Source: Kocuria marina (GTDB lineage Bacteria > Actinomycetota > Actinomycetes > Actinomycetales > Micrococcaceae). Taken from it: DNA of 64,000 bases. The notes below the pieces were generated by a model. That model did not search any database and was not told the DNA's origin. It saw only the letters and a program-made list of their open reading frames with translations. Below, piece after piece: positions 1 to 64,000 of the stretch (position 1 is the stretch's first letter; every line of letters starts with the position of its first letter). The DNA is taken from positions 186,001 through 250,000 of the forward strand of contig NZ_JROM01000016.1 of assembly GCF_000786655.1 (NCBI RefSeq). The letters are read 5' to 3'. The translations under genes were made by a program, and so were the position numbers.

Positions 1-567
1 TGGCTCTACCAGCTGTGGGCGTTCATCACGCCCGCGCTGCACAAGAACGAACGCCGCTACGCCATGGGCTTCCTCGCCGCGGCGATTCCCTTGTTCCTGG
101 GTGGGTGCGCCCTGGCCGTGACCGCGCTGCCCGCGGCCGTCTACGCGCTGACCGCGTTCACGCCCGAGGGCGGGGCGAACTTCGTGGAGGCCGGGATCTA
201 CCTGCGCTTCTTCCTGCAACTGATCCTGACCTTCGGCATCTCGTGCGTGGTCCCCGTGTTGCTCGTGGGGCTGAACATGCTGGGACTGCTGTCCGGGCGC
301 ACCGTGCTCAAGGCGTGGCGGATCGTGGTCGTGGTCGTGCTCGTGATCGCCGCGATGGCCGCGCCGGGGCCGGATCCCGTGACCATGCTGTACCTGGCCA
401 TCCCCTTGTTGTTGCTGTTCTTCGTGGCCGTGGGGCTGTGCCTGTACCTGGACCGTCGTCGGGCCAAGAAGGAGGCTCGGCAGGCCGCCGCGACCGGTGC
501 GAGCGCGGACCGGGGGACCTCGGCGGAGGCGCTGCGGTCCATGGGCAGCACCGCCCACGAGGACTGA
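1..567 (+). CDS. tatC: Sec-independent (twin-arginine) translocase subunit TatC, 3' part
   Basis: The frame is open from the first base, so the N-terminal half lies outside the window. The visible part carries the TatC sequence FITPALHKNER and at least four hydrophobic membrane spans, followed by a basic cytoplasmic tail (LDRRRAKKEAR). TatC is the membrane receptor that recognises twin-arginine signal peptides of folded proteins and assembles with TatA. The following gene is helY, the usual tatC neighbour in actinobacteria, which supports the call. The last ~25 residues are Ala/Ser-rich and poorly conserved. Confidence 0.93.
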   Translation, partial: WLYQLWAFITPALHKNERRYAMGFLAAAIPLFLGGCALAVTALPAAVYALTAFTPEGGANFVEAGIYLRFFLQLILTFGISCVVPVLLVGLNMLGLLSGRTVLKAWRIVVVVVLVIAAMAAPGPDPVTMLYLAIPLLLLFFVAVGLCLYLDRRRAKKEARQAAATGASADRGTSAEALRSMGSTAHED

Positions 568-601
568 CCGCTCCGATTCCCGGGGCGTCGGAGCCACCGC
601 G

Positions 602-607
602 TAGGGT
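602..607 (+). promoter_or_regulatory. -10 hexamer TAGGGT of helY (leaderless start)
   Basis: TAGGGT lies 6 nt before the helY ATG at 614. This would place the transcription start at or next to the A of the start codon. There is no Shine-Dalgarno-like sequence in the 6-nt gap. The same spacing occurs before rarA and similar spacing before murT and metK, which supports a leaderless mRNA. The -35 region is not obvious. Confidence 0.5.
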
Positions 608-613
608 GGGAGC

Positions 614-3442
614 ATGTTATCCCCCGCCGAACGGTACATGGCCGCGAAGGCTCGCGCGGCCCACGCGAGCACGGAGCTGTCGGCCTTCGAGAACACCGTG
701 GACTTCGAACTGGACCCGTTCCAGACGCAGGGGTGCCGCGCTCTCGAGGAGGGTCGGGGTGTGCTCGTAGCGGCCCCCACGGGCGCGGGCAAGACCGTGG
801 TGGGGGAGTTCGCGATCCACCTCGCGCTGACCCGGGGTAAGAAGGCCTTCTACACCACGCCCATCAAGGCATTGAGCAATCAGAAGTTCCACGAGTTCTC
901 CCGCCGCTGGGGATCGGACCGGGTGGGTCTGCTCACGGGGGACACGTCCGTGAACTCGGAGGCGGACGTGGTGGTCATGACCACCGAGGTGCTGCGCAAC
1001 ATGCTCTACGCGGGCTCCTCCACCCTGATGAACCTGGGTTTCGTGGTCATGGACGAGGTGCACTACCTCGCGGACCGCTTCCGCGGTGCGGTGTGGGAAG
1101 AGGTCATCATCCACCTGCCCGAGCACGTGCAGCTCGCGTCCCTGTCCGCGACCGTCTCCAACGCCGAGGAGTTCGGGGCCTGGCTCGACGACGTCCGCGG
1201 CAGCACGGACGTGGTGGTCTCCGAACACCGCCCGGTCCCGCTGTGGCAGCACGTCCAGGTGGGCCCGCAGCTGCTGGACCTGTTCGTGGACGACACCACG
1301 GTCGAGGAGGCCGCGCAGCGCCATTCGGACAAGCACCGCGACGAACCCGAGGTCAACCCCGAGCTGTTGCGGTTGTTCCGCGCCCAGCACCCCCGCGGGG
1401 GTCGCTCGGGCGGGCGCGGTCCCGGACACCGCAATCGTCGTCGCCACGGCGGGCGCCACCAGGAGCCGCGCACCGGACGGCAGGAGCGGATCTCCCGCCC
1501 CCAGCTGTTGCGCCGGCTCGACGCCGAGGCCCTGCTGCCCGCCATCACCTTCATCTTCTCCCGCGCCGGGTGCGACGCCGCCGTGGCCCAGTGCGTGGCC
1601 GCGGACCTGTGGCTCACCACGCCCCAGGAACAACGCACCCTGCGCGCGTTCGCGGCGGAGGCCACCGCGCACATGTCCACCGCGGACCTCGCGGCGCTGA
1701 ACTACGAGGACTGGTACCAGGGGCTCATCCGGGGGATCTCCGCCCACCACGCGGGCATGCTGCCGGTGTTCAAGGAAGTGGTCGAGCAACTGTTCTCCGA
1801 GGGGCTCATCAAGGCCGTGTTCGCCACGGAGACACTGGCGCTCGGGATCAACATGCCCGCCCGTTCCGTGGTGCTCGAACGCCTCGACAAGTTCAATGGT
1901 GAGGCCCGCGTGGACATCACCCCGGGGGAGTACACCCAGCTCACGGGGCGCGCGGGCCGGCGCGGGATCGACGTCGAGGGCCACGCCGTGGTGCTGTGGC
2001 GGGACGGCATGAACCCCCAGGCCGTCGCGGGACTCGCGTCCACGCGCACGTACCCGCTCAACTCGAGCTTCCGGCCCACGTACAACATGTCCACCAACCT
2101 GATCGCGCGCTACGGTGCCAAGCGCTCCCGGTCCATCCTGGAGACCTCGTTCGCGCAGTTCCAGGCGGACCGCTCGGTCGTGGGCCTGGCCAAGCGGGTG
2201 CGCTCGCAGGAGAAGACGCTGGAGGGCTACCGGGAGGCCATGACGTGCCACCTGGGGGACTTCACGGAGTACGCCGCGCTGCGCCGTGAACTCACGGCGG
2301 AGGAGAAGTCCGCGAGCAAATCCCGCTCGGCGCGCCAGCGCAACGACGCCGCGGTGGCCCTGCAGGATCTGCTGCCCGGTGATGTGATCGAGATCCCCCA
2401 GGGTCGCAACGCCGGGTGGGCCGTGGTGCTGCGGGAGGACGCGCACCCCTTCGACCCGCGCCCACACATCCTCACCGTGGACGGCAAGCTGCGCCGGGTC
2501 GGTGTCAACGACCTGGACGGTTCCCTGGAACCGGAATCCCGGATCAGGATCCCCAAGCACTTCTCCGGCAAATCGCCCCAGGAACGCAAGGACCTCGCGG
2601 CGACCGTGCGGGCCGCGTTGCGCGAGCACCGTCCCGCGCGCGCCCGCTCGGGAGGTCACGCGATCCGATTCGACCGGGGGACCTCGGCGCGCGATCACCG
2701 GATCGACGACCTGCGTCGACGGTTGCGCTCGCACCCCTGCCACGGCTGCTCGGACCGCGAACAGCACGCCCGCTGGGCGGAGCGCGCGTGGAAGCTCGAG
2801 AAGGACACCCAGGCGCTGCGCAAGCAGATCGCCGGGCGCACCGGGAGCATCGCCGCGACCTTCGACCGCGTATGCGCGGTGCTCACGCACTTCGAGTACC
2901 TGAGCCCGGACGAGTCCGGTCACCTGCAGCCCACGGCGGCCGGCGAGCAGTTGCGCCGCCTCTACGGCGAGCGGGACCTGCTGCTCGCGCTGTGCTTGCG
3001 GGACGGGTTCCTGGACGGTCTGGACGCCCCGGGGCTCGCGGGGGTCATGACGGCGCTCGTCTACCAGCCCCGGCGCGAGGACCAGGGCGCGCGCCCCAAG
3101 ATGCCCACCGCCCACATGGAGGAGTCCGTCCAGACCCTGCTCGACAACTGGTCCGTACTCTCCGCACGCGAGGCCGAGCACCGGTTGCCGCTCACCGCGG
3201 CCCCCGAGCTGGGGCTCGCGGACGCCATGTACCGCTGGGCCCGGGGCGCCACCCTGACCCGGACGCTCACCGGCACTGACCTGGCCGCGGGGGATTTCGT
3301 GCGCTGGGCCAAGCAGACCGTGGACGTGCTGGACCAGTTGCGCGGCGTGGAAGGGCTCGATCCCGAGCTGCGCGAGACCGCGCACCGGGCCATCGAGGCC
3401 GTGCGCCGCGGTGTCGTCGAGTACAGCGTCTTCGACCAGTAA
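614..3442 (+). CDS. helY: Ski2/Mtr4-like DEAD/DEVH-box RNA helicase HelY
   Basis: This is a 942-residue superfamily 2 helicase of the actinobacterial HelY type. Visible motifs are the Q-like segment LDPFQ (~34), Walker A APTGAGKT (54-61), motif II DEVH (~147), motif III SATVSN, and motifs V and VI (ETLALGINMPAR and QLTGRAGRRG). These are followed by an Mtr4-like C-terminal helical domain. A basic Gly/Arg-rich insertion (~residues 262-295) sits between the RecA domains and may contact RNA. Family role: ATP-dependent unwinding in RNA processing or decay; the bacterial substrate is not established. It follows tatC in the conserved order and appears to be transcribed from its own leaderless promoter. 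Confidence 0.93.
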   Translation: MLSPAERYMAAKARAAHASTELSAFENTVDFELDPFQTQGCRALEEGRGVLVAAPTGAGKTVVGEFAIHLALTRGKKAFYTTPIKALSNQKFHEFSRRWGSDRVGLLTGDTSVNSEADVVVMTTEVLRNMLYAGSSTLMNLGFVVMDEVHYLADRFRGAVWEEVIIHLPEHVQLASLSATVSNAEEFGAWLDDVRGSTDVVVSEHRPVPLWQHVQVGPQLLDLFVDDTTVEEAAQRHSDKHRDEPEVNPELLRLFRAQHPRGGRSGGRGPGHRNRRRHGGRHQEPRTGRQERISRPQLLRRLDAEALLPAITFIFSRAGCDAAVAQCVAADLWLTTPQEQRTLRAFAAEATAHMSTADLAALNYEDWYQGLIRGISAHHAGMLPVFKEVVEQLFSEGLIKAVFATETLALGINMPARSVVLERLDKFNGEARVDITPGEYTQLTGRAGRRGIDVEGHAVVLWRDGMNPQAVAGLASTRTYPLNSSFRPTYNMSTNLIARYGAKRSRSILETSFAQFQADRSVVGLAKRVRSQEKTLEGYREAMTCHLGDFTEYAALRRELTAEEKSASKSRSARQRNDAAVALQDLLPGDVIEIPQGRNAGWAVVLREDAHPFDPRPHILTVDGKLRRVGVNDLDGSLEPESRIRIPKHFSGKSPQERKDLAATVRAALREHRPARARSGGHAIRFDRGTSARDHRIDDLRRRLRSHPCHGCSDREQHARWAERAWKLEKDTQALRKQIAGRTGSIAATFDRVCAVLTHFEYLSPDESGHLQPTAAGEQLRRLYGERDLLLALCLRDGFLDGLDAPGLAGVMTALVYQPRREDQGARPKMPTAHMEESVQTLLDNWSVLSAREAEHRLPLTAAPELGLADAMYRWARGATLTRTLTGTDLAAGDFVRWAKQTVDVLDQLRGVEGLDPELRETAHRAIEAVRRGVVEYSVFDQ

Positions 3443-3490
3443 GACAATGCCGGGGGCGGGGGTCCCGCGCGCCCGGCCGGAGGGAAACAC

Positions 3491-4711
3491 GTGAAGTCAG
3501 AACAGCAAACCGTGCGGGTGTGGGTCAACGGATCGGTGTACTCGCCCGCGGACCCGTTCGCCACCGCCGTCCTCCTGGACGGTGCGACCGTGGCGTGGGT
3601 CGGTTCCGACGACGCCGCCCGGGCCATGGCCGGCGCGGACGTCACCCCGGGGGATCTGAGGGCCGCCGTGGTCACCCCCGCGTTCGTCGCGCACCACCGG
3701 GTGGACGGGTCCCGGCAGCTGCCGCGTGCCGAGCACGGCTACGGAGCCGTGGAACTGCTGAGCTCGGACCCCGACGCGCTCGACGCCGCGACGCGGGAGG
3801 TCCGCGCGGACGGGCTGCATGCCCTGCCGGTCCTGGTGCGCCGCGCACGGGACACCGAGCAGCTGGACCCCCCGGCCCTGCCGTCGCCCACCCTGGGGTT
3901 CGACGCCGCTCCGTTCGGTGATCCCGCCGCCCTGGCCGATGCCGCGCGGGAGCACCTCGTGGCGTGCGCGCGGGCGGGACTGCAAGCGGTGCTCGTCCTG
4001 CCTCCGTCCGAGGACGGTTCGTCGGACGAGGGCGGCCCGTCCGGGGACGGTTCGTCGGGAGAGGGCTCGACCGGGGACGTCCCCTGTGAGAACAGGTCGG
4101 CCGGAACCGCGGGGCAGGACGCGGCGTCGTCGTCGGAGGATCCCCGCGTGGACGCTCTGCTGGACGCTGCGGACGCCGCCACGCAGGAGCTCGGCGGCCG
4201 CGCGTTCCATGCGCGGGGGCACCGGATCGTGGGCGTCGAACGGTTGTCCGAGGCCCAGTGCGAACGGCTGGCCGGTCTCGCGATCACGGTCTCGTGCGAG
4301 CCCGGGCGGGCGCCGCTGCGGGATCTCTCACGCGCCGGCGTGCCCGTGACGCTCATGACCGACGACCCCAACCCGTGGACCGCCGTCAAGACCGCCCTCG
4401 AGGCCCCCGACGAGCACCTGCGGACCTCGGCCCGCGCGGCCTTCCTCGCGCTGACCCGCGGGGTGTGGCGCGCCCACCGCGGGGGCACACCCCTCGCGGG
4501 GCAGCTCGCGCCGGGCGCGGAGGCCACGCTCGCGGTGTGGGACGCCGAATCCGTCATGGTGCAGCAGGCCCAGGGCACGGGCGCGTCGTGGAGCACGGAC
4601 CCAAGGGCACGCACGCCTGTCCTGCCCGCGCTCGACGATTCCCGCTTGCCGCGGTGCGAGGCCACCGTGGTGGCCGGGACACTCGTGAGCGGCGCGGAAC
4701 CGCGCCCATGA
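3491..4711 (+). CDS. Amidohydrolase-like protein with degenerate metal site
   Basis: This 406-residue protein has the outline of the composite-domain amidohydrolases. It has an N-terminal beta-sandwich segment (VWVNGSVYSPADPF), a TPAFV strand end, a TDDPNPW segment where the family has its conserved Asp, and a C-terminal GQLAPGAEATLAVWD sheet. The usual HxH after TPAFVD is replaced by AFVAHHRVDG, and the later EH pair reads RIVGVE, so catalysis is doubtful. A Ser/Gly/Asp-rich insert occupies about 4012-4146. The GTG start at 3491 has GGAGGG about 7 nt upstream. It lies between helY and ppm1; no function can be assigned. Confidence 0.75.
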   Translation: MKSEQQTVRVWVNGSVYSPADPFATAVLLDGATVAWVGSDDAARAMAGADVTPGDLRAAVVTPAFVAHHRVDGSRQLPRAEHGYGAVELLSSDPDALDAATREVRADGLHALPVLVRRARDTEQLDPPALPSPTLGFDAAPFGDPAALADAAREHLVACARAGLQAVLVLPPSEDGSSDEGGPSGDGSSGEGSTGDVPCENRSAGTAGQDAASSSEDPRVDALLDAADAATQELGGRAFHARGHRIVGVERLSEAQCERLAGLAITVSCEPGRAPLRDLSRAGVPVTLMTDDPNPWTAVKTALEAPDEHLRTSARAAFLALTRGVWRAHRGGTPLAGQLAPGAEATLAVWDAESVMVQQAQGTGASWSTDPRARTPVLPALDDSRLPRCEATVVAGTLVSGAEPRP

Positions 4712-4726
4712 CGTCGCGTTTTCATC

Positions 4727-4755
4727 TTGGTCCTGATCGCCCCTGACGTTAGACT
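4727..4755 (+). promoter_or_regulatory. Promoter of ppm1: TTGGTC-N17-TAGACT
   Basis: A -35 hexamer TTGGTC (4727-4732) is followed, after exactly 17 bp, by the -10 hexamer TAGACT (4750-4755). This is the clearest sigma-70-type promoter in the window. Initiation near 4762 would leave a ~138-nt leader before the ppm1 GTG, containing G+C-rich inverted segments around 4800-4860. Confidence 0.65.
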
Positions 4756-4899
4756 GAGTTCTTACTGCCGGGTGGGTTCATCCGTCCTTAGAAAACAGCG
4801 CGCGCCCTTCGGGCCGCTCTGGTCCGAAGGCGGATGGGCCCGCCCAGTGGTCTGTCCGGGCTCGGGTGCCCGGCTGCCAGCGGCATGAAAGGACGCCCG

Positions 4900-5640
4900 G
4901 TGCGAGTTCTCACCATCATCCCCACGTACAACGAACGTGAATCGTTGCCCACGGTCATCAAGCGGCTGCGCGCCGCCGTGCCGGACGCCCACGTGCTGGT
5001 CGCCGACGACAATAGCCCGGACGGTACCGGTGACATGGCCGATGCCATGGCCGAGCAGGACGGCAACATCCACGTCCTGCACCGACCCGCCAAGGAGGGC
5101 CTGGGGCCCGCGTACCTGGCCGGTTTCGCGTGGGGTCTCGAGCGCGACTACGACGTCCTCGTGGAGATGGACGCGGACTGCTCCCACCAGCCCGAGCAGT
5201 TGCCGTTGCTGCTCGACGCCGTGCAGCAGGGCGCGGACATGGCCATCGGTTCGCGCTACGTCCCGGGTGGGCGCACCGAGAACTGGCCGCTGCCGCGACA
5301 GCTGATCTCGCGCGGTGGCAACATCTACTCGCGTGTCCTGCTGGGCACGTCCATCCACGACATCACGGGTGGCTTCCGCGCCTACCGGGACACCACGTTG
5401 CGGGCCCTGGACCTGGACTCGGTCCGCTCGCGCGGCTACTGCTTCCAGATCGACCTCGCGTGGCGCGCCGAGCGCCTGGGGCTGAAGATCGTGGAGGTGC
5501 CCATCACGTTCGTCGAACGCGAGGAGGGTGCGTCCAAGATGAGCAACGACGTCACCGTGGAGGCCGCCACGAGCGTGGCCAAGTGGGGCCTCACGGCCCG
5601 TGCGCGCACGCTCGCCGGGAAGCTGGGCCTGGGCCGCTGA
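4900..5640 (+). CDS. ppm1: Polyprenol monophosphomannose synthase (GT2 glycosyltransferase)
   Basis: This 246-residue GT-A enzyme transfers mannose from GDP-mannose to polyprenyl phosphate, the lipid-linked donor for lipoglycan and protein mannosylation. It starts with IIPTYNE and shows the nucleotide-binding DDNSPDGT (36-43), the metal-binding DAD motif ([13 protein letters not shown]) and ITGGFRAYR. It is the catalytic domain only, with no fused acyltransferase domain. GTG 4900 is chosen because GAAAGGA sits 7 nt upstream and the product begins directly at the first beta strand; an upstream in-frame ATG at 4888 would remove that spacing. rbpA follows convergently, as in other actinobacteria. 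Confidence 0.92.
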
Positions 5641-5727
5641 CCGGCCGCTGCTCCGTGCCCGGCCGGCTCACGGGTCGGTTCGAGCCGCCGCGCCGGCATC
5701 GCCTCGCGCGTACCTGCTATTCGTCCA

Positions 5728-5766
5728 ACGGAACGACCCCCGCCCATCGGGCGGGGGTCGTTCCGT
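5728..5766. terminator. Convergent terminator hairpin (ppm1 / rbpA)
   Basis: An 18-bp perfect stem (5728-5745 with 5749-5766) closes a 3-nt loop. It lies between the convergent ppm1 (ends 5640) and rbpA (ends 5805), so it can serve both. There is no strong T-tract on the plus strand. Confidence 0.85.
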
Positions 5767-5804
5767 CGGTGTGTCGGCGGTCGATCATCGACCGCCCGAA
5801 GGGA

Positions 5805-6140
5805 TCAGAGAGCGTGCTGCTCCTTGTAGAACGCCAGCCGCTGCTCGAGGGTCTGCTCGAGTTCCTCCATGCTGCGCCGCTCCAGGAGCATGTCCCAGTG
5901 GGAGCGCTGGTGCTTCTCGTTGGGGTTCTCGGGCTTCTCACCGTTGACCAGGATGGCTTCCTGGCCGGTCTTGGTGGTCCACACCGGGGGGATCTCCGCC
6001 TCCGCCGCGAACATCACGGACACGGACTCGCCGTCCGCGGTGCGGTATTCCACGCGCTGACGCGGCGCGGGCTCCACCCCGGCCTCGGTTTCCATGGACT
6101 GGGAGCCCAGGCGCATCCCTCGTAGGCTGCGATCACTCAC
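5805..6140 (-). CDS. rbpA: RNA polymerase-binding protein RbpA
   Basis: This 111-residue, actinobacteria-specific transcription factor binds the beta subunit and group 1/2 sigma factors and stabilises the open complex. The N-terminal tail carries the conserved SLRGMRLGSQSMET. It is followed by the compact RbpA core (YRTADGESVSVMFAAEAEIP) and the basic linker plus sigma-interaction helix (KHQRSHWDMLLERRS...EELEQTLEQRL). The start is GTG on the minus strand with AAGGA 8 nt upstream. The gene is monocistronic, bounded by a convergent terminator and its own upstream promoter. Confidence 0.97.
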   Translation of the reverse strand: MSDRSLRGMRLGSQSMETEAGVEPAPRQRVEYRTADGESVSVMFAAEAEIPPVWTTKTGQEAILVNGEKPENPNEKHQRSHWDMLLERRSMEELEQTLEQRLAFYKEQHAL

Positions 6141-6244
6141 GCGACGATCCTTCCCGACGTACGTTCTCGTGGGCCGCGGGACGACGACGCTGCGGTGCGT
6201 TCACACCCGGCGTCCCGTCCACGCGGACCCACCCGTTCCTCCCC

Positions 6245-6250
6245 AGCGTA
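6245..6250 (-). promoter_or_regulatory. Candidate -10 hexamer (TACGCT) of rbpA
   Basis: Read on the minus strand the hexamer is TACGCT, about 105 nt upstream of the rbpA GTG. It is the only TAnnnT-like element in the 118-nt gap between the SPFH gene and rbpA. The -35 would lie inside the 3' end of the SPFH gene and is not recognisable. Confidence 0.3.
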
Positions 6251-6258
6251 ACGGGGAG

Positions 6259-7479
6259 TCAGCGGGATTCATTCCCCGGATCGGCCCCGGGAGCCTCCGG
6301 GCGGGCGTGACGCGCGGACGAGCCGGACTCGGCATCCGTCCCGATGGTGTCGGCGGTCGTGGGTTCGGGGTCTGTGACCGGCAGGTCGACCTCGTCCACG
6401 TGGGGATCGGCGGCTTCCTGCGCGATCGGGGACGTGTAGGGCGAATCCGGCATCTCGAACTCGCTCGGCTCCGTGAGGGTGAGGTCCGGTTCCAGGTCCT
6501 TCTCGGTGACCTTGACGGTCTCGTGCTCCACGATGGGGGCGCTCTCCGGCAGGTCCTGTGCCACGGGGGCCTCGTCCTCGTACTCGTCGTCCTCGGGGCC
6601 GTCCGACGCGCCGGGGTTGAGGTAGGAACCCACACCGCGCAGTGCGGTGCTCAGCTCGGCGGGGATCATCCACACCTTGTTGGCCGTGCCCTCGGCGACC
6701 TTGGGCAGGGTCTGGATGTACTGGTACGCCAACAGCTTCTGGGTGGGGCGGGCGCGGTGGATCGAGTCGAATACCTTGGCGATGGCTTGCGCCTCACCGT
6801 CCGCGCGCAGGATTGCGGCCTTCGCGTCACCCTCCGCGGAGAGCACGGCGGCCTGACGTTCACCCTCGGCGGTGAGGATCTGGGACTGCTTCTCGCCCTC
6901 GGCGGTGAGGATCGCGGCGCGGCGGTCACGCTCGGCGCGCATCTGCTTCTCCATGGAGTCCTGGATGGACGGCGGGGGAGTGATCTCCTTGATGTCCACG
7001 CGGGAGATCCGGATGCCCCAGCGCCCGGTCGTGGAATCCAGTACGCCGCGCAGCTCCGCGTTGATCTTGTCGCGGGAGGTCAGGGTCTCCTCGAGGTTCA
7101 ACCCACCCACCACGTTACGCAGCGTGGCGCTCGTGAGCTCGTCCACGGCCTGGATGTAATTGGTGATCTCGTACGTGGCGGCGCGGGGATCAGTGACCTG
7201 GAAGTAGACCACGGTGTCGATGCCCACGACCAGGTTGTCCTCGGTGATCACGGACTGGGCGGGGAACGGCACGACCTGTTCGCGCAGGTCGATCAGGGGC
7301 AGCAACCGGTCGATGAAGGGGATGAGGAAGTGCAACCCGGGATTGAGGGTGGACTGGTACTTGCCCAGTCGCTCCACGATTCCCGCGCGCGACTGCGGGA
7401 CGATCCGCACCGCTTTGATGAGGGCGATGACCGCGGCGAGCACCACCACGGTCAACAGGACGATGATGACGATGGACAT
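6259..7479 (-). CDS. SPFH/Band 7 membrane protein (paraslipin/QmcA-like)
   Basis: This 406-residue protein has one N-terminal membrane span (VIIVLLTVVVLAAVIALI) followed by a full SPFH domain (IVPQSRAGIVERLGKY...PGLHFLIPFID) and the Ala/Glu-rich coiled coil (AILTAEGEKQSQILTAEGER) typical of paraslipins and HflC/QmcA proteins. The acidic C-terminal ~120 residues are disordered. Family role: membrane scaffolding and protein quality control. The ATG 7479 has AAAGGA 5 nt upstream. nfeD is immediately upstream in the same operon, the canonical NfeD-SPFH pairing. Confidence 0.92.
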   Translation of the reverse strand: MSIVIIVLLTVVVLAAVIALIKAVRIVPQSRAGIVERLGKYQSTLNPGLHFLIPFIDRLLPLIDLREQVVPFPAQSVITEDNLVVGIDTVVYFQVTDPRAATYEITNYIQAVDELTSATLRNVVGGLNLEETLTSRDKINAELRGVLDSTTGRWGIRISRVDIKEITPPPSIQDSMEKQMRAERDRRAAILTAEGEKQSQILTAEGERQAAVLSAEGDAKAAILRADGEAQAIAKVFDSIHRARPTQKLLAYQYIQTLPKVAEGTANKVWMIPAELSTALRGVGSYLNPGASDGPEDDEYEDEAPVAQDLPESAPIVEHETVKVTEKDLEPDLTLTEPSEFEMPDSPYTSPIAQEAADPHVDEVDLPVTDPEPTTADTIGTDAESGSSARHARPEAPGADPGNESR

Positions 7480-7529
7480 GGGGTCCTTTCGGTGGGGGTT
7501 CGGCGGTGCGCCGGGGCGCTCGTCCGGGG

Positions 7530-8021
7530 TCAGGGTCGGACGCCGCGCCCGGGGTCGGTGTGCGTGGGCACCGGGGCCACGTCCGCGATGACCGCGGTGG
7601 CTCCTTCGATGCGGTGGACGTAGGCGGTGCTGCCCTCGGGCAGGGCGGCGGCTGTGGCGGTGCGGGCGGTCCAGATGTCACCCTCCAGGCGCACCAGGCC
7701 GCTGTGCTGGCTCACGGGCTCCAGCACCATGCACCGCAGCCCGATGAGGCGGTCGGTGTTGGAGCGGGTCGTGGGCGTGGACCTGTTGAGACGTCGCAGG
7801 GCGATCGGGCGGATCAGGAAGATCAATAGCACCGACACCAGCGCGAACAGCACGACCTGCGCGGTGAAGCTGTCCACGGCCAGGCTCACGCCGGCGGTGA
7901 CCAGGGCGGCGAGCGACATCATGAGAAAGAGGAAGTCCAGGGTGAGCATCTCGATGGCTGCGAGCACCAGCATCACGATCAGCCACAGGATCCAGGGATT
8001 GTTGACCAGTGCGTCCCACAC
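7530..8021 (-). CDS. nfeD: NfeD-like membrane protein
   Basis: This short, 163-residue NfeD-family protein lacks the ClpP-like protease domain. It has three hydrophobic segments (WILWLIVMLVLAAIEML, LFLMMSLAALVTAGVSL, VVLFALVSVLLIFLI) followed by a C-terminal OB-fold domain (IGLRCMVLEPVSQHSGLVRLEGDIWTA, split here only by description). GTG 8021 is preferred over the upstream in-frame ATG 8093, because the extra 24 residues are Arg/Gly/Thr-rich and ACGGAG lies near the GTG. It lies 50 bp upstream of the SPFH gene, and the two products probably act together in the membrane. Confidence 0.88.
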   Translation of the reverse strand: MWDALVNNPWILWLIVMLVLAAIEMLTLDFLFLMMSLAALVTAGVSLAVDSFTAQVVLFALVSVLLIFLIRPIALRRLNRSTPTTRSNTDRLIGLRCMVLEPVSQHSGLVRLEGDIWTARTATAAALPEGSTAYVHRIEGATAVIADVAPVPTHTDPGRGVRP

Positions 8022-8357
8022 GGTGCGGCTCCGTCCTCGTCCGGTGTCATCGGTTCTCGGATGCCCCGGTGCGAGCCCGGGGATCCATCTCACGTGGTCC
8101 AGCCCATTGTGCCCTACGACACCGACGTGCTCCCGTAGGCCCCATGCCAGTGCCGCTGATAATCACATGCCGCGGCGCCCCCACGGCAACGGCGCGCCGG
8201 TTTCCCCGTGAGAGAAACGTGCGGGAAATCAGTGGCGCGTCACTATGGGGGTCGTAATATGGGGCACGAAGCCGGACCACACACCCATTGCGGGTGCGGC
8301 GGCCTACGGCGCACAAACCGTGCGCCGGCAGCAGAGACTTACTGAGGAGTTAATGCG
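8022..8357 (+). promoter_or_regulatory. Divergent control region, nfeD / PRC-barrel gene
   Basis: This 336-nt region contains no gene. On the plus strand TAATAT (8255-8260) is an A+T-rich -10 candidate, with a poor -35 (TGGCGC, 16 bp upstream). The resulting ~90-nt leader contains a hairpin with an 8-bp stem (8307-8314 with 8320-8327, CGGCGCAC/GTGCGCCG) and ends in GAGGAG before the ATG. Signals for the leftward nfeD operon are not clear. Confidence 0.4.
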
Positions 8358-9203
8358 ATGACCACGTTCGACGTGAATGCAATTCTGTCCAGCACGGCCT
8401 ACGGTTCCGACGGTGACAAGATCGGCAAGGTCGAGCAGGTCTTCCTGGACGACAACTCGGGCGAGCCGACGTTCCTGACCGTCAACACCGGTCTGTTCGG
8501 CGCCAAAGAGAACTTCGTTCCTGTGAAGGGTGCTCGTCAGGACGGCGACCGTGTGGTCCTGCCCTACACCAAGGACGTCATCAAGGACGCTCCGAAGGTC
8601 GACGCCGACCAGCACCTCTCCCCGGCCGAGGAAGAGGAGCTGTACCGCTACTACGAGCTGAACTACGACGACGGCCGTACCGCGGGCACCGATCGTGATC
8701 GCGCCACCGCTGCCGCTGGTACCGCGGGTGTCGCCGGCGCCGCCGATCGTGACCGCGCCGCCGTGGCCCAGGACCGCCGCGACGTCGCCGCGACCGCCGG
8801 TGACGAGGCCTCCGTGGTCCGCCACGAGGAGCGCCTCAACGTGGGCACGCAGGAGCGCGAGGCCGGACACGCCCGCCTGCGCAAGTACGTCGTGACCGAC
8901 CACGAGACCGTGGACGTCCCCGTCGAGCGCGAAGAGGTCACCGTCGAGCGCACGCCGATCAACGACACGAACGCCCGCGTGGACAACGGCACCATTGGTG
9001 AGGAAGAGGTGGACGTGACCCTGTACGAAGAGCGTCCCGTCGTCCAGAAGGAAACCGTAGCCGTGGAAGAGGTCGGACTGAACAAGCAGACCGTCCAGGA
9101 GACCCAGCGCGTCGAGGCCGACGTCCGCAAGGAACAGGTCGATGTCGAGACCGACGTCGATCGTGGTGACCTCGGCCGTGACGGCGAGGCTCCCCGCCGC
9201 TGA
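8358..9203 (+). CDS. PRC-barrel and DUF2382 (YsnF/AvaK) domain protein
   Basis: This is a soluble 281-residue protein with two recognisable parts. Residues ~8-75 form a PRC-barrel (IGKVEQVFLDDNSGEPTFLTV). Residues ~150-265 form the DUF2382 domain, with its tandem segments (RHEERLNVGTQEREAG, VPVEREEVTVERTPI, VTLYEERPVVQKETV). An Ala/Asp/Arg linker joins them. The protein is highly acidic. Homologues accumulate during stress in other bacteria, but the biochemical function is unknown. It appears monocistronic, with its own promoter and a terminator hairpin at 9243-9270. Confidence 0.88.
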   Translation: MTTFDVNAILSSTAYGSDGDKIGKVEQVFLDDNSGEPTFLTVNTGLFGAKENFVPVKGARQDGDRVVLPYTKDVIKDAPKVDADQHLSPAEEEELYRYYELNYDDGRTAGTDRDRATAAAGTAGVAGAADRDRAAVAQDRRDVAATAGDEASVVRHEERLNVGTQEREAGHARLRKYVVTDHETVDVPVEREEVTVERTPINDTNARVDNGTIGEEEVDVTLYEERPVVQKETVAVEEVGLNKQTVQETQRVEADVRKEQVDVETDVDRGDLGRDGEAPRR

Positions 9204-9242
9204 TCCGCGGCGCGCGGCTGACGCCGTGTGAGCATTGACGGT

Positions 9243-9270
9243 TGTACCCCGGGTTCCAGCCCGGGGTACA
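9243..9270 (+). terminator. Terminator hairpin after the PRC-barrel gene
   Basis: An 11-bp perfect stem (TGTACCCCGGG / CCCGGGGTACA, 9243-9253 with 9260-9270) closes a 6-nt loop, 40 bp after the stop codon. There is no T-tract. The gap from 9204 to 9523 otherwise holds only thrS control signals. Confidence 0.7.
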
Positions 9271-9421
9271 GCCATGTCCGGGTACAACCGCGCCGGGGCA
9301 CGCCCGCGTCCGCGCACTGCGCTGTCGTGGAGGCGGCCGCTCGGCCGGAGAGGTGCGGTCCGCACGGACGCGGCCCCGCAGCGGCGTCGTGCCCGTCTTC
9401 ATGGCGGCGGGGCCGGGGCGG

Positions 9422-9494
9422 TAGCATCAATGAGGTCGTCGGCGCGTCCAGCGCGCGAGTCCTGCACGACGGCCCGCCCCCGGTACGGGCGGGC
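9422..9494 (+). promoter_or_regulatory. thrS promoter -10 and leader hairpin
   Basis: TAGCAT (9422-9427) is the best -10 candidate, without a convincing -35. It is followed by a ~90-nt leader with a hairpin of 8 bp (GCCCGCCC 9472-9479 with GGGCGGGC 9487-9494, 7-nt loop). The hairpin ends about 18 nt before the Shine-Dalgarno GAGGAG. No T-box core sequence is visible. Confidence 0.4.
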
Positions 9495-9523
9495 GCACAC
9501 AAGATCTGACGAGGAGAAACACC

Positions 9524-11656
9524 ATGACGGATGCCCCTTCCCTGCGGTTGACGGTGGACGGCGAGTCACGCACCGCGGACCAGGGCACCACGGCCGCGGA
9601 GCTGTACAGCGAGCAGCGCGACGTCGTGGTGGCGCACGTCAACGGTGAGCTCAAGGACCTCGCGACCGAGCTGCGGGACGGGGACACCGTGGAGCGCGTG
9701 CTGATCGGTGACCCCGAGGGCCTCGAGGTGCTGCGCCACTCCACGGCCCACGTGATGGCCCAGGCCGTGCAGGAGCTGCGCCCGGACGCGAAACTGGGGA
9801 TCGGGCCCTACATCACGGACGGGTTCTACTTCGACTTCGACGTCGAGGAGCCGTTCACCCCGGACGATCTGAAGAAGCTCGAGAAGTCGATGCTCAAGAT
9901 CGTGAACAAGAACCAGATCTTCCGCCGGCGCAGCGTGAGCGAGGACGCTGCCCGGGCGGAGATGGCGGACGAGCCGTACAAGCTCGAACTCATCGACCTG
10001 GCCGGCGGTCCCGGCTCCGGTGCCATGGACGAGTCCGCGGAGGGTGCCTCGGTGGAGGTGGCCGCCGGTGACCTTACGATCTACGACAACCTGGACCGTA
10101 AGAGCGGGGACGTGGTGTGGCGGGACCTGTGCCGCGGCCCGCACCTGCCGGACACCAAGCACATCGGCAACGGCTACGCGCTGATGCGTTCGGCCGCCGC
10201 GTACTGGCGCGGGAGCGAGAAGAACAAGCAGCTGCAGCGGATCTACGGCACGGCATGGCCCACCAAGGACGAACTGCGCGAGTACAAGGAACGATTGGCA
10301 GAGGCCGAGCGCCGCGACCACCGCAAGCTGGGTGTGGAGCTGGACCTGTTCTCCTTCCCGGACGAACTGGGCTCCGGGCTGCCGGTGTTCCACCCCAAGG
10401 GCGGGATCATCCGCAAGGAGATGGAGGACTACTCCCGCGAGCGCCATGCCCAGGCCGGGTACGAGTTCGTCTACACGCCCCACATCACCAAGGGTCATCT
10501 CTACGAGGTCTCGGGTCACCTGGACTGGTACCGGGACGGGATGTTCCCTCCCATGCACGTGGACGAGGAGCGCGATCCGGCCACGGGTGAGCTGACCAAA
10601 CCGGGCCAGGACTACTACCTCAAGCCCATGAACTGCCCCATGCACAACCTGATCTACCGCTCCCGGGGCCGTTCCTACCGGGAACTGCCGCTGCGGTTGT
10701 TCGAGTTCGGTGCGGTCTACCGCTACGAGAAGTCCGGTGTGATCCACGGTCTGACGCGTGTGCGTGGGATGACGCAGGACGACGCCCACATCTACTGCAC
10801 GCGTGAGCAGATGAAGGGCGAGCTCACGAGCACCCTGAACTTCGTGCTGTCCCTGCTCAAGGACTACGGTCTGGACGACTTCTACCTGGAACTGTCCACC
10901 AAGGACCCGGAGAAATTCGTGGGTTCGGACGAGATCTGGGAGGAGGCCACTCGCACCCTGCAGGAGGTCGCCCAGGACTCGGGGCTCCAGCTCGTACCGG
11001 ATCCCGGGGGAGCGGCGTTCTACGGTCCCAAGATCTCGGTGCAGGCGCGGGACGCGATCGGGCGCACGTGGCAGATGTCCACGATCCAGCTCGACTTCAA
11101 CCTCCCCGAGCGCTTCGACCTCGAGTACCAGGCCTCGGACGGCACCCGGCGCCGGCCCGTGATGATCCACCGGGCCCTGTTCGGGTCCGTGGAGCGGTTC
11201 ATGGGCGTGCTCACCGAGCACTACGCGGGGGCGTTCCCGGTGTGGCTGTCGCCCACCCAGGTCCGGGCGATCCCCGTGGCGGACGCCTTCGACGACTACC
11301 TCGACGAGTTCGCTCAGGCCTTGCGTGAACGCGGCGTACGTGTGGAGGTGGACACGTCCTCGGACCGGTTCCCCAAGAAGATCCGCACGGCCTCCAAGGA
11401 CAAGATCCCGTTCGTCGTGATCGCCGGGGGCGACGACGCCGAGGCCGGTACCGTCTCGTTCCGCTTCCGCGATGGCTCGCAGTACAACGGAGTGTCCCAG
11501 CAGGACGCGGTGGAACTGATCACGGGCCACATCGATCGGCGTCAGAACGCGGACCCCACGGCGCCCGCGCAGGACACCCCGAAGGCCCCGGAGGCCGGGA
11601 ACGGCGCCGTCGCGGCCGACACCGCGGCGGGTGACGCGGCGTCGGGACAGTCGTGA
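9524..11656 (+). CDS. thrS: Threonyl-tRNA synthetase
   Basis: This 710-residue class II synthetase charges tRNA-Thr. Domains in order are: an N-terminal TGS domain (~1-65); the editing domain with [11 protein letters not shown] (~75) and the metal-binding CRGPHLP; the catalytic core with motif 2 ([19 protein letters not shown]), the zinc ligand Cys of MNCPMH and motif 3 ([19 protein letters not shown]); and the anticodon-binding domain ([10 protein letters not shown]...). The C-terminal ~35 residues form an Ala/Asp-rich tail. The ATG has GAGGAG about 9 nt upstream. The following HIT gene overlaps by 4 bp, so the two are co-transcribed. Confidence 0.98.
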
Positions 11657-12228
11657 GTGCCCCGGACGCCGCGGCGTCGGACGGGGAGGGCGTGAGCCGG
11701 GACGAGTTCGAACTGCCCGGCGACCCGGACGGTTTCCAACGGCTGTGGACCCCGCACCGGTTGGCGTACGTGCGCGGGGAGGAGACGTCCGTGGAGCAGC
11801 CTCCGGGCTGCCCGTTCTGCACCGCGCCGGCCCGCTCGGACGAGGACGCGCTGATCGTCCACCGCGGGGAGCACTGCTTCGCGGTGCTCAACCTCTTCCC
11901 GTACAACCCGGGCCACGTGCTCGTGTGCCCGTACCGCCACGTGGCGGAGCTCACGGAGCTCACGGACGACGAACTGTGGGAGCTCAACACGCTGACCCGC
12001 ACCGTGGTCCTCGTGATCCGGGACGTCGCCAGCCCCGCGGCGTTCAACGTGGGACTCAACCTGGGCCAGGCCGCCGGCGGTTCGCTGTCCGAGCACCTGC
12101 ACCAACACGTGGTCCCGCGCTGGACGGGGGACGCGAACTTCATGCCCGTCGTCGCCCACACCAAACCCCTCATCCAGACCCTGGCGGCCACGCGCGAGGA
12201 CATCGCCCGCGCGTGGCCCCGGGACTGA
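11653..12228 (+). CDS. HIT-family nucleotide hydrolase/phosphorylase
   Basis: This 191-residue protein has the histidine-triad signature HLHQHV near residue 155, preceded by [18 protein letters not shown] pair near residue 53 is a likely metal site. Family role: hydrolysis or phosphorolysis of dinucleoside polyphosphates such as Ap4A, or of AMP-X substrates. The GTG start overlaps the thrS stop (GTGA), indicating translational coupling. thrS-HIT adjacency is conserved in actinobacteria and fits removal of Ap4A made by synthetases. The substrate cannot be read from sequence. Confidence 0.9.
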
Positions 12229-12278
12229 CCCCCCCCGCGGGCCCCGGACCGCCCCGCCGGGCGGATCCGCCCGCTCAC

Positions 12279-12284
12279 TAGGAT
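12279..12284 (+). promoter_or_regulatory. -10 hexamer TAGGAT of murT (leaderless)
   Basis: TAGGAT ends 7 nt before the ATG at 12292, which places transcription initiation at the start codon. The hexamer also overlaps AGGA (12280-12283), which could act as a Shine-Dalgarno sequence for the same ATG if a longer transcript comes from the thrS-HIT operon. Confidence 0.5.
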
Positions 12285-12291
12285 GGAGACC

Positions 12292-13596
12292 ATGTCCCGA
12301 CCACTCGTACGTGTCCTCGGCCAGGGGGTGCGCTGGGCGTCGAGCCTGCGCGGCGGTGGCTCCGCCTTTCCCGGCCTGGTCATGGAGAAACTGCACCCCC
12401 GGTTCGTCGCGGAGGAGCTCGCCAAGCTGCCGCTCGGCGTGGTGGTGATCAGCGGCACCAACGGCAAGACCACCACGACCAAGATGACCGTCCAGTTGTT
12501 GCGTTCACAAGGACTGCGCGTGTTCACCAATCGCACGGGCTCCAACTTCGTGCGCGGTGTCGCGGCGTCCCTGCTCGCGGAGATGGACGCGTTCGGTCGG
12601 CTCGCGGCGGACGTCGCGGTGCTCGAGCTGGACGAGGCCCACGCGGTGCACTTCGTCAAGCAGGTCCGGCCCCGGATCTCGCTACTGCTCAACGTCATGC
12701 GGGACCAGCTCGACCGGTTCGGGGAGATCGACACCACGCGCCGGATGCTGAGCCAGGTCGCGCGCGCCACCACGGGCACGGTCGTGCTCAACCGCGAGGA
12801 CCCGCGGATCGCAAGTCTCGCCCAGGACGTGACCGAGGGGACCGCCGTGAGCTGGTTCGGGCTCTCGGACGCCCTGCGCCCCATGTTCCCGTCCGACGAC
12901 GACATGCGTGACGGGCTGCGGCAGGTGGACCCCGGCGCCCAGGATTCGGACGTGCCGTCCACGCGCCGGCCCGACGCCGACGTCGTGCTCGAGGCCGTGA
13001 ACGCGCGCAGCGTGGAACTCGACGTGCGCGGGCGCAAGCACGACGCCACGGTGGACCTGTACGGCGTCTACAACCAGTACAACGCCGCGGCCGCCCTCGC
13101 CACGAGCCTGCAGGTGCTCGGCGACGCCGCGGACGTCCCCTCCCTCGTGGCCGAACTGGGGAAGGTCACCCCGGCGTTCGGTCGCGGGGAGACCATCACG
13201 GTCCAGGACAAGCCCCTGCAGTTGCTGCTCGTGAAGAACCCCGCGGGCTTCCGGCTCTCCCTGGCCTCGGCGTCCGCGCAGGACTACGCCACGATGATCG
13301 CGATCAACGACCAGTACGCGGACGGCCGGGACGTCTCGTGGCTGTGGGACGTGGACTTCGACGCGCTGCGCGACGGCGGCGTGGACATGGTCTCGGGCGT
13401 GCGCGCGTGGGACATGGCGCTGCGCCTGGACTACGACCTCGTGCGCGTGGCCGCGGTGGAACCGGACCTCGAGGACGCGTTACGCCGGTTCATCGCGGAC
13501 TCGGGGGAGCGCCCCATGAGAATCTTCTGCACGTACACGGCCATGCTCTCCCTGCGCAGGATCCTGGGCGACATGACGCACGTGGCGGCCATCTAG
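12292..13596 (+). CDS. murT: Lipid II isoglutaminyl synthase, Mur-ligase-like subunit MurT
   Basis: MurT (434 residues) works with GatD to amidate the D-Glu of lipid II to D-isoglutamine. It shows the Mur ligase P-loop VVVISGTNGKTTTT (~55), LELDEAHAVHF, LLLNVMRDQLDRFGE and a C-terminal DUF1727 domain with NDQYADGRDVSWLWDVDF, whose Asp is expected in catalysis. Only one cysteine is present (FCTYTAML), so the four-Cys zinc ribbon described in firmicute MurT is absent. ATG 12292 is preferred to ATG 12283 from the AGGA spacing and leaderless promoter geometry. gatD follows after 10 bp. Confidence 0.94.
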   Translation: MSRPLVRVLGQGVRWASSLRGGGSAFPGLVMEKLHPRFVAEELAKLPLGVVVISGTNGKTTTTKMTVQLLRSQGLRVFTNRTGSNFVRGVAASLLAEMDAFGRLAADVAVLELDEAHAVHFVKQVRPRISLLLNVMRDQLDRFGEIDTTRRMLSQVARATTGTVVLNREDPRIASLAQDVTEGTAVSWFGLSDALRPMFPSDDDMRDGLRQVDPGAQDSDVPSTRRPDADVVLEAVNARSVELDVRGRKHDATVDLYGVYNQYNAAAALATSLQVLGDAADVPSLVAELGKVTPAFGRGETITVQDKPLQLLLVKNPAGFRLSLASASAQDYATMIAINDQYADGRDVSWLWDVDFDALRDGGVDMVSGVRAWDMALRLDYDLVRVAAVEPDLEDALRRFIADSGERPMRIFCTYTAMLSLRRILGDMTHVAAI

Positions 13597-13606
13597 GAGG
13601 ACACCC

Positions 13607-14338
13607 GTGGCACACGACACCGCCCGGGCGCTGCGCATCGTGCAGCTCTACCCCCGGGACATGAACATCTACGGCGACTGGGGCAACACACTCACGCTCA
13701 AGCGCCGCGCCGAACGCCACGGCCTCGGGACCGAGATCGTGGACTACAACCCCGGCGACCCGTGGCCCGAGAACGCCGACCTCTTCGTGGGCGGCGGAGG
13801 ACAGGACTCGGGACAGTTCCGCGTGGCCGACGACCTCGCCGTGGTGGCACCGCGACTGCACGAGGCCGTGGCACGAGGCGTGCCCATGCTCGCGATCTGC
13901 GGGCTCTACCAGCTCTTCGGGCACAGTTTCCGCACGGGCACCGGGGAGACACTGTCCGGGATCGGGATCTTCGACCTCGAGACGGTGGCCGGTCCGGAAC
14001 GGCTGATCGGCAACATCGTGACCGAGTCCCCGGACCTGGGCACGATCATCGGCTACGAGAACCACTCGGGGCTCACCCACCTGGGCGCGGGGCAACAACC
14101 CCTCGCGAGCGTGGTCTCGGGGGCCGGCAACAACGGGCAGGACGCCACGGAGGGTGCGCGCACCGCGAACGTGCTGGGCAGCTACCTGCATGGGTCGCTG
14201 CTGCCCAAGAACCCGCGTGTCGCGGACTTCCTGCTCGCGGCGGCACTCGAGCTGCGCGGCGAGACCCTGCCCGAGGGCGAACTCGACGACACGCTCGCGC
14301 AGCGCGCCCGCGACGTCGCAGCGTCGCGCCCGCGCTGA
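13607..14338 (+). CDS. gatD: Lipid II isoglutaminyl synthase, glutaminase subunit GatD
   Basis: This 243-residue class I glutamine amidotransferase (CobB/CobQ-like) frees ammonia from glutamine for MurT. The nucleophile is Cys98 in [22 protein letters not shown] lies before it, and the likely catalytic His is in [13 protein letters not shown] near the C-terminus. The GTG start has AGGAGG 7 nt upstream. It lies 10 bp after murT in the expected two-gene unit. Amidated stem peptides are needed for cross-linking in many Gram-positive bacteria. Confidence 0.94.
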
Positions 14339-14359
14339 CGGGCCCCGCCCCGCGCTCGT

Positions 14360-14365
14360 TATCAT
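14360..14365 (+). promoter_or_regulatory. Candidate -10 hexamer TATCAT of yebC-ruvC
   Basis: TATCAT lies 60 nt upstream of the yebC ATG. The leader contains a short inverted repeat (GTCCGG / CCGGAC, about 14379-14400) and ends with GAGGAGG, 8 nt before the start. The -35 is not convincing. Confidence 0.4.
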
Positions 14366-14424
14366 GGAGGTCGATCCGTGTCCGGTCCGCAGGGGCCGGA
14401 CGCATTCTTTCGAGGAGGTCATTC

Positions 14425-15186
14425 ATGTCAGGTCACTCCAAGTGGGCCACGACCAAGCACAAGAAGGCGGCGATTGACGCCAAGCGCGCCAAGGCGTTCG
14501 CCAAGTACATCAAGGGGATCGAGGTCGCGGCCCGCATGGGCGGCGCGGACACCTCGGGTAACCCCGCGCTCGAACTCGCGGTCTCCAAGGCCAAGAAGAA
14601 CTCGGTGCCCAACGACAACATCGACCGCGCGATCAAGCGCGGCGCCGGGCTCACGGGCGAGACGATCGACTACACCGAGATCCTCTATGAGGCCCGCGGC
14701 CCGCAAGGCACCGCGCTGTACATCGAGTGCCTCACGGACAACAAGAACCGCGCGGCCTCCGAGGTGCGCGTGGCCGTGACCCGCCACGGCGGCACCATGG
14801 CGGACTCCGGTTCCGTGGCGTACCTGTTCGAGCGCAAGGGCGTGGTGGAGGTCGCCAAGACGGACGGTCTCACCGAGGACGACGTCCTGATGGCCGTGCT
14901 CGACGCTGGCGCCGAGGAAGTGCTCGACGAATCCGACGACTTCGAGGTGGTCAGCGAGGCGACCGATCTGCCCGCGATCCGCACCGCCCTGGACGAGGCC
15001 GGTCTCGAGTACAACAACGACGACCCCCAGTTCCGCCCCACCATGAAGGTGGACCTGGACGCCGAGGGCGCCCGTAAGTTCCTCAAGCTCGCGGACGCGG
15101 TCGAGGAGCTCGACGACGTGCAGAACGTCTACTCGAACGCCAACATCCCGGCCGAGGTCATGGCCGAGCTCGAGGACGACGAGTAA
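14425..15186 (+). CDS. yebC: YebC/PmpR-family regulatory or translation factor
   Basis: This 253-residue protein starts with the family signature [22 protein letters not shown] and retains [45 protein letters not shown] and [11 protein letters not shown]. YebC-type proteins were long annotated as transcription regulators; recent work links members to relief of ribosome stalling at proline-rich sequences. ATG 14425 is chosen because the signature begins there and AGGAGG is at the right distance. It lies 4 bp upstream of ruvC, as in many bacteria. Confidence 0.96.
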
Positions 15187-15190
15187 GTCC

Positions 15191-15916
15191 GTGAGTCCTG
15201 CGGTGGCCCGGCAGTCCCAACAGCGCGTGCTCGCGGTGGACCCCGGTCTCACCCGGTGCGGCTTCGCCGTGGTGGACATGTCCGCGCAGCGCACCGGGAC
15301 GTTCGTGCACGTCCAGGTGAGCGGGACGCGCGCGCACGAGGCCCTCGAACACCGCGTGCTGTCGATCATGCGGGCCGCCGAGGAACTCATGGACCGCTTC
15401 CGCCCGGACGTCATGGCCGTGGAGCGCGTGTTCGCGCAGAACAACGCCCCCACGGTCGTGGGCACGGCCCAGGCCACGGGCGTCGTGATCGCGGCGGCCG
15501 CGGCGCGGGGCATCCCGGTCGCGTGGCACACCCCGTCCGAGGTCAAGGCCGCGGTCACCGGGGACGGCTCCGCGGACAAGGAATCGGTCAACCGCATGGT
15601 CGTGCGCATCCTGCGCCTGGACGCCCCGCCGCGGCCCGCGGACGCCGCCGACGCGCTGGCCCTGGCCGTGTGCCACGGGTGGCGCGGTGGGATGGCCGGT
15701 GTCAACGCGGCCGAGCGCACGTCCACCCACTCGGGTTCGCGCCCGGTGCAGACCCGCCGGGGTGCTGGCCTCACTCCGGCACAGCAGGCGTGGCGACGCG
15801 CCGAGGCCGCATCGCGAGCCCCCGGTGCCACCGCGCCCCGCGCATCCGGTACGGCCGCGTCCCGCGCGCCGGGTGCAGCGACCGGTGCCCGCGGGCGGCG
15901 CGGCCGGGTGTCCTGA
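15191..15916 (+). CDS. ruvC: Holliday junction endonuclease RuvC
   Basis: This 241-residue dimeric RNase H-fold resolvase cleaves Holliday junctions. Catalytic acidic residues are visible: Asp17 in VDPGLTRCG, Glu in [12 protein letters not shown] (~77) and the closing Asp pair in [13 protein letters not shown] (~155). The C-terminal ~65 residues are an Ala/Arg/Pro/Ser-rich extension beyond the usual ~170-residue core. It starts 4 bp after yebC and appears co-transcribed with it. The LexA-like box lies downstream of ruvC, so ruvC itself seems outside direct SOS control. Confidence 0.96.
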
Positions 15917-15977
15917 GCGCCCGTTGCGGCCCGCCTCCCGAGCGGGAGCACGCGTTCCAGGTGTCCCCGGCGCTTGG

Positions 15978-15983
15978 TACAGT
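15978..15983 (+). promoter_or_regulatory. ruvAB promoter -10 (extended, TGgTACAGT)
   Basis: TACAGT is preceded by TG one base upstream, an extended -10 element that can compensate for the weak -35. Initiation would fall near 15990, directly before the LexA-like palindrome at 15996-16013. It lies in the 183-nt ruvC-ruvA gap. Confidence 0.55.
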
Positions 15984-15995
15984 GACGAGCAGGAA

Positions 15996-16013
15996 TTCGT
16001 ACACGTGTTCGAA
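15996..16013. promoter_or_regulatory. SOS box (LexA operator) upstream of ruvA
   Basis: TTCGTACACGTGTTCGAA matches the actinobacterial/Bacillus-type LexA operator TCGAAC-N4-GTTCGA with one mismatch (T for A at the fourth position), and the outer T/A pair extends the symmetry. It sits just downstream of the ruvAB -10, a location suited to repression. DNA damage would then induce ruvA-ruvB. Confidence 0.7.
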
Positions 16014-16099
16014 CGACGCACCACGTCCTGCCCCCAGGTCGCGGCGCATTCGGGCACACCGACGTTCTCGGCCGGTGGCCGTGGGAGGGGAGGGGCACC

Positions 16100-16741
16100 G
16101 TGATCGCCTCGATAACCGGTGAGGTGCGCTTCGTGGGCGCCACGCTCGCCGTGGTGGAGGTCTCGGGCTTCGGCATCGAGGTCAACGCGAGCCCCCGCAC
16201 GCTCGCCGGATTGCGGGTCGGTGCCACCGCGCACCTGCACACCGCGTACATCGCGCGCAAGGACGAGGCCCCGGTGCTATTCGGTTTCGCCCAGGCGGAC
16301 GAGAAGGAGATCTTCTCCGTCATGCTCGGGGTCTCCGGGGTGGGCCCGCGCACCGCGCTCGCCGCGGTGTCCGTCCTCGGGCCCGACGACGCCCGGCGCG
16401 CGATCGCCGCCGGCGACGACAAGGCCTTCACGGCCGTCCCCGGGATCGGACCGAAGTCCGCGCGGCGCATCGTCCTGGAACTCGCGGACAAGATCGTCCT
16501 GCCGGACCCCGCGCCGCAGCAGAGCGCACAGCCCGGCATGCAGGTGTGGCGTGAACAGGTCGTGGACGCGCTCACGGGTCTGGGCTGGAGCGAGAAGGAC
16601 GCCGCTCGCGGGATCGACGACGCCCTCGAGACCCAGCCCGAGCTCGCGGAGTCCGCCAACGTGGCCGAGATCCTGCGCGCCGTGCTGTCGTGGCTCGGCA
16701 CCGCCAAGGCCACGTCCCACACGCGGACCAGGGGGCGGTGA
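16100..16741 (+). CDS. ruvA: Holliday junction DNA helicase subunit RuvA
   Basis: RuvA (213 residues) forms the tetramer that holds the four-way junction and recruits RuvB. Domain I is the OB fold ([28 protein letters not shown]). Domain II has helix-hairpin-helix motifs ([18 protein letters not shown] and [16 protein letters not shown]), and domain III is the RuvB-contacting three-helix bundle (~150-200). The start is GTG 16100. ruvB starts 2 nt after the stop. Confidence 0.97.
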
Positions 16742-16743
16742 GC

Positions 16744-17844
16744 ATGGCCGTGGAGGAACGCGGATCGGTGGGCCAACAGCGTCTCGTGGGCGCTGAGGGC
16801 GACTACGACGACCAGCAGCTCGAGGCGTCCCTGCGCCCGGGGACCCTGCACGACTTCGTGGGGCAGAAACGGGTGCGGGCACAGTTGTCGCTCGTGCTCG
16901 AGGCGTCCAAGCTGCGTGGGCGCACCGCGGACCACGTGCTGCTGTCCGGGCCCCCGGGCCTCGGCAAGACGACCCTGGCCATGATAATCGCGCAGGAGCT
17001 GGACGTCCCCCTGCGGATCTCGTCCGGCCCTGCGATCCAGCACGCGGGTGACCTCGCGGCCATCCTGTCCTCCCTGACCCACGGGGAGGTGCTGTTCCTG
17101 GACGAGATCCACCGGATGTCCCGGCCCGCGGAGGAAATGCTGTACATGGCCATGGAGGACTTCCGCGTGGACATCGTGGTGGGCAAGGGCGCCGGTGCCA
17201 CGTCCATCCCGCTGGACCTGCCCCCGTTCACGCTCGTGGGTGCCACGACCCGGGCGGGGCTGCTGCCCGGACCACTGCGCGACCGGTTCGGGTTCACGGG
17301 TCACCTGGAGTTCTACTCCGTCGAGGAACTCGAGCTCGTGCTGCGCCGTTCGGCCGGGCTGCTGGACCTCACCATGTCGAGCGAGGCCTTCACGGAGGTC
17401 GCATCGCGCTCGCGCGGCACCCCTCGTATCGCCAACCGACTGCTGCGGCGCGTGCGGGACTGGGCGCTCGTGCACGGCGTGGAGCGCATCGACGCGCGGG
17501 CCGCCGGATCCGCACTCGACATGTACGAGGTGGACGCCCGGGGTCTGGACCGCCTGGACCGCAACGTGCTCTCGGCGCTGGTGAACAAGTTCAACGGCGG
17601 CCCCGTCGGGCTGTCCACCCTGGCGATCGCCGTGGGGGAGGAGACCGAGACGGTCGAGACCGTCGCGGAACCGTTCCTGGTCCGGGAGGGCCTGCTCGGT
17701 CGCACTCCGCGCGGGCGCATCGCCATGGCCGCGGCGTGGGAGCACCTGGGACTCGACGTCCCCGAGCACGCCGCGTTCAAGGACCCGGCGCTGAGAACCG
17801 CGCTCGCGACCGAACCGGACTCGGAGGATCCGTCCAGCACGTGA
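16744..17844 (+). CDS. ruvB: Holliday junction branch migration ATPase RuvB
   Basis: RuvB (366 residues) is the AAA+ motor that pumps DNA through the RuvA-bound junction. Visible motifs are Walker [10 protein letters not shown] (69-77), Walker B LFLDEIHR (~120), sensor 1 ([10 protein letters not shown]), the arginine-finger region LRDRFGF and the C-terminal winged helix ([17 protein letters not shown], then [17 protein letters not shown]). ATG 16744 lies just after the ruvA stop. This is the last gene of the SOS-type ruvAB unit. Confidence 0.98.
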
Positions 17845-17858
17845 CCAGATCCATCCCC

Positions 17859-17864
17859 TAAGCT
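17859..17864 (+). promoter_or_regulatory. Candidate -10 TAAGCT of yajC, inside an inverted repeat
   Basis: TAAGCT lies between CCCC and GGGG in a region (17848-17872) that also pairs GATCC with GGATC. It may therefore be the -10 for yajC or the loop of a ruvB terminator, or both. The distance to the yajC GTG at 17949 is 84 nt. Confidence 0.35.
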
Positions 17865-17948
17865 GGGGAGGATCGGCCGGGACCTTCGCACCCCTGCGCA
17901 GTCGTGCCCGGTCGCGCTGTACGTGCACCTCGACAGAACGGATCCTTC

Positions 17949-18536
17949 GTGACCATCCTCGCTCAGACCCAGGACGCTGCCGGTGGCGGCGCCGGAACCG
18001 CATGGTTCCTGCCCGTGATGCTCGTGGTCATGGTCCTGCTGCTGTGGCTGCCCATGCGCCGACAGAAGAAGGCCCAGGCCCAGATGAAGGCCAAGCAGGC
18101 CACCATGGAACCGGGCACGCGTGTAATGACGAGCTTCGGTCTCTACGGCACCCTGCGGGACATGGACCGGGAGAACAACAAGGCCGTCCTGGAGATCTCC
18201 CCGGGCCAGCTCGTCACGGTGCACTCCCAGACCGTGACCACCGTGGTGGACGAGCTGCCCGCCGAGTCCGCGACCACCGCCGCCCCCGGCGTGGTCGAGG
18301 CGGACTCCGTGCGGGCCGGTACCCCCGAGGCGGCCGGTTCGGCGCACCGCGTGGACCCGATCGACCCCGTGGACGGTTCCACGGCCGCCGGCGAGCAGGG
18401 CACCACCCAGCGCGGCACCATCCAGCCCGGTTCCGCCCAGTCCGGCACCACACCGGGTGCGGCGGCCCCGGACGCCTCGCACCAAACCTGGCGCGACGCC
18501 CGCGACCGCGACGACCGCGGTAACCCCACCACCTGA
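17949..18536 (+). CDS. yajC: Preprotein translocase subunit YajC
   Basis: YajC (195 residues) is a single-span accessory of the SecDF complex. The membrane helix (WFLPVMLVVMVLLLWLP) is followed at once by the conserved RRQKKAQAQMKAKQATMEPG and the small beta domain (GTRVMTSFGLYGTLRDMD). The C-terminal ~95 residues form a Thr/Ala/Gly/Pro-rich, low-complexity tail much longer than in E. coli (110 residues total there). GTG 17949 gives a short N-terminus before the helix. secD and secF follow, but a terminator hairpin intervenes. Confidence 0.93.
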   Translation: MTILAQTQDAAGGGAGTAWFLPVMLVVMVLLLWLPMRRQKKAQAQMKAKQATMEPGTRVMTSFGLYGTLRDMDRENNKAVLEISPGQLVTVHSQTVTTVVDELPAESATTAAPGVVEADSVRAGTPEAAGSAHRVDPIDPVDGSTAAGEQGTTQRGTIQPGSAQSGTTPGAAAPDASHQTWRDARDRDDRGNPTT

Positions 18537-18553
18537 TTTTCCCCCACCGGGAC

Positions 18554-18580
18554 ACGGGCCGAGGACCTCGGCCCGTTTCT
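18554..18580 (+). terminator. Rho-independent terminator between yajC and secD
   Basis: A 10-bp perfect stem (ACGGGCCGAG / CTCGGCCCGT, 18554-18563 with 18567-18576) closes a 3-nt loop and ends in TTTCT. It could lower read-through so that secDF is made at a different level from yajC. No secD promoter is evident in the ~50 nt before the start. Confidence 0.7.
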
Positions 18581-18631
18581 CATGTGTCGACCGGGCCGCG
18601 GCCCCGGTCGAGGGCTCGTTGAAGGACAGCA

Positions 18632-20566
18632 ATGGCAGCAGAGAAGAAGGCGCAGACCCCGGGATCGCGTGGCGGGTCCCGTTGGCGGCGCACCAAGGCC
18701 TCCGGCACCTCGGAGGGGACCCCCGGGAACGGGACCGCAGCGGCGAACGGCACGTCCGGTCGGAACGGGACGGGTACCGCGAAGCGGCGACCCCGCTCCG
18801 GAGCGGCCGCGGCGGCGTCGTCGGCGCGCAAGGCCCTGGTGGCTCTTGCAGCGGTGATCGCGATCCTCGCCGGGGTACTCGTCTACGGTGTGACGACCGA
18901 CCGCACCGGGTGGGCGCCCAAGCTGGCGCTGGATCTCGAGGGTGGCACGCAGATGGTGCTCTCGCCCACGCTGCAGGGGGAGAACTCCGGTCAGGACATC
19001 TCCCAGGAGCAACTGGACCAGGCGGTCGAGATCATCCGCCAGCGCGTGGACGGTGCGGGTGTCTCCGAGGCGGAGATCACCACGCAGTCCGGTCGCAACA
19101 TCGTGGTGTCGATGCCCGGTGTGCCCTCGTCCGAGACGCGTGAGCTGATCCAGACCTCCGCGCAGATGGCGTTCCGTCCCGTGATCGTCTCGGGTCCCGG
19201 CGCGGCCACCCCGGAGAACCAACGCACCGACCCCAAGTCGATCCCCCAACCGGAGGGTGAGCCCGAGAACTCGTCCGACCCCAAGTGGGTCACGCGGGAT
19301 CTCTTCGCCAGGTACGAGGCGCTCGACTGCAGTGCGCCGCGGCCCCAGGAGGAGCGCGCCTCCCAGCCGCAGGACGAGGCGATCGTGGCGTGCGATCCGC
19401 AGAGCAACTCCAAGTTCATCCTGGGCCCCGTCGAGATCCCCGGCACGGACATCGCCACGGCGTCCTACGCCCAGGCGACCAACTCCCAGGGCCACGCGAC
19501 GGGCGGGTTCGCCGTGAACCTGCAGTTCAACGACGAGGGCACCCAGACCTTCAAGGAACTCTCCGAGCGGCTCTACGGGCTCGGCCAGGGCGGACAGAAC
19601 GGTGCACGCAACCGGTTCGCGATCGTGCTGGACGGTTCCGTGGTCTCCGCGCCGACCATGAACGCCGTGATCACGGACGGCCGTGCGCAGATCACCGGCA
19701 ACTTCACCGAGGACGAGGCCAAGTTCCTGTCCGAGCAGTTGAAGTACGGTGCGTTGCCGGTGTCCTTTTCGATCGACTCCGAACAGCAGATCTCCGCGAC
19801 CCTGGGTAGCAACCAGTTGCGGATGGGCATCATCGCGGGCCTGATCGGTCTGGCGCTCGTGTGCATCTACTCGCTGTTCCAGTACCGCTGGCTGGGTCTC
19901 GTGACCATCGCTTCACTCGTCGTGGCCGGTGTCGTGACCTACCTGGCCATCACCCTGCTGGGGTGGGGCGCGAACTACCGACTGTCCCTGGCCGGCGTCG
20001 CGGGTCTCGTGGTGGCCATCGGTCAGACCGCGGACTCGTTCATCGTGTACTTCGAACGCATCCGAGACGAGATCCGCGCCGGGCGCACGATCCCGGCCGC
20101 CGTGGACCACGGCTGGCAACGCGCGCGCCAGACGGTGCTCGCGTCCAAGGCCGTGAACCTGTTGGCCGCCGTGGTGCTCTACTTCGTGGCCGTGGGCAAC
20201 GTGCGCGGCTTCGCGTTCACGCTCGGTCTCACCGCGATCGCGGACCTGCTGGTCGTGTTCCTGTTCACCCACCCGATCATGGTGTTGCTCGCACGCACCC
20301 GCTACTTCGGCAACGGCGCGCGGCACTCGGGTCTGGACCCCGAAGCGCTCGACGCCGTCCCGCTCTACCGCGGCGCCGGCCGGCTGCGCAGCCCCGAGGA
20401 CGGTGACGGTCTCACGATCGCCGAACGACGACGCCGCGCGGCACAGCAGGCGAGCGCAGCGCCGTCGTCCGCAGCGCCGTCGTCCGCCGCCGAACCCGGC
20501 GGGAACGCGTCCGTCGGCTCCACCGCGGCCACCGCCCGTCCCGATTCCGAGGAGACCCAGCGATGA
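18632..20566 (+). CDS. secD: Protein translocase subunit SecD
   Basis: SecD (644 residues) is an RND-type membrane protein that uses the proton gradient to pull secreted proteins through SecYEG. A 68-residue Gly/Ser/Thr/Arg-rich cytoplasmic tail precedes the first membrane span (ALVALAAVIAILAGVLVYG). The family motif LALDLEGGTQMVL, the large periplasmic P1 domain (~100-370) and a C-terminal block of five membrane helices (MGIIAGLIGLALVCIYSLF, RGFAFTLGLTAIADLLVVF and others) follow. The C-terminus is Ala/Ser-rich. secF overlaps by 4 bp. Confidence 0.97.
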   Translation: MAAEKKAQTPGSRGGSRWRRTKASGTSEGTPGNGTAAANGTSGRNGTGTAKRRPRSGAAAAASSARKALVALAAVIAILAGVLVYGVTTDRTGWAPKLALDLEGGTQMVLSPTLQGENSGQDISQEQLDQAVEIIRQRVDGAGVSEAEITTQSGRNIVVSMPGVPSSETRELIQTSAQMAFRPVIVSGPGAATPENQRTDPKSIPQPEGEPENSSDPKWVTRDLFARYEALDCSAPRPQEERASQPQDEAIVACDPQSNSKFILGPVEIPGTDIATASYAQATNSQGHATGGFAVNLQFNDEGTQTFKELSERLYGLGQGGQNGARNRFAIVLDGSVVSAPTMNAVITDGRAQITGNFTEDEAKFLSEQLKYGALPVSFSIDSEQQISATLGSNQLRMGIIAGLIGLALVCIYSLFQYRWLGLVTIASLVVAGVVTYLAITLLGWGANYRLSLAGVAGLVVAIGQTADSFIVYFERIRDEIRAGRTIPAAVDHGWQRARQTVLASKAVNLLAAVVLYFVAVGNVRGFAFTLGLTAIADLLVVFLFTHPIMVLLARTRYFGNGARHSGLDPEALDAVPLYRGAGRLRSPEDGDGLTIAERRRRAAQQASAAPSSAAPSSAAEPGGNASVGSTAATARPDSEETQR

Positions 20567-21597
20567 GCAACCGACTCGCGCGTTTCGGCAATGACCTGCA
20601 CAGCGGGCGCACGTCCTACCCCTTCGTCCAGAAGCGGGGACCGTGGCTCGCCGTGAGCCTGGCCCTCGTGGTGATCTCCGTGCTGATCCCCGTGATCAAG
20701 GGCGGGTTCAACCTGGGGATCGACTTCACGGGCGGCTCCGAGTTCACGGTCTCGGACGTGTCCACCACGGACGTCTCCCTGGGCGAGCGGGCGGTCGCCG
20801 AGACCCCCGGTGCCCACGAGGCCACCGTGACGAACATCGCCCCGGGCACCGTGCGGGTGCAGACCCAGCAACTCGACGACGACCAGACCCTGACCCTGAA
20901 GAACAAGCTGCAGGACGCCTACGGCGTGGGCGAGGACCAGGTGACCTCCAACTTCGTGGGACCCACGTGGGGCCAGGGCGTGACCCGGCAGGCCCTGTGG
21001 GGGCTCGTGATCTTCGTGGTGCTCGCGCTCGCACTCATGGCGCTGTACTTCCGCACGTGGAAGATGTCCGTGTCCGCGATCGCAGCCATGCTCTTCACGA
21101 TCGTCATCACCGCGGGTGTGTACTCCCTGGTGGGCTTCGAGATCACCCCCTCCGCGGTGATCGGCTTCCTCACGGTGCTGTCCTACTCGCTCTACGACTC
21201 GGTGGTGGTCTTCGACAAGGTGCGTGAGAACACCGCGGGGCTCGTGGACGGCAGCGCGCCCGAGGAACGCAGGAAACGCACGTTCGGGGAACAGGTCAAC
21301 CTGGCCGTGAACCAGACCCTCGTGCGCTCGATCAACACGTCCGTGGTGGGCATCCTCCCCGTGGGGTCCATCCTGTTCATCGGTGCCTACCTGCTCGGGG
21401 CCGGAACGTTGAAGGACCTCTCGCTGTCCTTGTTCGTGGGCATCATCGTGGGCACGCTCGCTACACTGTTCGTGGCCGCGCCCCTGTACTCGTGGTTGCG
21501 CGACCGCGAACCCGGCGTGCGGGAGCAGACCCGCCGGGTGCTCGAACACCGCACGGGCGAGGCGCCTCCGGTGAGCGCGGATCCCGTGGCGGTCTGA
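20563..21597 (+). CDS. secF: Protein translocase subunit SecF
   Basis: SecF (344 residues) partners SecD. An N-terminal span (WLAVSLALVVISVLIPVI) is followed by the motif FNLGIDFTGGSEF, a short periplasmic domain, and five further membrane segments with the family hallmark LTVLSYSLYDSVVVFDKVREN. The ATG overlaps the secD stop (ATGA), so the two are translationally coupled. A strong hairpin at 21617 ends the unit. Confidence 0.97.
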   Translation: MSNRLARFGNDLHSGRTSYPFVQKRGPWLAVSLALVVISVLIPVIKGGFNLGIDFTGGSEFTVSDVSTTDVSLGERAVAETPGAHEATVTNIAPGTVRVQTQQLDDDQTLTLKNKLQDAYGVGEDQVTSNFVGPTWGQGVTRQALWGLVIFVVLALALMALYFRTWKMSVSAIAAMLFTIVITAGVYSLVGFEITPSAVIGFLTVLSYSLYDSVVVFDKVRENTAGLVDGSAPEERRKRTFGEQVNLAVNQTLVRSINTSVVGILPVGSILFIGAYLLGAGTLKDLSLSLFVGIIVGTLATLFVAAPLYSWLRDREPGVREQTRRVLEHRTGEAPPVSADPVAV

Positions 21598-21616
21598 CGC
21601 GACACCTCGCACTCGC

Positions 21617-21643
21617 GGCCGGTCGCGCATGGCGTGACCGGCC
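21617..21643 (+). terminator. Terminator hairpin after secF
   Basis: A 12-bp stem with one G-U pair (21617-21628 with 21632-21643) and a 3-nt loop, 20 bp after the secF stop. There is no T-tract. It separates secDF from rel, which has its own promoter. Confidence 0.65.
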
Positions 21644-21713
21644 ACGTGCGTTGTGACCGAACGTGCGGGCGGCGACGCCGCTCGGTACCCCGCCCGCGGC
21701 AGGTGAGCACTGC

Positions 21714-21767
21714 GTCCGCGGCACGTCCGTACTGTGTCCGCGGCGCATCGGCACCGTTGTCCGCGGC
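21714..21767 (+). repeat. Three phased direct repeats (GTCCGCGGC) upstream of rel
   Basis: GTCCGCGGC occurs at 21714-21722, 21736-21744 and 21759-21767, spaced 22 and 23 bp (about two helical turns). The copies are embedded in a looser repeat, ACTGyGTCCGCGGC. They end 15 bp before the rel -10. Phased half-sites in this position suggest a DNA-binding regulator; none is identified. Confidence 0.55.
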
Positions 21768-21782
21768 GTGTCGGCGCGGGCT

Positions 21783-21788
21783 TAGACT
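21783..21788 (+). promoter_or_regulatory. rel promoter -10 (TAGACT)
   Basis: TAGACT followed by GGG lies 70 nt upstream of the rel start. The best -35 (TTGTCC, 21757-21762) is 20 bp away, longer than optimal, and lies inside the third direct repeat. Confidence 0.5.
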
Positions 21789-21858
21789 GGGACATCAGCC
21801 CGCGGGGGCTCATGTCCGGCCTCCCGCGGTCGCGGCGACGATGAGGAGGCCACGGATC

Positions 21859-24312
21859 ATGTCCAGCCAGTCCGAGAACGGTGGTGCCCAGGCACCCGTG
21901 GGCTCCGCGGTCACGTCCTCCGGCGCGGCCTCCGCTCAGGAGGCGTCCCGTCCGAGTTCCGCGCCGCCCGCTCGCCCGAGTGCCGCGCGCGGCGACTTCG
22001 GGGGCACCCATTTCGTCCTGCCCGCCTCTCGGCCCGTGTTCGGGCGGGCGGTCTTCCCGGGGCGCAGCGAACGCACCCGCTCGACCCTCTCGGTGCTCAG
22101 CGGTGAATCGGTCCCGAGCTCGCCCATCCTGGTGCCCCTGCTGCGCACGGTGCAGAACACCCATCCCGAGGAGGACCTTTCGGTCCTGGAGCGGGCCTTC
22201 ACGGTCGCGGACACCCACCACGAGGGACAGAAGCGCAAGTCCGGGGACCCGTACATCACCCACCCGGTGGCCGTGACCACGATCCTCGCGGAACTCGGGA
22301 TGACCGGTGCCACGCTCGTGGCCGGTCTGCTGCACGACACCGTGGAGGACACGTCCTACACGCTCGAGCAAGTGCGCGAGGAGTTCGGCGAGGAGGTCGC
22401 CGCGCTCGTGGACGGCGTGACCAAGCTGGACAAGATCCAGTACGGGGAGAACGCGCAGGCGGAGACCGTGCGCAAGATGATCGTGGCCATGGCCAAGGAC
22501 ATCCGCGTGTTGGTCATCAAACTCGCGGACCGTTTGCACAATGCCCGGACGTGGCGCTTCGTGTCCTCCGAGTCCTCCGGGCGCAAGGCGCGCGAGACCC
22601 TCGAGATCTTCGCTCCGCTGGCCCACCGACTGGGCATGAACACGATCAAGTGGGAGCTCGAGGACCTGTCCTTCGCGGCCCTGCACCCCAAGGTGTACGA
22701 GGAGATCGTGCGCATGGTGGGGGAGCGCACCCCCGAGCGCGAGCGTCACCTCGCGGAGATCCGCGGTCAGATCGCCGAGGCGCTGGACGCGTCCGGGATC
22801 GAGGCGACCATCACGGGCCGGCCGAAGCACTACTACTCGATCTACCAGAAGATGATCGTGCGGGGTAAGGACTTCGACGAGATCCACGACCTGCAGGCCG
22901 CGCGCGTGCTCGTGAACTCCGTGCGCGAATGCTATGCGGCGCTGGGTGTGCTGCACGCGAAGTGGCGGCCGCTGCCCGGGCGGTTCAAGGACTACATCGC
23001 CATGCCCAAGTTCAACATGTACCAGTCCCTGCACACCACGGTGATCGGGCCCGCGGGGCGTCCCGTGGAGATCCAGATCCGCACCCACGAGATGCACCGC
23101 CGCGCCGAGTACGGCGTGGCCGCGCACTGGAAGTACAAGGACAAGGTCAACCAGGCGAACTCCGCGACCCCCAAGGCCAAGGAGGGTGAGCTGAACTGGC
23201 TCAGCTCCCTGGTGTCGTGGCAGGAGGAGGCCAAGGACTCCTCGGACTTCCTGGACTCGCTGCGCTATCAGATCAACACCGCCGAGGTGTACGTGTTCAC
23301 GCCCAAGGGCGAGGTCATGGCCCTGCCCACGGGGTCCACGCCGGTGGACTTCGCGTACGCGGTGCACACCGAGGTGGGCAACCGCACGATCGGCGCGCGC
23401 GTCAACGGCAAGCTCGCCCCGCTGTCGTCCCGGTTGCAGCACGGGGACCGCGTGGAGATCCTCACGTCCAAGTCGGAACAGGCGGCGCCGTCCCAGGACT
23501 GGCTCAAGTTCGTGGGCTCCCCGCGGGCGCGCACCAAGATCCGGCAGTGGTTCTCCAAGGAACGCCGCGAGGAAGCGATCGAGCGGGGCAAGGACCAGCT
23601 CACCCGGGCGCTGCGCAAGCACCACCTCCCGCTGCAGCGCACGGTCACGAGCGCAGCGCTGCTCGCGGTGGCCCAGGACTTCAACCGCGGGGACGTGGCC
23701 GCGCTCTACGAAGCCATCGGTTCGGACGCCGTGGGCGCCCACCAGGTCGTCGACAAGTTGTTGCAGCACCTGGGCGGGGCCGAGGGCACGGAGGAGGACC
23801 TCGCCGAGACCACGCGGGTGACCCACCCCGTGCGCCCCGGCGTCTCGGACGCGGGTGTGCTCGTGCAGGGGGCCTCGGACGTCTACGTCAAGATCGCCCG
23901 GTGTTGCACCCCGGTGCCCCCGGACGAGATCGTGGGTTTCGTCACGCGCGGGTCCGGGATCTCGGTGCACCGCAAGGACTGCGCCAACATGCGGGTCATC
24001 CCGGAGGACGACGACCGGATCAAGGACGTCTCGTGGGCGCCCACCCAGTCCTCGCTGTTCCTCGTGGAGATCCAGGTGGAAGCCCTGGATCGCAAGTCCC
24101 TGCTCTACGACGTGACCAAGGCGCTGTCGGAGAATCACGTGAACATCCTCTCGGCGCAGGTGCACACGTCCCGCTCCCGGCTGGCGATCTCCCGGTTCTC
24201 GTTCGAGATGGGGGACACCCGCTACCTGGACCACGTGCTCAACCAGGTGCGCCGGATCGACGGCGTCTACGACGTCTACCGCACCTCGGGACACCGCCCG
24301 GTCAACTCCTGA
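21859..24312 (+). CDS. rel: Bifunctional (p)ppGpp synthetase/hydrolase Rel
   Basis: Rel (817 residues) makes and degrades the stringent-response alarmone (p)ppGpp. A ~110-residue low-complexity N-terminal extension precedes the HD hydrolase domain ([13 protein letters not shown], then HDTVEDT). The synthetase domain ([31 protein letters not shown]), the TGS domain ([22 protein letters not shown]), the zinc-finger/helical region ([19 protein letters not shown]) and the C-terminal ACT domain follow. ATG 21859 is chosen because AGGAGG lies 9 nt upstream (ATG 21841 precedes that site). The apt gene found between secF and rel in mycobacteria is absent here. Confidence 0.97.
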
Positions 24313-24925
24313 AGGGTCCGCCCGCGCGTCCGGCCTCGAGCGCCCGTGCGAGCTTGCGGACGCGGGCGATCGCGACCCGGCGACCCGGCAGTTTGGCCAG
24401 GGCCTCGAGTTCGGCAAGCAGGTGCTGCGGTGAGCAGTGCAGGCGCGGTGCGCTCAGCAGGGCGAGCAGAGCGGCGTCGCCGGCCGGGCCGGTGACGTGC
24501 ACCGCGAGGTCCACGGCGGTGCGCAGGGGAGTGGTCAGTGTGATGCCGTGGTGGACCACGAGGTCCCGCGGCGCGAACCCCGTCTGATGGATCACGAGAC
24601 CCGGCGGCACCGTGGTGGTCGTGCGCGCGGACTTGTCCACGAGGATCGTCACGGGCGAGGGCTCGGGCGCGCAGCGGTAGAACCATGCGGCCCCGAGCCG
24701 CCCGAGCACACCCCGCCGTTGAAGGTGCCCGGGCACGACCCTGCTCACCGCCGTGGCTCGCAACTGGAGCGTGGGGGCGGCGGTCGCGGGTACGTAGGCG
24801 TCGAGCAGTTCGCGGCGCAACAAACCGTCCTCGGCCATCGCGCTCAGTTCGGCGCGGCTGAACGGGTGGCCCGGGAGCAGGACGAGGGGCGCGGTGGTGC
24901 CGCGAGCGGTGAGCACGGAAGTCAT
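24302..24925 (-). CDS. Hypothetical protein, AbiEi-antitoxin-like
   Basis: This 207-residue basic protein has no certain family. [19 protein letters not shown] resembles the winged-helix start of AbiEi-type antitoxin-domain proteins, and [11 protein letters not shown] recalls the linker before DUF559-type domains in actinobacterial relatives, but no such C-terminal nuclease domain is present. ATG 24925 is preferred over upstream starts that would add ~41 unlike residues. The 3' end overlaps that of rel by 11 bp, tail to tail. There is no partner toxin next to it, so a toxin-antitoxin role is not supported. Confidence 0.6.
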
Positions 24926-25093
24926 GGACCCAATCCCACCCCACGGCGTACCGGAAGGGCAGGGCAGCAGCCGGATTGTGGAGAACGCCCGTGCAACGAG
25001 CCGCGCCGCGAGATCCCCCGACGGTGCGCGGGCCGGTACCGCACGCATCGCGCTCCGCGGCGAGGAACGGCCGGACCCCCGGTCGCAATCACG

Positions 25094-25135
25094 AGGAACG
25101 CCCCCGCCCCGGCGAACCGGGACGGGGGCGTTCCT
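25094..25135 (-). terminator. Terminator hairpin after the DUF349 gene
   Basis: A 13-bp perfect stem (AGGAACGCCCCCG / CGGGGGCGTTCCT) surrounds a 16-nt loop, 19 bp beyond the DUF349 stop on the minus strand. The rest of the 228-nt gap 24926-25153 shows no other clear signal, apart from the likely promoter of the AbiEi-like gene, which I could not define. Confidence 0.75.
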
Positions 25136-25153
25136 GCAGTCGGCGGCAGGGAA

Positions 25154-26596
25154 TCAGCGCAGTTCGGACGCCGAAGCCTGCAGTGTGGCGAGCCACTGCT
25201 CGCTCGTGGCCAGGTCCTTCTCGAGGGACGCGGCCTTCTTGGTGTTGCCACCCGCACGGGCGGCCTCGAGGGCGGCGCGCTGATCGGCGATCTTGTTCTC
25301 CAGCTGGGACAGCATGGAGTTGGAGCGCGCCTTGGTCTCAGGGTCGGTGCGCCGCCAGCGGTCGTCCTCGGCCTTCTTGACGACGTCCTCCACGGCGCGC
25401 AGTTCGTTCTCCACGCGGCGCATGTGGGCGCGGGGGACCTTACCCGCCTCCTCCCAGCGCTGCTGGACGGACGCGAGCTGCTTCTTGGCGGCGTCGAGGT
25501 CCTTGACGGGCAGGATCTGCTTGGCCTCGGCGAGCAGCTGCTCCTTGACCGTGAGGTTGCCCGCGTACTCCTGGTCGATCCGCTCGTTCGCGGCGGTGCG
25601 CGCGGAGAAGAACACGTCCTGGGCGGCGCGGAACCGGGCCCACAGGGCGTCGTCCTCCTTGCGGGACGCGCGCGGGGCCTCCTTCCACCGGTCCATGAGC
25701 TCGCGGTACTTCCCGGCGGTCTCACCCCACTCGGTGGACGAGGACAGCGCCTCGGCCTCCTTGATCAGGCCCTCCTTGACGCGCTTGGCCTTGGCGTTGG
25801 TCTCGTCCAGGGACGAGAAGAAGGCCTTGCGGTGCCGGTCGAACGTGGTGCGGGCCTTGCGGAAGCGCTTCCACAGGGCGTCCTCGTCCGACTTGGGCAG
25901 GCGTCCGCCAGAGCGCTGGTGGTCCTGCCACTGCGAGAACAGCTCCGCCATGCGCGCGGACGAGTGCTTCCACTGCGTCTTGGCGGGGTCCTGCGCGGCG
26001 ACCTCCTCGGCGGCCTCCACGATCGCGGTGCGGTGCGCGAGCTGCTGCGTCTTGGCGGCCTTGGCCTCCTCGCGTTCGCGGTTGACGGCCACCTTGATCG
26101 CGTCCTCAAGGGTGTCCAGGCGCGTGGAGAGATCCGTGAGATCGCCCACCATGGTGTGCGCGTCCACCTGCTCGCGTACGTGGTCCACGGTCTTGCGCAT
26201 GTCACCCGCGGGTGCCTTGGCAGCGATGCGCTGTTCGAGCAGCGCGACCTGCGCCTCGGCGTCGTCGAACTTGCGCGCGAAATAGGCGAGCGCCTCGTCG
26301 GGCGTGGCGTCCGGGAACTGCCCGCACTCGTACTCGGTGCCCTGGACGCTCACGTACACGGTGCCGTTCTCGTCCGCGCGGCCGAAGGCCCGGGCGCGTT
26401 CCACGGACTCGGCCGGGGCGAGCGCGGCGTGGGTGCCCTCCGCGGGACGCGGCTGGGCCGCCGCCGGTGCGGGCGCGGGTGCCGCGCTCGGGGTGGGTTT
26501 GGGGGTCGACGGCGCCGCGGGCTTGGGCGCGGACGCCGCGGGGGTGGCCGGACCCGGGACGGGACGGCGGTCGTCGGATTCAGGACGTTCTGTCAC
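25154..26596 (-). CDS. DUF349-repeat protein
   Basis: This 480-residue protein has an Ala/Pro-rich, disordered N-terminus (~1-80) followed by at least four DUF349 repeats. These are helical units with WxRF/WKxF-type signatures (DALWKRFRKARTTFDRHRKAF is read here as LWKRFRKA; also LWARFRAAQDVFF). The protein is rich in Lys, Glu and Ala and probably largely coiled. The function of DUF349 proteins is unknown. GTG 26596 (VTERPESDD) is preferred to an upstream ATG that would cross the divergent promoter region. It is divergently transcribed from hisS. Confidence 0.88.
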   Translation of the reverse strand: MTERPESDDRRPVPGPATPAASAPKPAAPSTPKPTPSAAPAPAPAAAQPRPAEGTHAALAPAESVERARAFGRADENGTVYVSVQGTEYECGQFPDATPDEALAYFARKFDDAEAQVALLEQRIAAKAPAGDMRKTVDHVREQVDAHTMVGDLTDLSTRLDTLEDAIKVAVNREREEAKAAKTQQLAHRTAIVEAAEEVAAQDPAKTQWKHSSARMAELFSQWQDHQRSGGRLPKSDEDALWKRFRKARTTFDRHRKAFFSSLDETNAKAKRVKEGLIKEAEALSSSTEWGETAGKYRELMDRWKEAPRASRKEDDALWARFRAAQDVFFSARTAANERIDQEYAGNLTVKEQLLAEAKQILPVKDLDAAKKQLASVQQRWEEAGKVPRAHMRRVENELRAVEDVVKKAEDDRWRRTDPETKARSNSMLSQLENKIADQRAALEAARAGGNTKKAASLEKDLATSEQWLATLQASASELR

Positions 26597-26681
26597 CGCT
26601 ACAACTCTTTCTGCACGACCCCGCCGGCGCTGCCCGCAGCTGCGGGCGTCCCGGTGGGGTTTCCAATGGTGGACACCGGCC

Positions 26682-26708
26682 ATCCTATCGAGCCGCGCGG
26701 CTTAGACT
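26682..26708. promoter_or_regulatory. Divergent -10 elements of the DUF349 gene and hisS
   Basis: TAGGAT on the minus strand (26682-26687) serves the DUF349 gene, and TAGACT on the plus strand (26703-26708) serves hisS. They are only 15 bp apart, so each polymerase footprint covers the other promoter. A 16-bp palindrome (26632-26647) lies in the leader of the leftward transcript. Confidence 0.5.
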
Positions 26709-26848
26709 GGCAGCTGACACCGTCCGCGCTCGCGCACGCCCCGGTTCCGGGGGTTGCTCGTACGACGACGCCGCGCCGCCCGGGGCTTCCCCGGCGCACC
26801 GGCCGAGCCCCGGACCGCCCGAGACCCACTACCGAGGAGTTCCCACCC

Positions 26849-28204
26849 ATGGCCCGCACCACGTCTCTGTCCGGTTTCCCCGAATGGCTCCCGGAGGAAC
26901 GGATCGTGGAGCAACACGTGCTGGACTCCCTGCGCAGGACCTTCGAACTCCACGGCTTCTCCTCGATCGAGACGCGCGCGGTGGAGACCGTGGAGCAGTT
27001 GCTGCGCAAGGGCGAGATCGACAAGGAGGTCTACGGGGTCTCCCGGTTGCAGCAGGACGAGGACTCCTCGCGCGAGGACGCGCTGGCGCTGCACTTCGAC
27101 CTGACCGTGCCGTTCGCCCGCTACGTCGTGGAGAACAGCGGCTACCTCACGTTCCCGTTCCGCCGCTACCAGATCCAGAAGGTGTGGCGCGGCGAGCGCC
27201 CCCAGGAGGGCCGGGCGCGCGAATTCACCCAGGCGGACATCGACGTGGTGGGGGACGGCACGCTCGCGTTCCGCTACGACGTGGAGCTCGCGCTCGTGAT
27301 GATCGAGGCGCTGTCCGAGCTGCCCATCCCGCCGTTCGTGCTGCGGGTCAACAACCGCAAGCTCGCCGAGGGTTTCTACCGCGGTGTGGGTCTCACGGAC
27401 GCCCCCGCGGTGCTGCGTGAGATCGACAAGCTCGAGAAGATCGGTGCCGAGCAGGTCTCCCGGAATCTCCAGGACACGGTGGGTGCCACGCCCGAACAGG
27501 CGGAGGCGGCGCTGTCCCTCGCGGCGATCCGCACCGAGGACACGTCCTTCGTGGAGCGCGTGCGGGAACTCGGGGTGAGCAACGAGCTGCTGGACGAGGG
27601 CCTGGACGAACTCGCCGAGGTCGTGGGGGAGGCCTCCCGGCGCGCCCCCGGCAAGGTCGTGGCGGACCTGTCCATCGCTCGCGGGCTCGACTACTACACG
27701 GGCACCGTGTACGAGACGGTCCTCGTGGGTCACGAACAGCTCGGCTCCGTGTGCTCGGGCGGTCGCTACGAGTCCCTCGCGTCCTCCGGCAAGAAGACCT
27801 ACCCCGGTGTGGGCCTGTCGATCGGTGTGACCCGGTTGGTCACCCGGATCCTGTCCCGCTCCATGGCCCAGGCCTCCCGCTCGGTGCCCTCCGCGGTGCT
27901 CGTGGCCCTGAACGACGACGCATCGTGGTCCGCCGCGCAGGACGTCGCCGGGCAGTTGCGCGCTCGCGGGATCGCGACCGAGGTGGCCGCCACGGCCCAG
28001 AAGTTCGGCAAGCAGATCCGCTACGCCGAGCGCCGCGGCATCCCGTTCGTGTGGTTCTCGTCCGTGGCCGAGGACGGGAGCCCGACCCACGAGGTCAAGG
28101 ACATCCGCTCGGGCGAACAGGTGGCCGCGGACCCCGCGTCGTGGCAGCCGCCCGCCGAGGACCTGCACGCCACGGTGCTGCGCGCCGCCGACACGGACGA
28201 CTGA
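26849..28204 (+). CDS. hisS: Histidyl-tRNA synthetase
   Basis: This 451-residue class II synthetase has motif 2 in RYQIQKVWRGERPQEGRAREF, followed by the catalytic QADIDVVG. It has the histidine-A loop GLDYYTGTVYE and motif 3 near GVGLSIGVTRL, and ends with an anticodon-binding domain (~340-440). In the N-terminus it resembles the HisRS lineage beginning LSGFPEWLPEERIVEQ. ATG 26849 is chosen because the conserved sequence begins just after it and GAGGAG lies ~12 nt upstream. The leader is ~135 nt, transcribed from TAGACT at 26703. Confidence 0.97.
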   Translation: MARTTSLSGFPEWLPEERIVEQHVLDSLRRTFELHGFSSIETRAVETVEQLLRKGEIDKEVYGVSRLQQDEDSSREDALALHFDLTVPFARYVVENSGYLTFPFRRYQIQKVWRGERPQEGRAREFTQADIDVVGDGTLAFRYDVELALVMIEALSELPIPPFVLRVNNRKLAEGFYRGVGLTDAPAVLREIDKLEKIGAEQVSRNLQDTVGATPEQAEAALSLAAIRTEDTSFVERVRELGVSNELLDEGLDELAEVVGEASRRAPGKVVADLSIARGLDYYTGTVYETVLVGHEQLGSVCSGGRYESLASSGKKTYPGVGLSIGVTRLVTRILSRSMAQASRSVPSAVLVALNDDASWSAAQDVAGQLRARGIATEVAATAQKFGKQIRYAERRGIPFVWFSSVAEDGSPTHEVKDIRSGEQVAADPASWQPPAEDLHATVLRAADTDD

Positions 28205-28269
28205 TACCGGCTCCGTCCTACGAGAGGCGTGCCCGCGTGCGACGGCCGTGCGCACGCGGCGTCGGCTTG

Positions 28270-28275
28270 TAGACT
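28270..28275 (+). promoter_or_regulatory. aspS promoter -10 (TAGACT)
   Basis: TAGACT lies in the hisS-aspS gap and would give a ~118-nt leader for aspS. The leader contains several G+C-rich inverted segments and ends in AAAAGG. There is no clear -35. Confidence 0.45.
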
Positions 28276-28399
28276 CGCGGGGACGGGAGCACGCCCTGCT
28301 CCAGGGCGCCCGATCCGGTGCGGCACCGCAGGCACCCGGCGCGACGCGCTCCACCGGCCCGCGACCCGACCATCCCATTGATTGAAAAGGTGAATGCAC

Positions 28400-30217
28400 T
28401 TGTTGCGAACGCATGAACTTGGCACGTTGACCGCCGAGAACATTGGACAGACCGTCACGCTGGCGGGCTGGGTCGGCCGGCGCCGCGACCACGGCGGCGT
28501 GGCGTTCGTGGACCTGCGGGACGCCTCCGGTGTGGCGCAGATCGTGGTGCGGGACGAGGACCAGTTCCACCAGTTGCGCAACGAGTACGTCCTGCAGGTG
28601 ACGGGCACCGTGGAGCGGCGTCCGGAGGGTAACGAGAACCCCAACCTGACCTCGGGTGAGGTCGAGGTCATGGTGGACGAGCTCACCGTGCTCAACACGG
28701 CCGCGCCGTTGCCGTTCCAGATCGACGAGCACGTGGAGGTGGGCGAGGAAGCTCGCCTGAAGTACCGCTACCTGGACCTGCGCCGCCCCGAGCCCGCGCG
28801 CATCATGTGCCTGCGTTCCGAGGTCAACCGGGTCGCGCGCAACCTGCTGCACGACCACGGCTTCACCGAGGTGGAGACCCCCACCCTCACCCGTTCCACG
28901 CCCGAGGGTGCGCGCGACTTCGTGGTGCCGGCACGGCTGTCCCCGGGCTCCTGGTATGCGCTGCCGCAGTCCCCGCAGCTGTTCAAACAGCTGCTGCAGG
29001 TGGGCGGGATCGAGAAGTACTTCCAGATCGCCCGCTGCTACCGGGACGAGGACTTCCGCGCGGACCGCCAGCCCGAGTTCACCCAGCTGGACGTTGAGGC
29101 CTCCTTCGTGGAGGAGGACGATGTCATCGCCCTGGGCGAGCAGATCGTGAAGTCCCTGTGGGCTCTGATCGGCGTGGACGTCTCGACCCCCATCCCGCGC
29201 ATGACCTACGCCCAGGCCATGGCCGACTACGGCTCCGACAAGCCGGACCTGCGCTTCGACCTGAAGCTCACGGAGCTCACCGAGTACTTCAAGGACACCC
29301 CGTTCCGCGTGTTCCAGGCCCCGTACGTGGGTGCCGTGGTCATGCCAGGCGGTGCATCCCAGCCCCGCCGCCAGCTCGACGCGTGGCAGGAGTGGGCCAA
29401 GCAGCGCGGCGCCAAGGGCCTCGCCTACGTGCTGTTCAAGGAGGACGGCGAGATCGCCGGGCCGGTGGCCAAGAACATCTCGGAGGAGGAGAAGGCCGGA
29501 CTCGCGGAGGCCGTGGGCGCGAAGCCCGGCGACTGCGTGTTCTTCGCCGCGGGCGGGGCCAAGACCTCCCGCGCGCTGCTCGGTGCCGCGCGCGTGGAGA
29601 TCGGCCACCGCGTGGGCCTGATCGACGAGAATGACTGGGCCTTCGTGTGGATCGTGGACGCGCCGCTGTTTGAGCCCGCGTCCGAGGCGGTCGAGTCCGG
29701 CGACGTTGCCGTGGGCTCCGGTGCGTGGACGGCCGTGCACCACGCGTTCACGTCCCCCAAGCCCGAGTTCATGGACACCTTCGACACGGACCCCGGCTCC
29801 GCGCTGGCCTACGCGTACGACATCGTGTGCAACGGCAACGAGATCGGCGGCGGTTCCATCCGCATCCACCGCCGGGACGTGCAGGACCGCGTGTTCCGCG
29901 TGATGGGGCTCAGCGAGGAGGACGCCCGGGAGAAGTTCGGCTTCCTGCTGGACGCCTTCCAGTTCGGCGCGCCCCCGCACGGCGGCATCGCCTTCGGCTG
30001 GGACCGCGTGGTCGCGCTGCTCGCGGGCACCGAGTCCATCCGGGATGTCATCGCGTTCCCCAAGACCGGCAACGGCTACGACCCCCTGACCGCCGCGCCT
30101 GCGCCCATCACGGCGCAGCAGCGCAAGGAAGCCGGCGTGGACGCCAAGCCCGAGCCCAAGAAGGCCGAGGCGCCGCGCGAGGCAGCCTCCGCCGACAAGG
30201 ACGGCGACGCGAAGTAA
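28400..30217 (+). CDS. aspS: Aspartyl-tRNA synthetase
   Basis: This bacterial-type AspRS (~605 residues) has an N-terminal OB-fold anticodon-binding domain (~1-105) and motif 1 around [12 protein letters not shown]. Motif 2 is [21 protein letters not shown], and the GAD insertion domain lies at ~290-410. Motif 3 includes [17 protein letters not shown]. The C-terminal ~40 residues are a Lys/Ala/Glu-rich tail. The start is uncertain: TTG 28400 has AAAAGG 9 nt upstream and gives MLRTHELG, the common AspRS N-terminus, while ATG 28394 lies too close to that site. Without an amidation-specific marker, discrimination between tRNA-Asp and tRNA-Asn cannot be judged. Confidence 0.96.
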
Positions 30218-30252
30218 CGCCATCGACACGTGACACCGTCGCTACACGCTGC

Positions 30253-30294
30253 GGGGCCGCCGATCCGGGATGTCACCCCGGGGTCGGCGGCCCC
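30253..30294 (+). terminator. Terminator hairpin after aspS
   Basis: An 11-bp stem (GGGGCCGCCGA / TCGGCGGCCCC, 30253-30263 with 30284-30294) with further partial pairing inside the loop, 36 bp after the aspS stop. There is no T-tract. Confidence 0.65.
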
Positions 30295-30321
30295 GCCGCG
30301 CGAGTGTGATGGACTGGCGTC

Positions 30322-30774
30322 ATGAGAATCGTGCTACAGGTGGCGTCACGGGCCAGTGTCACCGTGGGGGAACGGGGCACGGGCGAGATCACCGGCCCCG
30401 GGCTCGTCGCACTCGTGGGGGTCACCCACTCGGACACCCCGGAGATCGCCGCGCAGCTCGCGGCCAAGATCGCCGGGCTGCGCATCCTGCCGGGAGAGAC
30501 CTCATGCGAGGACCGCTCGGCCCCGGTGCTCGTGGTCAGCCAGTTCACGCTGTACGGGGACGTGCGGAGGGGGCGCCGACCGTCGTGGTCCCGCGCCGCC
30601 CCCGGGGACGTGAGCGAACCCCTCTTCGACGCCTTCGTGGCGGCGCTACGGGAGCGCGGTTTGCCGGTGGAAACCGGGGAGTTCGGTGCGCACATGGAGG
30701 TCTCGCTCGTCAACGACGGGCCCGTGACCCTCGTGGTGGACAGCGACGAGCTGCAGCGCCCGCGTCGCGACTGA
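30322..30774 (+). CDS. dtd: D-aminoacyl-tRNA deacylase Dtd
   Basis: Dtd (150 residues) hydrolyses D-aminoacyl-tRNAs (and Gly-tRNA-Ala), a proofreading role that fits its place after aspS. The two active-site signatures are present: SQFTLYGD (~70) and the C-terminal NDGPVTLV, the variant of the family's Gly-Pro motif. The N-terminus MRIVLQVASRASVTV is canonical. TGGACT, 6 nt before the ATG, sits where the -10 lies in the leaderless genes nearby, but is a poor match. Confidence 0.95.
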   Translation: MRIVLQVASRASVTVGERGTGEITGPGLVALVGVTHSDTPEIAAQLAAKIAGLRILPGETSCEDRSAPVLVVSQFTLYGDVRRGRRPSWSRAAPGDVSEPLFDAFVAALRERGLPVETGEFGAHMEVSLVNDGPVTLVVDSDELQRPRRD

Positions 30775-30809
30775 ACCCGCGGCGGCCCGTGCGTGTCCGA
30801 GGCGGGCAG

Positions 30810-30815
30810 TAGGGT
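30810..30815 (+). promoter_or_regulatory. -10 hexamer TAGGGT of rarA (leaderless)
   Basis: TAGGGT ends exactly 6 nt before the rarA GTG at 30822, the same hexamer and spacing as at helY. No separate Shine-Dalgarno sequence fits this start. Confidence 0.5.
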
Positions 30816-30821
30816 CGAGGC

Positions 30822-32354
30822 GTGAGCGATGCATTGTTCGACGTCCCGGATCCCCTGAGCGAGGACGGGTCCGGCCCATCCGCCCACGCGAGGGATCGGA
30901 CCCCGTCCCGCGCGCGCTCCCGCGCACCGCTCGCCGTGCGCATGCGCCCCCGCACCCTGGACGAGGTCGTGGGCCAGAAGCACCTGTTGCGCACCGGCTC
31001 GCCCCTGCGCGGACTGACCGCTGGGCGCTCGGGACCGACCGCGGCGTCGTCGGTCATCCTGTGGGGCCCGCCGGGCACGGGCAAGACGACGATCGCGCAC
31101 GTGATCGCGCGCGGCCACGACACCACCTTCGTCGAGCTGTCCGCCGTCACGGCCGGGGTCAAGGACGTGCGGCGCGTCATGGACGAGGCGCTGACCGCGC
31201 GCGACCTGCACGGGCGCACCACGGTGCTGTTCCTCGACGAGATCCACCGGTTCACCAAGGCGCAGCAGGACGCGCTGTTGCCCGGGGTCGAGAACGGGTG
31301 GGTGGTCCTCGTGGCCGCCACAACCGAGAACCCCTCGTTCTCCGTGATCGCACCGCTGCTCTCGCGCTCCCTGCTGCTGACCCTGCAACCGCTCGAGCGC
31401 CCGGACATCGGGGAGTTGCTCGACCGCGCGGTGACCGACCCGCGCGGGCTGGACGGTGCCGTCGTCCTGAGCCCGGAGGCGCGCGAGCACCTGCTGGACG
31501 TCTCCGGGGGAGACGCGCGCAAGGCGCTCACTTCCCTCGAGGCGGCTGCGGCGGTCGCGCTCTCCCACGCGGCGGCGTTGGACGACGACGCCGATGGCGC
31601 CGCGCGTTCCGGGGCCGAGGGCCCGGGCACGGAGGGTTCGGGAGCCGAGGTATCGGACGACGACGCGGCCGAGCCCGGGGCAGCGGGCGAAACCCCCAAT
31701 GCATCGGTCGTGACCGTGACGCTGGAGCACGCGCAGGAGGCCGTCAACCGCGCGGCGGTGCGCTACGACAAGCAGGGCGATCAGCACTACGACGTCGTGA
31801 GCGCGTTTATCAAATCGATCCGCGGCTCGGACGTGGACGCCGCGATGCATTACCTGGCCCGGATGATCGAGGCCGGGGAGGACCCGCGGTTCATCGCGCG
31901 CCGGTTGATCATCAGCGCGTCGGAGGACATCGGTCTCGCTGATCCCGCGGCGCTGCAGACCGCGGTCGCGGCGGCCCAGGCCGTGCAGTTGATCGGGATG
32001 CCCGAGGGGCGGATCCCACTCGCCGAGGCCGTCGCGCACCTGGCCACCGCGCCCAAGTCGAACGCCGCGTACCTGGCCATCGACGAGGCCATCGCGGACG
32101 TCCGCGCCGGACGTGCCGGGCCCGTGCCCCCGCACCTGCGGGACTCGCACTACCCGGGCGCGAACGAGCTCGGCCACGGCGCGGGTTATGTCTACGCCCA
32201 CGACACGCCCAACGCGGTGGCCACCCAGCAGTACCCGCCGGACGAGCTCGTGGGGAAGGACTACTACCGGCCCACGGGGTACGGCCACGAACGGGACCTG
32301 GCGCAGCGCGTGATCCGGTTGCGCGACATCGTGCGCGGCGACACCCGGCCGTAG
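30822..32354 (+). CDS. rarA: Replication-associated recombination protein RarA (MgsA)
   Basis: This 510-residue AAA+ ATPase of the RarA/Mgs1/WRNIP1 family acts at stalled replication forks. Visible are [16 protein letters not shown], Walker [11 protein letters not shown] (81-90), Walker B FLDEIHRF (~137), sensor 1 (AATTENPSF) and the C-terminal tetramerisation domain ([40 protein letters not shown]). A ~43-residue Asp/Glu/Gly/Ala-rich insert (31579-31707) lies between the AAA+ lid and the tetramerisation domain. The gene has its own leaderless promoter and converges on the SorC regulator gene 23 bp downstream. Confidence 0.95.
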
Positions 32355-32377
32355 GGCGCGGTTACGACGATGCGTGG

Positions 32378-33346
32378 TCAGGGCCGTGCTCCCGCGCCGT
32401 CCACGTGGTCCAGCACATCCTTGGCGGTCAGGTCGTCGATCACCAGGTCCGTCACCGCCCCCGACCGCAGCGCGCCCACGATGCCGCGCACCTTGTGCCG
32501 CCCGGACACCACGCACACACGGCGGGGAATCCTGGCGAGATCCGCGGGGGTGGGTCCGGAGGCCCGCCGGTTCAGCTCGATGTCCGAGTAACTGCCGTCC
32601 TCGCGGATGAAGACGGTGCAGATGTCCCCGACGACGCGGTGCGCGCTCAGACTGCGCAGCTCGGACGAGCTGAGGTGGCCCTCCGTGTAGACCTGGGACA
32701 GCACCGGGCCGTGGAAGGCCCCCACGCTGAACACCGCCAGGTCAACACTCGCCCGGGCCGCGAGAATGCGGCGAACCGAGGATTCCTGCCAGAGCAGCGT
32801 CCGGGTCTGTTCCCAGTCGAAGAAAGCGGGGGTCGGGAACGGGTACAGCTCGGCGTTGAAGGCCTGCGCCAACGTCGAGAGCAGTGGGGCGGACGTATCC
32901 GTGCCGGCCGTCCGCGGCCCGGCGGCCCCGTTGAGCTGCACCACCGAGACGTCCTGGGTATTGGTGTGGCGCACGTGCGAGGCGATCGCGGAGGTCGTGG
33001 TGCCCCACGCGACCCCCAGGGACGTCCCGTCCTGGACCCACGATGCGAGTAGTTGTGCGGTGTAGCGCGAGACCGCGTCGAGTCGTTGGCCGCTATGCGA
33101 CGCCCGCTGGGTCCCCGCGATGTGCGCCGTGACCCGGAACGTGTCGTGGATGCGACGGGACAGCCGGTCCGTGGGTGTGTCGGGTGGGCGCAGGGTGATC
33201 GTCACGATGCCCCTGGCTTTCGCATCCGCCAGCATGCGCGAGACCGTGGACCGTGAGACCCCCAGCCGCTCGGCCACGGCACCCATGGTCATGTCCTGCA
33301 CGAAGTACAGTTCCGCGGCTTGGTAGAGCAGTGAATCGTCGTGCAT
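32378..33346 (-). CDS. SorC-family sugar-binding transcriptional regulator
   Basis: This 322-residue protein has an N-terminal helix-turn-helix (MGAVAERLGVSRSTVSRMLADAKARGIV, residues ~20-46) and a SorC/DeoR-type sugar-phosphate-binding domain (~60-315, with GTSLGVAWGTTTSAIA, then DLAVFSVGAFHGP and SGRHKVRGIVGALRSG). It is divergent from glpD-glpF-glpK, which suggests that it controls glycerol or glycerol-3-phosphate use in place of a DeoR-type GlpR; this is inference from position. Its start is preceded by GAGGTGAGG. Its own -10 (TATGCT, minus strand, 33386-33391) lies inside operator 2, implying autoregulation. Confidence 0.88.
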   Translation of the reverse strand: MHDDSLLYQAAELYFVQDMTMGAVAERLGVSRSTVSRMLADAKARGIVTITLRPPDTPTDRLSRRIHDTFRVTAHIAGTQRASHSGQRLDAVSRYTAQLLASWVQDGTSLGVAWGTTTSAIASHVRHTNTQDVSVVQLNGAAGPRTAGTDTSAPLLSTLAQAFNAELYPFPTPAFFDWEQTRTLLWQESSVRRILAARASVDLAVFSVGAFHGPVLSQVYTEGHLSSSELRSLSAHRVVGDICTVFIREDGSYSDIELNRRASGPTPADLARIPRRVCVVSGRHKVRGIVGALRSGAVTDLVIDDLTAKDVLDHVDGAGARP

Positions 33347-33362
33347 CGCCCCTCACCTCCCG

Positions 33363-33397
33363 TGCACACATGTGCAAATAGGTTGAGCATACGTGCA
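33363..33397. promoter_or_regulatory. Twin candidate SorC operators
   Basis: Two related 14-bp imperfect palindromes, TGCACACATGTGCA (33363-33376) and TGAGCATACGTGCA (33384-33397), match at 10 of 14 positions. Their starts are 21 bp apart, two helical turns. They lie in the divergent regulator/glpD region and overlap the regulator's own -10 candidate. Twin phased sites suit a tetrameric SorC regulator. Confidence 0.55.
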
Positions 33398-33422
33398 TCG
33401 GCGCGACATGGTAGTGCGCACG

Positions 33423-33461
33423 GCTACGAAATGGGATGTACGTCACATCCCAGTGCGTAGC
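33423..33461. promoter_or_regulatory. 39-bp palindrome with CRP/GlxR-like core, glpD control region
   Basis: Arms GCTACG...CGTAGC and TGGGATGT...ACATCCCA share one centre at 33442. Nested within it, 33432-33447 reads TGGGATGTACGTCACA, which fits the GlxR/CRP consensus TGTGANNTANNTCACA at all but one fixed position. A cAMP-receptor-type protein could therefore link glycerol use to carbon status. The alternative is binding of another regulator to the wider palindrome. Confidence 0.55.
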
Positions 33462-33463
33462 AT
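33458..33463 (+). promoter_or_regulatory. Candidate glpD -10 (TAGCAT)
   Basis: TAGCAT overlaps the right arm of the 39-bp palindrome and lies 59 nt before the glpD GTG. The -35 region would coincide with the CRP/GlxR-like core, so occupancy of that site should affect initiation. Confidence 0.4.
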
Positions 33464-33522
33464 GATCCGCAAGAACTGCGGGCCACACCGCATCCACACC
33501 GACATTGAGTGAGGAAGATACT

Positions 33523-35250
33523 GTGACTGCCACCCAATTGAATTCCGAGACCCGTCAGGCCGCGCTCCGTGAAATGAGCGAAGGGACCGAGTTGGACGTC
33601 CTGGTGATCGGCGGTGGCATCACGGGTGCCGGCATCGCGCTGGACGCGGCCACGCGAGGGCTGCGCACCGGCATCGTGGAGGCCCAGGACTGGGCGGGAG
33701 GGACGTCCCGCTGGTCGTCCAAGCTGGTCCACGGTGGCCTGCGCTACCTGCAACAGTTCGACTTCAAGCTCGTCACGGAGGCGCTGCACGAACGGGAGCG
33801 CCTGCTGTACACGCTGGCTCCCCATCTGGTGAAGCCCGTCCCCTTCCTCTACCCGATCCTGCACCGGTTCTGGGAGCGCCCGTACGTGACGGCGGGCGTC
33901 GGTCTCTACGACACCCTGGCCCACGTGGGCTCCAAGGTCGCGTCCATGCCCTTCCACCGTCAGCTCTCGCAGCGCGGTGTGAAGGAGGCGTTCCCCAGCA
34001 TCAAGCCGGGCGTCATGGTGGGCGCCGTCAAGTACTGGGACGGTCGCGTGGACGATGCCCGTCTGGTCCTGACGCTCATCCGCACGGCCGTGGGCTACGG
34101 CGCCCTGGCCGCGACCCGCACGCGAGTCACGGAACTCCTCAAGAACGACGACGGCGCCGTCGTGGGCGCGCGCGTCACGGACCTGGAGACCGGCACGCAG
34201 CACGAGATCCGCGCCCGCAAGGTCATCGCGGCCACCGGCGTGTGGACCGAGGAGACCCAGGACATGGCCCACACGGACGGGGGCCTCAAGGTGCTCGCAT
34301 CCAAGGGCATCCACATCGTGGTGCCCCGGGACAGGATCCGCGGTGAGGTGGGCCTGATCCTGCAGACCGAGAAATCGGTGCTGTTCGTGATCCCGTGGGA
34401 GCACTACTGGATCATCGGCACCACGGACACCCCCTACGAGCAGGACATCTCGGCCCCCGTGGCCACGGCCGCGGACATCGACTACGTACTCGAACACGCG
34501 AACGTGGTCCTGGACGAGCCCCTGACCCGGGACGACGTCATGGGCACCTACGCGGGTCTGCGGCCGTTGCTGCAGCCGGGCGTCAAGGAGGGCACGGAAA
34601 CCGCGTCCACCAAGATCTCCCGCGAGCACACGGTCGCGGAGGCGACGCCGGGGCTGATCTCGATCGCCGGCGGCAAGTTGACCACCTACCGCATCATGGC
34701 CCAGGACGCCGTGGACTTCGCACTCGGCAAGGAGCGCGCCAAGAGCCTGCCCTCGGTCACCGACCGTACGCTGCTCCACGGTGCCAACGGGTACGTTCCC
34801 ATGACCCGGCAGGCGGACCGGATCGGCGCACGCCACGGCTGGAGCGACGACATGGTCAACCACCTGTTGAACCGCTACGGATCGGCCATCACGGAGATAG
34901 AGGACCTCGTGGCGGAGCAGGAGGATCTGGCCCGGCCGCTCGCGGCGGCGCCCGCCTACCTGCGGGCCGAGGTGGTCCAGGCGGCGCGGCACGAGGGTGT
35001 CCTGCACGTCTCGGACGTCTTCGAGACCCGGACCCGGATGTCCTACGACCAGCCCGATCACGGTCTGGCCGCGGTCGAGGAGGTCGCCGATCTGCTCGCC
35101 GCCGAACTGGGCTGGGACGACGCCCGTAAGGAGCAGGAGATCGAGGCCTACCGCGCCGTGTGCGCCGCCGAGGACGCCGCCGCGCAGACCACGGACGACG
35201 CCTCCGCGGCGGCCGCGCGCAGCGCAGCCCCCTCGCTCAACACCCTGTGA
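33523..35250 (+). CDS. glpD: Aerobic glycerol-3-phosphate dehydrogenase GlpD
   Basis: GlpD (575 residues) is the FAD-dependent, membrane-associated enzyme that oxidises glycerol-3-phosphate to dihydroxyacetone phosphate and feeds electrons to quinone. The N-terminal FAD-binding motif is VLVIGGGITGAGIALDAATRG (~27-47, discussed as GGGITGAG). The DAO-type signature SSKLVHGGLRYLQQ follows, with IAGGKLTTYR near residue 385 and a C-terminal helical domain. GTG 33523 has GAGGAAG 5 nt upstream; the TTG at 33505 precedes that site. It is the first gene of the glp unit. Confidence 0.97.
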   Translation: MTATQLNSETRQAALREMSEGTELDVLVIGGGITGAGIALDAATRGLRTGIVEAQDWAGGTSRWSSKLVHGGLRYLQQFDFKLVTEALHERERLLYTLAPHLVKPVPFLYPILHRFWERPYVTAGVGLYDTLAHVGSKVASMPFHRQLSQRGVKEAFPSIKPGVMVGAVKYWDGRVDDARLVLTLIRTAVGYGALAATRTRVTELLKNDDGAVVGARVTDLETGTQHEIRARKVIAATGVWTEETQDMAHTDGGLKVLASKGIHIVVPRDRIRGEVGLILQTEKSVLFVIPWEHYWIIGTTDTPYEQDISAPVATAADIDYVLEHANVVLDEPLTRDDVMGTYAGLRPLLQPGVKEGTETASTKISREHTVAEATPGLISIAGGKLTTYRIMAQDAVDFALGKERAKSLPSVTDRTLLHGANGYVPMTRQADRIGARHGWSDDMVNHLLNRYGSAITEIEDLVAEQEDLARPLAAAPAYLRAEVVQAARHEGVLHVSDVFETRTRMSYDQPDHGLAAVEEVADLLAAELGWDDARKEQEIEAYRAVCAAEDAAAQTTDDASAAAARSAAPSLNTL

Positions 35251-35276
35251 CGTAGGCGGGCGTCCCGTTCCCGCCG

Positions 35277-35316
35277 ACACCGCTTCCCGCTGGCTCACGC
35301 TATCGGGAGGCGGTGT
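35277..35316 (+). terminator. Intercistronic hairpin glpD-glpF
   Basis: A 13-bp stem with one G-U pair (35277-35289 with 35304-35316) and a 14-nt loop follows a smaller GGCGGG/CCCGCC stem (35255-35275). With no T-tract and no promoter before glpF, it may be a partial terminator or an mRNA-stabilising structure that sets glpD versus glpFK levels. Confidence 0.5.
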
Positions 35317-35360
35317 GCCCGAATCACCCAACGCCGACACGAACTGCAAGGAGTCAATCC

Positions 35361-36146
35361 ATGACCACTTTGAGCGCGATGCTGCCCATGGAGGCGGCGG
35401 AAGTGGTGCCCCTGGGCACGGTGTTCTGGTCCGAAGTCCTGGGCACCGCACTGTTGACCCTTCTGGGTGTCGGTGTCGTGGCCAACCACCTCCTGGGCAA
35501 GACCAAGGGCAATGCCGGCGGCTGGTTGCTCATCAACTTCGGGTGGGGTCTCGCCGTGTTCGCCGGCGTGTACGTCGCCTGGCAATCGGGCGCCCACCTG
35601 AACCCCGCCGTGACGGTCGGCATCTGGGCCTCCGGCGCCGATGTCTACGCGCCGGGGGTGGCCATCACCGCCGCGTCGACATTGGTCTACCTGGCCGCCG
35701 AGTTCCTGGGCGCCTTCCTGGGTGCCGTGGTCTGCTGGATCGCGTACAAGCAGCACTACGACGAGCCGCTGGACCCGGCCGCCAAGCTGGGCACGTTCTC
35801 CACCGGACCGGAGATCCGCTCCGCGGGGTGGAACGTGCTGACCGAGGTGATCGCCACGTTCGTCCTGGTGTTCGTCATCCTCATGTTCGGCGGGACCCCC
35901 TCCGGCCTGGGCCCCCTGGCCGTGGCGCTGCTCGTGGTCGGGATCGGTGCGAGCCTCGGCGGCCCCACCGGCTACGCCATCAACCCCGCGCGTGACCTGG
36001 GCCCTCGCGTCGCCCACGCGATCCTCCCGATCCGAGGTAAGGGTGGCAGCGACTGGGGCTACGCGTGGGTCCCGATCGTGGGTCCCATCCTCGGCGCGCT
36101 GCTCGCCGGCGGTGTCTTCCAGTTGTTCCCGGGCGCGGCTTTCTGA
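35361..36146 (+). CDS. glpF: Glycerol uptake facilitator GlpF (aquaporin family)
   Basis: This 261-residue six-span MIP channel passes glycerol across the membrane. Both pore half-helix boxes are present: GAHLNPAVT (~75) and GYAINPARDLGPR (~208), the latter with the Asp after NPAR that marks glycerol facilitators over water channels. ATG 35361 has AAGGAG 7 nt upstream; an upstream in-frame ATG lacks one. glpK follows after 54 bp, so imported glycerol is trapped at once by phosphorylation. Confidence 0.95.
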   Translation: MTTLSAMLPMEAAEVVPLGTVFWSEVLGTALLTLLGVGVVANHLLGKTKGNAGGWLLINFGWGLAVFAGVYVAWQSGAHLNPAVTVGIWASGADVYAPGVAITAASTLVYLAAEFLGAFLGAVVCWIAYKQHYDEPLDPAAKLGTFSTGPEIRSAGWNVLTEVIATFVLVFVILMFGGTPSGLGPLAVALLVVGIGASLGGPTGYAINPARDLGPRVAHAILPIRGKGGSDWGYAWVPIVGPILGALLAGGVFQLFPGAAF

Positions 36147-36200
36147 TCCCCTGAACGCACCACCATCGATTTCCGCCCCTCGACCCAAGGAGTGAGCACC

Positions 36201-37772
36201 ATGAGCACATCAAACACCACCAAGACCGCCCGAGGTACCAGGACCACAGGTTCTGGTGATCCCCAGTACGTGATGGCCATCGATCAGGGCACCACGAGCA
36301 CCCGCGCCATTGTCTTCGACCATTCCGGCACCATCATGGGTGTGGGCCAGTACGAGCACCAGCAGATCTTCCCGCGCGCCGGCTGGGTCGAACACGATGC
36401 ACAGGAGATCTGGCGCAACACCCGCCGTTGCGTCGCGGACGCCCTCGCGGAGACGGAGCTGACCAAGGACGATCTCGCCGCGGTGGGCATCACCAACCAG
36501 CGCGAGACCACCGTGGTGTGGGACAAGAACACGGGCGAGCCCGTGTACAACGCCATCGTGTGGCAGGACACCCGCACGCAGGAGATCGTGGACGAACTCG
36601 CCAAGGACGGCGGGGAGGAACGCTTCCGCGAGCTCACGGGTCTGCCCCTGGCCAGCTACTTCGCCGGCCCCAAGGTCAAGTGGATCCTGGACAACGTGGA
36701 CGGCGCCCGTGAGCGCGCCGAGGCCGGGGACCTGCTCTTCGGTACCACCGACAGCTGGCTCGTGTGGAACATGACCGGCGGCTCCGAGGACGGGGTGCAC
36801 GTCACGGACGTAACGAACGCGTCCCGGACCCTGCTCATGAACATCGACACCCTCGAATGGAACGAGGAGTTGTGCGAGACCGTGGGCGTGCCCATGTCCA
36901 TGCTCCCGGAGATCCGGTGCAGCAGCGAGGTCTACGGCAAGGGCCGCGCCCGCGGGTTCCTCAAGCAGGTCCCGATCGCTGGCATCCTGGGTGACCAGCA
37001 GGCGGCCATGTTCGGCCAGACGTGTTTCGAACCCGGCATGGGCAAGAACACCTACGGCACCGGCAGTTTCCTGCTCATGAACGTGGGGGAGACCCCGGTG
37101 CGTTCCGAGCACGGATTGATCACCACCGTGTGCTACCAGATCGAGGGCGAGAAGCCGGTCTACGCGCTGGAGGGTTCCATCGCGGTCACGGGTTCGCTCG
37201 TGCAGTGGGTGCGGGACAACCTGGGGCTGATCCAGGACGCCAAGGAGATCGAGCCGCTCGCGCGCGCGGTCGAGGACAACGGCGGGGCGTACTTCGTCCC
37301 CGCGTTCTCGGGTCTGTTCGCACCGCACTGGCGTCCGGACGCCCGCGGCGCCCTGGTGGGGCTCACGCGTTACGTGCGCAAGGAGCACATCGCCCGTGCC
37401 GTGCTCGAGGCCACCGCGTATCAGTCCCGTGAGGTGGTCGAGGCCATGAACAAGGACTCCAAGCAGGACCTCACGGAACTGCGCGTGGACGGTGGCATGA
37501 CGGCCAACGAGCTGCTCATGCAGTTCCAGGCGGATCAGCTGGGTGTGCCCGTGATCCGGCCGAAGATCACTGAGACCACGGCCCTGGGTGCGGCGTACGC
37601 GGCCGGTCTCGCCGTGGGCTTCTGGGCGGACCTCGAGGAGATCTCCCGCAACTGGGCCGAGGAGAAGCGCTGGGACCCCCAGGGGGACCGTGAGCAGCAG
37701 GAGAAGCTGTTCCGCAACTGGGGCAAGGCCGTGACCAAGTCGCTCGACTGGGTGAACGAGGACGTGGACTGA
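36201..37772 (+). CDS. glpK: Glycerol kinase GlpK
   Basis: GlpK (523 residues) phosphorylates glycerol with ATP to sn-glycerol-3-phosphate. FGGY-kinase motifs are visible: the phosphate-1 motif [13 protein letters not shown] (~residue 31), [15 protein letters not shown], the phosphate-2 region [25 protein letters not shown] and the C-terminal [19 protein letters not shown] 36201 has AAGGAG 8 nt upstream. A ~25-residue Ser/Thr-rich N-terminus precedes the core. It is the last glp gene; the rpsD promoter overlaps the sequence just after its stop. Confidence 0.98.
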
Positions 37773-37779
37773 ATCGGCT

Positions 37780-37994
37780 ATAGTGGACGGTTGGCTGGCA
37801 CGTCTCGTCGGCGCACTCCCGGGACCCGTGGCACCCTCACGATCCCGCGCGTGCCCGGCGGACGCTAGGTCCGTCGGATTGCGGCTGATCCGCACCTCTC
37901 CCGTGGGAACCGATTCCCGCGCCGGAGGCCAGTACCACCCAGAACGGAACGCGGGTCCATCCCGTACGCCGTCGAACCGCATGAAAGGCAAGTT
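37780..37994 (+). promoter_or_regulatory. rpsD promoter (TATAGT) and long 5' leader
   Basis: TATAGT (37780-37785) lies 8 nt after the glpK stop and is the most consensus-like -10 in the window. Transcription from ~37792 gives a ~200-nt untranslated leader before rpsD with several inverted repeats, for example TGCGG/CCGCA at 37879-37893. Such a leader could hold an autogenous S4-binding site, but no known S4 motif is recognised. Confidence 0.5.
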
Positions 37995-38636
37995 GTGTCC
38001 AACAGCTCCAACAGTGTTCGTGTGCGCCGTCAGGTGCGCAAGTCCCGTGCCCTCGGCATCCCGCTGACGCCGAAGGCCGAGAAGTACTTCGAGCGCCGCC
38101 CGTACGCTCCCGGTGAGCACGGCCGTGCCCGCCGCAAGCAGGATTCCGACTACAAGGTCCGGCTGATGGAGAAGCAGCGGCTGCGCGCGCAGTACAACAT
38201 CCGCGAGAAGCAGATGCACCGCGCCTACGTCGAGGCCAAGCGTGTCGAGGGTCAGACCGGTGAGAACCTCATCGCCTTGCTCGAGACCCGTCTCGACGCC
38301 CTTGTCCTGCGTGCCGGCTTCGTCCGCACGATGGCCGCCGCCCGCCAGGCCGTGGTGCACCGCCACATCATGGTGGACGGTCAGCGCGTGGACCGCCCCT
38401 CGTACCGCGTGCGCCCGGGCCAGACGGTCCACGTGCACCCGCGTTCCGAGAAGATGGTCCCGTTCCAGATCGCCGCGACCGGCGCCAACCAGGATGTCCT
38501 CCCGGACACCCCGGCCTACCTGGACGTCACGATCGACCGTCTGCAGGCCAAGCTCACGCGCAAGCCGCAGCGTTCCGAGGTCCCCGTGACCTGCGAGGAA
38601 CAGCTCGTGGTGGAGTACTACGCACGGATGGTCTGA
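37995..38636 (+). CDS. rpsD: 30S ribosomal protein S4 (zinc-independent form)
   Basis: S4 (213 residues) binds 16S rRNA early in small-subunit assembly. The N-terminal domain has IPLTPKAEKYFERRPYAPGEHG and YNIREKQMHRAYVEA. The S4 RNA-binding domain has LETRLDALVLRAGFVRTMAAARQ and HRHIMVDGQRVDRPSYRVRPG. No cysteine occurs in the N-terminal domain, so this is the C-minus form without a zinc site. The start is GTG 37995, with an AAAGGCAAG-type Shine-Dalgarno sequence. It is monocistronic, between its own promoter and a strong terminator. Confidence 0.98.
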   Translation: MSNSSNSVRVRRQVRKSRALGIPLTPKAEKYFERRPYAPGEHGRARRKQDSDYKVRLMEKQRLRAQYNIREKQMHRAYVEAKRVEGQTGENLIALLETRLDALVLRAGFVRTMAAARQAVVHRHIMVDGQRVDRPSYRVRPGQTVHVHPRSEKMVPFQIAATGANQDVLPDTPAYLDVTIDRLQAKLTRKPQRSEVPVTCEEQLVVEYYARMV

Positions 38637-38674
38637 TCCTCCGTGCCCTCCGTCGCCCGTGTCACGGGTGACGG

Positions 38675-38711
38675 GCGAACAGCCCGCGGCCCTCGGCTGC
38701 GGGCTGTTCGC
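38675..38711 (+). terminator. Terminator hairpin after rpsD
   Basis: A 13-bp perfect stem (GCGAACAGCCCGC / GCGGGCTGTTCGC, 38675-38687 with 38699-38711), extended inward by a G-U and two G-C pairs, 38 bp after the rpsD stop. The following TAGAGT (38786-38791) is a -10 candidate for the next operon. Confidence 0.8.
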
Positions 38712-38860
38712 GTCCCGGGGACGACGGCGCACGGGCACACCGGGCCCGGTGGCGCCGGATTCCCCGTTGCACCCGGGTTCTTGGGTAGAGTTGCGCTTCG
38801 GTCGGTCTTGCGCGCGGGTCCGACCCTGATCTCGAAGTAGGAACGGAGTTGTGGTCGCCC

Positions 38861-39340
38861 ATGGACGGTGGGGATATCGCCGGATTGCTCGCGGCATTGG
38901 TCTTCGCGGTGCTCGTGGGGTTGCTCGCGGTGCCCATCATCAAGCTAGGTCGTGTCTTCGATGAGTTGCGCCTGAGCATCCGCTCCATCAACGACGGCAC
39001 CGCCCCGCTGATCGACGAGGTCACGCGTACCGTGGCCACCACCAACACCCAGCTCGAGAAGGTGGACGGGATCACGTCCAACGTCTCGGACGCCTCCGCG
39101 AACGTCTCCGCGCTGTCCTCGCTCGTGGCCTCCACGGTGGGGCAGCCGCTGATCAAGGTCGCGTCCTTCTCCCACGGGCTGCGCCGCGCGTTCAGCCCCC
39201 AGGCCGGTGCCCAGACCCGGCCCGGCCCCCATACCGAGCCCGGTGCCGCGCCCGGTGGCGCGGCGACCGGCACGACCACCGGGTCCACGGACCCGCACGC
39301 TGCAGGCCGCGCGACCGGGCCCTCGGACACCAGGAGCTGA
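38861..39340 (+). CDS. DUF948 membrane protein
   Basis: This 159-residue protein has one N-terminal membrane span (IAGLLAALVFAVLVGLLAV) followed by the DUF948 helical segment with heptad character (LRLSIRSINDGTAPLIDEV, TNTQLEKVDGITSNV). A Pro/Gly/Thr-rich tail is added. The function of the family is unknown. ATG 38861 has GGAG about 12 nt upstream; the in-frame TTG 38849 overlaps that site. It sits between rpsD and alaS with the next small gene, a conserved order in Micrococcaceae. Confidence 0.85.
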   Translation: MDGGDIAGLLAALVFAVLVGLLAVPIIKLGRVFDELRLSIRSINDGTAPLIDEVTRTVATTNTQLEKVDGITSNVSDASANVSALSSLVASTVGQPLIKVASFSHGLRRAFSPQAGAQTRPGPHTEPGAAPGGAATGTTTGSTDPHAAGRATGPSDTRS

Positions 39341-39342
39341 GC

Positions 39343-39801
39343 ATGGGTTTGTGGTCCAAACTCGCACTGCTCGCCGCGGGTGCCGTGGTGGGCGGAGCGG
39401 CCACGCGCGTGGCCTCCGACCCCGCCGCACGCGAGGCGATCGGGCGGCAGGTGCAGAGCGGCACCCAGGGTGCGGTGGCCCGCCACGGCTCCGCGGGCGC
39501 CGTCGAACGCCGCGCGAGCGGGAGCGCCGTGGAGCTCTTCCGCACCGCCGCGCGGCGGTTCCAGGACTTCGCCGCCCGGGTGCGCGCGGGGATGAACGAA
39601 CGCGAGGCCGAGCTGCACGAGAAGTTCGGCGTGCGCACGCCCGTGGACCACACCGCGAACCACCCGGACGCCCCGCACCACGCCGCACCACCGCCGGATG
39701 CCCCGTGGCGGGCGGACACCGCCCACGAACCGGGCCCCGCACCGGGCGACCCCCGGGGTCGGATCATCACACACGTCCCATCGGAAGGGAATGACCGGTA
39801 A
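39343..39801 (+). CDS. Small conserved membrane-anchored protein (DUF6167-like)
   Basis: This 152-residue protein has a short hydrophobic N-terminus (LWSKLALLAAGAVVGGAAT) and an amphipathic basic middle (VELFRTAARRFQDFAARVRAGMNEREAELHEKFG). The C-terminal tail is His/Pro/Ala-rich. It resembles the small hypothetical proteins found before alaS in related actinobacteria; function unknown. It begins 2 nt after the DUF948 stop, and its stop shares one base with the alaS start, so the three genes form one operon. Confidence 0.8.
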   Translation: MGLWSKLALLAAGAVVGGAATRVASDPAAREAIGRQVQSGTQGAVARHGSAGAVERRASGSAVELFRTAARRFQDFAARVRAGMNEREAELHEKFGVRTPVDHTANHPDAPHHAAPPPDAPWRADTAHEPGPAPGDPRGRIITHVPSEGNDR

Positions 39802-42488
39802 TGCTCTCCCATGAGATCACGCAGCGCTGGCTGAGCTACTTCGAGGGCAAGGGCCACCAGGTGGTGCCCTCGGCCTCGCTGGTGTCGCAGCAGCCCGGAG
39901 CCATGTTCACCATTGCCGGTATGGTCCCGTTCATCCCGTACTTCCTGGGCCAAGAGACGCCCCCGTACTCGCGGGCCACCTCGGTGCAGAAGTGTATCCG
40001 CACCCTCGACATCGACGAGGTCGGCAAGACCGCCCGGCACGGCACGTTCTTCCAGATGGCCGGGAACTTCTCCTTCGGTGACTACTTCAAGTCCGGCGCG
40101 ATCCCCATGGCGTGGGAGCTGCTGACCTCCTCGCTCGAGGACGGCGGCTTCGGGCTGGACCCGGAGCGGTTGTGGGTCACCGTGTACGAGGGGGACCAGG
40201 AGTCTTACGACCTGTGGCACGACACCGTGGGGTTGCCCGCCGAGCGGATCCAGCGCATGGGCCGGGACGAGAACTACTGGGACACCGGCCAGCCGGGCCC
40301 CGCGGGTCCCGACTCCGAGATCTTCTACGACCGCGGCCCGCGCTACGGCCAGGACGGCGGTCCGGCCGTGGACGACGAGCGGTTCATCGAGATCTGGAAC
40401 CTCGTGTTCATGCAGTACCAGCGTGGCGAGGGCAACGGCAAGGACTACGAGATCCTGGGGGACCTGCCCCAGAAGAACATCGACACCGGTCTCGGCGTGG
40501 AGCGTCTGGCCATGCTGCTGCAGGGCGTGGAGAACTTCTACGAGACGGACCAGGTCCGCCCCGTGCTCGACGCCGCCGCCGAACTGTCCGGTCGCGCCTA
40601 CCGCGGCGCGGAGAAGCCGGGGGAGCAGGGCTACGAGGACGACGTCCGCATGCGCGTCGTCGCCGACCACGTGCGCTCCTCGCTCATGCTGATCGCGGAC
40701 GGTGTCACGCCGGGCAACGAGGCCCGCGGGTACATCCTGCGCCGCTTGTTGCGCCGCGCGGTGCGCGCGATGCGCCTGCTCGGGGTGACGGACCCTTGCC
40801 TGCCCGTGCTGCTGCCGCGCTCTCGCGACGCGATGAAGGGCGTCTACCCCGTGGTCGCGGATGACTTCGAACGGATCTCCAAGATCGCGTATGCCGAGGA
40901 ACGCGCGTTCCTCAAGACCATCGAGTCGGGCACCACCCGCCTCGAGCACGCCGTGGAGCTCGCCAAGGGCGAGAAGCGCGCCCTGAGCGGCGCGGACGCG
41001 TTCGCGCTGCACGACACGTTCGGTTTCCCCATCGACCTGACCCTGGAGATGGCCGGTGAGGCGGGCGTGGCCGTGGACGAGCGGGCCTTCCGTGAGCTCA
41101 TGGCCGAGCAGCGTGAGCGGGCCCAGCAGGACGCGCGCGCCAAGAAGGGCGCCATGGCGGACCTGTCCGAACTGCGCCGCCTGTTGGACGACCACGGCAG
41201 CCGGTTCACGGGCTACACCGAGCTCGTGACCCCCACGACCGTGCGCGCGATCCTCGCCGACGGCGTCCCGGTGCCCGCGGCGAGCGAGGGCGCGCGCGTG
41301 GAGGTCGTGCTCGAGGCTACGCCGTTCTACGCCGAGTCCGGTGGCCAGGCCGCCGACACCGGCGTGATCGACTCCGCGGACGGGCTGCGCCTGATCGTGG
41401 AGGACGTCCAGCAACCCGTCAAGGGACTGTCCGTGCACCGGGTCACCGTGGCCGCGGGCCAGGTCGTCACGGGTGACGAGGTCACCGCGCGCGTGGACTC
41501 GCGGCGCCGTCACGACGGCGAGGCCGCCCACTCGGGCACGCACGTGATCCACGCGGCGCTGCACGACGTGTTGGGTCCCGACGCCGTCCAGCGCGGGTCG
41601 TTCAACAAGGAGGGTTACCTGCGCTTCGACTTCTCCCACGGGGAGGCCCTCACGCCGTCCCAGGTGCAGGAGATCGAACAGATCGCCAACACCGCGATCC
41701 GGGACGACTTCGAGGTCGTGACCCGCGAGATGCCGCTCGCCGAGGCCAAAAAGCTCGGGGCGATGTCCCTGTTCGGTGAGAAGTACGGGGACGAGGTGCG
41801 CGTGGTCGAGATGAACGGCCCGTGGTCACGTGAACTGTGCGGTGGCACGCACGTGGGCTCCACGTCCCAGCTCGGCTCGCTGTCCCTGGTCTCGGAGCAG
41901 TCCGTGGGCTCGGGCAACCGCCGTGTGGAGGCGCTCGTGGGGTTGAATTCGTTCAACCACCTGGCCGCCGAGCGCACCCTGGTCAACCAGCTCACGGGCA
42001 TGCTCAAGGTCCAGTCCAGCGCCGAACTGCCCGAGCGCCTCGCCGCGACGCTCGAGAAGCTCAAGGAGACCGAGCGCCAGCTCGCGGGGCTGCGCCAGCA
42101 GCAGCTGCAGGCGCAGGCCGGCCAGCTCGCGCAGGACGCGCAGACCGTGGGCTCCGTGCGCGCCGTCCTGCACGACGCCGGTGAGATCGCCTCGGCGGAC
42201 GCCCTGCGCACCCTCGCGCTCGACCTGCGCGCCCGTCTGGGATCCGACGCCGCCGTAGCCGCGGTGACCGGTGTCGCGAACGGGCGCCCGCTCGTCGTCG
42301 TCGCCGTCAACGACGCCGCTCGCGACGCCGGCCTGGCCGCGGGCCAGCTCGTGCGCACCGCAGCGACCGCGCTCGGTGGTGGCGGGGGCGGAAAGCCGGA
42401 CGTGGCCCAGGGCGGCGGTTCCGACCCGGCCCGCATCCCCGATGCGCTGGCCGGGATCCGCGAGCAGATCCTGGCCACGGCGGGCTGA
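39801..42488 (+). CDS. alaS: Alanyl-tRNA synthetase
   Basis: AlaRS (895 residues) has the class II catalytic domain, starting EITQRWLSYFEGKGHQVVPSASLV, with motif 2 near KCIRTLDIDEVGKTARHGTFF. A tRNA-recognition helical domain follows. The editing domain has the zinc-binding HSGTHVIHAALH and the CGGTHVGSTSQLG motifs, and a C-terminal coiled-coil/DHHA1 domain ends the protein. The start overlaps the previous stop by one base. ruvX follows with a 1-bp overlap, the typical alaS-ruvX-mltG order. Confidence 0.98.
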   Translation: MLSHEITQRWLSYFEGKGHQVVPSASLVSQQPGAMFTIAGMVPFIPYFLGQETPPYSRATSVQKCIRTLDIDEVGKTARHGTFFQMAGNFSFGDYFKSGAIPMAWELLTSSLEDGGFGLDPERLWVTVYEGDQESYDLWHDTVGLPAERIQRMGRDENYWDTGQPGPAGPDSEIFYDRGPRYGQDGGPAVDDERFIEIWNLVFMQYQRGEGNGKDYEILGDLPQKNIDTGLGVERLAMLLQGVENFYETDQVRPVLDAAAELSGRAYRGAEKPGEQGYEDDVRMRVVADHVRSSLMLIADGVTPGNEARGYILRRLLRRAVRAMRLLGVTDPCLPVLLPRSRDAMKGVYPVVADDFERISKIAYAEERAFLKTIESGTTRLEHAVELAKGEKRALSGADAFALHDTFGFPIDLTLEMAGEAGVAVDERAFRELMAEQRERAQQDARAKKGAMADLSELRRLLDDHGSRFTGYTELVTPTTVRAILADGVPVPAASEGARVEVVLEATPFYAESGGQAADTGVIDSADGLRLIVEDVQQPVKGLSVHRVTVAAGQVVTGDEVTARVDSRRRHDGEAAHSGTHVIHAALHDVLGPDAVQRGSFNKEGYLRFDFSHGEALTPSQVQEIEQIANTAIRDDFEVVTREMPLAEAKKLGAMSLFGEKYGDEVRVVEMNGPWSRELCGGTHVGSTSQLGSLSLVSEQSVGSGNRRVEALVGLNSFNHLAAERTLVNQLTGMLKVQSSAELPERLAATLEKLKETERQLAGLRQQQLQAQAGQLAQDAQTVGSVRAVLHDAGEIASADALRTLALDLRARLGSDAAVAAVTGVANGRPLVVVAVNDAARDAGLAAGQLVRTAATALGGGGGGKPDVAQGGGSDPARIPDALAGIREQILATAG

Positions 42489-42991
42489 TGCCGCAACCCT
42501 TCGCACGCGGTGTGCGCATGGGCGTGGACGTGGGGACGGTCAGGGTGGGTATCGCCCTGACCGACCCCGACGCCGTGCTCGCGACCCCGCACGACACCCT
42601 CGGGCGGGACAGCAACCCCCGTAAGGCCTTCGATGTGAAGATCATCACCCGGTTGTGCGAGGAACGGGACGTGGTGACCGTCTACGTGGGGCTGCCGCGC
42701 AGCCTCGACGGCGGTGAGAATGCCTCGACGCGGATGGCTCGTGATTACGCCGCCTCCCTGGTTCGTCGGTTAGGCTCACGGGGGTGCACCACAGCGGTGC
42801 GCCTGGTGGACGAGCGGTTGTCCACGGTGAGCGCGCACCGGTCGCTGTCGGACTCGGGTGTGTCACGACGTCATCACATGGACAGGGTCGATCAGGCCGC
42901 CGCGGTGACGTTCCTGCAGACGGCGGTGGACCAGGGGCGGCGGACCGGTACGGAACCGGGCGAACCCGTCCCGGACCGGGCTGCTGATTAG
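42488..42991 (+). CDS. ruvX: Putative pre-16S rRNA nuclease / Holliday junction resolvase YqgF (RuvX)
   Basis: This 167-residue RNase H-fold protein begins MGVDVGTVRVGIALTDP after a short lead, and has VYVGLPRSLDGGENAS, VDERLSTVSAHRSL and DRVDQAAAVTFLQ. These place the catalytic acidic residues of the YqgF family. Members mature the 5' end of 16S rRNA in E. coli and resolve junctions in mycobacteria. It overlaps alaS by 1 bp, and its stop codon forms part of the putative mltG -10. Confidence 0.95.
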   Translation: MPQPFARGVRMGVDVGTVRVGIALTDPDAVLATPHDTLGRDSNPRKAFDVKIITRLCEERDVVTVYVGLPRSLDGGENASTRMARDYAASLVRRLGSRGCTTAVRLVDERLSTVSAHRSLSDSGVSRRHHMDRVDQAAAVTFLQTAVDQGRRTGTEPGEPVPDRAAD

Positions 42992-42994
42992 AGT
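42989..42994 (+). promoter_or_regulatory. Candidate mltG -10 (TAGAGT)
   Basis: TAGAGT begins with the ruvX stop codon TAG. Initiation near 43001 could either give a ~83-nt leader for the GTG at 43084 or allow near-leaderless translation from the in-frame GTG at 43000. There is no good -35. Confidence 0.35.
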
Positions 42995-43054
42995 TGACCG
43001 TGCGGGCGGTGATCCTGGCCCGCAGCACCCCACACGTGCACCATGAACGGCGGA

Positions 43055-43088
43055 CGGAGAGAATTCGTGAGCGGAGAGAATTCGTGAG
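43055..43088 (+). repeat. 17-bp perfect tandem duplication over the mltG translation start
   Basis: CGGAGAGAATTCGTGAG occurs twice in direct succession (43055-43071 and 43072-43088). Each copy carries a GGAGAG Shine-Dalgarno-like element and a GTG. The first GTG (43067) opens a six-codon frame (MSGENS) that stops at 43085-43087, overlapping the second GTG (43084) as GTGA. Confidence 0.85.
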
Positions 43089-44283
43089 CAGAGAGCCGCG
43101 GGAGACCGGCACCGGTGACGGACAGGGCCACCGGTCCGACGGTGACGTGCTGACCTCTTCGAACGACGCGGGGGAATCCCGCCTGGCGGGGGCCTTCGAA
43201 CACCACGACGTGACCCCGGAACAGCGGCAGCGCCGCAAGGTCCGTTCGCGCGCGTCCCTGGCCACGGCGATCGCGCTGTTCATCGCGGCTCTGGTCGTGG
43301 TCGTGGCCGTCCTGGGGTCCGCGTTCGGTCTGTTCGAACGCAAGGACTACCGCGGTTCCGGGGACCAGGACGTCACGTTCTCCGTGGCGGACGGCAGTTC
43401 CACGGGACAGATCGCCCAGGACCTGCAGGCGCAGGACATCGTGGCCAACGCCTCCCACTTCGTCTCCACGTTCCAGCAGCGCTACCCGGAGCAGTTCATC
43501 CAGCCCGGGGAGTACCAGCTCAAGACCCGTATGAGCTCCGACGCCGCCATCGACGCCCTCATGGAACGGGGGGAGGCCACCCACTACGCGGCCATCCCCA
43601 AGACCCAGCGCATGGGGGACACGTTCACGGCCCTGAGCCAGGCCACCGGGATCGACAAGTCCGAGTTCGAGAAGCTGTCCACGGACAAGGCGAAGTTCGG
43701 GATCCCGGACCGGTTCCCCAACCTCGAGGGCTGGCTGCACCCGGGGGAGTACCACTTCCCGCTCGACGCCACCGCGGAGCAGATCCTGCAGGAGATGGTG
43801 GACCGCACCAAGGACACGCTGGCCAAGAACGACGTCCCCGAGGACCGCTGGTTCGAGGTGCTCACCATCGGTTCGATCGTGGAGTTCGAGGGCACGCCCC
43901 AGGTCTACCGTTCCGTGGCCGGCGCGATCGAGAACCGGATCAACAACCCGAACGGCGAGACCAACGGGTTCATCCAGTCGGACGCCTCCGTGACCTACGG
44001 GCTCGGAACCACCACCGTGCACCTCACGGACGAGGAGAAGCGGGACAAGTCCAACCCGTACAACACGTACGCGAACCCGGGCCTGCCCGTGGGTCCCATC
44101 GGGTCCCCGAGCGACGACGCGATCGCCGCGGCGGCGCACCCCGAGGACAACGACTACTACTACTGGGTCACGGTGAACCTCGACACCGGCGAGACCAAAT
44201 TCTCCAAGACGTACGAGGAGCACCAGCGCTACGTGCAGGAGTACCAGCAGTGGTGCTCGGACAACCCCGGTAAGTGCTCCTGA
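43084..44283 (+). CDS. mltG: Endolytic murein transglycosylase MltG
   Basis: MltG (399 residues from this start) cleaves nascent glycan strands at the membrane and sets chain termination. A cytoplasmic N-terminus (~70 residues) precedes one membrane span (ATAIALFIAALVVVVAVLGSAF). A LysM-like segment (VTFSVADGSSTGQIAQDL) and the YceG catalytic domain follow, with the Glu of IGSIVEFEG and YNTYANPGLPVGPIGSP. GTG 43084 is chosen because of GGAGAG upstream; GTG 43000 would add 28 Arg/His-rich residues. aroE follows after 10 bp. Confidence 0.94.
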   Translation: MSREPRETGTGDGQGHRSDGDVLTSSNDAGESRLAGAFEHHDVTPEQRQRRKVRSRASLATAIALFIAALVVVVAVLGSAFGLFERKDYRGSGDQDVTFSVADGSSTGQIAQDLQAQDIVANASHFVSTFQQRYPEQFIQPGEYQLKTRMSSDAAIDALMERGEATHYAAIPKTQRMGDTFTALSQATGIDKSEFEKLSTDKAKFGIPDRFPNLEGWLHPGEYHFPLDATAEQILQEMVDRTKDTLAKNDVPEDRWFEVLTIGSIVEFEGTPQVYRSVAGAIENRINNPNGETNGFIQSDASVTYGLGTTTVHLTDEEKRDKSNPYNTYANPGLPVGPIGSPSDDAIAAAAHPEDNDYYYWVTVNLDTGETKFSKTYEEHQRYVQEYQQWCSDNPGKCS

Positions 44284-44293
44284 GGGGCGCGCG

Positions 44294-45211
44294 ATGACGC
44301 GATCCTCCGTGCGGGCCGCGGTGCTGGGGCACCCCGTGGACCACTCTCTGTCCCCGGTGCTGCACGCGGCCGCCTACGAGGCCCTGGGCCTCACGGCGCA
44401 TTACACGCGCCGGGACGTGCCCGTGGGCGAATGGGACACCTTCTGGGCGGGCGCCCGGGCCGCGGGGGACTGGGGCGGGTTCTCGGTCACCATGCCCCTG
44501 AAACCCCTCGCCGCCCGAGACGCCGACCGGGTCACCCCGCTCGTGCGGGCGCTCGGCGTGGCCAACACACTCACGTTCGAGGACGACGGACGCGTGGTCG
44601 CGGACAACACAGATGTCATGGGCATCATGTCCGCCGTGAGCGCGGCCGGCGCGATCCCGGGGACCCCGCGCGCCGTCGTGCTCGGCGGAGGGGCCACCGC
44701 CAGCGCGGCCGTCGCGGCCCTGCACGGGCTCGGGGCCGAGACGGTGGACGTCGTCGTGCGGACACCCTCGCGCGCTCGGACCCTCGAGGCCGTGGCGCGG
44801 GCGGTGGGCACCGAGGTGCGCACCGTGGCGTGGGAGCACGCCGCCGAGGCACTGCACACCGCGGACGTGGTCGTGGCGACCCTGCCCCCGCGCGGTGCAG
44901 ACGAGCTCGCGTTGCAGTGGCGCGCCCAGGCGCCGTCGGTGTCCGGCGTGCTGCTCGACGCCGCGTACGACCCGTGGCCCTCACGCCTGGCGTCCGCATG
45001 GCAGGACGCGGGGGGCGCGATCGCTCCCGGTGTCGATATGCTGATCTTCCAGGCCGTGGATCAGGTCCGCTGGTTCACGCAGGGCGATCCCCGCGCGGCG
45101 GTACCGCACGAGGACCGGGTGACCGCGGCCATGTGCCGCGCGGTGGGACGGCCCGAACGTGGCATCCCGCAGCGCGTGCGCACCGCGCAGGCCACACGAC
45201 TCGCGCCGTGA
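44294..45211 (+). CDS. aroE: Shikimate dehydrogenase
   Basis: This 305-residue enzyme reduces 3-dehydroshikimate to shikimate with NADPH. The substrate domain begins AAVLGHPVDHSLSPVLHAAAY and carries the catalytic Lys in VTMPLKPLA. NTLTFEDDGRVVADNTDVMGI and the nucleotide-binding VVLGGGATASAAVAAL (~135) follow, and VDMLIFQAVDQ lies near the C-terminus. The C-terminus is ~25 residues longer than usual. The gap to aroC is 93 bp, with no strong terminator. Confidence 0.95.
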   Translation: MTRSSVRAAVLGHPVDHSLSPVLHAAAYEALGLTAHYTRRDVPVGEWDTFWAGARAAGDWGGFSVTMPLKPLAARDADRVTPLVRALGVANTLTFEDDGRVVADNTDVMGIMSAVSAAGAIPGTPRAVVLGGGATASAAVAALHGLGAETVDVVVRTPSRARTLEAVARAVGTEVRTVAWEHAAEALHTADVVVATLPPRGADELALQWRAQAPSVSGVLLDAAYDPWPSRLASAWQDAGGAIAPGVDMLIFQAVDQVRWFTQGDPRAAVPHEDRVTAAMCRAVGRPERGIPQRVRTAQATRLAP

Positions 45212-45304
45212 CCCGGCGCGCGTGCCGCCCGGGCTGGGGCGCACGACCGAGCGAGACGAATTGACCGCGGGGCGTGGACCCCGGGCGAGAACTGGAGTGT
45301 TTTG

Positions 45305-46551
45305 ATGTTGCGTTGGCTCACGGCCGGGGAATCACACGGTGAGGCGCTCGTGGGGATCATCGAGGGTGTCCCCGCCGGTGTGGAACTGACCACCGGGATG
45401 ATCCAGGACGCACTGGCCCGGCGCCGGCTCGGGTACGGCCGCGGCGCCCGCATGAAGTTCGAACAGGACCGCGTGCGCATCCTGGGAGGCGTGCGCCACG
45501 GTCTCACACAGGGCGGGCCGGTCGCGATCGAGATCGCCAACACCGAGTGGCCCAAGTGGCAGGACGTCATGAGTTCCGACCCGGTGGATCCCGCGGTGCT
45601 CGAGGGCCGGGCCCGTAACGCGCCCCTGACCCGCCCGCGCCCCGGGCACGCGGACCTCACGGGCATGCAGAAGTACGACTTCGCCGAGGCCCGCCCCGTG
45701 CTCGAACGGGCGTCGGCCCGGGAGACGGCCACCCGTGTGGCGCTCGGTGTCGTGGCCGCCCAGGTCCTCGCCGCACTCGGTGTGCGCCTGGTGTCCCACA
45801 CGACCGCGATCGCCGAGGTCTCCGTGCCCGAGGGCGCCGCGCTGCCCGGCCCGGACGACGTCGCTGCGCTGGACGCCGATCCGCTGCGCTGTTTCGACGC
45901 CGCGACCTCCGAGGCCATGGTCGCCGTGGTGGACGAGGCCCACAAGGCGGGGGAGACCCTGGGCGGCGTCGTGGAGGTGCTCGCCGAGGGTCTGCCCCCG
46001 GGACTCGGCTCGTACGTGCACTGGGACCGACGCCTCGACGCGCGCCTCGCCGCGGCGCTGATGGGCATCCAGGCGATCAAGGGCGTCGAGGTCGGTGACG
46101 GGTTCAGCACCGCCGCGCGCCCGGGCTCCGCGGCCCACGACGAGACCCTGGCCGGCGACGGCGCCGTGCACCGGGTCTCCAACCGCGCCGGCGGCATCGA
46201 GGGCGGTATGTCCATCGGTGACCTGTTGCGCGTGCGCGCGGCGATGAAGCCCATTGCCACCGTCCCGCGCTCGCTGCACACCGTGGACGTGGCCACGGGC
46301 GAGCCGGCCCGCGCCCACCACCAGCGCTCGGACGTGTGCGCCGTGCCCGCGGCGGGCGTGGTGGCCGAGGCCATGGTCGCGCTCGTGCTGGCCCAGGCCG
46401 CGCTCGAGAAGTTCGGTGGTGACTCGATCAGCGAGACGGTGCGTAACAAGGACGCCTACCTCGCGGCGATCCCCGCCAACCTGCGCACCTCCCCCGAGCT
46501 CGCGGACCCCGCCGCGCTGGCCGCCCTGGACGAGGTGCGCGGGGACCTCGC

Positions 46552-46555
<4 letters not shown>
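45305..46555 (+). CDS. aroC: Chorismate synthase
   Basis: This 416-residue enzyme converts 5-enolpyruvylshikimate-3-phosphate to chorismate using reduced FMN. It has the family signatures [50 protein letters not shown] and [15 protein letters not shown]. The ATG 45305 is chosen over the overlapping TTG three bases before. The aroK GTG overlaps its stop by 4 bp, so aroC-aroK-aroB are translationally coupled. Confidence 0.98.
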
Positions 46556-48191
<1,636 letters not shown>

Positions 48192-48195
48192 GCCC

Positions 48196-48229
48196 GCGCG
48201 GACGGCACGGCGAGCGCCGTCGTCCGCGC
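48196..48229 (+). terminator. Terminator hairpin after aroB
   Basis: A 9-bp perfect stem (GCGCGGACG 48196-48204 with CGTCCGCGC 48221-48229), extended inward by a G-U and a C-G pair, begins 5 bp after the aroB stop. It separates the aro operon from efp. Confidence 0.7.
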
Positions 48230-48272
48230 CCCTGAGCACTGCTCGGCTGGCACGGCGGGCGGGCGCACGCGG

Positions 48273-48278
48273 TAGACT
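48273..48278 (+). promoter_or_regulatory. efp promoter -10 (TAGACT)
   Basis: TAGACT followed by GG lies 60 nt before the efp GTG. It is the same hexamer as at ppm1, rel, hisS and aspS. No clear -35 is visible. Confidence 0.5.
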
Positions 48279-48337
48279 GGTCCGGCTCCACGCGCCCCGC
48301 CGCCGTGCGGCGACGTTCCCGACGAGAAAGTGACACC

Positions 48338-48901
48338 GTGGCAACCAGCAACGACATCAAGAACGGCACCATCCTCAAGCTCGACGGCAACCTCTGGCAG
48401 ACCATCGAGTTCCAGCACGTCAAGCCCGGGAAGGGTGGCGCGTTCGTGCGCACCAAGCTGCGCAACGTGACCAGTGGCAAGGTGGTGGACAAGACGTTCA
48501 ATGCCGGTGCCAAGATCGAGACCGCCACGGTGGATCGCAGCGAGTACCAGTACCTGTACCAGGACGGCGAGGACTACGTCTTCATGGACAACTCCACGTA
48601 CGACCAGATCACGGTGCCGGCCACCGTCGTGGGGGACGCCGCGAACTTCATGCTCGAGAACCAGAACGTGACCGTGGCCATGCACGAGGGCGCGCCCCTG
48701 TACATCGAGATGCCGCCGTCGGTCGTGTTGGAGATCACCTACACCGAGCCGGGTCTGCAGGGTGACCGTTCCACGGGCGGCACCAAGCCCGCGACCGTTG
48801 AGACCGGCTATCAGATCCAGGTCCCGCTGTTCCTCGAACAGGGCACCAAGGTCAAGGTCGACACCCGCACCGGTGACTACCTGGGACGCGTCAACGAGTG
48901 A
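48338..48901 (+). CDS. efp: Translation elongation factor P
   Basis: EF-P (187 residues) relieves ribosome stalling at consecutive prolines. It has the three-domain layout, with the conserved loop [13 protein letters not shown] whose tip Lys32 reaches the peptidyl-transferase centre, and the C-terminal signature [25 protein letters not shown]. No modification enzyme gene is nearby. GTG 48338 is chosen because it gives the canonical short N-terminus. nusB overlaps by 4 bp. Confidence 0.98.
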
Positions 48902-49314
48902 GCGGCGCCCGGAGCAAGGCCCGGATCCGCGCCGTCGAGATCCTGTTCGAGGCCGAACAACGTAACGAATCCGTCCGGGACGCCCTGGTGCGGCGCCGGG
49001 AGAACTCGTCCTCACCCATCAATCCGTACACGGTGGACATCCTCGAGGGCGTCCACGACCGGCGCGAGGACATCGACGAGTTCCTCGAGACCTACTCCCA
49101 GGGCTGGGAGCTGGACCGGATGCCGGCGGTGGACCGCAACGTGCTGCGCGTGGGGGCGTGGGAGCTGCTGTACAACCCGGAGATCCCGGACGGCGTGGCC
49201 GTCGCGGAGGCGGTGGCCGTGGCCCGGCAACTGTCCACGGATGATTCGCCCCGCTTCGTCAACGGGCTGCTGGGGCGGCTGCAGAAGGTCAAGCCCTCCC
49301 TGCTCGACGACTGA
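48898..49314 (+). CDS. nusB: Transcription antitermination factor NusB
   Basis: NusB (138 residues) is an all-helical protein that binds boxA RNA with NusE and supports rRNA antitermination. It has the family segments [53 protein letters not shown] and [11 protein letters not shown]. The GTG start overlaps the efp stop. A Rho-independent terminator with a T-tract follows 6 bp after the stop. Confidence 0.97.
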
Positions 49315-49319
49315 ACCCA

Positions 49320-49352
49320 CCCCGGTCCGTGCTCGCCACGGGCCGGGGTTTT
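49320..49352 (+). terminator. Rho-independent terminator after nusB
   Basis: A 12-bp stem with one G-U pair (49320-49331 with 49337-49348) and a 5-nt loop is followed directly by TTTT (49349-49352). This is the most classical intrinsic terminator in the window. Confidence 0.9.
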
Positions 49353-49361
49353 GTCGTGTGG

Positions 49362-49367
49362 TAGCTT
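49362..49367 (+). promoter_or_regulatory. pyr operon promoter -10 (TAGCTT)
   Basis: TAGCTT lies 57 nt upstream of the pyrR GTG. Initiation near 49374 gives a ~50-nt leader that consists almost entirely of the PyrR-binding hairpin. Confidence 0.5.
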
Positions 49368-49383
49368 CGACTACGGATCGCAC

Positions 49384-49417
49384 CCTTTAAGTCCGTCCGG
49401 TGAGGCGGGGAAGGAGG
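49384..49417 (+). promoter_or_regulatory. PyrR-binding RNA hairpin overlapping the pyrR Shine-Dalgarno
   Basis: The core TCCGGTGAGGC (49396-49406) fits the PyrR-binding consensus UCCNGNGAGGY. It is flanked by CCG/CGG pairing (49393-49395 with 49406-49408) and lower CCTT/AAGG pairing (49384-49387 with 49411-49414). The lower 3' strand is the first half of the Shine-Dalgarno AAGGAGG. No terminator/antiterminator pair is present, so the expected mode is UMP-dependent repression of translation, as described for mycobacteria. Confidence 0.75.
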
Positions 49418-49423
49418 CGGCAC

Positions 49424-50086
49424 GTGAGCGTGCCCGAACACGCCGAGCAGTCACCGCGGAGCATGACGTCCCGCGTGATTCTCTCGACACCCGACATCGA
49501 CCGGGCCCTGTCCCGGATCGCCCACGAGATCCTCGAGTCCAACAAGGGCTCCCGGGGTCTCGTGCTGCTGGGGATCGCCCGTCGCGGCTACCCCTTGGCC
49601 CAGCGGTTGGCCGCCAAGCTCGAGCAGATCGACCCCGACTTCCACGCGCAACAGAGCACGGGTCAGCTCGACATCACGATGTACCGCGACGACCTGCGGC
49701 GTCATCCCGCGCGCACCCCGCAACCCACGGTGATCCCGGACTCCGGGATCGACGGGCGCACCCTGGTGCTCGTGGACGACGTCCTGTTCTCGGGGCGCAC
49801 GATCCGCGCAGCCCTGGACGCCCTCGTGGACGTGGGACGCCCCAACGCGGTGCGCCTGGCCGTGCTCGTGGACCGCGGCCACCGCGAGCTGCCCATCCGC
49901 GCGGATCACGTGGGCAAGAACCTGCCCACGTCCTCCCACGAGAAGGTCCGCGTGCTGCTGCGCGAGTCCGATCCCCAGCCGCGCGCGAGGGGTCACGAGG
50001 ACTGCGTGATCATCGACTCGCCGGTGGTCTCCGACGACGACGTCGCCCGCGCCCCCGGTACCGCCGGGAAGGGGCCGCGCGCATGA
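49424..50086 (+). CDS. pyrR: Bifunctional pyr operon regulator / uracil phosphoribosyltransferase PyrR
   Basis: PyrR (220 residues) binds pyr mRNA when UMP is abundant and has uracil phosphoribosyltransferase activity. The PRPP motif is [21 protein letters not shown] (~120, core [10 protein letters not shown]). [15 protein letters not shown] and the RNA-binding-associated [10 protein letters not shown] are also present. The C-terminus is extended by ~35 residues. GTG 49424 has AAGGAGG 6 nt upstream, itself part of the regulatory hairpin. pyrB overlaps by 4 bp. Confidence 0.96.
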
Positions 50087-51066
50087 AGCACCTGCTGACG
50101 ACCAACGAGCTGAGCTACCGGGAAGCGGTACGCATCCTGGACACCGCGGACCAGATGGCCGCCGTGTCCTCACGCTCGGTCAAGAAACTGCCCGCCCTGC
50201 GCGGACGCACCGTGGTGAACCTGTTCTTCGAGGACTCCACGCGCACCCGGATCTCGTTCGAGACCGCGGCCAAGCGGCTCAGCGCGGACGTGATCAACTT
50301 CTCCGCCAAGGGCTCCTCGGTGTCCAAGGGCGAATCGCTCAAGGACACCGCGCAGACGCTCATGGCCATGAGCGCGGACGCCGTGGTGATCCGCCACGCA
50401 TCCTCCGGCGCGCCGCAACAGCTCGCGGACTCCGGGTGGATCGACGCCGCGGTGATCAACGCCGGGGACGGCAAGCACGCGCACCCCACCCAGGCCCTGC
50501 TCGACGCCATGACCCTCCGCCGCGTGCGTTCGGGCGCCACGGGTGTCGCGAGCACCGGGATGGACCTCGAGGGGATGCACGTGGTGATCGTGGGGGACGT
50601 GCTGCACTCCCGCGTGGCCCGCTCCAACGTGTGGTTGCTCACGACCCTGGGCGCACGCGTGACCCTCGTGGCCCCGCCCACCCTGGTCCCCGTGGCCATG
50701 GACGACTGGCCGTGCGAGGTCGGCTACGACCTGGACGCCGTACTCGCCGAGGCCCCGGACGCCGTGATGATGCTGCGGTTGCAGCGCGAGCGCATGAACG
50801 CCGCGTTCTTCCCGAGCGAGGCCGAGTACACGCGCGGCTGGGGGCTCACGTCCCAACGCGTGCAGCGCCTCGAGGACATGGGTGCGCCCACAGTGTTCAT
50901 GCACCCCGGACCCATGAACCGCGGCCTGGAGATCTCCTCCGAGGCCGCCGACTCCCCGCGCTCCACCGTGCTGGAGCAGGTGGCCAACGGTGTGGCCGTG
51001 CGCATGGCCGTGTTGTTCCTGTTGCTCTCCGGTGACGAGAGCTCCCCGTACCCGAGCGAGAACTGA
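50083..51066 (+). CDS. pyrB: Aspartate carbamoyltransferase catalytic subunit
   Basis: PyrB (327 residues) condenses carbamoyl phosphate and aspartate. The carbamoyl-phosphate-binding signature is [18 protein letters not shown] (~50). [14 protein letters not shown], the [11 protein letters not shown] segment and the aspartate-binding LRLQRERM follow. No regulatory pyrI gene is present. ATG 50083 overlaps the pyrR stop (ATGA). pyrC begins 10 bp after its stop. Confidence 0.97.
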
Positions 51067-51076
51067 GGTGGCCCGC

Positions 51077-52387
51077 ATGAGCTCCTACCTGATCAGCAAC
51101 GCCCGCCCCGAGGGCGGTGAGCCCGCGGACCTGTTGCTCACGGACGGGGTGATCGGCGCCGTGGGTCCCGTGGGCACCCTGGACGTGCCCGAGGGTACGG
51201 ACGTGATCGACGCCGCCGGCGCCGTGGCCCTTCCGGGTCTCGTGGACATGCACACCCACCTGCGCGAACCGGGTCACGAGGACGCCGAGACCGTGGAGAC
51301 CGGAACGCGCGCGGCGGCCCGGGGTGGGTTCACCGCGGTGTTCGCGATGGCCAACTCCCACCCCGTGGCGGACACCGCCGGCGTGGTCGAGCAGGTGTGG
51401 CAGCTGGGCCGCGACGCCGGGTGGTGCGACGTCCACCCCGTGGGCGCGGTCACGGTGGGGCTCGGGGGCACGCAGCTGTCCGAGATCCGCGCGATGGCGG
51501 AGTCCCGCGCGGGTGTACGGATGTTCTCCGACGACGGCAAGTGCGTCCACGACCCCGTGCTGATGCGCCGGGCCCTCGAGTACGTCAAGTCCTTCGGGGG
51601 GATCATCGCCCAGCACGCCCAGGAACCGCGCCTGACCGAGGGCGCCCAGATGAACGAGGGCGCGGTCTCCGCTGACCTCGGTCTCACGGGCTGGCCCGCG
51701 GTGGCCGAGGAGGCGATCATCGCCCGGGACGTGCTGCTGACCCAGCACGTGGACTCCCGCCTGCACATCTGCCACCTCTCCACCAAGGGGTCCGTGGACA
51801 TCGTGCGCTGGGCCAAGGAGCGCGGCGTGGCCGTGACCGCGGAGGTCACCCCGCACCACCTGTTGCTCACCGACGAACTCGTGCGCACCTTCGACCCCGT
51901 CTACAAGGTCAACCCGCCGCTGCGCACTGACGACGACGTCCAGGCCCTGCGCCGTGCCGTGGCCGAGGGCACGATCGACGTGATCGGCACGGACCACGCC
52001 CCGCACACCGCGGAGGACAAGGAATGCGAGTGGAGCTGCGCGGCCCACGGCATGACGGGTCTGGAGACCGCCCTCGCGGTGGTCCAGTCGACCCTCGTGG
52101 ACACCGGGCTGATCGGGTGGGAGCGCGTGGCGCAGATCATGTCCCGCACCCCCGCCCGGATCCTGGGCCTGACCGACCAGGGCCAGGAACTGGCCCCCGG
52201 GGCCACCGCGAACATCGTGCTGTGGGACCCCAGCGGGCAGACCCCCGTGGATCCCACGACCCACGCGTCCAAGGGCCGCAATAGTCCGTACCGGGGGATG
52301 ACCCTGCCCGGCGGTGTGCGCGCCACGTTCTACCGCGGTCACCCCGTGGTGCGTGACGGCGAACCCGCCACGCCGCTGACCCGCTGA
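51077..52387 (+). CDS. pyrC: Dihydroorotase
   Basis: PyrC (436 residues) is a class I dihydroorotase that cyclises carbamoyl aspartate. The metal ligands of the amidohydrolase fold are clear: VDMHTHLREPGHED (~55), further ligands around HICHLS and ITAEVTPHHLLL-type sequence (VTAEVTPHH), and the catalytic Asp in IGTDHAPH. It contrasts with the degenerate amidohydrolase-like protein at 3491. ATG 51077 has GAGG 8 nt upstream; GTG 51068 is a possible alternative. Confidence 0.97.
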   Translation: MSSYLISNARPEGGEPADLLLTDGVIGAVGPVGTLDVPEGTDVIDAAGAVALPGLVDMHTHLREPGHEDAETVETGTRAAARGGFTAVFAMANSHPVADTAGVVEQVWQLGRDAGWCDVHPVGAVTVGLGGTQLSEIRAMAESRAGVRMFSDDGKCVHDPVLMRRALEYVKSFGGIIAQHAQEPRLTEGAQMNEGAVSADLGLTGWPAVAEEAIIARDVLLTQHVDSRLHICHLSTKGSVDIVRWAKERGVAVTAEVTPHHLLLTDELVRTFDPVYKVNPPLRTDDDVQALRRAVAEGTIDVIGTDHAPHTAEDKECEWSCAAHGMTGLETALAVVQSTLVDTGLIGWERVAQIMSRTPARILGLTDQGQELAPGATANIVLWDPSGQTPVDPTTHASKGRNSPYRGMTLPGGVRATFYRGHPVVRDGEPATPLTR

Positions 52388-52409
52388 CCACCCCCACGAA
52401 AGGCCGCCC

Positions 52410-52904
52410 ATGTCGGACAAGCTCGTACCCACCCTGTTGACCATCCTGATCGTCGTGGTGCTCTTCGCCCTGATCCGGTGGGGTTGGCGGGGTCGGGTGC
52501 GACGCCAGGCGGGCTTGGCCGCGCCGGCCCAGGCGCCCCGGGACCTGTTGCAACGGGCCACCGCACGCGTGGACGGGATGTACGTGGTCACGACCTACAC
52601 CGCCCAGCCGCTCGAACGCATCGCCGGGCACGGTCTGGGGGTGCGCACGAACGCGGAGGCGATCGTGGCCCCGGACGGCGTGTTCCTCAACCGCCAGGGC
52701 GCCCCGGACGTGTTCATCCCCCGGGAGGACCTGCGCGCGGTGTCCACCGCGTCCGGGATGGTCGGCAAGTTCGTGGAACGCGACGGACTCGTGGTGCTGA
52801 CCTGGGACCTCGGGGACACCCGCGTGGACACCGGCTTCCGCGCGCGCACCGGTGAGGGGTCACGACAACTGGAGGACGCGGCGTCGGCCCTGCTGGACGC
52901 CTGA
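52410..52904 (+). CDS. PH-like domain membrane protein of the pyr operon
   Basis: This 164-residue protein has one N-terminal membrane helix (LLTILIVVVLFALIRWGW) and a soluble beta-rich domain resembling a PH-like fold (DGMYVVTTYTAQPLERI, VAPDGVFLNRQGAPDVFIPREDL). It occupies the position of Rv1382 between pyrC and carA in mycobacteria. The function is unknown; its fixed place suggests a link to pyrimidine synthesis or merely operon conservation. It begins 22 bp after pyrC with GAAAGG upstream. Confidence 0.85.
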   Translation: MSDKLVPTLLTILIVVVLFALIRWGWRGRVRRQAGLAAPAQAPRDLLQRATARVDGMYVVTTYTAQPLERIAGHGLGVRTNAEAIVAPDGVFLNRQGAPDVFIPREDLRAVSTASGMVGKFVERDGLVVLTWDLGDTRVDTGFRARTGEGSRQLEDAASALLDA

Positions 52905-52961
52905 GAACCGAATTCCCGGGAGCCGTGATGCTCCCGGAACGCTCAACGAAAGGAGTTCGTC

Positions 52962-54146
52962 ATGAACTCACCACGGATCGAACCGGCCGTCATGGTCCTC
53001 GAGGACGGCACGGTGTTCGAGGGCCGCGCCTGGGGTGCTCCCGGCACGGCGTTCGGCGAAGCGGTCTTCGCGACCGGGATGACCGGCTACCAGGAGACGC
53101 TGACCGACCCCTCCTACGCGGGGCAGATCGTGATCCAGACCGCCCCCCACATCGGCAACACGGGCGTGAACCCGGACGACATGGAGTCCCGCAAGATCTG
53201 GGTCAACGGCTTCGTGGTGCGTGACCCCGCGCGCCGACCCTCCAACTGGCGCAGTGAACGCTCCCTGGACGACGAGCTGGCCGAGCAGGGCATCACCGGG
53301 ATCCAGGGCGTGGACACCCGCGCGCTGACCCGCCACCTGCGCGACAAGGGCGCGATGCGCGCCGGGATCTTCTCCGGCGAGCAGGCCGGTGAGCCCGTGG
53401 CCCAGCTCGTGCAGCGGGTCGCCGAACAGCCGGGGATGGCTGGCCGCGCGCTCGCCGAGCACGTGAGCACGGACGAGACCTACGTGGTGGAGCCGCGCGA
53501 GCACGGCTGGGACGCCCCGGTGCGCCATGAAGTGGTCGCGGTGGACCTGGGGATCAAGTCCATGACCCCGCAGCGCCTGGCCGAACGCGGTGTCCGTGTG
53601 CACGTGGTGCCCGCGGACGTGAGCTTCGAGCAGGTGCAGGCGCTGCACCCGGACGGCGTGTTCTTCTCGAACGGCCCGGGGGACCCGGCCACCGCGGACG
53701 AGCAGGTGGCCCTGCTGCGCCGCGTGCTGGACGAGGGCATCCCGTTCTTCGGCATCTGCTTCGGGAACCAGCTGCTGGGCCGCGCGCTGGGCTTCGGCAC
53801 GTACAAGCTCACGTTCGGTCACCGCGGGATCAACCAGCCGGTCATGGACCTCGCCACGGGCAAGGTGGAGATCACCTCCCAGAACCACGGCTTCGCGGTG
53901 GACGCGCCCGTGGGGGAGCCCGTGACCGCGCCCGAGTCCCGCTACGGGCGGGTCAGTGTGTCCCACGTGGGGCTCAACGACGACGTCGTGGAAGGACTGC
54001 GCTGCGAGGACATCCCCGCGTTCTCGGTGCAGTACCACCCCGAGGCCGCCGCGGGTCCGCACGACTCCGCCTACCTCTTCGACCGCTTTATCGACATGAT
54101 GGACCGGGCCGGTCAGAGCCCCGATTCGGAAGCAGGAGACAAGTAA
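52962..54146 (+). CDS. carA: Carbamoyl-phosphate synthase small (glutaminase) subunit
   Basis: CarA (394 residues) hydrolyses glutamine and channels ammonia to CarB. The N-terminal domain shows [22 protein letters not shown]. The class I amidotransferase domain has the nucleophile Cys266 ([16 protein letters not shown]) and the His-Glu of the triad in [11 protein letters not shown]. An AAAGGAG Shine-Dalgarno sequence precedes the ATG, after a 7-bp hairpin (52916-52922 with 52931-52937). carB shares one base with its stop. Confidence 0.98.
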
Positions 54147-57100
54147 TGCCCCGCAGGCAAGACCTCAACAGCGTCCTGGTGATCGGCTCCGGTCCCATCG
54201 TGATCGGGCAGGCCGCGGAGTTCGACTACTCCGGGACCCAGGCCCTGCGCGTCCTCAAGGACGAGGGGCTGCGCATGATCCTGGTCAACTCCAACCCGGC
54301 CACGATCATGACCGATCCCGAGTTCGCGGACGCCACCTACGTGGAGCCCATCACCCCGGAGACGGTCGAGAAGATCATCGCGAAGGAACGTCCCGACGCC
54401 GTGCTGCCCACCCTGGGCGGGCAGACAGCGCTGAACACGGCCCTGGCCCTGGACGCCAACGGCGTGCTCGAGAAGTACGACGTCGAGCTGATCGGCGCGG
54501 ACGTGGACGCGATCAACCTGGGCGAGGACCGCGAGGCCTTCAAGGGCGTCGTCGAACGCTGCGGCGCGGAATCCGCGCGCTCGATCATCGTGCACTCCAT
54601 GGACGAGGCGCTCGTCGCCGCCGAGAAGCTCGGTTACCCCATGGTCGTGCGCCCGTCCTTCACGATGGGCGGACTGGGCTCGGGTCTCGCGTACGACGAG
54701 ACCGATCTGCACCGCATCGCCGGTGCCGGGATCCAGTACTCACCCACCTCGGAGGTGCTCCTCGAGGAGTCCATCCTGGGGTGGAAGGAGTACGAGCTCG
54801 AGATGATGCGCGACGCCAACGACAACGTGGTGGTCGTGTGCTCGATCGAGAACGTGGACCCGGTGGGCGTGCACACGGGCGATTCGATCACCGTGGCCCC
54901 GGCCCTGACCCTGACCGACCGCGAGTACCAGCGCATGCGTGACATCGCGATCGCCGTGATCCGTGAAGTGGGCGTGGACACAGGCGGGTGCAACATCCAG
55001 TTCGCGGTGGAACCCGCGACCGGGCGGATCGTGGTCATCGAGATGAACCCGCGCGTCTCCCGTTCCTCGGCGCTCGCGTCCAAGGCCACGGGCTTCCCGA
55101 TCGCCAAGATCGCGACCAAGCTGTCCCTGGGGTACACGCTCGACGAGATCCCCAATGACATCACGCAGAAGACCCCCGCGAGCTTCGAGCCCACCCTGGA
55201 CTACGTGGTCGTGAAGGTCCCGCGCTTCGCGTTCGAGAAGTTCCCGGCCGCGGACCCCACGCTGACTACAACCATGAAGTCGGTGGGCGAGGCCATGGCG
55301 ATCGGGCGCAACTTCACCGAGGCGCTGCAGAAGGCCATGCGCTCGCTCGAGCAGAAGGGTTCGTCCTTCAGCTTCGCCCGCCCGGCCGTGGAGCCCGGGC
55401 CCAACACGGTGGCCCGGCTCGTGGAGACGTGCCGCGAGACCACCACCCACCGGTTGCGCAACGTGCAGCAGGCCCTTCTCGCGGGTGCGAGCGTGGAACA
55501 AGTCTTCGAGGCCACGGCGATCGACCCGTGGTTCCTCGACCAGATCCAGTTGCTCAACGAGACCGCGGACCTGGTGCGCGCGGACCCGGACCTGCGCCCG
55601 GTCACGCTGCGGGAGGCCAAGCGCCACGGCTTCTCCGACGCCCAGATCGGTGAGCTGGTCCACCTCGAGGAATCGGTGGTGCGCGGGGTGCGCCACGCGC
55701 TGGACATCCGCCCCGTCTACAAGACCGTGGACACGTGCGCCGCCGAGTTCGAGGCGTTCACCCCGTACCACTACTCGAGCTACGACCGCGAAACGGAGGT
55801 GGCCCCGCACGAGAAGCCTTCGGTCATGATCCTGGGTTCCGGGCCCAACCGGATCGGGCAGGGGATCGAATTCGACTACTCGTGCGTGCACGCGTCCATG
55901 GTGTTGCGCGAGGCCGGGTACGAGACCGTGATGCTCAACTGCAACCCGGAGACCGTTTCGACCGACTACGACATCTCCACGAGGCTGTACTTCGAACCGC
56001 TCACGTTCGAGGACGTCATGGAGGTCGTGGAGGCCGAGCGCCGCTCGGGTGGGCTGCTCGGTGTCTTCGTGCAGCTCGGCGGGCAGACCCCGCTCAAGCT
56101 CGCGGCAGACCTCAAGGCCGCGGGCGTGCCGATCCTCGGGACGACCCCCGAGGCGATCGACCTGGCGGAGGACCGCGGGGAGTTCGCGCGCGTGCTCACT
56201 GAGGCGGGGTTGCGCCAGCCCAAGAACGGCACGGCCCACACCTTCGAGCAGGCCAGCCGGATCGCCCACGAGATCGGCTACCCCGTGCTGGTGCGCCCGT
56301 CCTACGTGCTCGGTGGGCGCGGGATGGAGATCGTCTACGACGAGGCGTCCCTGAAGTCCTACCTCGAGAACGCGACCGAGGTCAGCCCGAGCCGCCCGGC
56401 CCTGATCGATAAGTTCCTCGAGGACGCGATCGAGATCGACGTGGACGCGCTCTACGACGGCAAGGACTGCTACGTGGGCGGGATCATGGAGCACATCGAG
56501 GAGGCCGGGATCCACTCCGGTGACTCCGCGTGCGTGCTGCCCCCCATCACCCTGGGCCCGGACGTGATCTCCCGCGTGCGCGAGGCCACCGAAGCCATTG
56601 CGCGCGGCGTGGGCGTGAGGGGTCTGATCAACCTGCAGTTCGCTCTCGCCTCGGATGTGCTCTACGTGATCGAGGCCAACCCGCGGGCCTCGCGCACGGT
56701 GCCGTTCGTGTCCAAGGCCACGGGCGTGCAGATGGCCAAGGCCGCCGCGCTGATCGGCACCGGGCGCACCGTGGCCGAGCTGCGCGAGCAGGGGATGCTC
56801 CCCGCGGACTACGACGGCACGACCCTGCCCGAGCAGACCCCCACCGCGGTCAAGGAGGTCGTGCTGCCGTTCGCGCGCTTCCGTACCCCGGAGGGCACCG
56901 TGGTGGACTCGCTGCTGGGTCCCGAGATGCGCTCCACGGGTGAGGTCATGGGCATCGACCGGTACTTCGACACCGCGTTCGCCAAGGCGCAGGCCGCCGC
57001 GGGCGGGCCGCTGCCCACGTCCGGACGGTTGTTCGTCTCGGTCGCCAACAAGGACAAGCGCTCCGCGGTGATCCCCGTGAAGATGTTCGCGGACCTGGGC

Positions 57101-57466
57101 TTCGAGATCGTCTCCACGGGCGGCACGGCCCAGGTGCTGCGGCGCAACGGCATCGAGTCCACGGTCGTGGCCAAGATCGCCGACGCCGACGACGGGTCCC
57201 CCTCGGTCGCGGACCTGATCACGGACGGGAAGATCGACCTGATCTTCAACACGCCCTCCGGCGGTCAGCAGGCCCGCGGCGACGGGTACCAGATCCGTGC
57301 GGCGGCCACGTCCGTGGGTGTGCCCACCATGACCACGGTCTCGGAGCTCGGTGCAGCACTGCAGGCGATCACCGCGCAGCGGCAGTACTCGTGGTCCGTG
57401 ACGTCCCTGCAGGAGCACGAGCAGAAGCTGCGGGAGCAGGTCGCCGCGGGGGACACCCGTGGCTGA
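54146..57466 (+). CDS. carB: Carbamoyl-phosphate synthase large subunit
   Basis: CarB (1106 residues) makes carbamoyl phosphate for both pyrimidine and arginine synthesis. It contains two homologous ATP-grasp halves, each opening with a [17 protein letters not shown] / [16 protein letters not shown] motif. The first makes carboxyphosphate, the second phosphorylates carbamate. The oligomerisation domain lies between them, and the C-terminal MGS-like allosteric domain ([31 protein letters not shown]) follows. It overlaps carA by 1 bp and pyrF by 8 bp. Confidence 0.99.
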
Positions 57467-58463
57467 GTCCGAGCGTGTTCCCTTCGGGGCCCGCCTCGAA
57501 CGGGCGATGACCGTTGCGGGTCCGCTGTGCGTGGGGATCGACCCCCACCCCTCCTTGCTGGACGCGTGGGCTCTGCCCGCCACGGCGCAGGGCCTCGAGC
57601 GCTTCGCGCTGCGCGTCCTCGAAGCCGCAGCGGAGCGGTGCGCGGCCGTGAAACCGCAGGTCGCCCTGTTCGAGGCGTACGGTTCCGCGGGCTTCGCGGT
57701 GCTCGAGCGCGTCCTGCGGGAGTCCCGCGAGGCCGGGCTGCTGAGCATCGCGGACGCCAAGCGCGGGGACATCGGTTCCACCATGGCTGCCTACGCGAGC
57801 GCGTGGCTCTCCGACGACTCGCCCCTCGCGGCCGACGCCGTGACGCTGAGTCCCTACCTCGGCTTCGAGTCCCTGCGTCCGGCCCTGGACCTCGCGCGTG
57901 GGACCGGGCGCGGGACGTTCGTGCTCGCGCTGACCTCCAACCCGGAGGGCGCGTCCGTCCAGCACGTGGGCGGCACCGGGTCCGTGGCCGGGTCCGTCCT
58001 GGCCGCGATCGCCCGGGAGAACGCGACGGCGCAGCCCCGGCCGGGCACGGCGTCGTCGTCCCCGGAAGGTTCGACGGCGCCGTCGGACGGTGCTGCCGCG
58101 GCGGCCGATCGCGGTGTCACCGGCGCGAATACGGGGGCCGGGAACAATCGTAATGAAATCGTGACGTCACCGTCGGTGGCCACCCTGGGCTCGTGCGGAG
58201 CGGTGATCGGGGCGACCGTGGGAGAGGCCCTAGCGTCCCTGGACATCGATCTGAGCACCCTGAACGGGCCGATCCTGGCCCCCGGTTACGGTGCCCAGGG
58301 CGCGGACGCCGCGGCCGTGGCCACGGTGTTTGAGCACGTCAGGCCCACAGTGCTCGCGAACTCCTCGCGAGGTGTACTGCGTCACGGTCCGGACGTCCCC
58401 GCGCTGCGGGACGCCATCGACCGCAGCACCGAGGAATTACGCACGCACCTCCAGCTGTCCTGA
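57459..58463 (+). CDS. pyrF: Orotidine 5'-phosphate decarboxylase (type 2) with low-complexity insert
   Basis: PyrF (334 residues) decarboxylates OMP to UMP. It is of the mycobacterial/Myxococcus type 2, with [11 protein letters not shown] and the catalytic Lys-Asp site [11 protein letters not shown] (~103). [11 protein letters not shown] and a C-terminal phosphate-binding [13 protein letters not shown] follow. A ~50-residue Ser/Ala/Gly/Thr insert (58018-58166) replaces a short loop, making it longer than the ~275 residues usual for the type. The GTG start overlaps carB by 8 bp. A terminator follows 10 bp after the stop. Confidence 0.95.
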
Positions 58464-58472
58464 GACCCCCGT

Positions 58473-58518
58473 GAACGCCCCCTGGCGGCGGCCCGAAAGG
58501 CCACGTCAGGGGGCGTTC
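58473..58518 (+). terminator. Terminator hairpin after pyrF (end of pyr operon)
   Basis: A 12-bp perfect stem (GAACGCCCCCTG / CAGGGGGCGTTC, 58473-58484 with 58507-58518) with a 22-nt loop, followed by ATTGTGTG. It marks the end of pyrR-pyrF. Confidence 0.8.
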
Positions 58519-58631
58519 ATTGTGTGTACGGCGGCAAACGTGTCCGGTACTTTCAGGGGGACGGCTTGCGTGCGTCCCCCCCCCATCAGGCGCACGGCCG
58601 AGCCGCTGTCACACGAGGAGGAGAGCTGGGC

Positions 58632-58946
58632 ATGGCATTGCGGCCACTGACGGACGAAGAGCGCGCACGCGCGCGCGAGAAAGCCACGGCGGCGCGGACC
58701 GCGCGGGCGGAGATCAAGAAGGGACTGCGGGACGGGTCGATCACCGTGGCGCAAGTGCTGCGCAGGGGCGAGGAGGACGAAGCCGTCAGCCGCCTGAAGG
58801 TCACCGAACTGCTCGAGGCCACCCCCGGGATCGGGAAGGTGCGCTCGGCGGCGATCATGGAGCAGATCGGGATCGCACCCACCCGTCGGGTGCGTGGCCT
58901 GGGTCAGCACCAGCGCAAGGCGCTCGTGGACTACCTGGACCGCTGA
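58632..58946 (+). CDS. mihF: Actinobacterial integration host factor mIHF
   Basis: mIHF (104 residues) is a basic nucleoid-associated protein unrelated to proteobacterial IHF. It has the conserved MALRPLTDEERARAREKA N-terminal helix, then LKVTELLEATPGIGKVRSAAIMEQIGI, a helix-hairpin-helix-like DNA-binding segment, and ends RRVRGLGQHQRKALVDYL. ATG 58632 has GGAGGAG ~12 nt upstream; longer in-frame starts add unrelated residues. A -10 candidate TACTTT lies at 58548-58553. The C8 run at about 58573 lies in its leader. Confidence 0.97.
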   Translation: MALRPLTDEERARAREKATAARTARAEIKKGLRDGSITVAQVLRRGEEDEAVSRLKVTELLEATPGIGKVRSAAIMEQIGIAPTRRVRGLGQHQRKALVDYLDR

Positions 58947-59001
58947 ACCCCGGTCCCCGATCCGCCCCACCCCGGGCGCGACCGCCGGGACCCACGGTTG
59001 A

Positions 59002-59031
59002 TACAGTGACGGGCGAGCTGACCGCTCGCCC
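59002..59031 (+). promoter_or_regulatory. gmk promoter -10 (TACAGT) and leader hairpin
   Basis: TACAGT (59002-59007) lies 50 nt before the gmk GTG. A hairpin of 8 bp (GGGCGAGC 59011-59018 with GCTCGCCC 59024-59031, 5-nt loop) would form at or very near the 5' end of the transcript. Confidence 0.45.
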
Positions 59032-59057
59032 GTCACCGTCATCTTCGGGAGGTACCC

Positions 59058-59633
59058 GTGCGTCCCACACCCACCGTGACCGTTCTGGCCGGCCCCACGG
59101 CCGTGGGCAAAGGAACGGTGTCCACCTACATCCGGGACCACTACCCGCAGGTGTGGTTGTCCGTCTCGGCCACCACGCGTGCGCCGCGGCCCGGCGAGGT
59201 GGACGGCGTGCACTACTTCTTCGTCAGCGACGCCGAGTTCGACGACATGATCGAGCGTCACGACCTGCTCGAATGGGCGGTCGTGCACAACCTCAACCGG
59301 TACGGCACACCGCGCCACAAGGTCGAGGAGGCGCTCGCGGCGGGGCGCAGTGTCCTGCTCGAGATCGACTTGCAGGGAGCGCGCAGCGTGCGCCAGACCA
59401 TGCCGGACGCCCAGTTCGTGTTCCTGGCCCCGCCGAGTTGGGAGGAAATGGTGCACCGGCTCGTGGGCCGGGGCACCGAGACCCCCGAGCAACAGCAGCG
59501 TCGGCTGGAAACGGCTAAACTGGAACTCGCGGCGCAACCCGAGTTCGATCACACCGTCGTCAACGACACGGTGGAACGCGCCGCCGCCGAACTCGTGGCC
59601 CTCATGGGGTTGCCGAGCACATCGCACCGTTGA
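59058..59633 (+). CDS. gmk: Guanylate kinase
   Basis: Gmk (191 residues) phosphorylates GMP/dGMP. The P-loop is [10 protein letters not shown] (11-20, Thr where Ser is usual). The GMP-binding [23 protein letters not shown], the lid region and [22 protein letters not shown] complete the domain. GTG 59058 has GGGAGG 8 nt upstream. rpoZ follows after 82 bp, the conserved gmk-rpoZ-coaBC order. Confidence 0.97.
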
Positions 59634-59715
59634 GGCGGTCAGCCGCCCCGGATCCGCGCAGCCCCCACGGCCAGTAGCACCATCTTTCCCGTCCACCACA
59701 GGAGTCATGAAACAC

Positions 59716-60171
59716 GTGAGCACGAACAACGAAGGCATCGTCAACCCGCCCGTCGATCGGTTGCTCGACAAGACGGATTCCAAGTACGGCCTGGTGATCT
59801 TCGGTGCCCGCCGCGCCCGCCAGATCAACGCATACTACTCGCAGTTGCACGAGGGTCTGTTCGAGTACGTGGGTCCGCTCGTGGACACCCAGCTCAACGA
59901 GAAGCCCCTGTCCATCGCGTTCCGCGAGATCGACGAGGGCCTGATCGAGGCCGTGCATGTGGACCACACCGGGTTCACCCCCAACGGCCAGATGGTCAGC
60001 GACGAACCCACCGCCACGGACATGTTCACCGGCGACTTCTTCGCCCAGGGTGAGCAGGACGGCACCGCGGTGTTCTCCGACGGCGTCCAGCTGGGGGAGA
60101 CCTCCGAGGAGACCCCGGCCACGGACACCGAGGACCCCGCCGAGGGTTCCGCGGAGTCCTCCGAGCAGTGA
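59716..60171 (+). CDS. rpoZ: RNA polymerase omega subunit
   Basis: Omega (151 residues) promotes assembly of beta-prime. The core INPPIDxLL-type start ([23 protein letters not shown]) and [13 protein letters not shown] are present. A long acidic C-terminal extension (~60 residues rich in Glu, Thr, Ser and Asp) goes beyond the ~90-residue E. coli protein. GTG 59716 is chosen because AGGAG is 11 nt upstream, against only 2 nt for ATG 59707. coaBC overlaps by 4 bp. Confidence 0.95.
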
Positions 60172-61466
60172 CCGACCCGCTCGGCCGCGACGCCCCCGTC
60201 CCCGCCCCGCCCCGCGCCCCGTTGCGCGTGGTGTTGGGTGTGGGCGGGGGCATCGCCGCATACAAGGCCGCCCTGCTGTCCCGGTTGTTCTCCGAGGCCG
60301 GTCACCACGTGGTGCCCATGCCCACCGAGGCCGCCCTGCAGTTCGTGGGCGCGCCCACGTGGGAGGCGCTCACCGGCGAGCACGTCTCGGGGTCGGTCTT
60401 CGACCGGATCGACACGGTCAATCACGTGGCCCAGGGCCAGGCAGCGGACCTCGTGGTGATCGCCCCGGCCACGGCGGACCTCATGGCCCGGGTGGCCCAC
60501 GGGCACGCGGACGACCTGCTGACCACCACGGTGCTCGCGACCGCCGCGCCCGTGCTGTTGGCCCCCGCCATGCACACCGAGATGTGGCAGAACCCGGCCA
60601 CGCAGCGCAACGTCGCCCTGTTGCGCCAGCACGGCCACACGGTCCTCGACCCGGCCAGCGGTCGGCTCACGGGCAAGGACAGCGGCCCGGGCCGGTTACC
60701 CGAGCCGCAGGAGATCTTCGACGCCGCGCTCGCCCTCGTGGACCCCGCCTCCAGCTCCGCCCACTCATCGTCCGACGGCGACGACGCTCTGCGCGGCCGC
60801 CGCGTCCTGGTCACCGCGGGCGGGACGCGCGAAGCCCTGGATCCCGTGCGCTTCCTGGGCAACCGGTCCTCGGGCAAGCAGGGCGTGGCCCTGGCCCGTG
60901 CCGCGCGCGACGCGGGCGCACACGTGCACCTGATCGCCGCGCACGTGGAGACCGAGCTGCCGAGCGGCGTCGACATCACGCGCGTGTCCTCGGCGCGTGA
61001 GCTGCAGGACGCGACCCTGGCCGCCGCGCGCGAGGCCGACGTCGTGATCATGGCCGCCGCCGTGGCGGACTACCGCCCGGACACCGTGGGCGAGCACAAG
61101 ATGAAGAAGTCCGAGGACGGCGCGGACCCCGTGATCCGGCTGGTGCGCAACCCGGACATCCTGCGCGCCGTCGTGGCCCAGCGTGCCGAGCGCTCGCTCG
61201 AGCAGCTGATCGTGGGCTTCGCCGCGGAGACCGGGGACGCCGAGCACTCGGTGCTCGACTTCGCGCGCGCCAAGCTCGAACGCAAGGGCTGCGACCTGCT
61301 CGTGCTCAACGAGGTGGGCACGGACAAGGTCTTCGGTCGCGACGACACCGAGGTCACCGTGCTCTCGGCCCGCTCGAGCGAGGACCGCGGGGCGCGCGGG
61401 ACCAAGGACGAGGTCGCGCGGTTCGTGGTGCAGCGCATCGCCGAGGACGTCAGCACCGACGGGTAA
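60168..61466 (+). CDS. coaBC: Bifunctional phosphopantothenoylcysteine decarboxylase / phosphopantothenate-cysteine ligase
   Basis: CoaBC (432 residues) carries out two steps of coenzyme A synthesis. The N-terminal CoaC flavoprotein has [16 protein letters not shown], the catalytic His of DTVNHVAQ, and PAMHTEMW. The C-terminal CoaB domain starts near residue 205 with [26 protein letters not shown], and has AAVADYRP and the Lys-rich MKKSEDG loop. A Ser/Asp-rich linker ([14 protein letters not shown]) joins the domains. The GTG start overlaps rpoZ by 4 bp. Confidence 0.96.
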
Positions 61467-61469
61467 TGT
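61464..61469 (+). promoter_or_regulatory. -10 hexamer TAATGT of metK (leaderless candidate)
   Basis: TAATGT begins with the coaBC stop codon TAA and ends 8 nt before the metK GTG at 61478. metK could thus be made both as part of the operon and from a leaderless mRNA. No SAM riboswitch-like structure precedes it. Confidence 0.4.
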
Positions 61470-61477
61470 GGTCTCCC

Positions 61478-62683
61478 GTGAGCGAAGCGAGCAAGCACCT
61501 GAGAATCTTCACGTCCGAGTCCGTGACCGAGGGGCACCCGGACAAGATCTGTGACCAGATCTCCGACTCGATCCTGGACGCCCTGCTGACCGAGGACCCC
61601 AATTCCTCGGTGGCCGTGGAGACCATGGTCACCACGGGCCTCGTGCACGTGGCGGGCGAGGTCAAGACGGACGCGTACGTGGAGATCCCCCACATCGTGC
61701 GTAAGACCCTGCTGGACATCGGGTACAACTCCTCCGTGCACGGTTTCGACGGTGAGTTCTGCGGTGTGTCCATCAGCGTGGGCGAGCAGTCCAACGAGAT
61801 CTACGAGGGTGTGTTCACCTCCCTCGAGGAGCGCACCGGTGCCGCGCGTGACCCCCGGGACGCCCAGGGTGCGGGGGACCAGGGCATCATGTTCGGGTAC
61901 GCCTCGGACGAGACCGACACGCTCATGCCCGCCCCCATCCTGTTGGCGCACCGGCTGTCCGAGCAGCTCACCCGTGTGCGTAAGACCGCGGTGCTGCCCG
62001 GTCTGCGTCCGGACGGCAAGACCCAGGTGACCCTGGGTTACGACGGGCACACCCCCGTCTCCGTGGACACCGTGGTCGTCTCCTCCCAGCACGCGGAGAA
62101 CTACGACCTGGACCAGCTCACCCGCGATCTCACGACCAGCGTGATCAGCCCCGTCCTGGAGGACTCCGGACTGGACCTGTCCGCAACAAAGATCATCGTC
62201 AACCCCGCGGGCAACTTCGTGCGCGGCGGGCCCGTGGGGGACGCCGGGCTGACCGGACGCAAGATCATCGTGGACACCTACGGCGGCATGGCCCGCCACG
62301 GTGGCGGTGCGTTCTCCGGCAAGGACCCCTCCAAGGTGGACCGCTCCGCCGCGTACGCGATGCGCTGGGTCGCCAAGAACGTCGTGGCCGCCGGACTGGC
62401 CCGCCGGGCGGAGGTCCAGGTGGCCTACGCGATCGGCCAGGCCCGTCCCGTGGGCCTGTACGTGGAGACCTTCGGCACCGAGACCGTGGACCCCGCGCGG
62501 ATCGAGAAGGCGATCTCCGAGGTCTTCGACCTGCGGCCGCTGGCGATCATCGAGGACCTGGACCTCAAGCGCCCCATCTACGCCAAGACCGCCGCCCACG
62601 GTCATTTCGGCCGCACCGACCCCGATTTCACGTGGGAGCGCACGGACCGGGTCCAGGAGTTGCGTTCCGCCGCGGGGCTGTGA
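61478..62683 (+). CDS. metK: S-adenosylmethionine synthetase
   Basis: MetK (401 residues) makes SAM from methionine and ATP. Visible are the N-terminal [20 protein letters not shown] with the catalytic His, [16 protein letters not shown], the phosphate-binding [16 protein letters not shown] (~265) and the C-terminal [25 protein letters not shown] 61478 gives [18 protein letters not shown] 61466, overlapping the coaBC stop, would add four residues. priA overlaps by 4 bp. Confidence 0.98.
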
Positions 62684-64000
62684 GCCCCGGCCCCGCCGGG
62701 AGGGAGCCCGCCACGCCGGAGTCCCCCAGGCCGGACTCGGCGGGCACCGCACCCCCGGACTCCGCGACTGCGGGTTCCATCCCCGCGGGCCGGGACACCC
62801 CCGAGCGGGACACGTCCGGTGAGCAACTCGCGCTCGCAGGTCTGCCCGAGGCCGCACCCCCGTCCCAGCCACGTTCTTCGCCCCGAAAACCTCTAGGCTC
62901 CGAGGGCCGCGCCGCGCACGACCCCGTGGCCAAGGTCTTGCTCGAGGCCTACGTCCCGCACCTGGACCGGGTCTTCGACTACCGCGTGACCGCTGCCCTC
63001 GACGAGCAAGCGGTCGTGGGGTCCAAGGTCTCGGTGGTCTTCGCGGGTCGGAAGATGTCCGGGTGGGTCGTGGACCGCGTGGCCCACACGGACGTTCCCG
63101 AGGACCGTCTGCTGCCCATCCGTCGCGTGCTCACGCCGCTGCCGGTGGCCCGCCCCGAGATCGTCGAGCTCGCGCAGGCCGTGGCCGAACGCTGCGCCGG
63201 CACGGTCGCGGACGTCCTGCGGGTCGCGATCGCCCCGCGGGTCGCGCGGGTGGACAAGGAATTCAGCACGCCCGAAGCCGCCGGGACCTCCGAGACGGAC
63301 GTCGCGGATCCGGACGTCGACGCCGCGGCGCCGGCCGGCGTATCAGCGGGCTCCGCTCCCGACGGCGCCGTCTCGGGTCATCTCGCGCGGGCTACAGGCA
63401 ACACCACCGAAGGACTTCCGGGTCAAGAACCGTCCCGGGACGAGGCCGCGCTCGACGGCACGGCCGCCGACGACGCCACGGAAGCGAACCCGACCGCCGC
63501 GCCCGCACCCGAACACGCGTCGTCGTCCCCCGGGGAACCCCCGACGACCGGCTGGCAGCACTACGCGGGCGGCCCGGAGTTCGCGGCGTCCGTGGCGCGC
63601 GGTGAGCCGGCGCGCGCGGTCGTGGAAGTGCTGCCCTCGGCCGAGGACCACGACTGGGCGGTGCTGACCGCGAGCGCCATGGCCACCGCGTACGCCGCCG
63701 GTCGCGGCGCGGTGGGCGTGGTCGCGGATCACAAGGCACTCGAGCGGCTCGAAAGGGCGCTGTGCGAGCTGGTGGGGGAGGATGCCGTCGTGCGCCTGCA
63801 CGCCGACGACGGGCCCACGCCCCGCTACCGGGGGTTCCTCGAACTCGCGCTCGGGAAGAAGCGCCTGGCCGTGGGCACGCGCTCCACCGCGTACGCGCCC
63901 GTGCAGGATCTCGCGCTCGTGTGCTGTCACGACGACGGGGACGTGAACTTCGTGGAGCAGCGCGCCCCCTACCAGCACACCCGGGACGTGCTGTTGCTGC
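62680..64000 (+). CDS. priA: Primosomal protein N' (PriA), 5' part, helicase-deficient actinobacterial type
   Basis: The frame opens at GTG 62680 (overlapping the metK stop) and runs off the window after 440 codons. Residues ~83-185 are the PriA 3'-DNA-end-binding domain ([21 protein letters not shown] is its opening; core [14 protein letters not shown]). Where PriA helicases carry Walker A, the sequence reads [20 protein letters not shown], with no GKT. This fits actinobacterial PriA proteins thought to lack helicase activity. An ~82-residue Pro/Ser/Thr-rich N-terminus and a ~90-residue Ala/Asp/Ser/Pro insert (63259-63540) are added. GTG 62926 is an alternative start. Confidence 0.9.

What the first reader, a model, noticed from the sequence alone, without database searches (positions are those of the whole stretch)
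3491..4711. Amidohydrolase-like gene that has lost its metal ligands
The composite fold edges (VWVNG, TPAFV, TDDP, GQLAPGAEATLAVWD) remain, but the HxH and EH ligand motifs read AFVAHHRVDG and RIVGVE, and a Ser/Gly/Asp insert interrupts the barrel. An intact frame of 406 codons with normal codon use argues against a dead gene. It may be a non-catalytic scaffold or use a different chemistry, next to helY and ppm1.
Basis: partly seen in the sequence, partly recalled or inferred. Interest (0 to 1): 0.5.

Follow-up and report, generated by a model that had tools for sequence, protein, structure and literature searches.

The report
Dead amidohydrolase kept for its tail
This Kocuria gene is the shrunken, metal-less form of a bacterial hydrolase that relatives still carry intact; natural selection guards a short tail loop rather than the old active site, so the protein most likely has a second, non-enzymatic job that can now be tested.

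Summary
Window 3491-4711 (+, 406 aa, Kocuria) is a shortened member of an Amidohydro_3 (PF07969) subfamily, between helY and ppm1. Full-length relatives (532-602 aa; K. rosea group, Arthrobacter and others) keep each metal ligand in 33-34 of 34 sequences. In 44 short forms HxH-His2, beta-5 His and beta-6 His survive in 0, 1 and 0. AlphaFold gives a confident, complete amidohydrolase fold (pLDDT 83; VIA Z 27). The Ser/Gly/Asp insert is a disordered, near-neutral loop and does not break the barrel. The gene is not dying: dN/dS 0.22-0.38 overall, 0-0.14 in residues 357-406 (five pairs). A subfamily-specific loop (WSTDPRARTPxLPALD) is as conserved in short forms (0.78) as in full ones (0.79). 388 of 395 family genomes keep this C-terminus. 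Short forms also occur in three other families. A helY+ppm1 tree rejects one origin of the family's short forms (AU p 5.5e-8); gene trees do not. Best reading: a pseudoenzyme kept for a non-catalytic binding or scaffold role carried by the composite domain and this loop. Partner unknown; alternative chemistry not excluded.

The parts
3491..4711 (+). short, ligand-less Amidohydro_3-type pseudoenzyme (406 aa)
3479..3484 (+). ribosome-binding site GGAGGG, 6 nt before the GTG start
   Evidence: read directly
3503..3670 (+). N-terminal part of the composite beta-sandwich (residues 5-60), moderately conserved in short forms
3671..3718 (+). beta 1 / former HxH site (residues 61-76; H69 kept by position, second His lost)
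4016..4141 (+). Ser/Gly/Asp-rich insert (residues 176-217), disordered in the model, pN/pS about 1; overlaps a 33-bp tandem repeat at 4004-4066
4220..4240 (+). HRIVGVE, counterpart of HRLEHAE (beta-6 His ligand lost, G248)
4349..4363 (+). beta-8 TLMTD, counterpart of the segment ending in GSD; Asp kept by position (D291)
4307..4708 (+). constrained C-terminal part (residues 273-406): pN/pS 0.22 (273-356) and 0.14 (357-406)
4562..4636 (+). subfamily-specific loop (residues 358-382), QQAQGTGASWSTDPRARTPVLPALD; mostly low pLDDT, equally conserved in short and full forms
5805..6140 (-). rbpA (name recalled), present near most orthologues

Best explanation
The gene encodes a pseudoenzyme. SHOWN: it descends from a full-length Amidohydro_3 gene at the same place. 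It has lost the beta-1 second His, beta-5 His and beta-6 His ligands, and 204 positions of the K. polaris full form have no counterpart, chiefly the segment after beta 1 and the beta-4 region. It is nonetheless under purifying selection, strongest in the C-terminal part and a subfamily-specific loop, WSTDPRARTPxLPALD. INFERRED: metal-dependent hydrolysis has gone, and the protein is kept because the composite domain presents this exposed loop to a partner (a product of the same gene neighbourhood, or its own oligomer). It would work like the inactive dihydroorotase-like subunit that Pseudomonas aeruginosa aspartate transcarbamoylase needs. In full-length relatives the same non-catalytic role would coexist with catalysis, which explains how the active site could be discarded more than once while the gene stayed.
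For: Ligands near-invariant in 34 full forms and lost in 44 short ones. Confident complete fold: pLDDT 83.4, pTM 0.83; VIA Z 27.2, rmsd 3.6, 319 residues to 3hpa_A. dN/dS 0.22-0.38 overall in five short pairs; mean pN/pS 0.14 in residues 357-406 over 28 pairs, where pS is not lowered (0.488 vs 0.472 overall), so selection acts on protein, not DNA. Loop conservation 0.78 in short vs 0.79 in full, while barrel beta 2-5 falls from 0.67 to 0.34. D370, R372 and P379 in 44 of 44 short forms. C-terminus kept in 388 of 395 family genomes, 370 of 373 good ones. One match of this subfamily in the own genome. Short forms with the same retained C-terminus in families f6, f36 and f50, with open frames down to 272 residues. 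helY+ppm1 tree rejects one origin of the family's short forms, AU p 5.5e-8. C-terminal tree keeps K. rosea-type full genes and short genes in one Kocuria clade, support 98.
Against: No partner or activity is shown. In other families the neighbours differ (lnt, ppm1, or D-lysine 5,6-aminomutase), so no single partner gene is fixed. Two near-complete genomes of one genus (G086, G109; also the 85%-complete G131) give no C-terminal hit; G086 keeps HxH, beta-5 His and beta-8 Asp but lacks the loop, so the loop can be lost too. G299, 99% complete, gives no C-terminal hit. The loop has low pLDDT in both models, so its structure is unknown. The gene tree on shared columns groups all 44 short forms (one change, support 99), against several losses.
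Confidence: 0.68

Rival explanations
1. The protein is still an enzyme with a rebuilt site (for example from H68, H69, E88, H244 and D291) and different chemistry.
For: H68 and E88 are invariant (at most one exception) in the 12 short Kocuria rows of the window's clade and differ from the full forms; H155 and H244 are kept there too. H69 and D291 of the old site remain in the window protein.
Against: None of these is conserved across the 44 short forms (H68 12, H69 7, E88 12, H155 15, H244 23, D291 12 of 44). Residues 76-175 have a mean pN/pS of 0.54 against 0.22 and 0.14 in the C-terminal part. In the three f50 forms (open frames 272-295) the HxH, beta-5, beta-6 and beta-8 patterns were all not found.
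Confidence: 0.12
2. A slowly decaying remnant kept only because its loss would upset translation or transcription of ppm1.
For: Barrel part relaxed (pN/pS 0.54), near-neutral insert (1.03; 1.40 as dN/dS in the closest pair), gene in the middle of a conserved gene string.
Against: Protein selection in residues 357-406 is stronger than in the K. rosea-group counterpart (pN/pS 0.14 vs 0.23), and in 273-356 similar (0.22 vs 0.19), with normal synonymous divergence. D370, R372 and P379 are in 44 of 44 short forms. The model folds well.
Confidence: 0.12
3. One origin: the short form arose once and spread between lineages by replacement at this locus, so recurrent loss is only apparent.
For: Shared-column gene tree: one change, support 99. 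Similar deleted segments (about 83-200, 261-296 and 403-424, K. polaris numbering) in most of the 17 short forms listed. Gene tree over 96 rows does not reject one clade, p 0.25, and there the f6 form lies in a starred set of 12 short rows, nearest by path to short forms of g4.
Against: helY+ppm1 tree rejects one clade (p 5.5e-8). C-terminal tree puts all 26 Kocuria genes, full and short, in one clade (98). An all-Kocuria clade is not rejected on the shared columns (p 0.37). By C-terminal identity the f6 and f36 short forms are closest to full-type genes, not to other short forms. Long branches and shared relaxed columns can attract.
Confidence: 0.25

Closest known systems
Full-length orthologues in the same place (K. 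rosea group, Arthrobacter, Pseudarthrobacter, Paenarthrobacter; Amidohydro_3, solved relatives 3icj and 3igh)
   Same: Same gene neighbourhood (helY, ppm1), same composite domain and WSTD loop, same fold
   Different: They keep FVDSHVH, FHVIGD, HRLEH and GSD (or close variants), and are 126-196 residues longer than the window protein
Inactive dihydroorotase-like subunit (pDHO) of Pseudomonas aeruginosa aspartate transcarbamoylase (PMC7053772, abstract and outline read)
   Same: A bacterial protein homologous to an amidohydrolase-superfamily enzyme (superfamily placement recalled) that is inactive yet needed for a partner's activity
   Different: pDHO's partner is known; it belongs to the dihydroorotase branch, not Amidohydro_3; no large barrel loss is stated in the abstract
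CRMP proteins of animals (5x1d, 6jvb among Foldseek hits; non-enzymatic role recalled)
   Same: Amidohydrolase fold used without the dihydropyrimidinase reaction (recalled)
   Different: Eukaryotic, full-size barrel, other subfamily (recalled)

Membership tests
Amidohydro_3 (PF07969), actinomycete subfamily linked to helY, ppm1 or lnt | Profile match over the curated cut-off | tested here: met
   Residues 216-406 alone match positions 285-471, E 2.5e-11, 44.2 bits vs cut-off 29.7; a six-frame search of the genome also gives 42.3 bits. The whole protein gave no PF07969 hit in the first scan.
Amidohydro_3 (PF07969), actinomycete subfamily linked to helY, ppm1 or lnt | Composite beta-sandwich plus barrel fold | tested here: met
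   The 50 rows shown align at Z 24.7-27.2 over 289-327 residues, with titles of amidohydrolase-type enzymes.
Amidohydro_3 (PF07969), actinomycete subfamily linked to helY, ppm1 or lnt | WSTDxRxxxxxLP C-terminal loop | tested here: met
Catalytic metal-dependent amidohydrolase | HxH, beta-5 His, beta-6 His and beta-8 Asp ligands | tested here: not met
   Only the first His of HxH and the Asp remain by position.
Catalytic metal-dependent amidohydrolase | Measured metal and turnover | not testable with these tools
   needs purified protein
Pseudoenzyme (conserved fold, catalytic residues lost, gene under selection) | Loss of catalytic residues with purifying selection | tested here: met
pDHO-like assembly subunit | Obligate complex with a partner enzyme | not testable with these tools
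   No complex was predicted; works-like claim only.

The most novel reading that the evidence does not exclude
An actinomycete-wide enzyme family is bifunctional. A conserved exposed loop on the composite domain carries an old non-catalytic role, and the catalytic barrel is optional. Several lineages (Kocuria, further groups of genera in its family, and members of three other families) independently discarded the metal site while keeping the loop almost unchanged, shrinking the protein from about 560 residues to open frames as short as 272.
Probability: 0.45. Interest if true: 0.7.

Novelty: new variant of a known kind. Interest (0 to 1): 0.55.

Why it matters
Genes of this kind tend to be named 'amidohydrolase' on fold alone. 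Here a large natural experiment (same gene neighbourhood, ligand-bearing and ligand-less versions in species of one genus) separates a catalytic from a non-catalytic function and points to one 25-residue loop as the part to test. It warns against transferring enzyme names to the short forms. It would add a case to the bacterial amidohydrolase-fold proteins used without catalysis, of which pDHO is the one I could document.

Tried and rejected
Dead gene: rejected by dN/dS and the conserved C-terminus. DNA-level constraint (a ppm1 promoter inside the C-terminus): not supported, as synonymous divergence there is normal and no sigma-70-like site was found in 3300-5000 (other promoter types are not covered). 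A paralogue that supplies the lost activity: the own genome has other Amidohydro_3 matches, the strongest at C23 (287.7 bits), but one gene with this C-terminus; the others were not studied. Solved relative of the loop: nothing below E 0.49, and the NapD hits look like chance. Deletion boundaries as evidence of independent loss: not usable, they are similar in most short forms.

Literature: search listings only, save PMC7053772 (abstract and outline) and PMC10211241 (passages). Searches for Kocuria/amidohydrolase/helicase/pseudoenzyme (0 papers), helY/amidohydrolase/ppm1 (4), SCO1424/SCO1423/SCO1421 (4, none with SCO1424), amidohydrolase/polyprenol phosphate mannosyltransferase/RbpA/downstream (0) and Kocuria rhizophila/amidohydrolase (8) gave no listed paper whose title or abstract start describes this gene. 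General pseudoenzyme and inactive-amidohydrolase searches are. The library holds open-licence papers only.

Rows dropped: L041 (full, g8) was left out of the alignment behind without a strong reason; one search finds its HxH, beta-5 and beta-8 patterns (beta-6 pattern not matched). L040 and L046 lack enough helY for the tree; L045 was also left out of the tree. L221 has no loop and dropped out. L047 gave no orthologous ORF and was not used further, although one search finds its genome's C-terminus. L189 (G299) has no helY or ppm1 hit and looks like another amidohydrolase. The 669-residue length printed for K. rosea is a start-codon choice of my script; 569. Gene starts are nearest-start guesses; K. 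atrinae (L064) is counted as short with a start inside the gene. Open frames of G489 and G705 look short, but their loci keep ligand patterns and are not counted as short.

Full report
WHAT IS THERE. The window belongs to a Kocuria (nearest named relative: K. marina KCTC 9943; its protein is 88% identical). It follows helY by 48 nt and precedes ppm1, with rbpA on the other strand beyond. In the 80 named loci, helY is found in 78, ppm1 in 78 and rbpA in 72; some of the misses are loci cut by contig ends (presence was tested, not order).

WHAT IT COMES FROM. The C-terminal half alone matches PF07969 (Amidohydro_3) positions 285-471 at E 2.5e-11. The whole protein matched no Pfam or NCBIfam family over its cut-off. 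Full-length genes in the same place (K. rosea, K. polaris, K. dechangensis and, among the named non-Kocuria loci, 61 of 64) show the HxH pattern. The three misses are L074 and L102, near contig ends, and L099, which keeps the other patterns. Of the 16 named Kocuria loci, 4 are full and 12 short. In a set of 79 loci, lengths are bimodal: 44 short (285-439 aa) and 35 full (532-602 aa, correcting one start).

LIGANDS. On an alignment of 78 of these loci (34 full, 44 short; L041 left out), full forms have His at HxH position 1 in 34 of 34, position 2 in 33, beta-5 His in 34, beta-6 His in 34 and beta-8 Asp in 34. Short forms have 7, 0, 1, 0 and 12 of 44. The window protein keeps H69 and D291 by position and has V71, V169 and G248 at the others. 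K. polaris residues 78-200, 261-296 and 402-424 have no counterpart in it.

STRUCTURE. The window protein, with an alignment of 35, gives pLDDT 83.4 and pTM 0.83. Apart from the first three residues, stretches under pLDDT 50 lie within 181-211 (the Ser/Gly/Asp insert) and at 358-375 (the conserved loop). It aligns over most of its length with intact amidohydrolases: 3hpa_A Z 27.2, rmsd 3.6, 319 residues; rows within 1 of this Z are tied. So the barrel survives, and the insert is a loop after beta 5, where the lost FHVIGD ligand segment was. The K. rosea full form gives pLDDT 72.5 and pTM 0.76, with a less sure composite domain, nearest 3icj and 3igh, Z 27.4 and 26.9. Model coordinates could not be read, so an alternative site could not be measured.

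SELECTION. Nei-Gojobori counts by my own script: five short pairs give dN/dS 0.22-0.38 over the whole gene and 0-0.14 in residues 357-406. Mean pN/pS over the 28 pairs of eight short Kocuria genes: residues 4-75 0.37, 76-175 0.54, insert 1.03 (10 pairs with enough aligned codons), 217-272 0.54, 273-356 0.22, 357-406 0.14. Synonymous divergence in 357-406 (pS 0.488) is like the whole gene (0.472), so the conservation is at protein level. Six K. rosea-group full genes: 0.23 overall, 0.19 in 351-510 and 0.23 in 511-562 (K. polaris numbering). Column conservation, weighted by genus: loop 358-382 is 0.78 in short and 0.79 in full, while barrel beta 2-5 is 0.34 and 0.67. D370, R372 and P379 are present in 44 of 44 short forms. 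The insert overlaps a 33-bp unit repeated 1.9 times, in line with drift by slippage (inference).

SPREAD. A profile of the C-terminal 84 positions (A4) hits 388 of 395 sampled genomes of the family (Micrococcaceae, recalled), 370 of 373 good ones, and 152 of 394 sampled genomes of the class, 142 of 360 good ones. Without a hit in the family: G019, G086, G109, G131, G299, G352 and G364. G019, G352 and G364 are 65-76% complete and G131 is 85%. G086 keeps HxH, beta-5 His and beta-8 Asp and lacks the loop, so loop loss without ligand loss also happens. Neighbours were typed in seven loci of other families: lnt follows the gene in four, ppm1 in one, D-lysine 5,6-aminomutase alpha in two; ppm1 is found in 4 of the 14 loci L225-L238 and helY in none.

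HOW OFTEN LOST. A helY+ppm1 tree of 77 loci needs 4 changes of state (3 forced by starred branches). Without the distant outgroup it needs 3, and one clade of all 43 short forms is rejected, AU p 5.5e-8; one clade of the 19 Kocuria short forms is not rejected, p 0.70, so Kocuria may have lost the site once. A gene tree on 295 shared columns instead joins all 44 short forms, including the one from another family (one change, support 99), but does not reject an all-Kocuria clade, p 0.37. The C-terminal columns alone (130) give 3 changes and put all 26 Kocuria genes, full and short, together (98). With the other families added (96 rows, 131 columns) 6 changes are needed, one clade of short forms is not rejected, p 0.25, and the f6 form falls among short forms of this family although its C-terminal identity is highest to full forms. 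I read this as several losses, most likely with some long-branch attraction in the gene trees, but one origin with later spread is not excluded. That the full form is ancestral follows from its ligands being those of the superfamily.

HOW IT MOST LIKELY WORKS. Shown: same descent and gene neighbourhood, lost ligands, intact predicted fold, strong C-terminal protein selection. Inferred: no metal hydrolysis; the composite domain presents the WSTD loop for binding, as an assembly or regulatory subunit. The closest described case found is the inactive dihydroorotase-like chain needed for Pseudomonas aeruginosa aspartate transcarbamoylase (PMC7053772, abstract). The partner is not known; Ppm1, Lnt, HelY, RbpA or the protein itself are only candidates from position.

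VERDICT. The new points are the matched conservation of the loop in ligand-bearing and ligand-less forms, the within-genus split, and the same reduction in other families.

Noticed in passing
L221 (G086), also genomes G109 and G131: The reverse case: G086 keeps HxH and the beta-5 and beta-8 ligands, but its C-terminus lacks the WSTD loop; G109 and G131 of the same genus also give no C-terminal hit.
   Followed up: partly
L032 3558-5000, L034 1-966: In two other families the full-length gene sits beside D-lysine 5,6-aminomutase alpha subunit, and its other neighbour has a weak zinc-dehydrogenase match; a possible clue to the substrate of the live enzyme.
   Followed up: partly
L045, L233, L236, L237: In further families the gene is followed by an apolipoprotein N-acyltransferase (lnt) gene, perhaps an older gene order that the window's family changed.
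   Followed up: partly
L225, L226, L227: Smallest forms seen: open frames of 272-295 residues without ligand patterns, in which the WSTD loop remains.
   Followed up: partly
L064 4501-5603 / L009: In K. atrinae the N-terminal part lies in a different frame from the rest; a frameshift, a sequencing error (genome 79% complete) or a local defect.
   Followed up: no
window 4806-4830: An inverted repeat, read by eye and not folded, between the gene's end and ppm1, without a T run.
   Followed up: no
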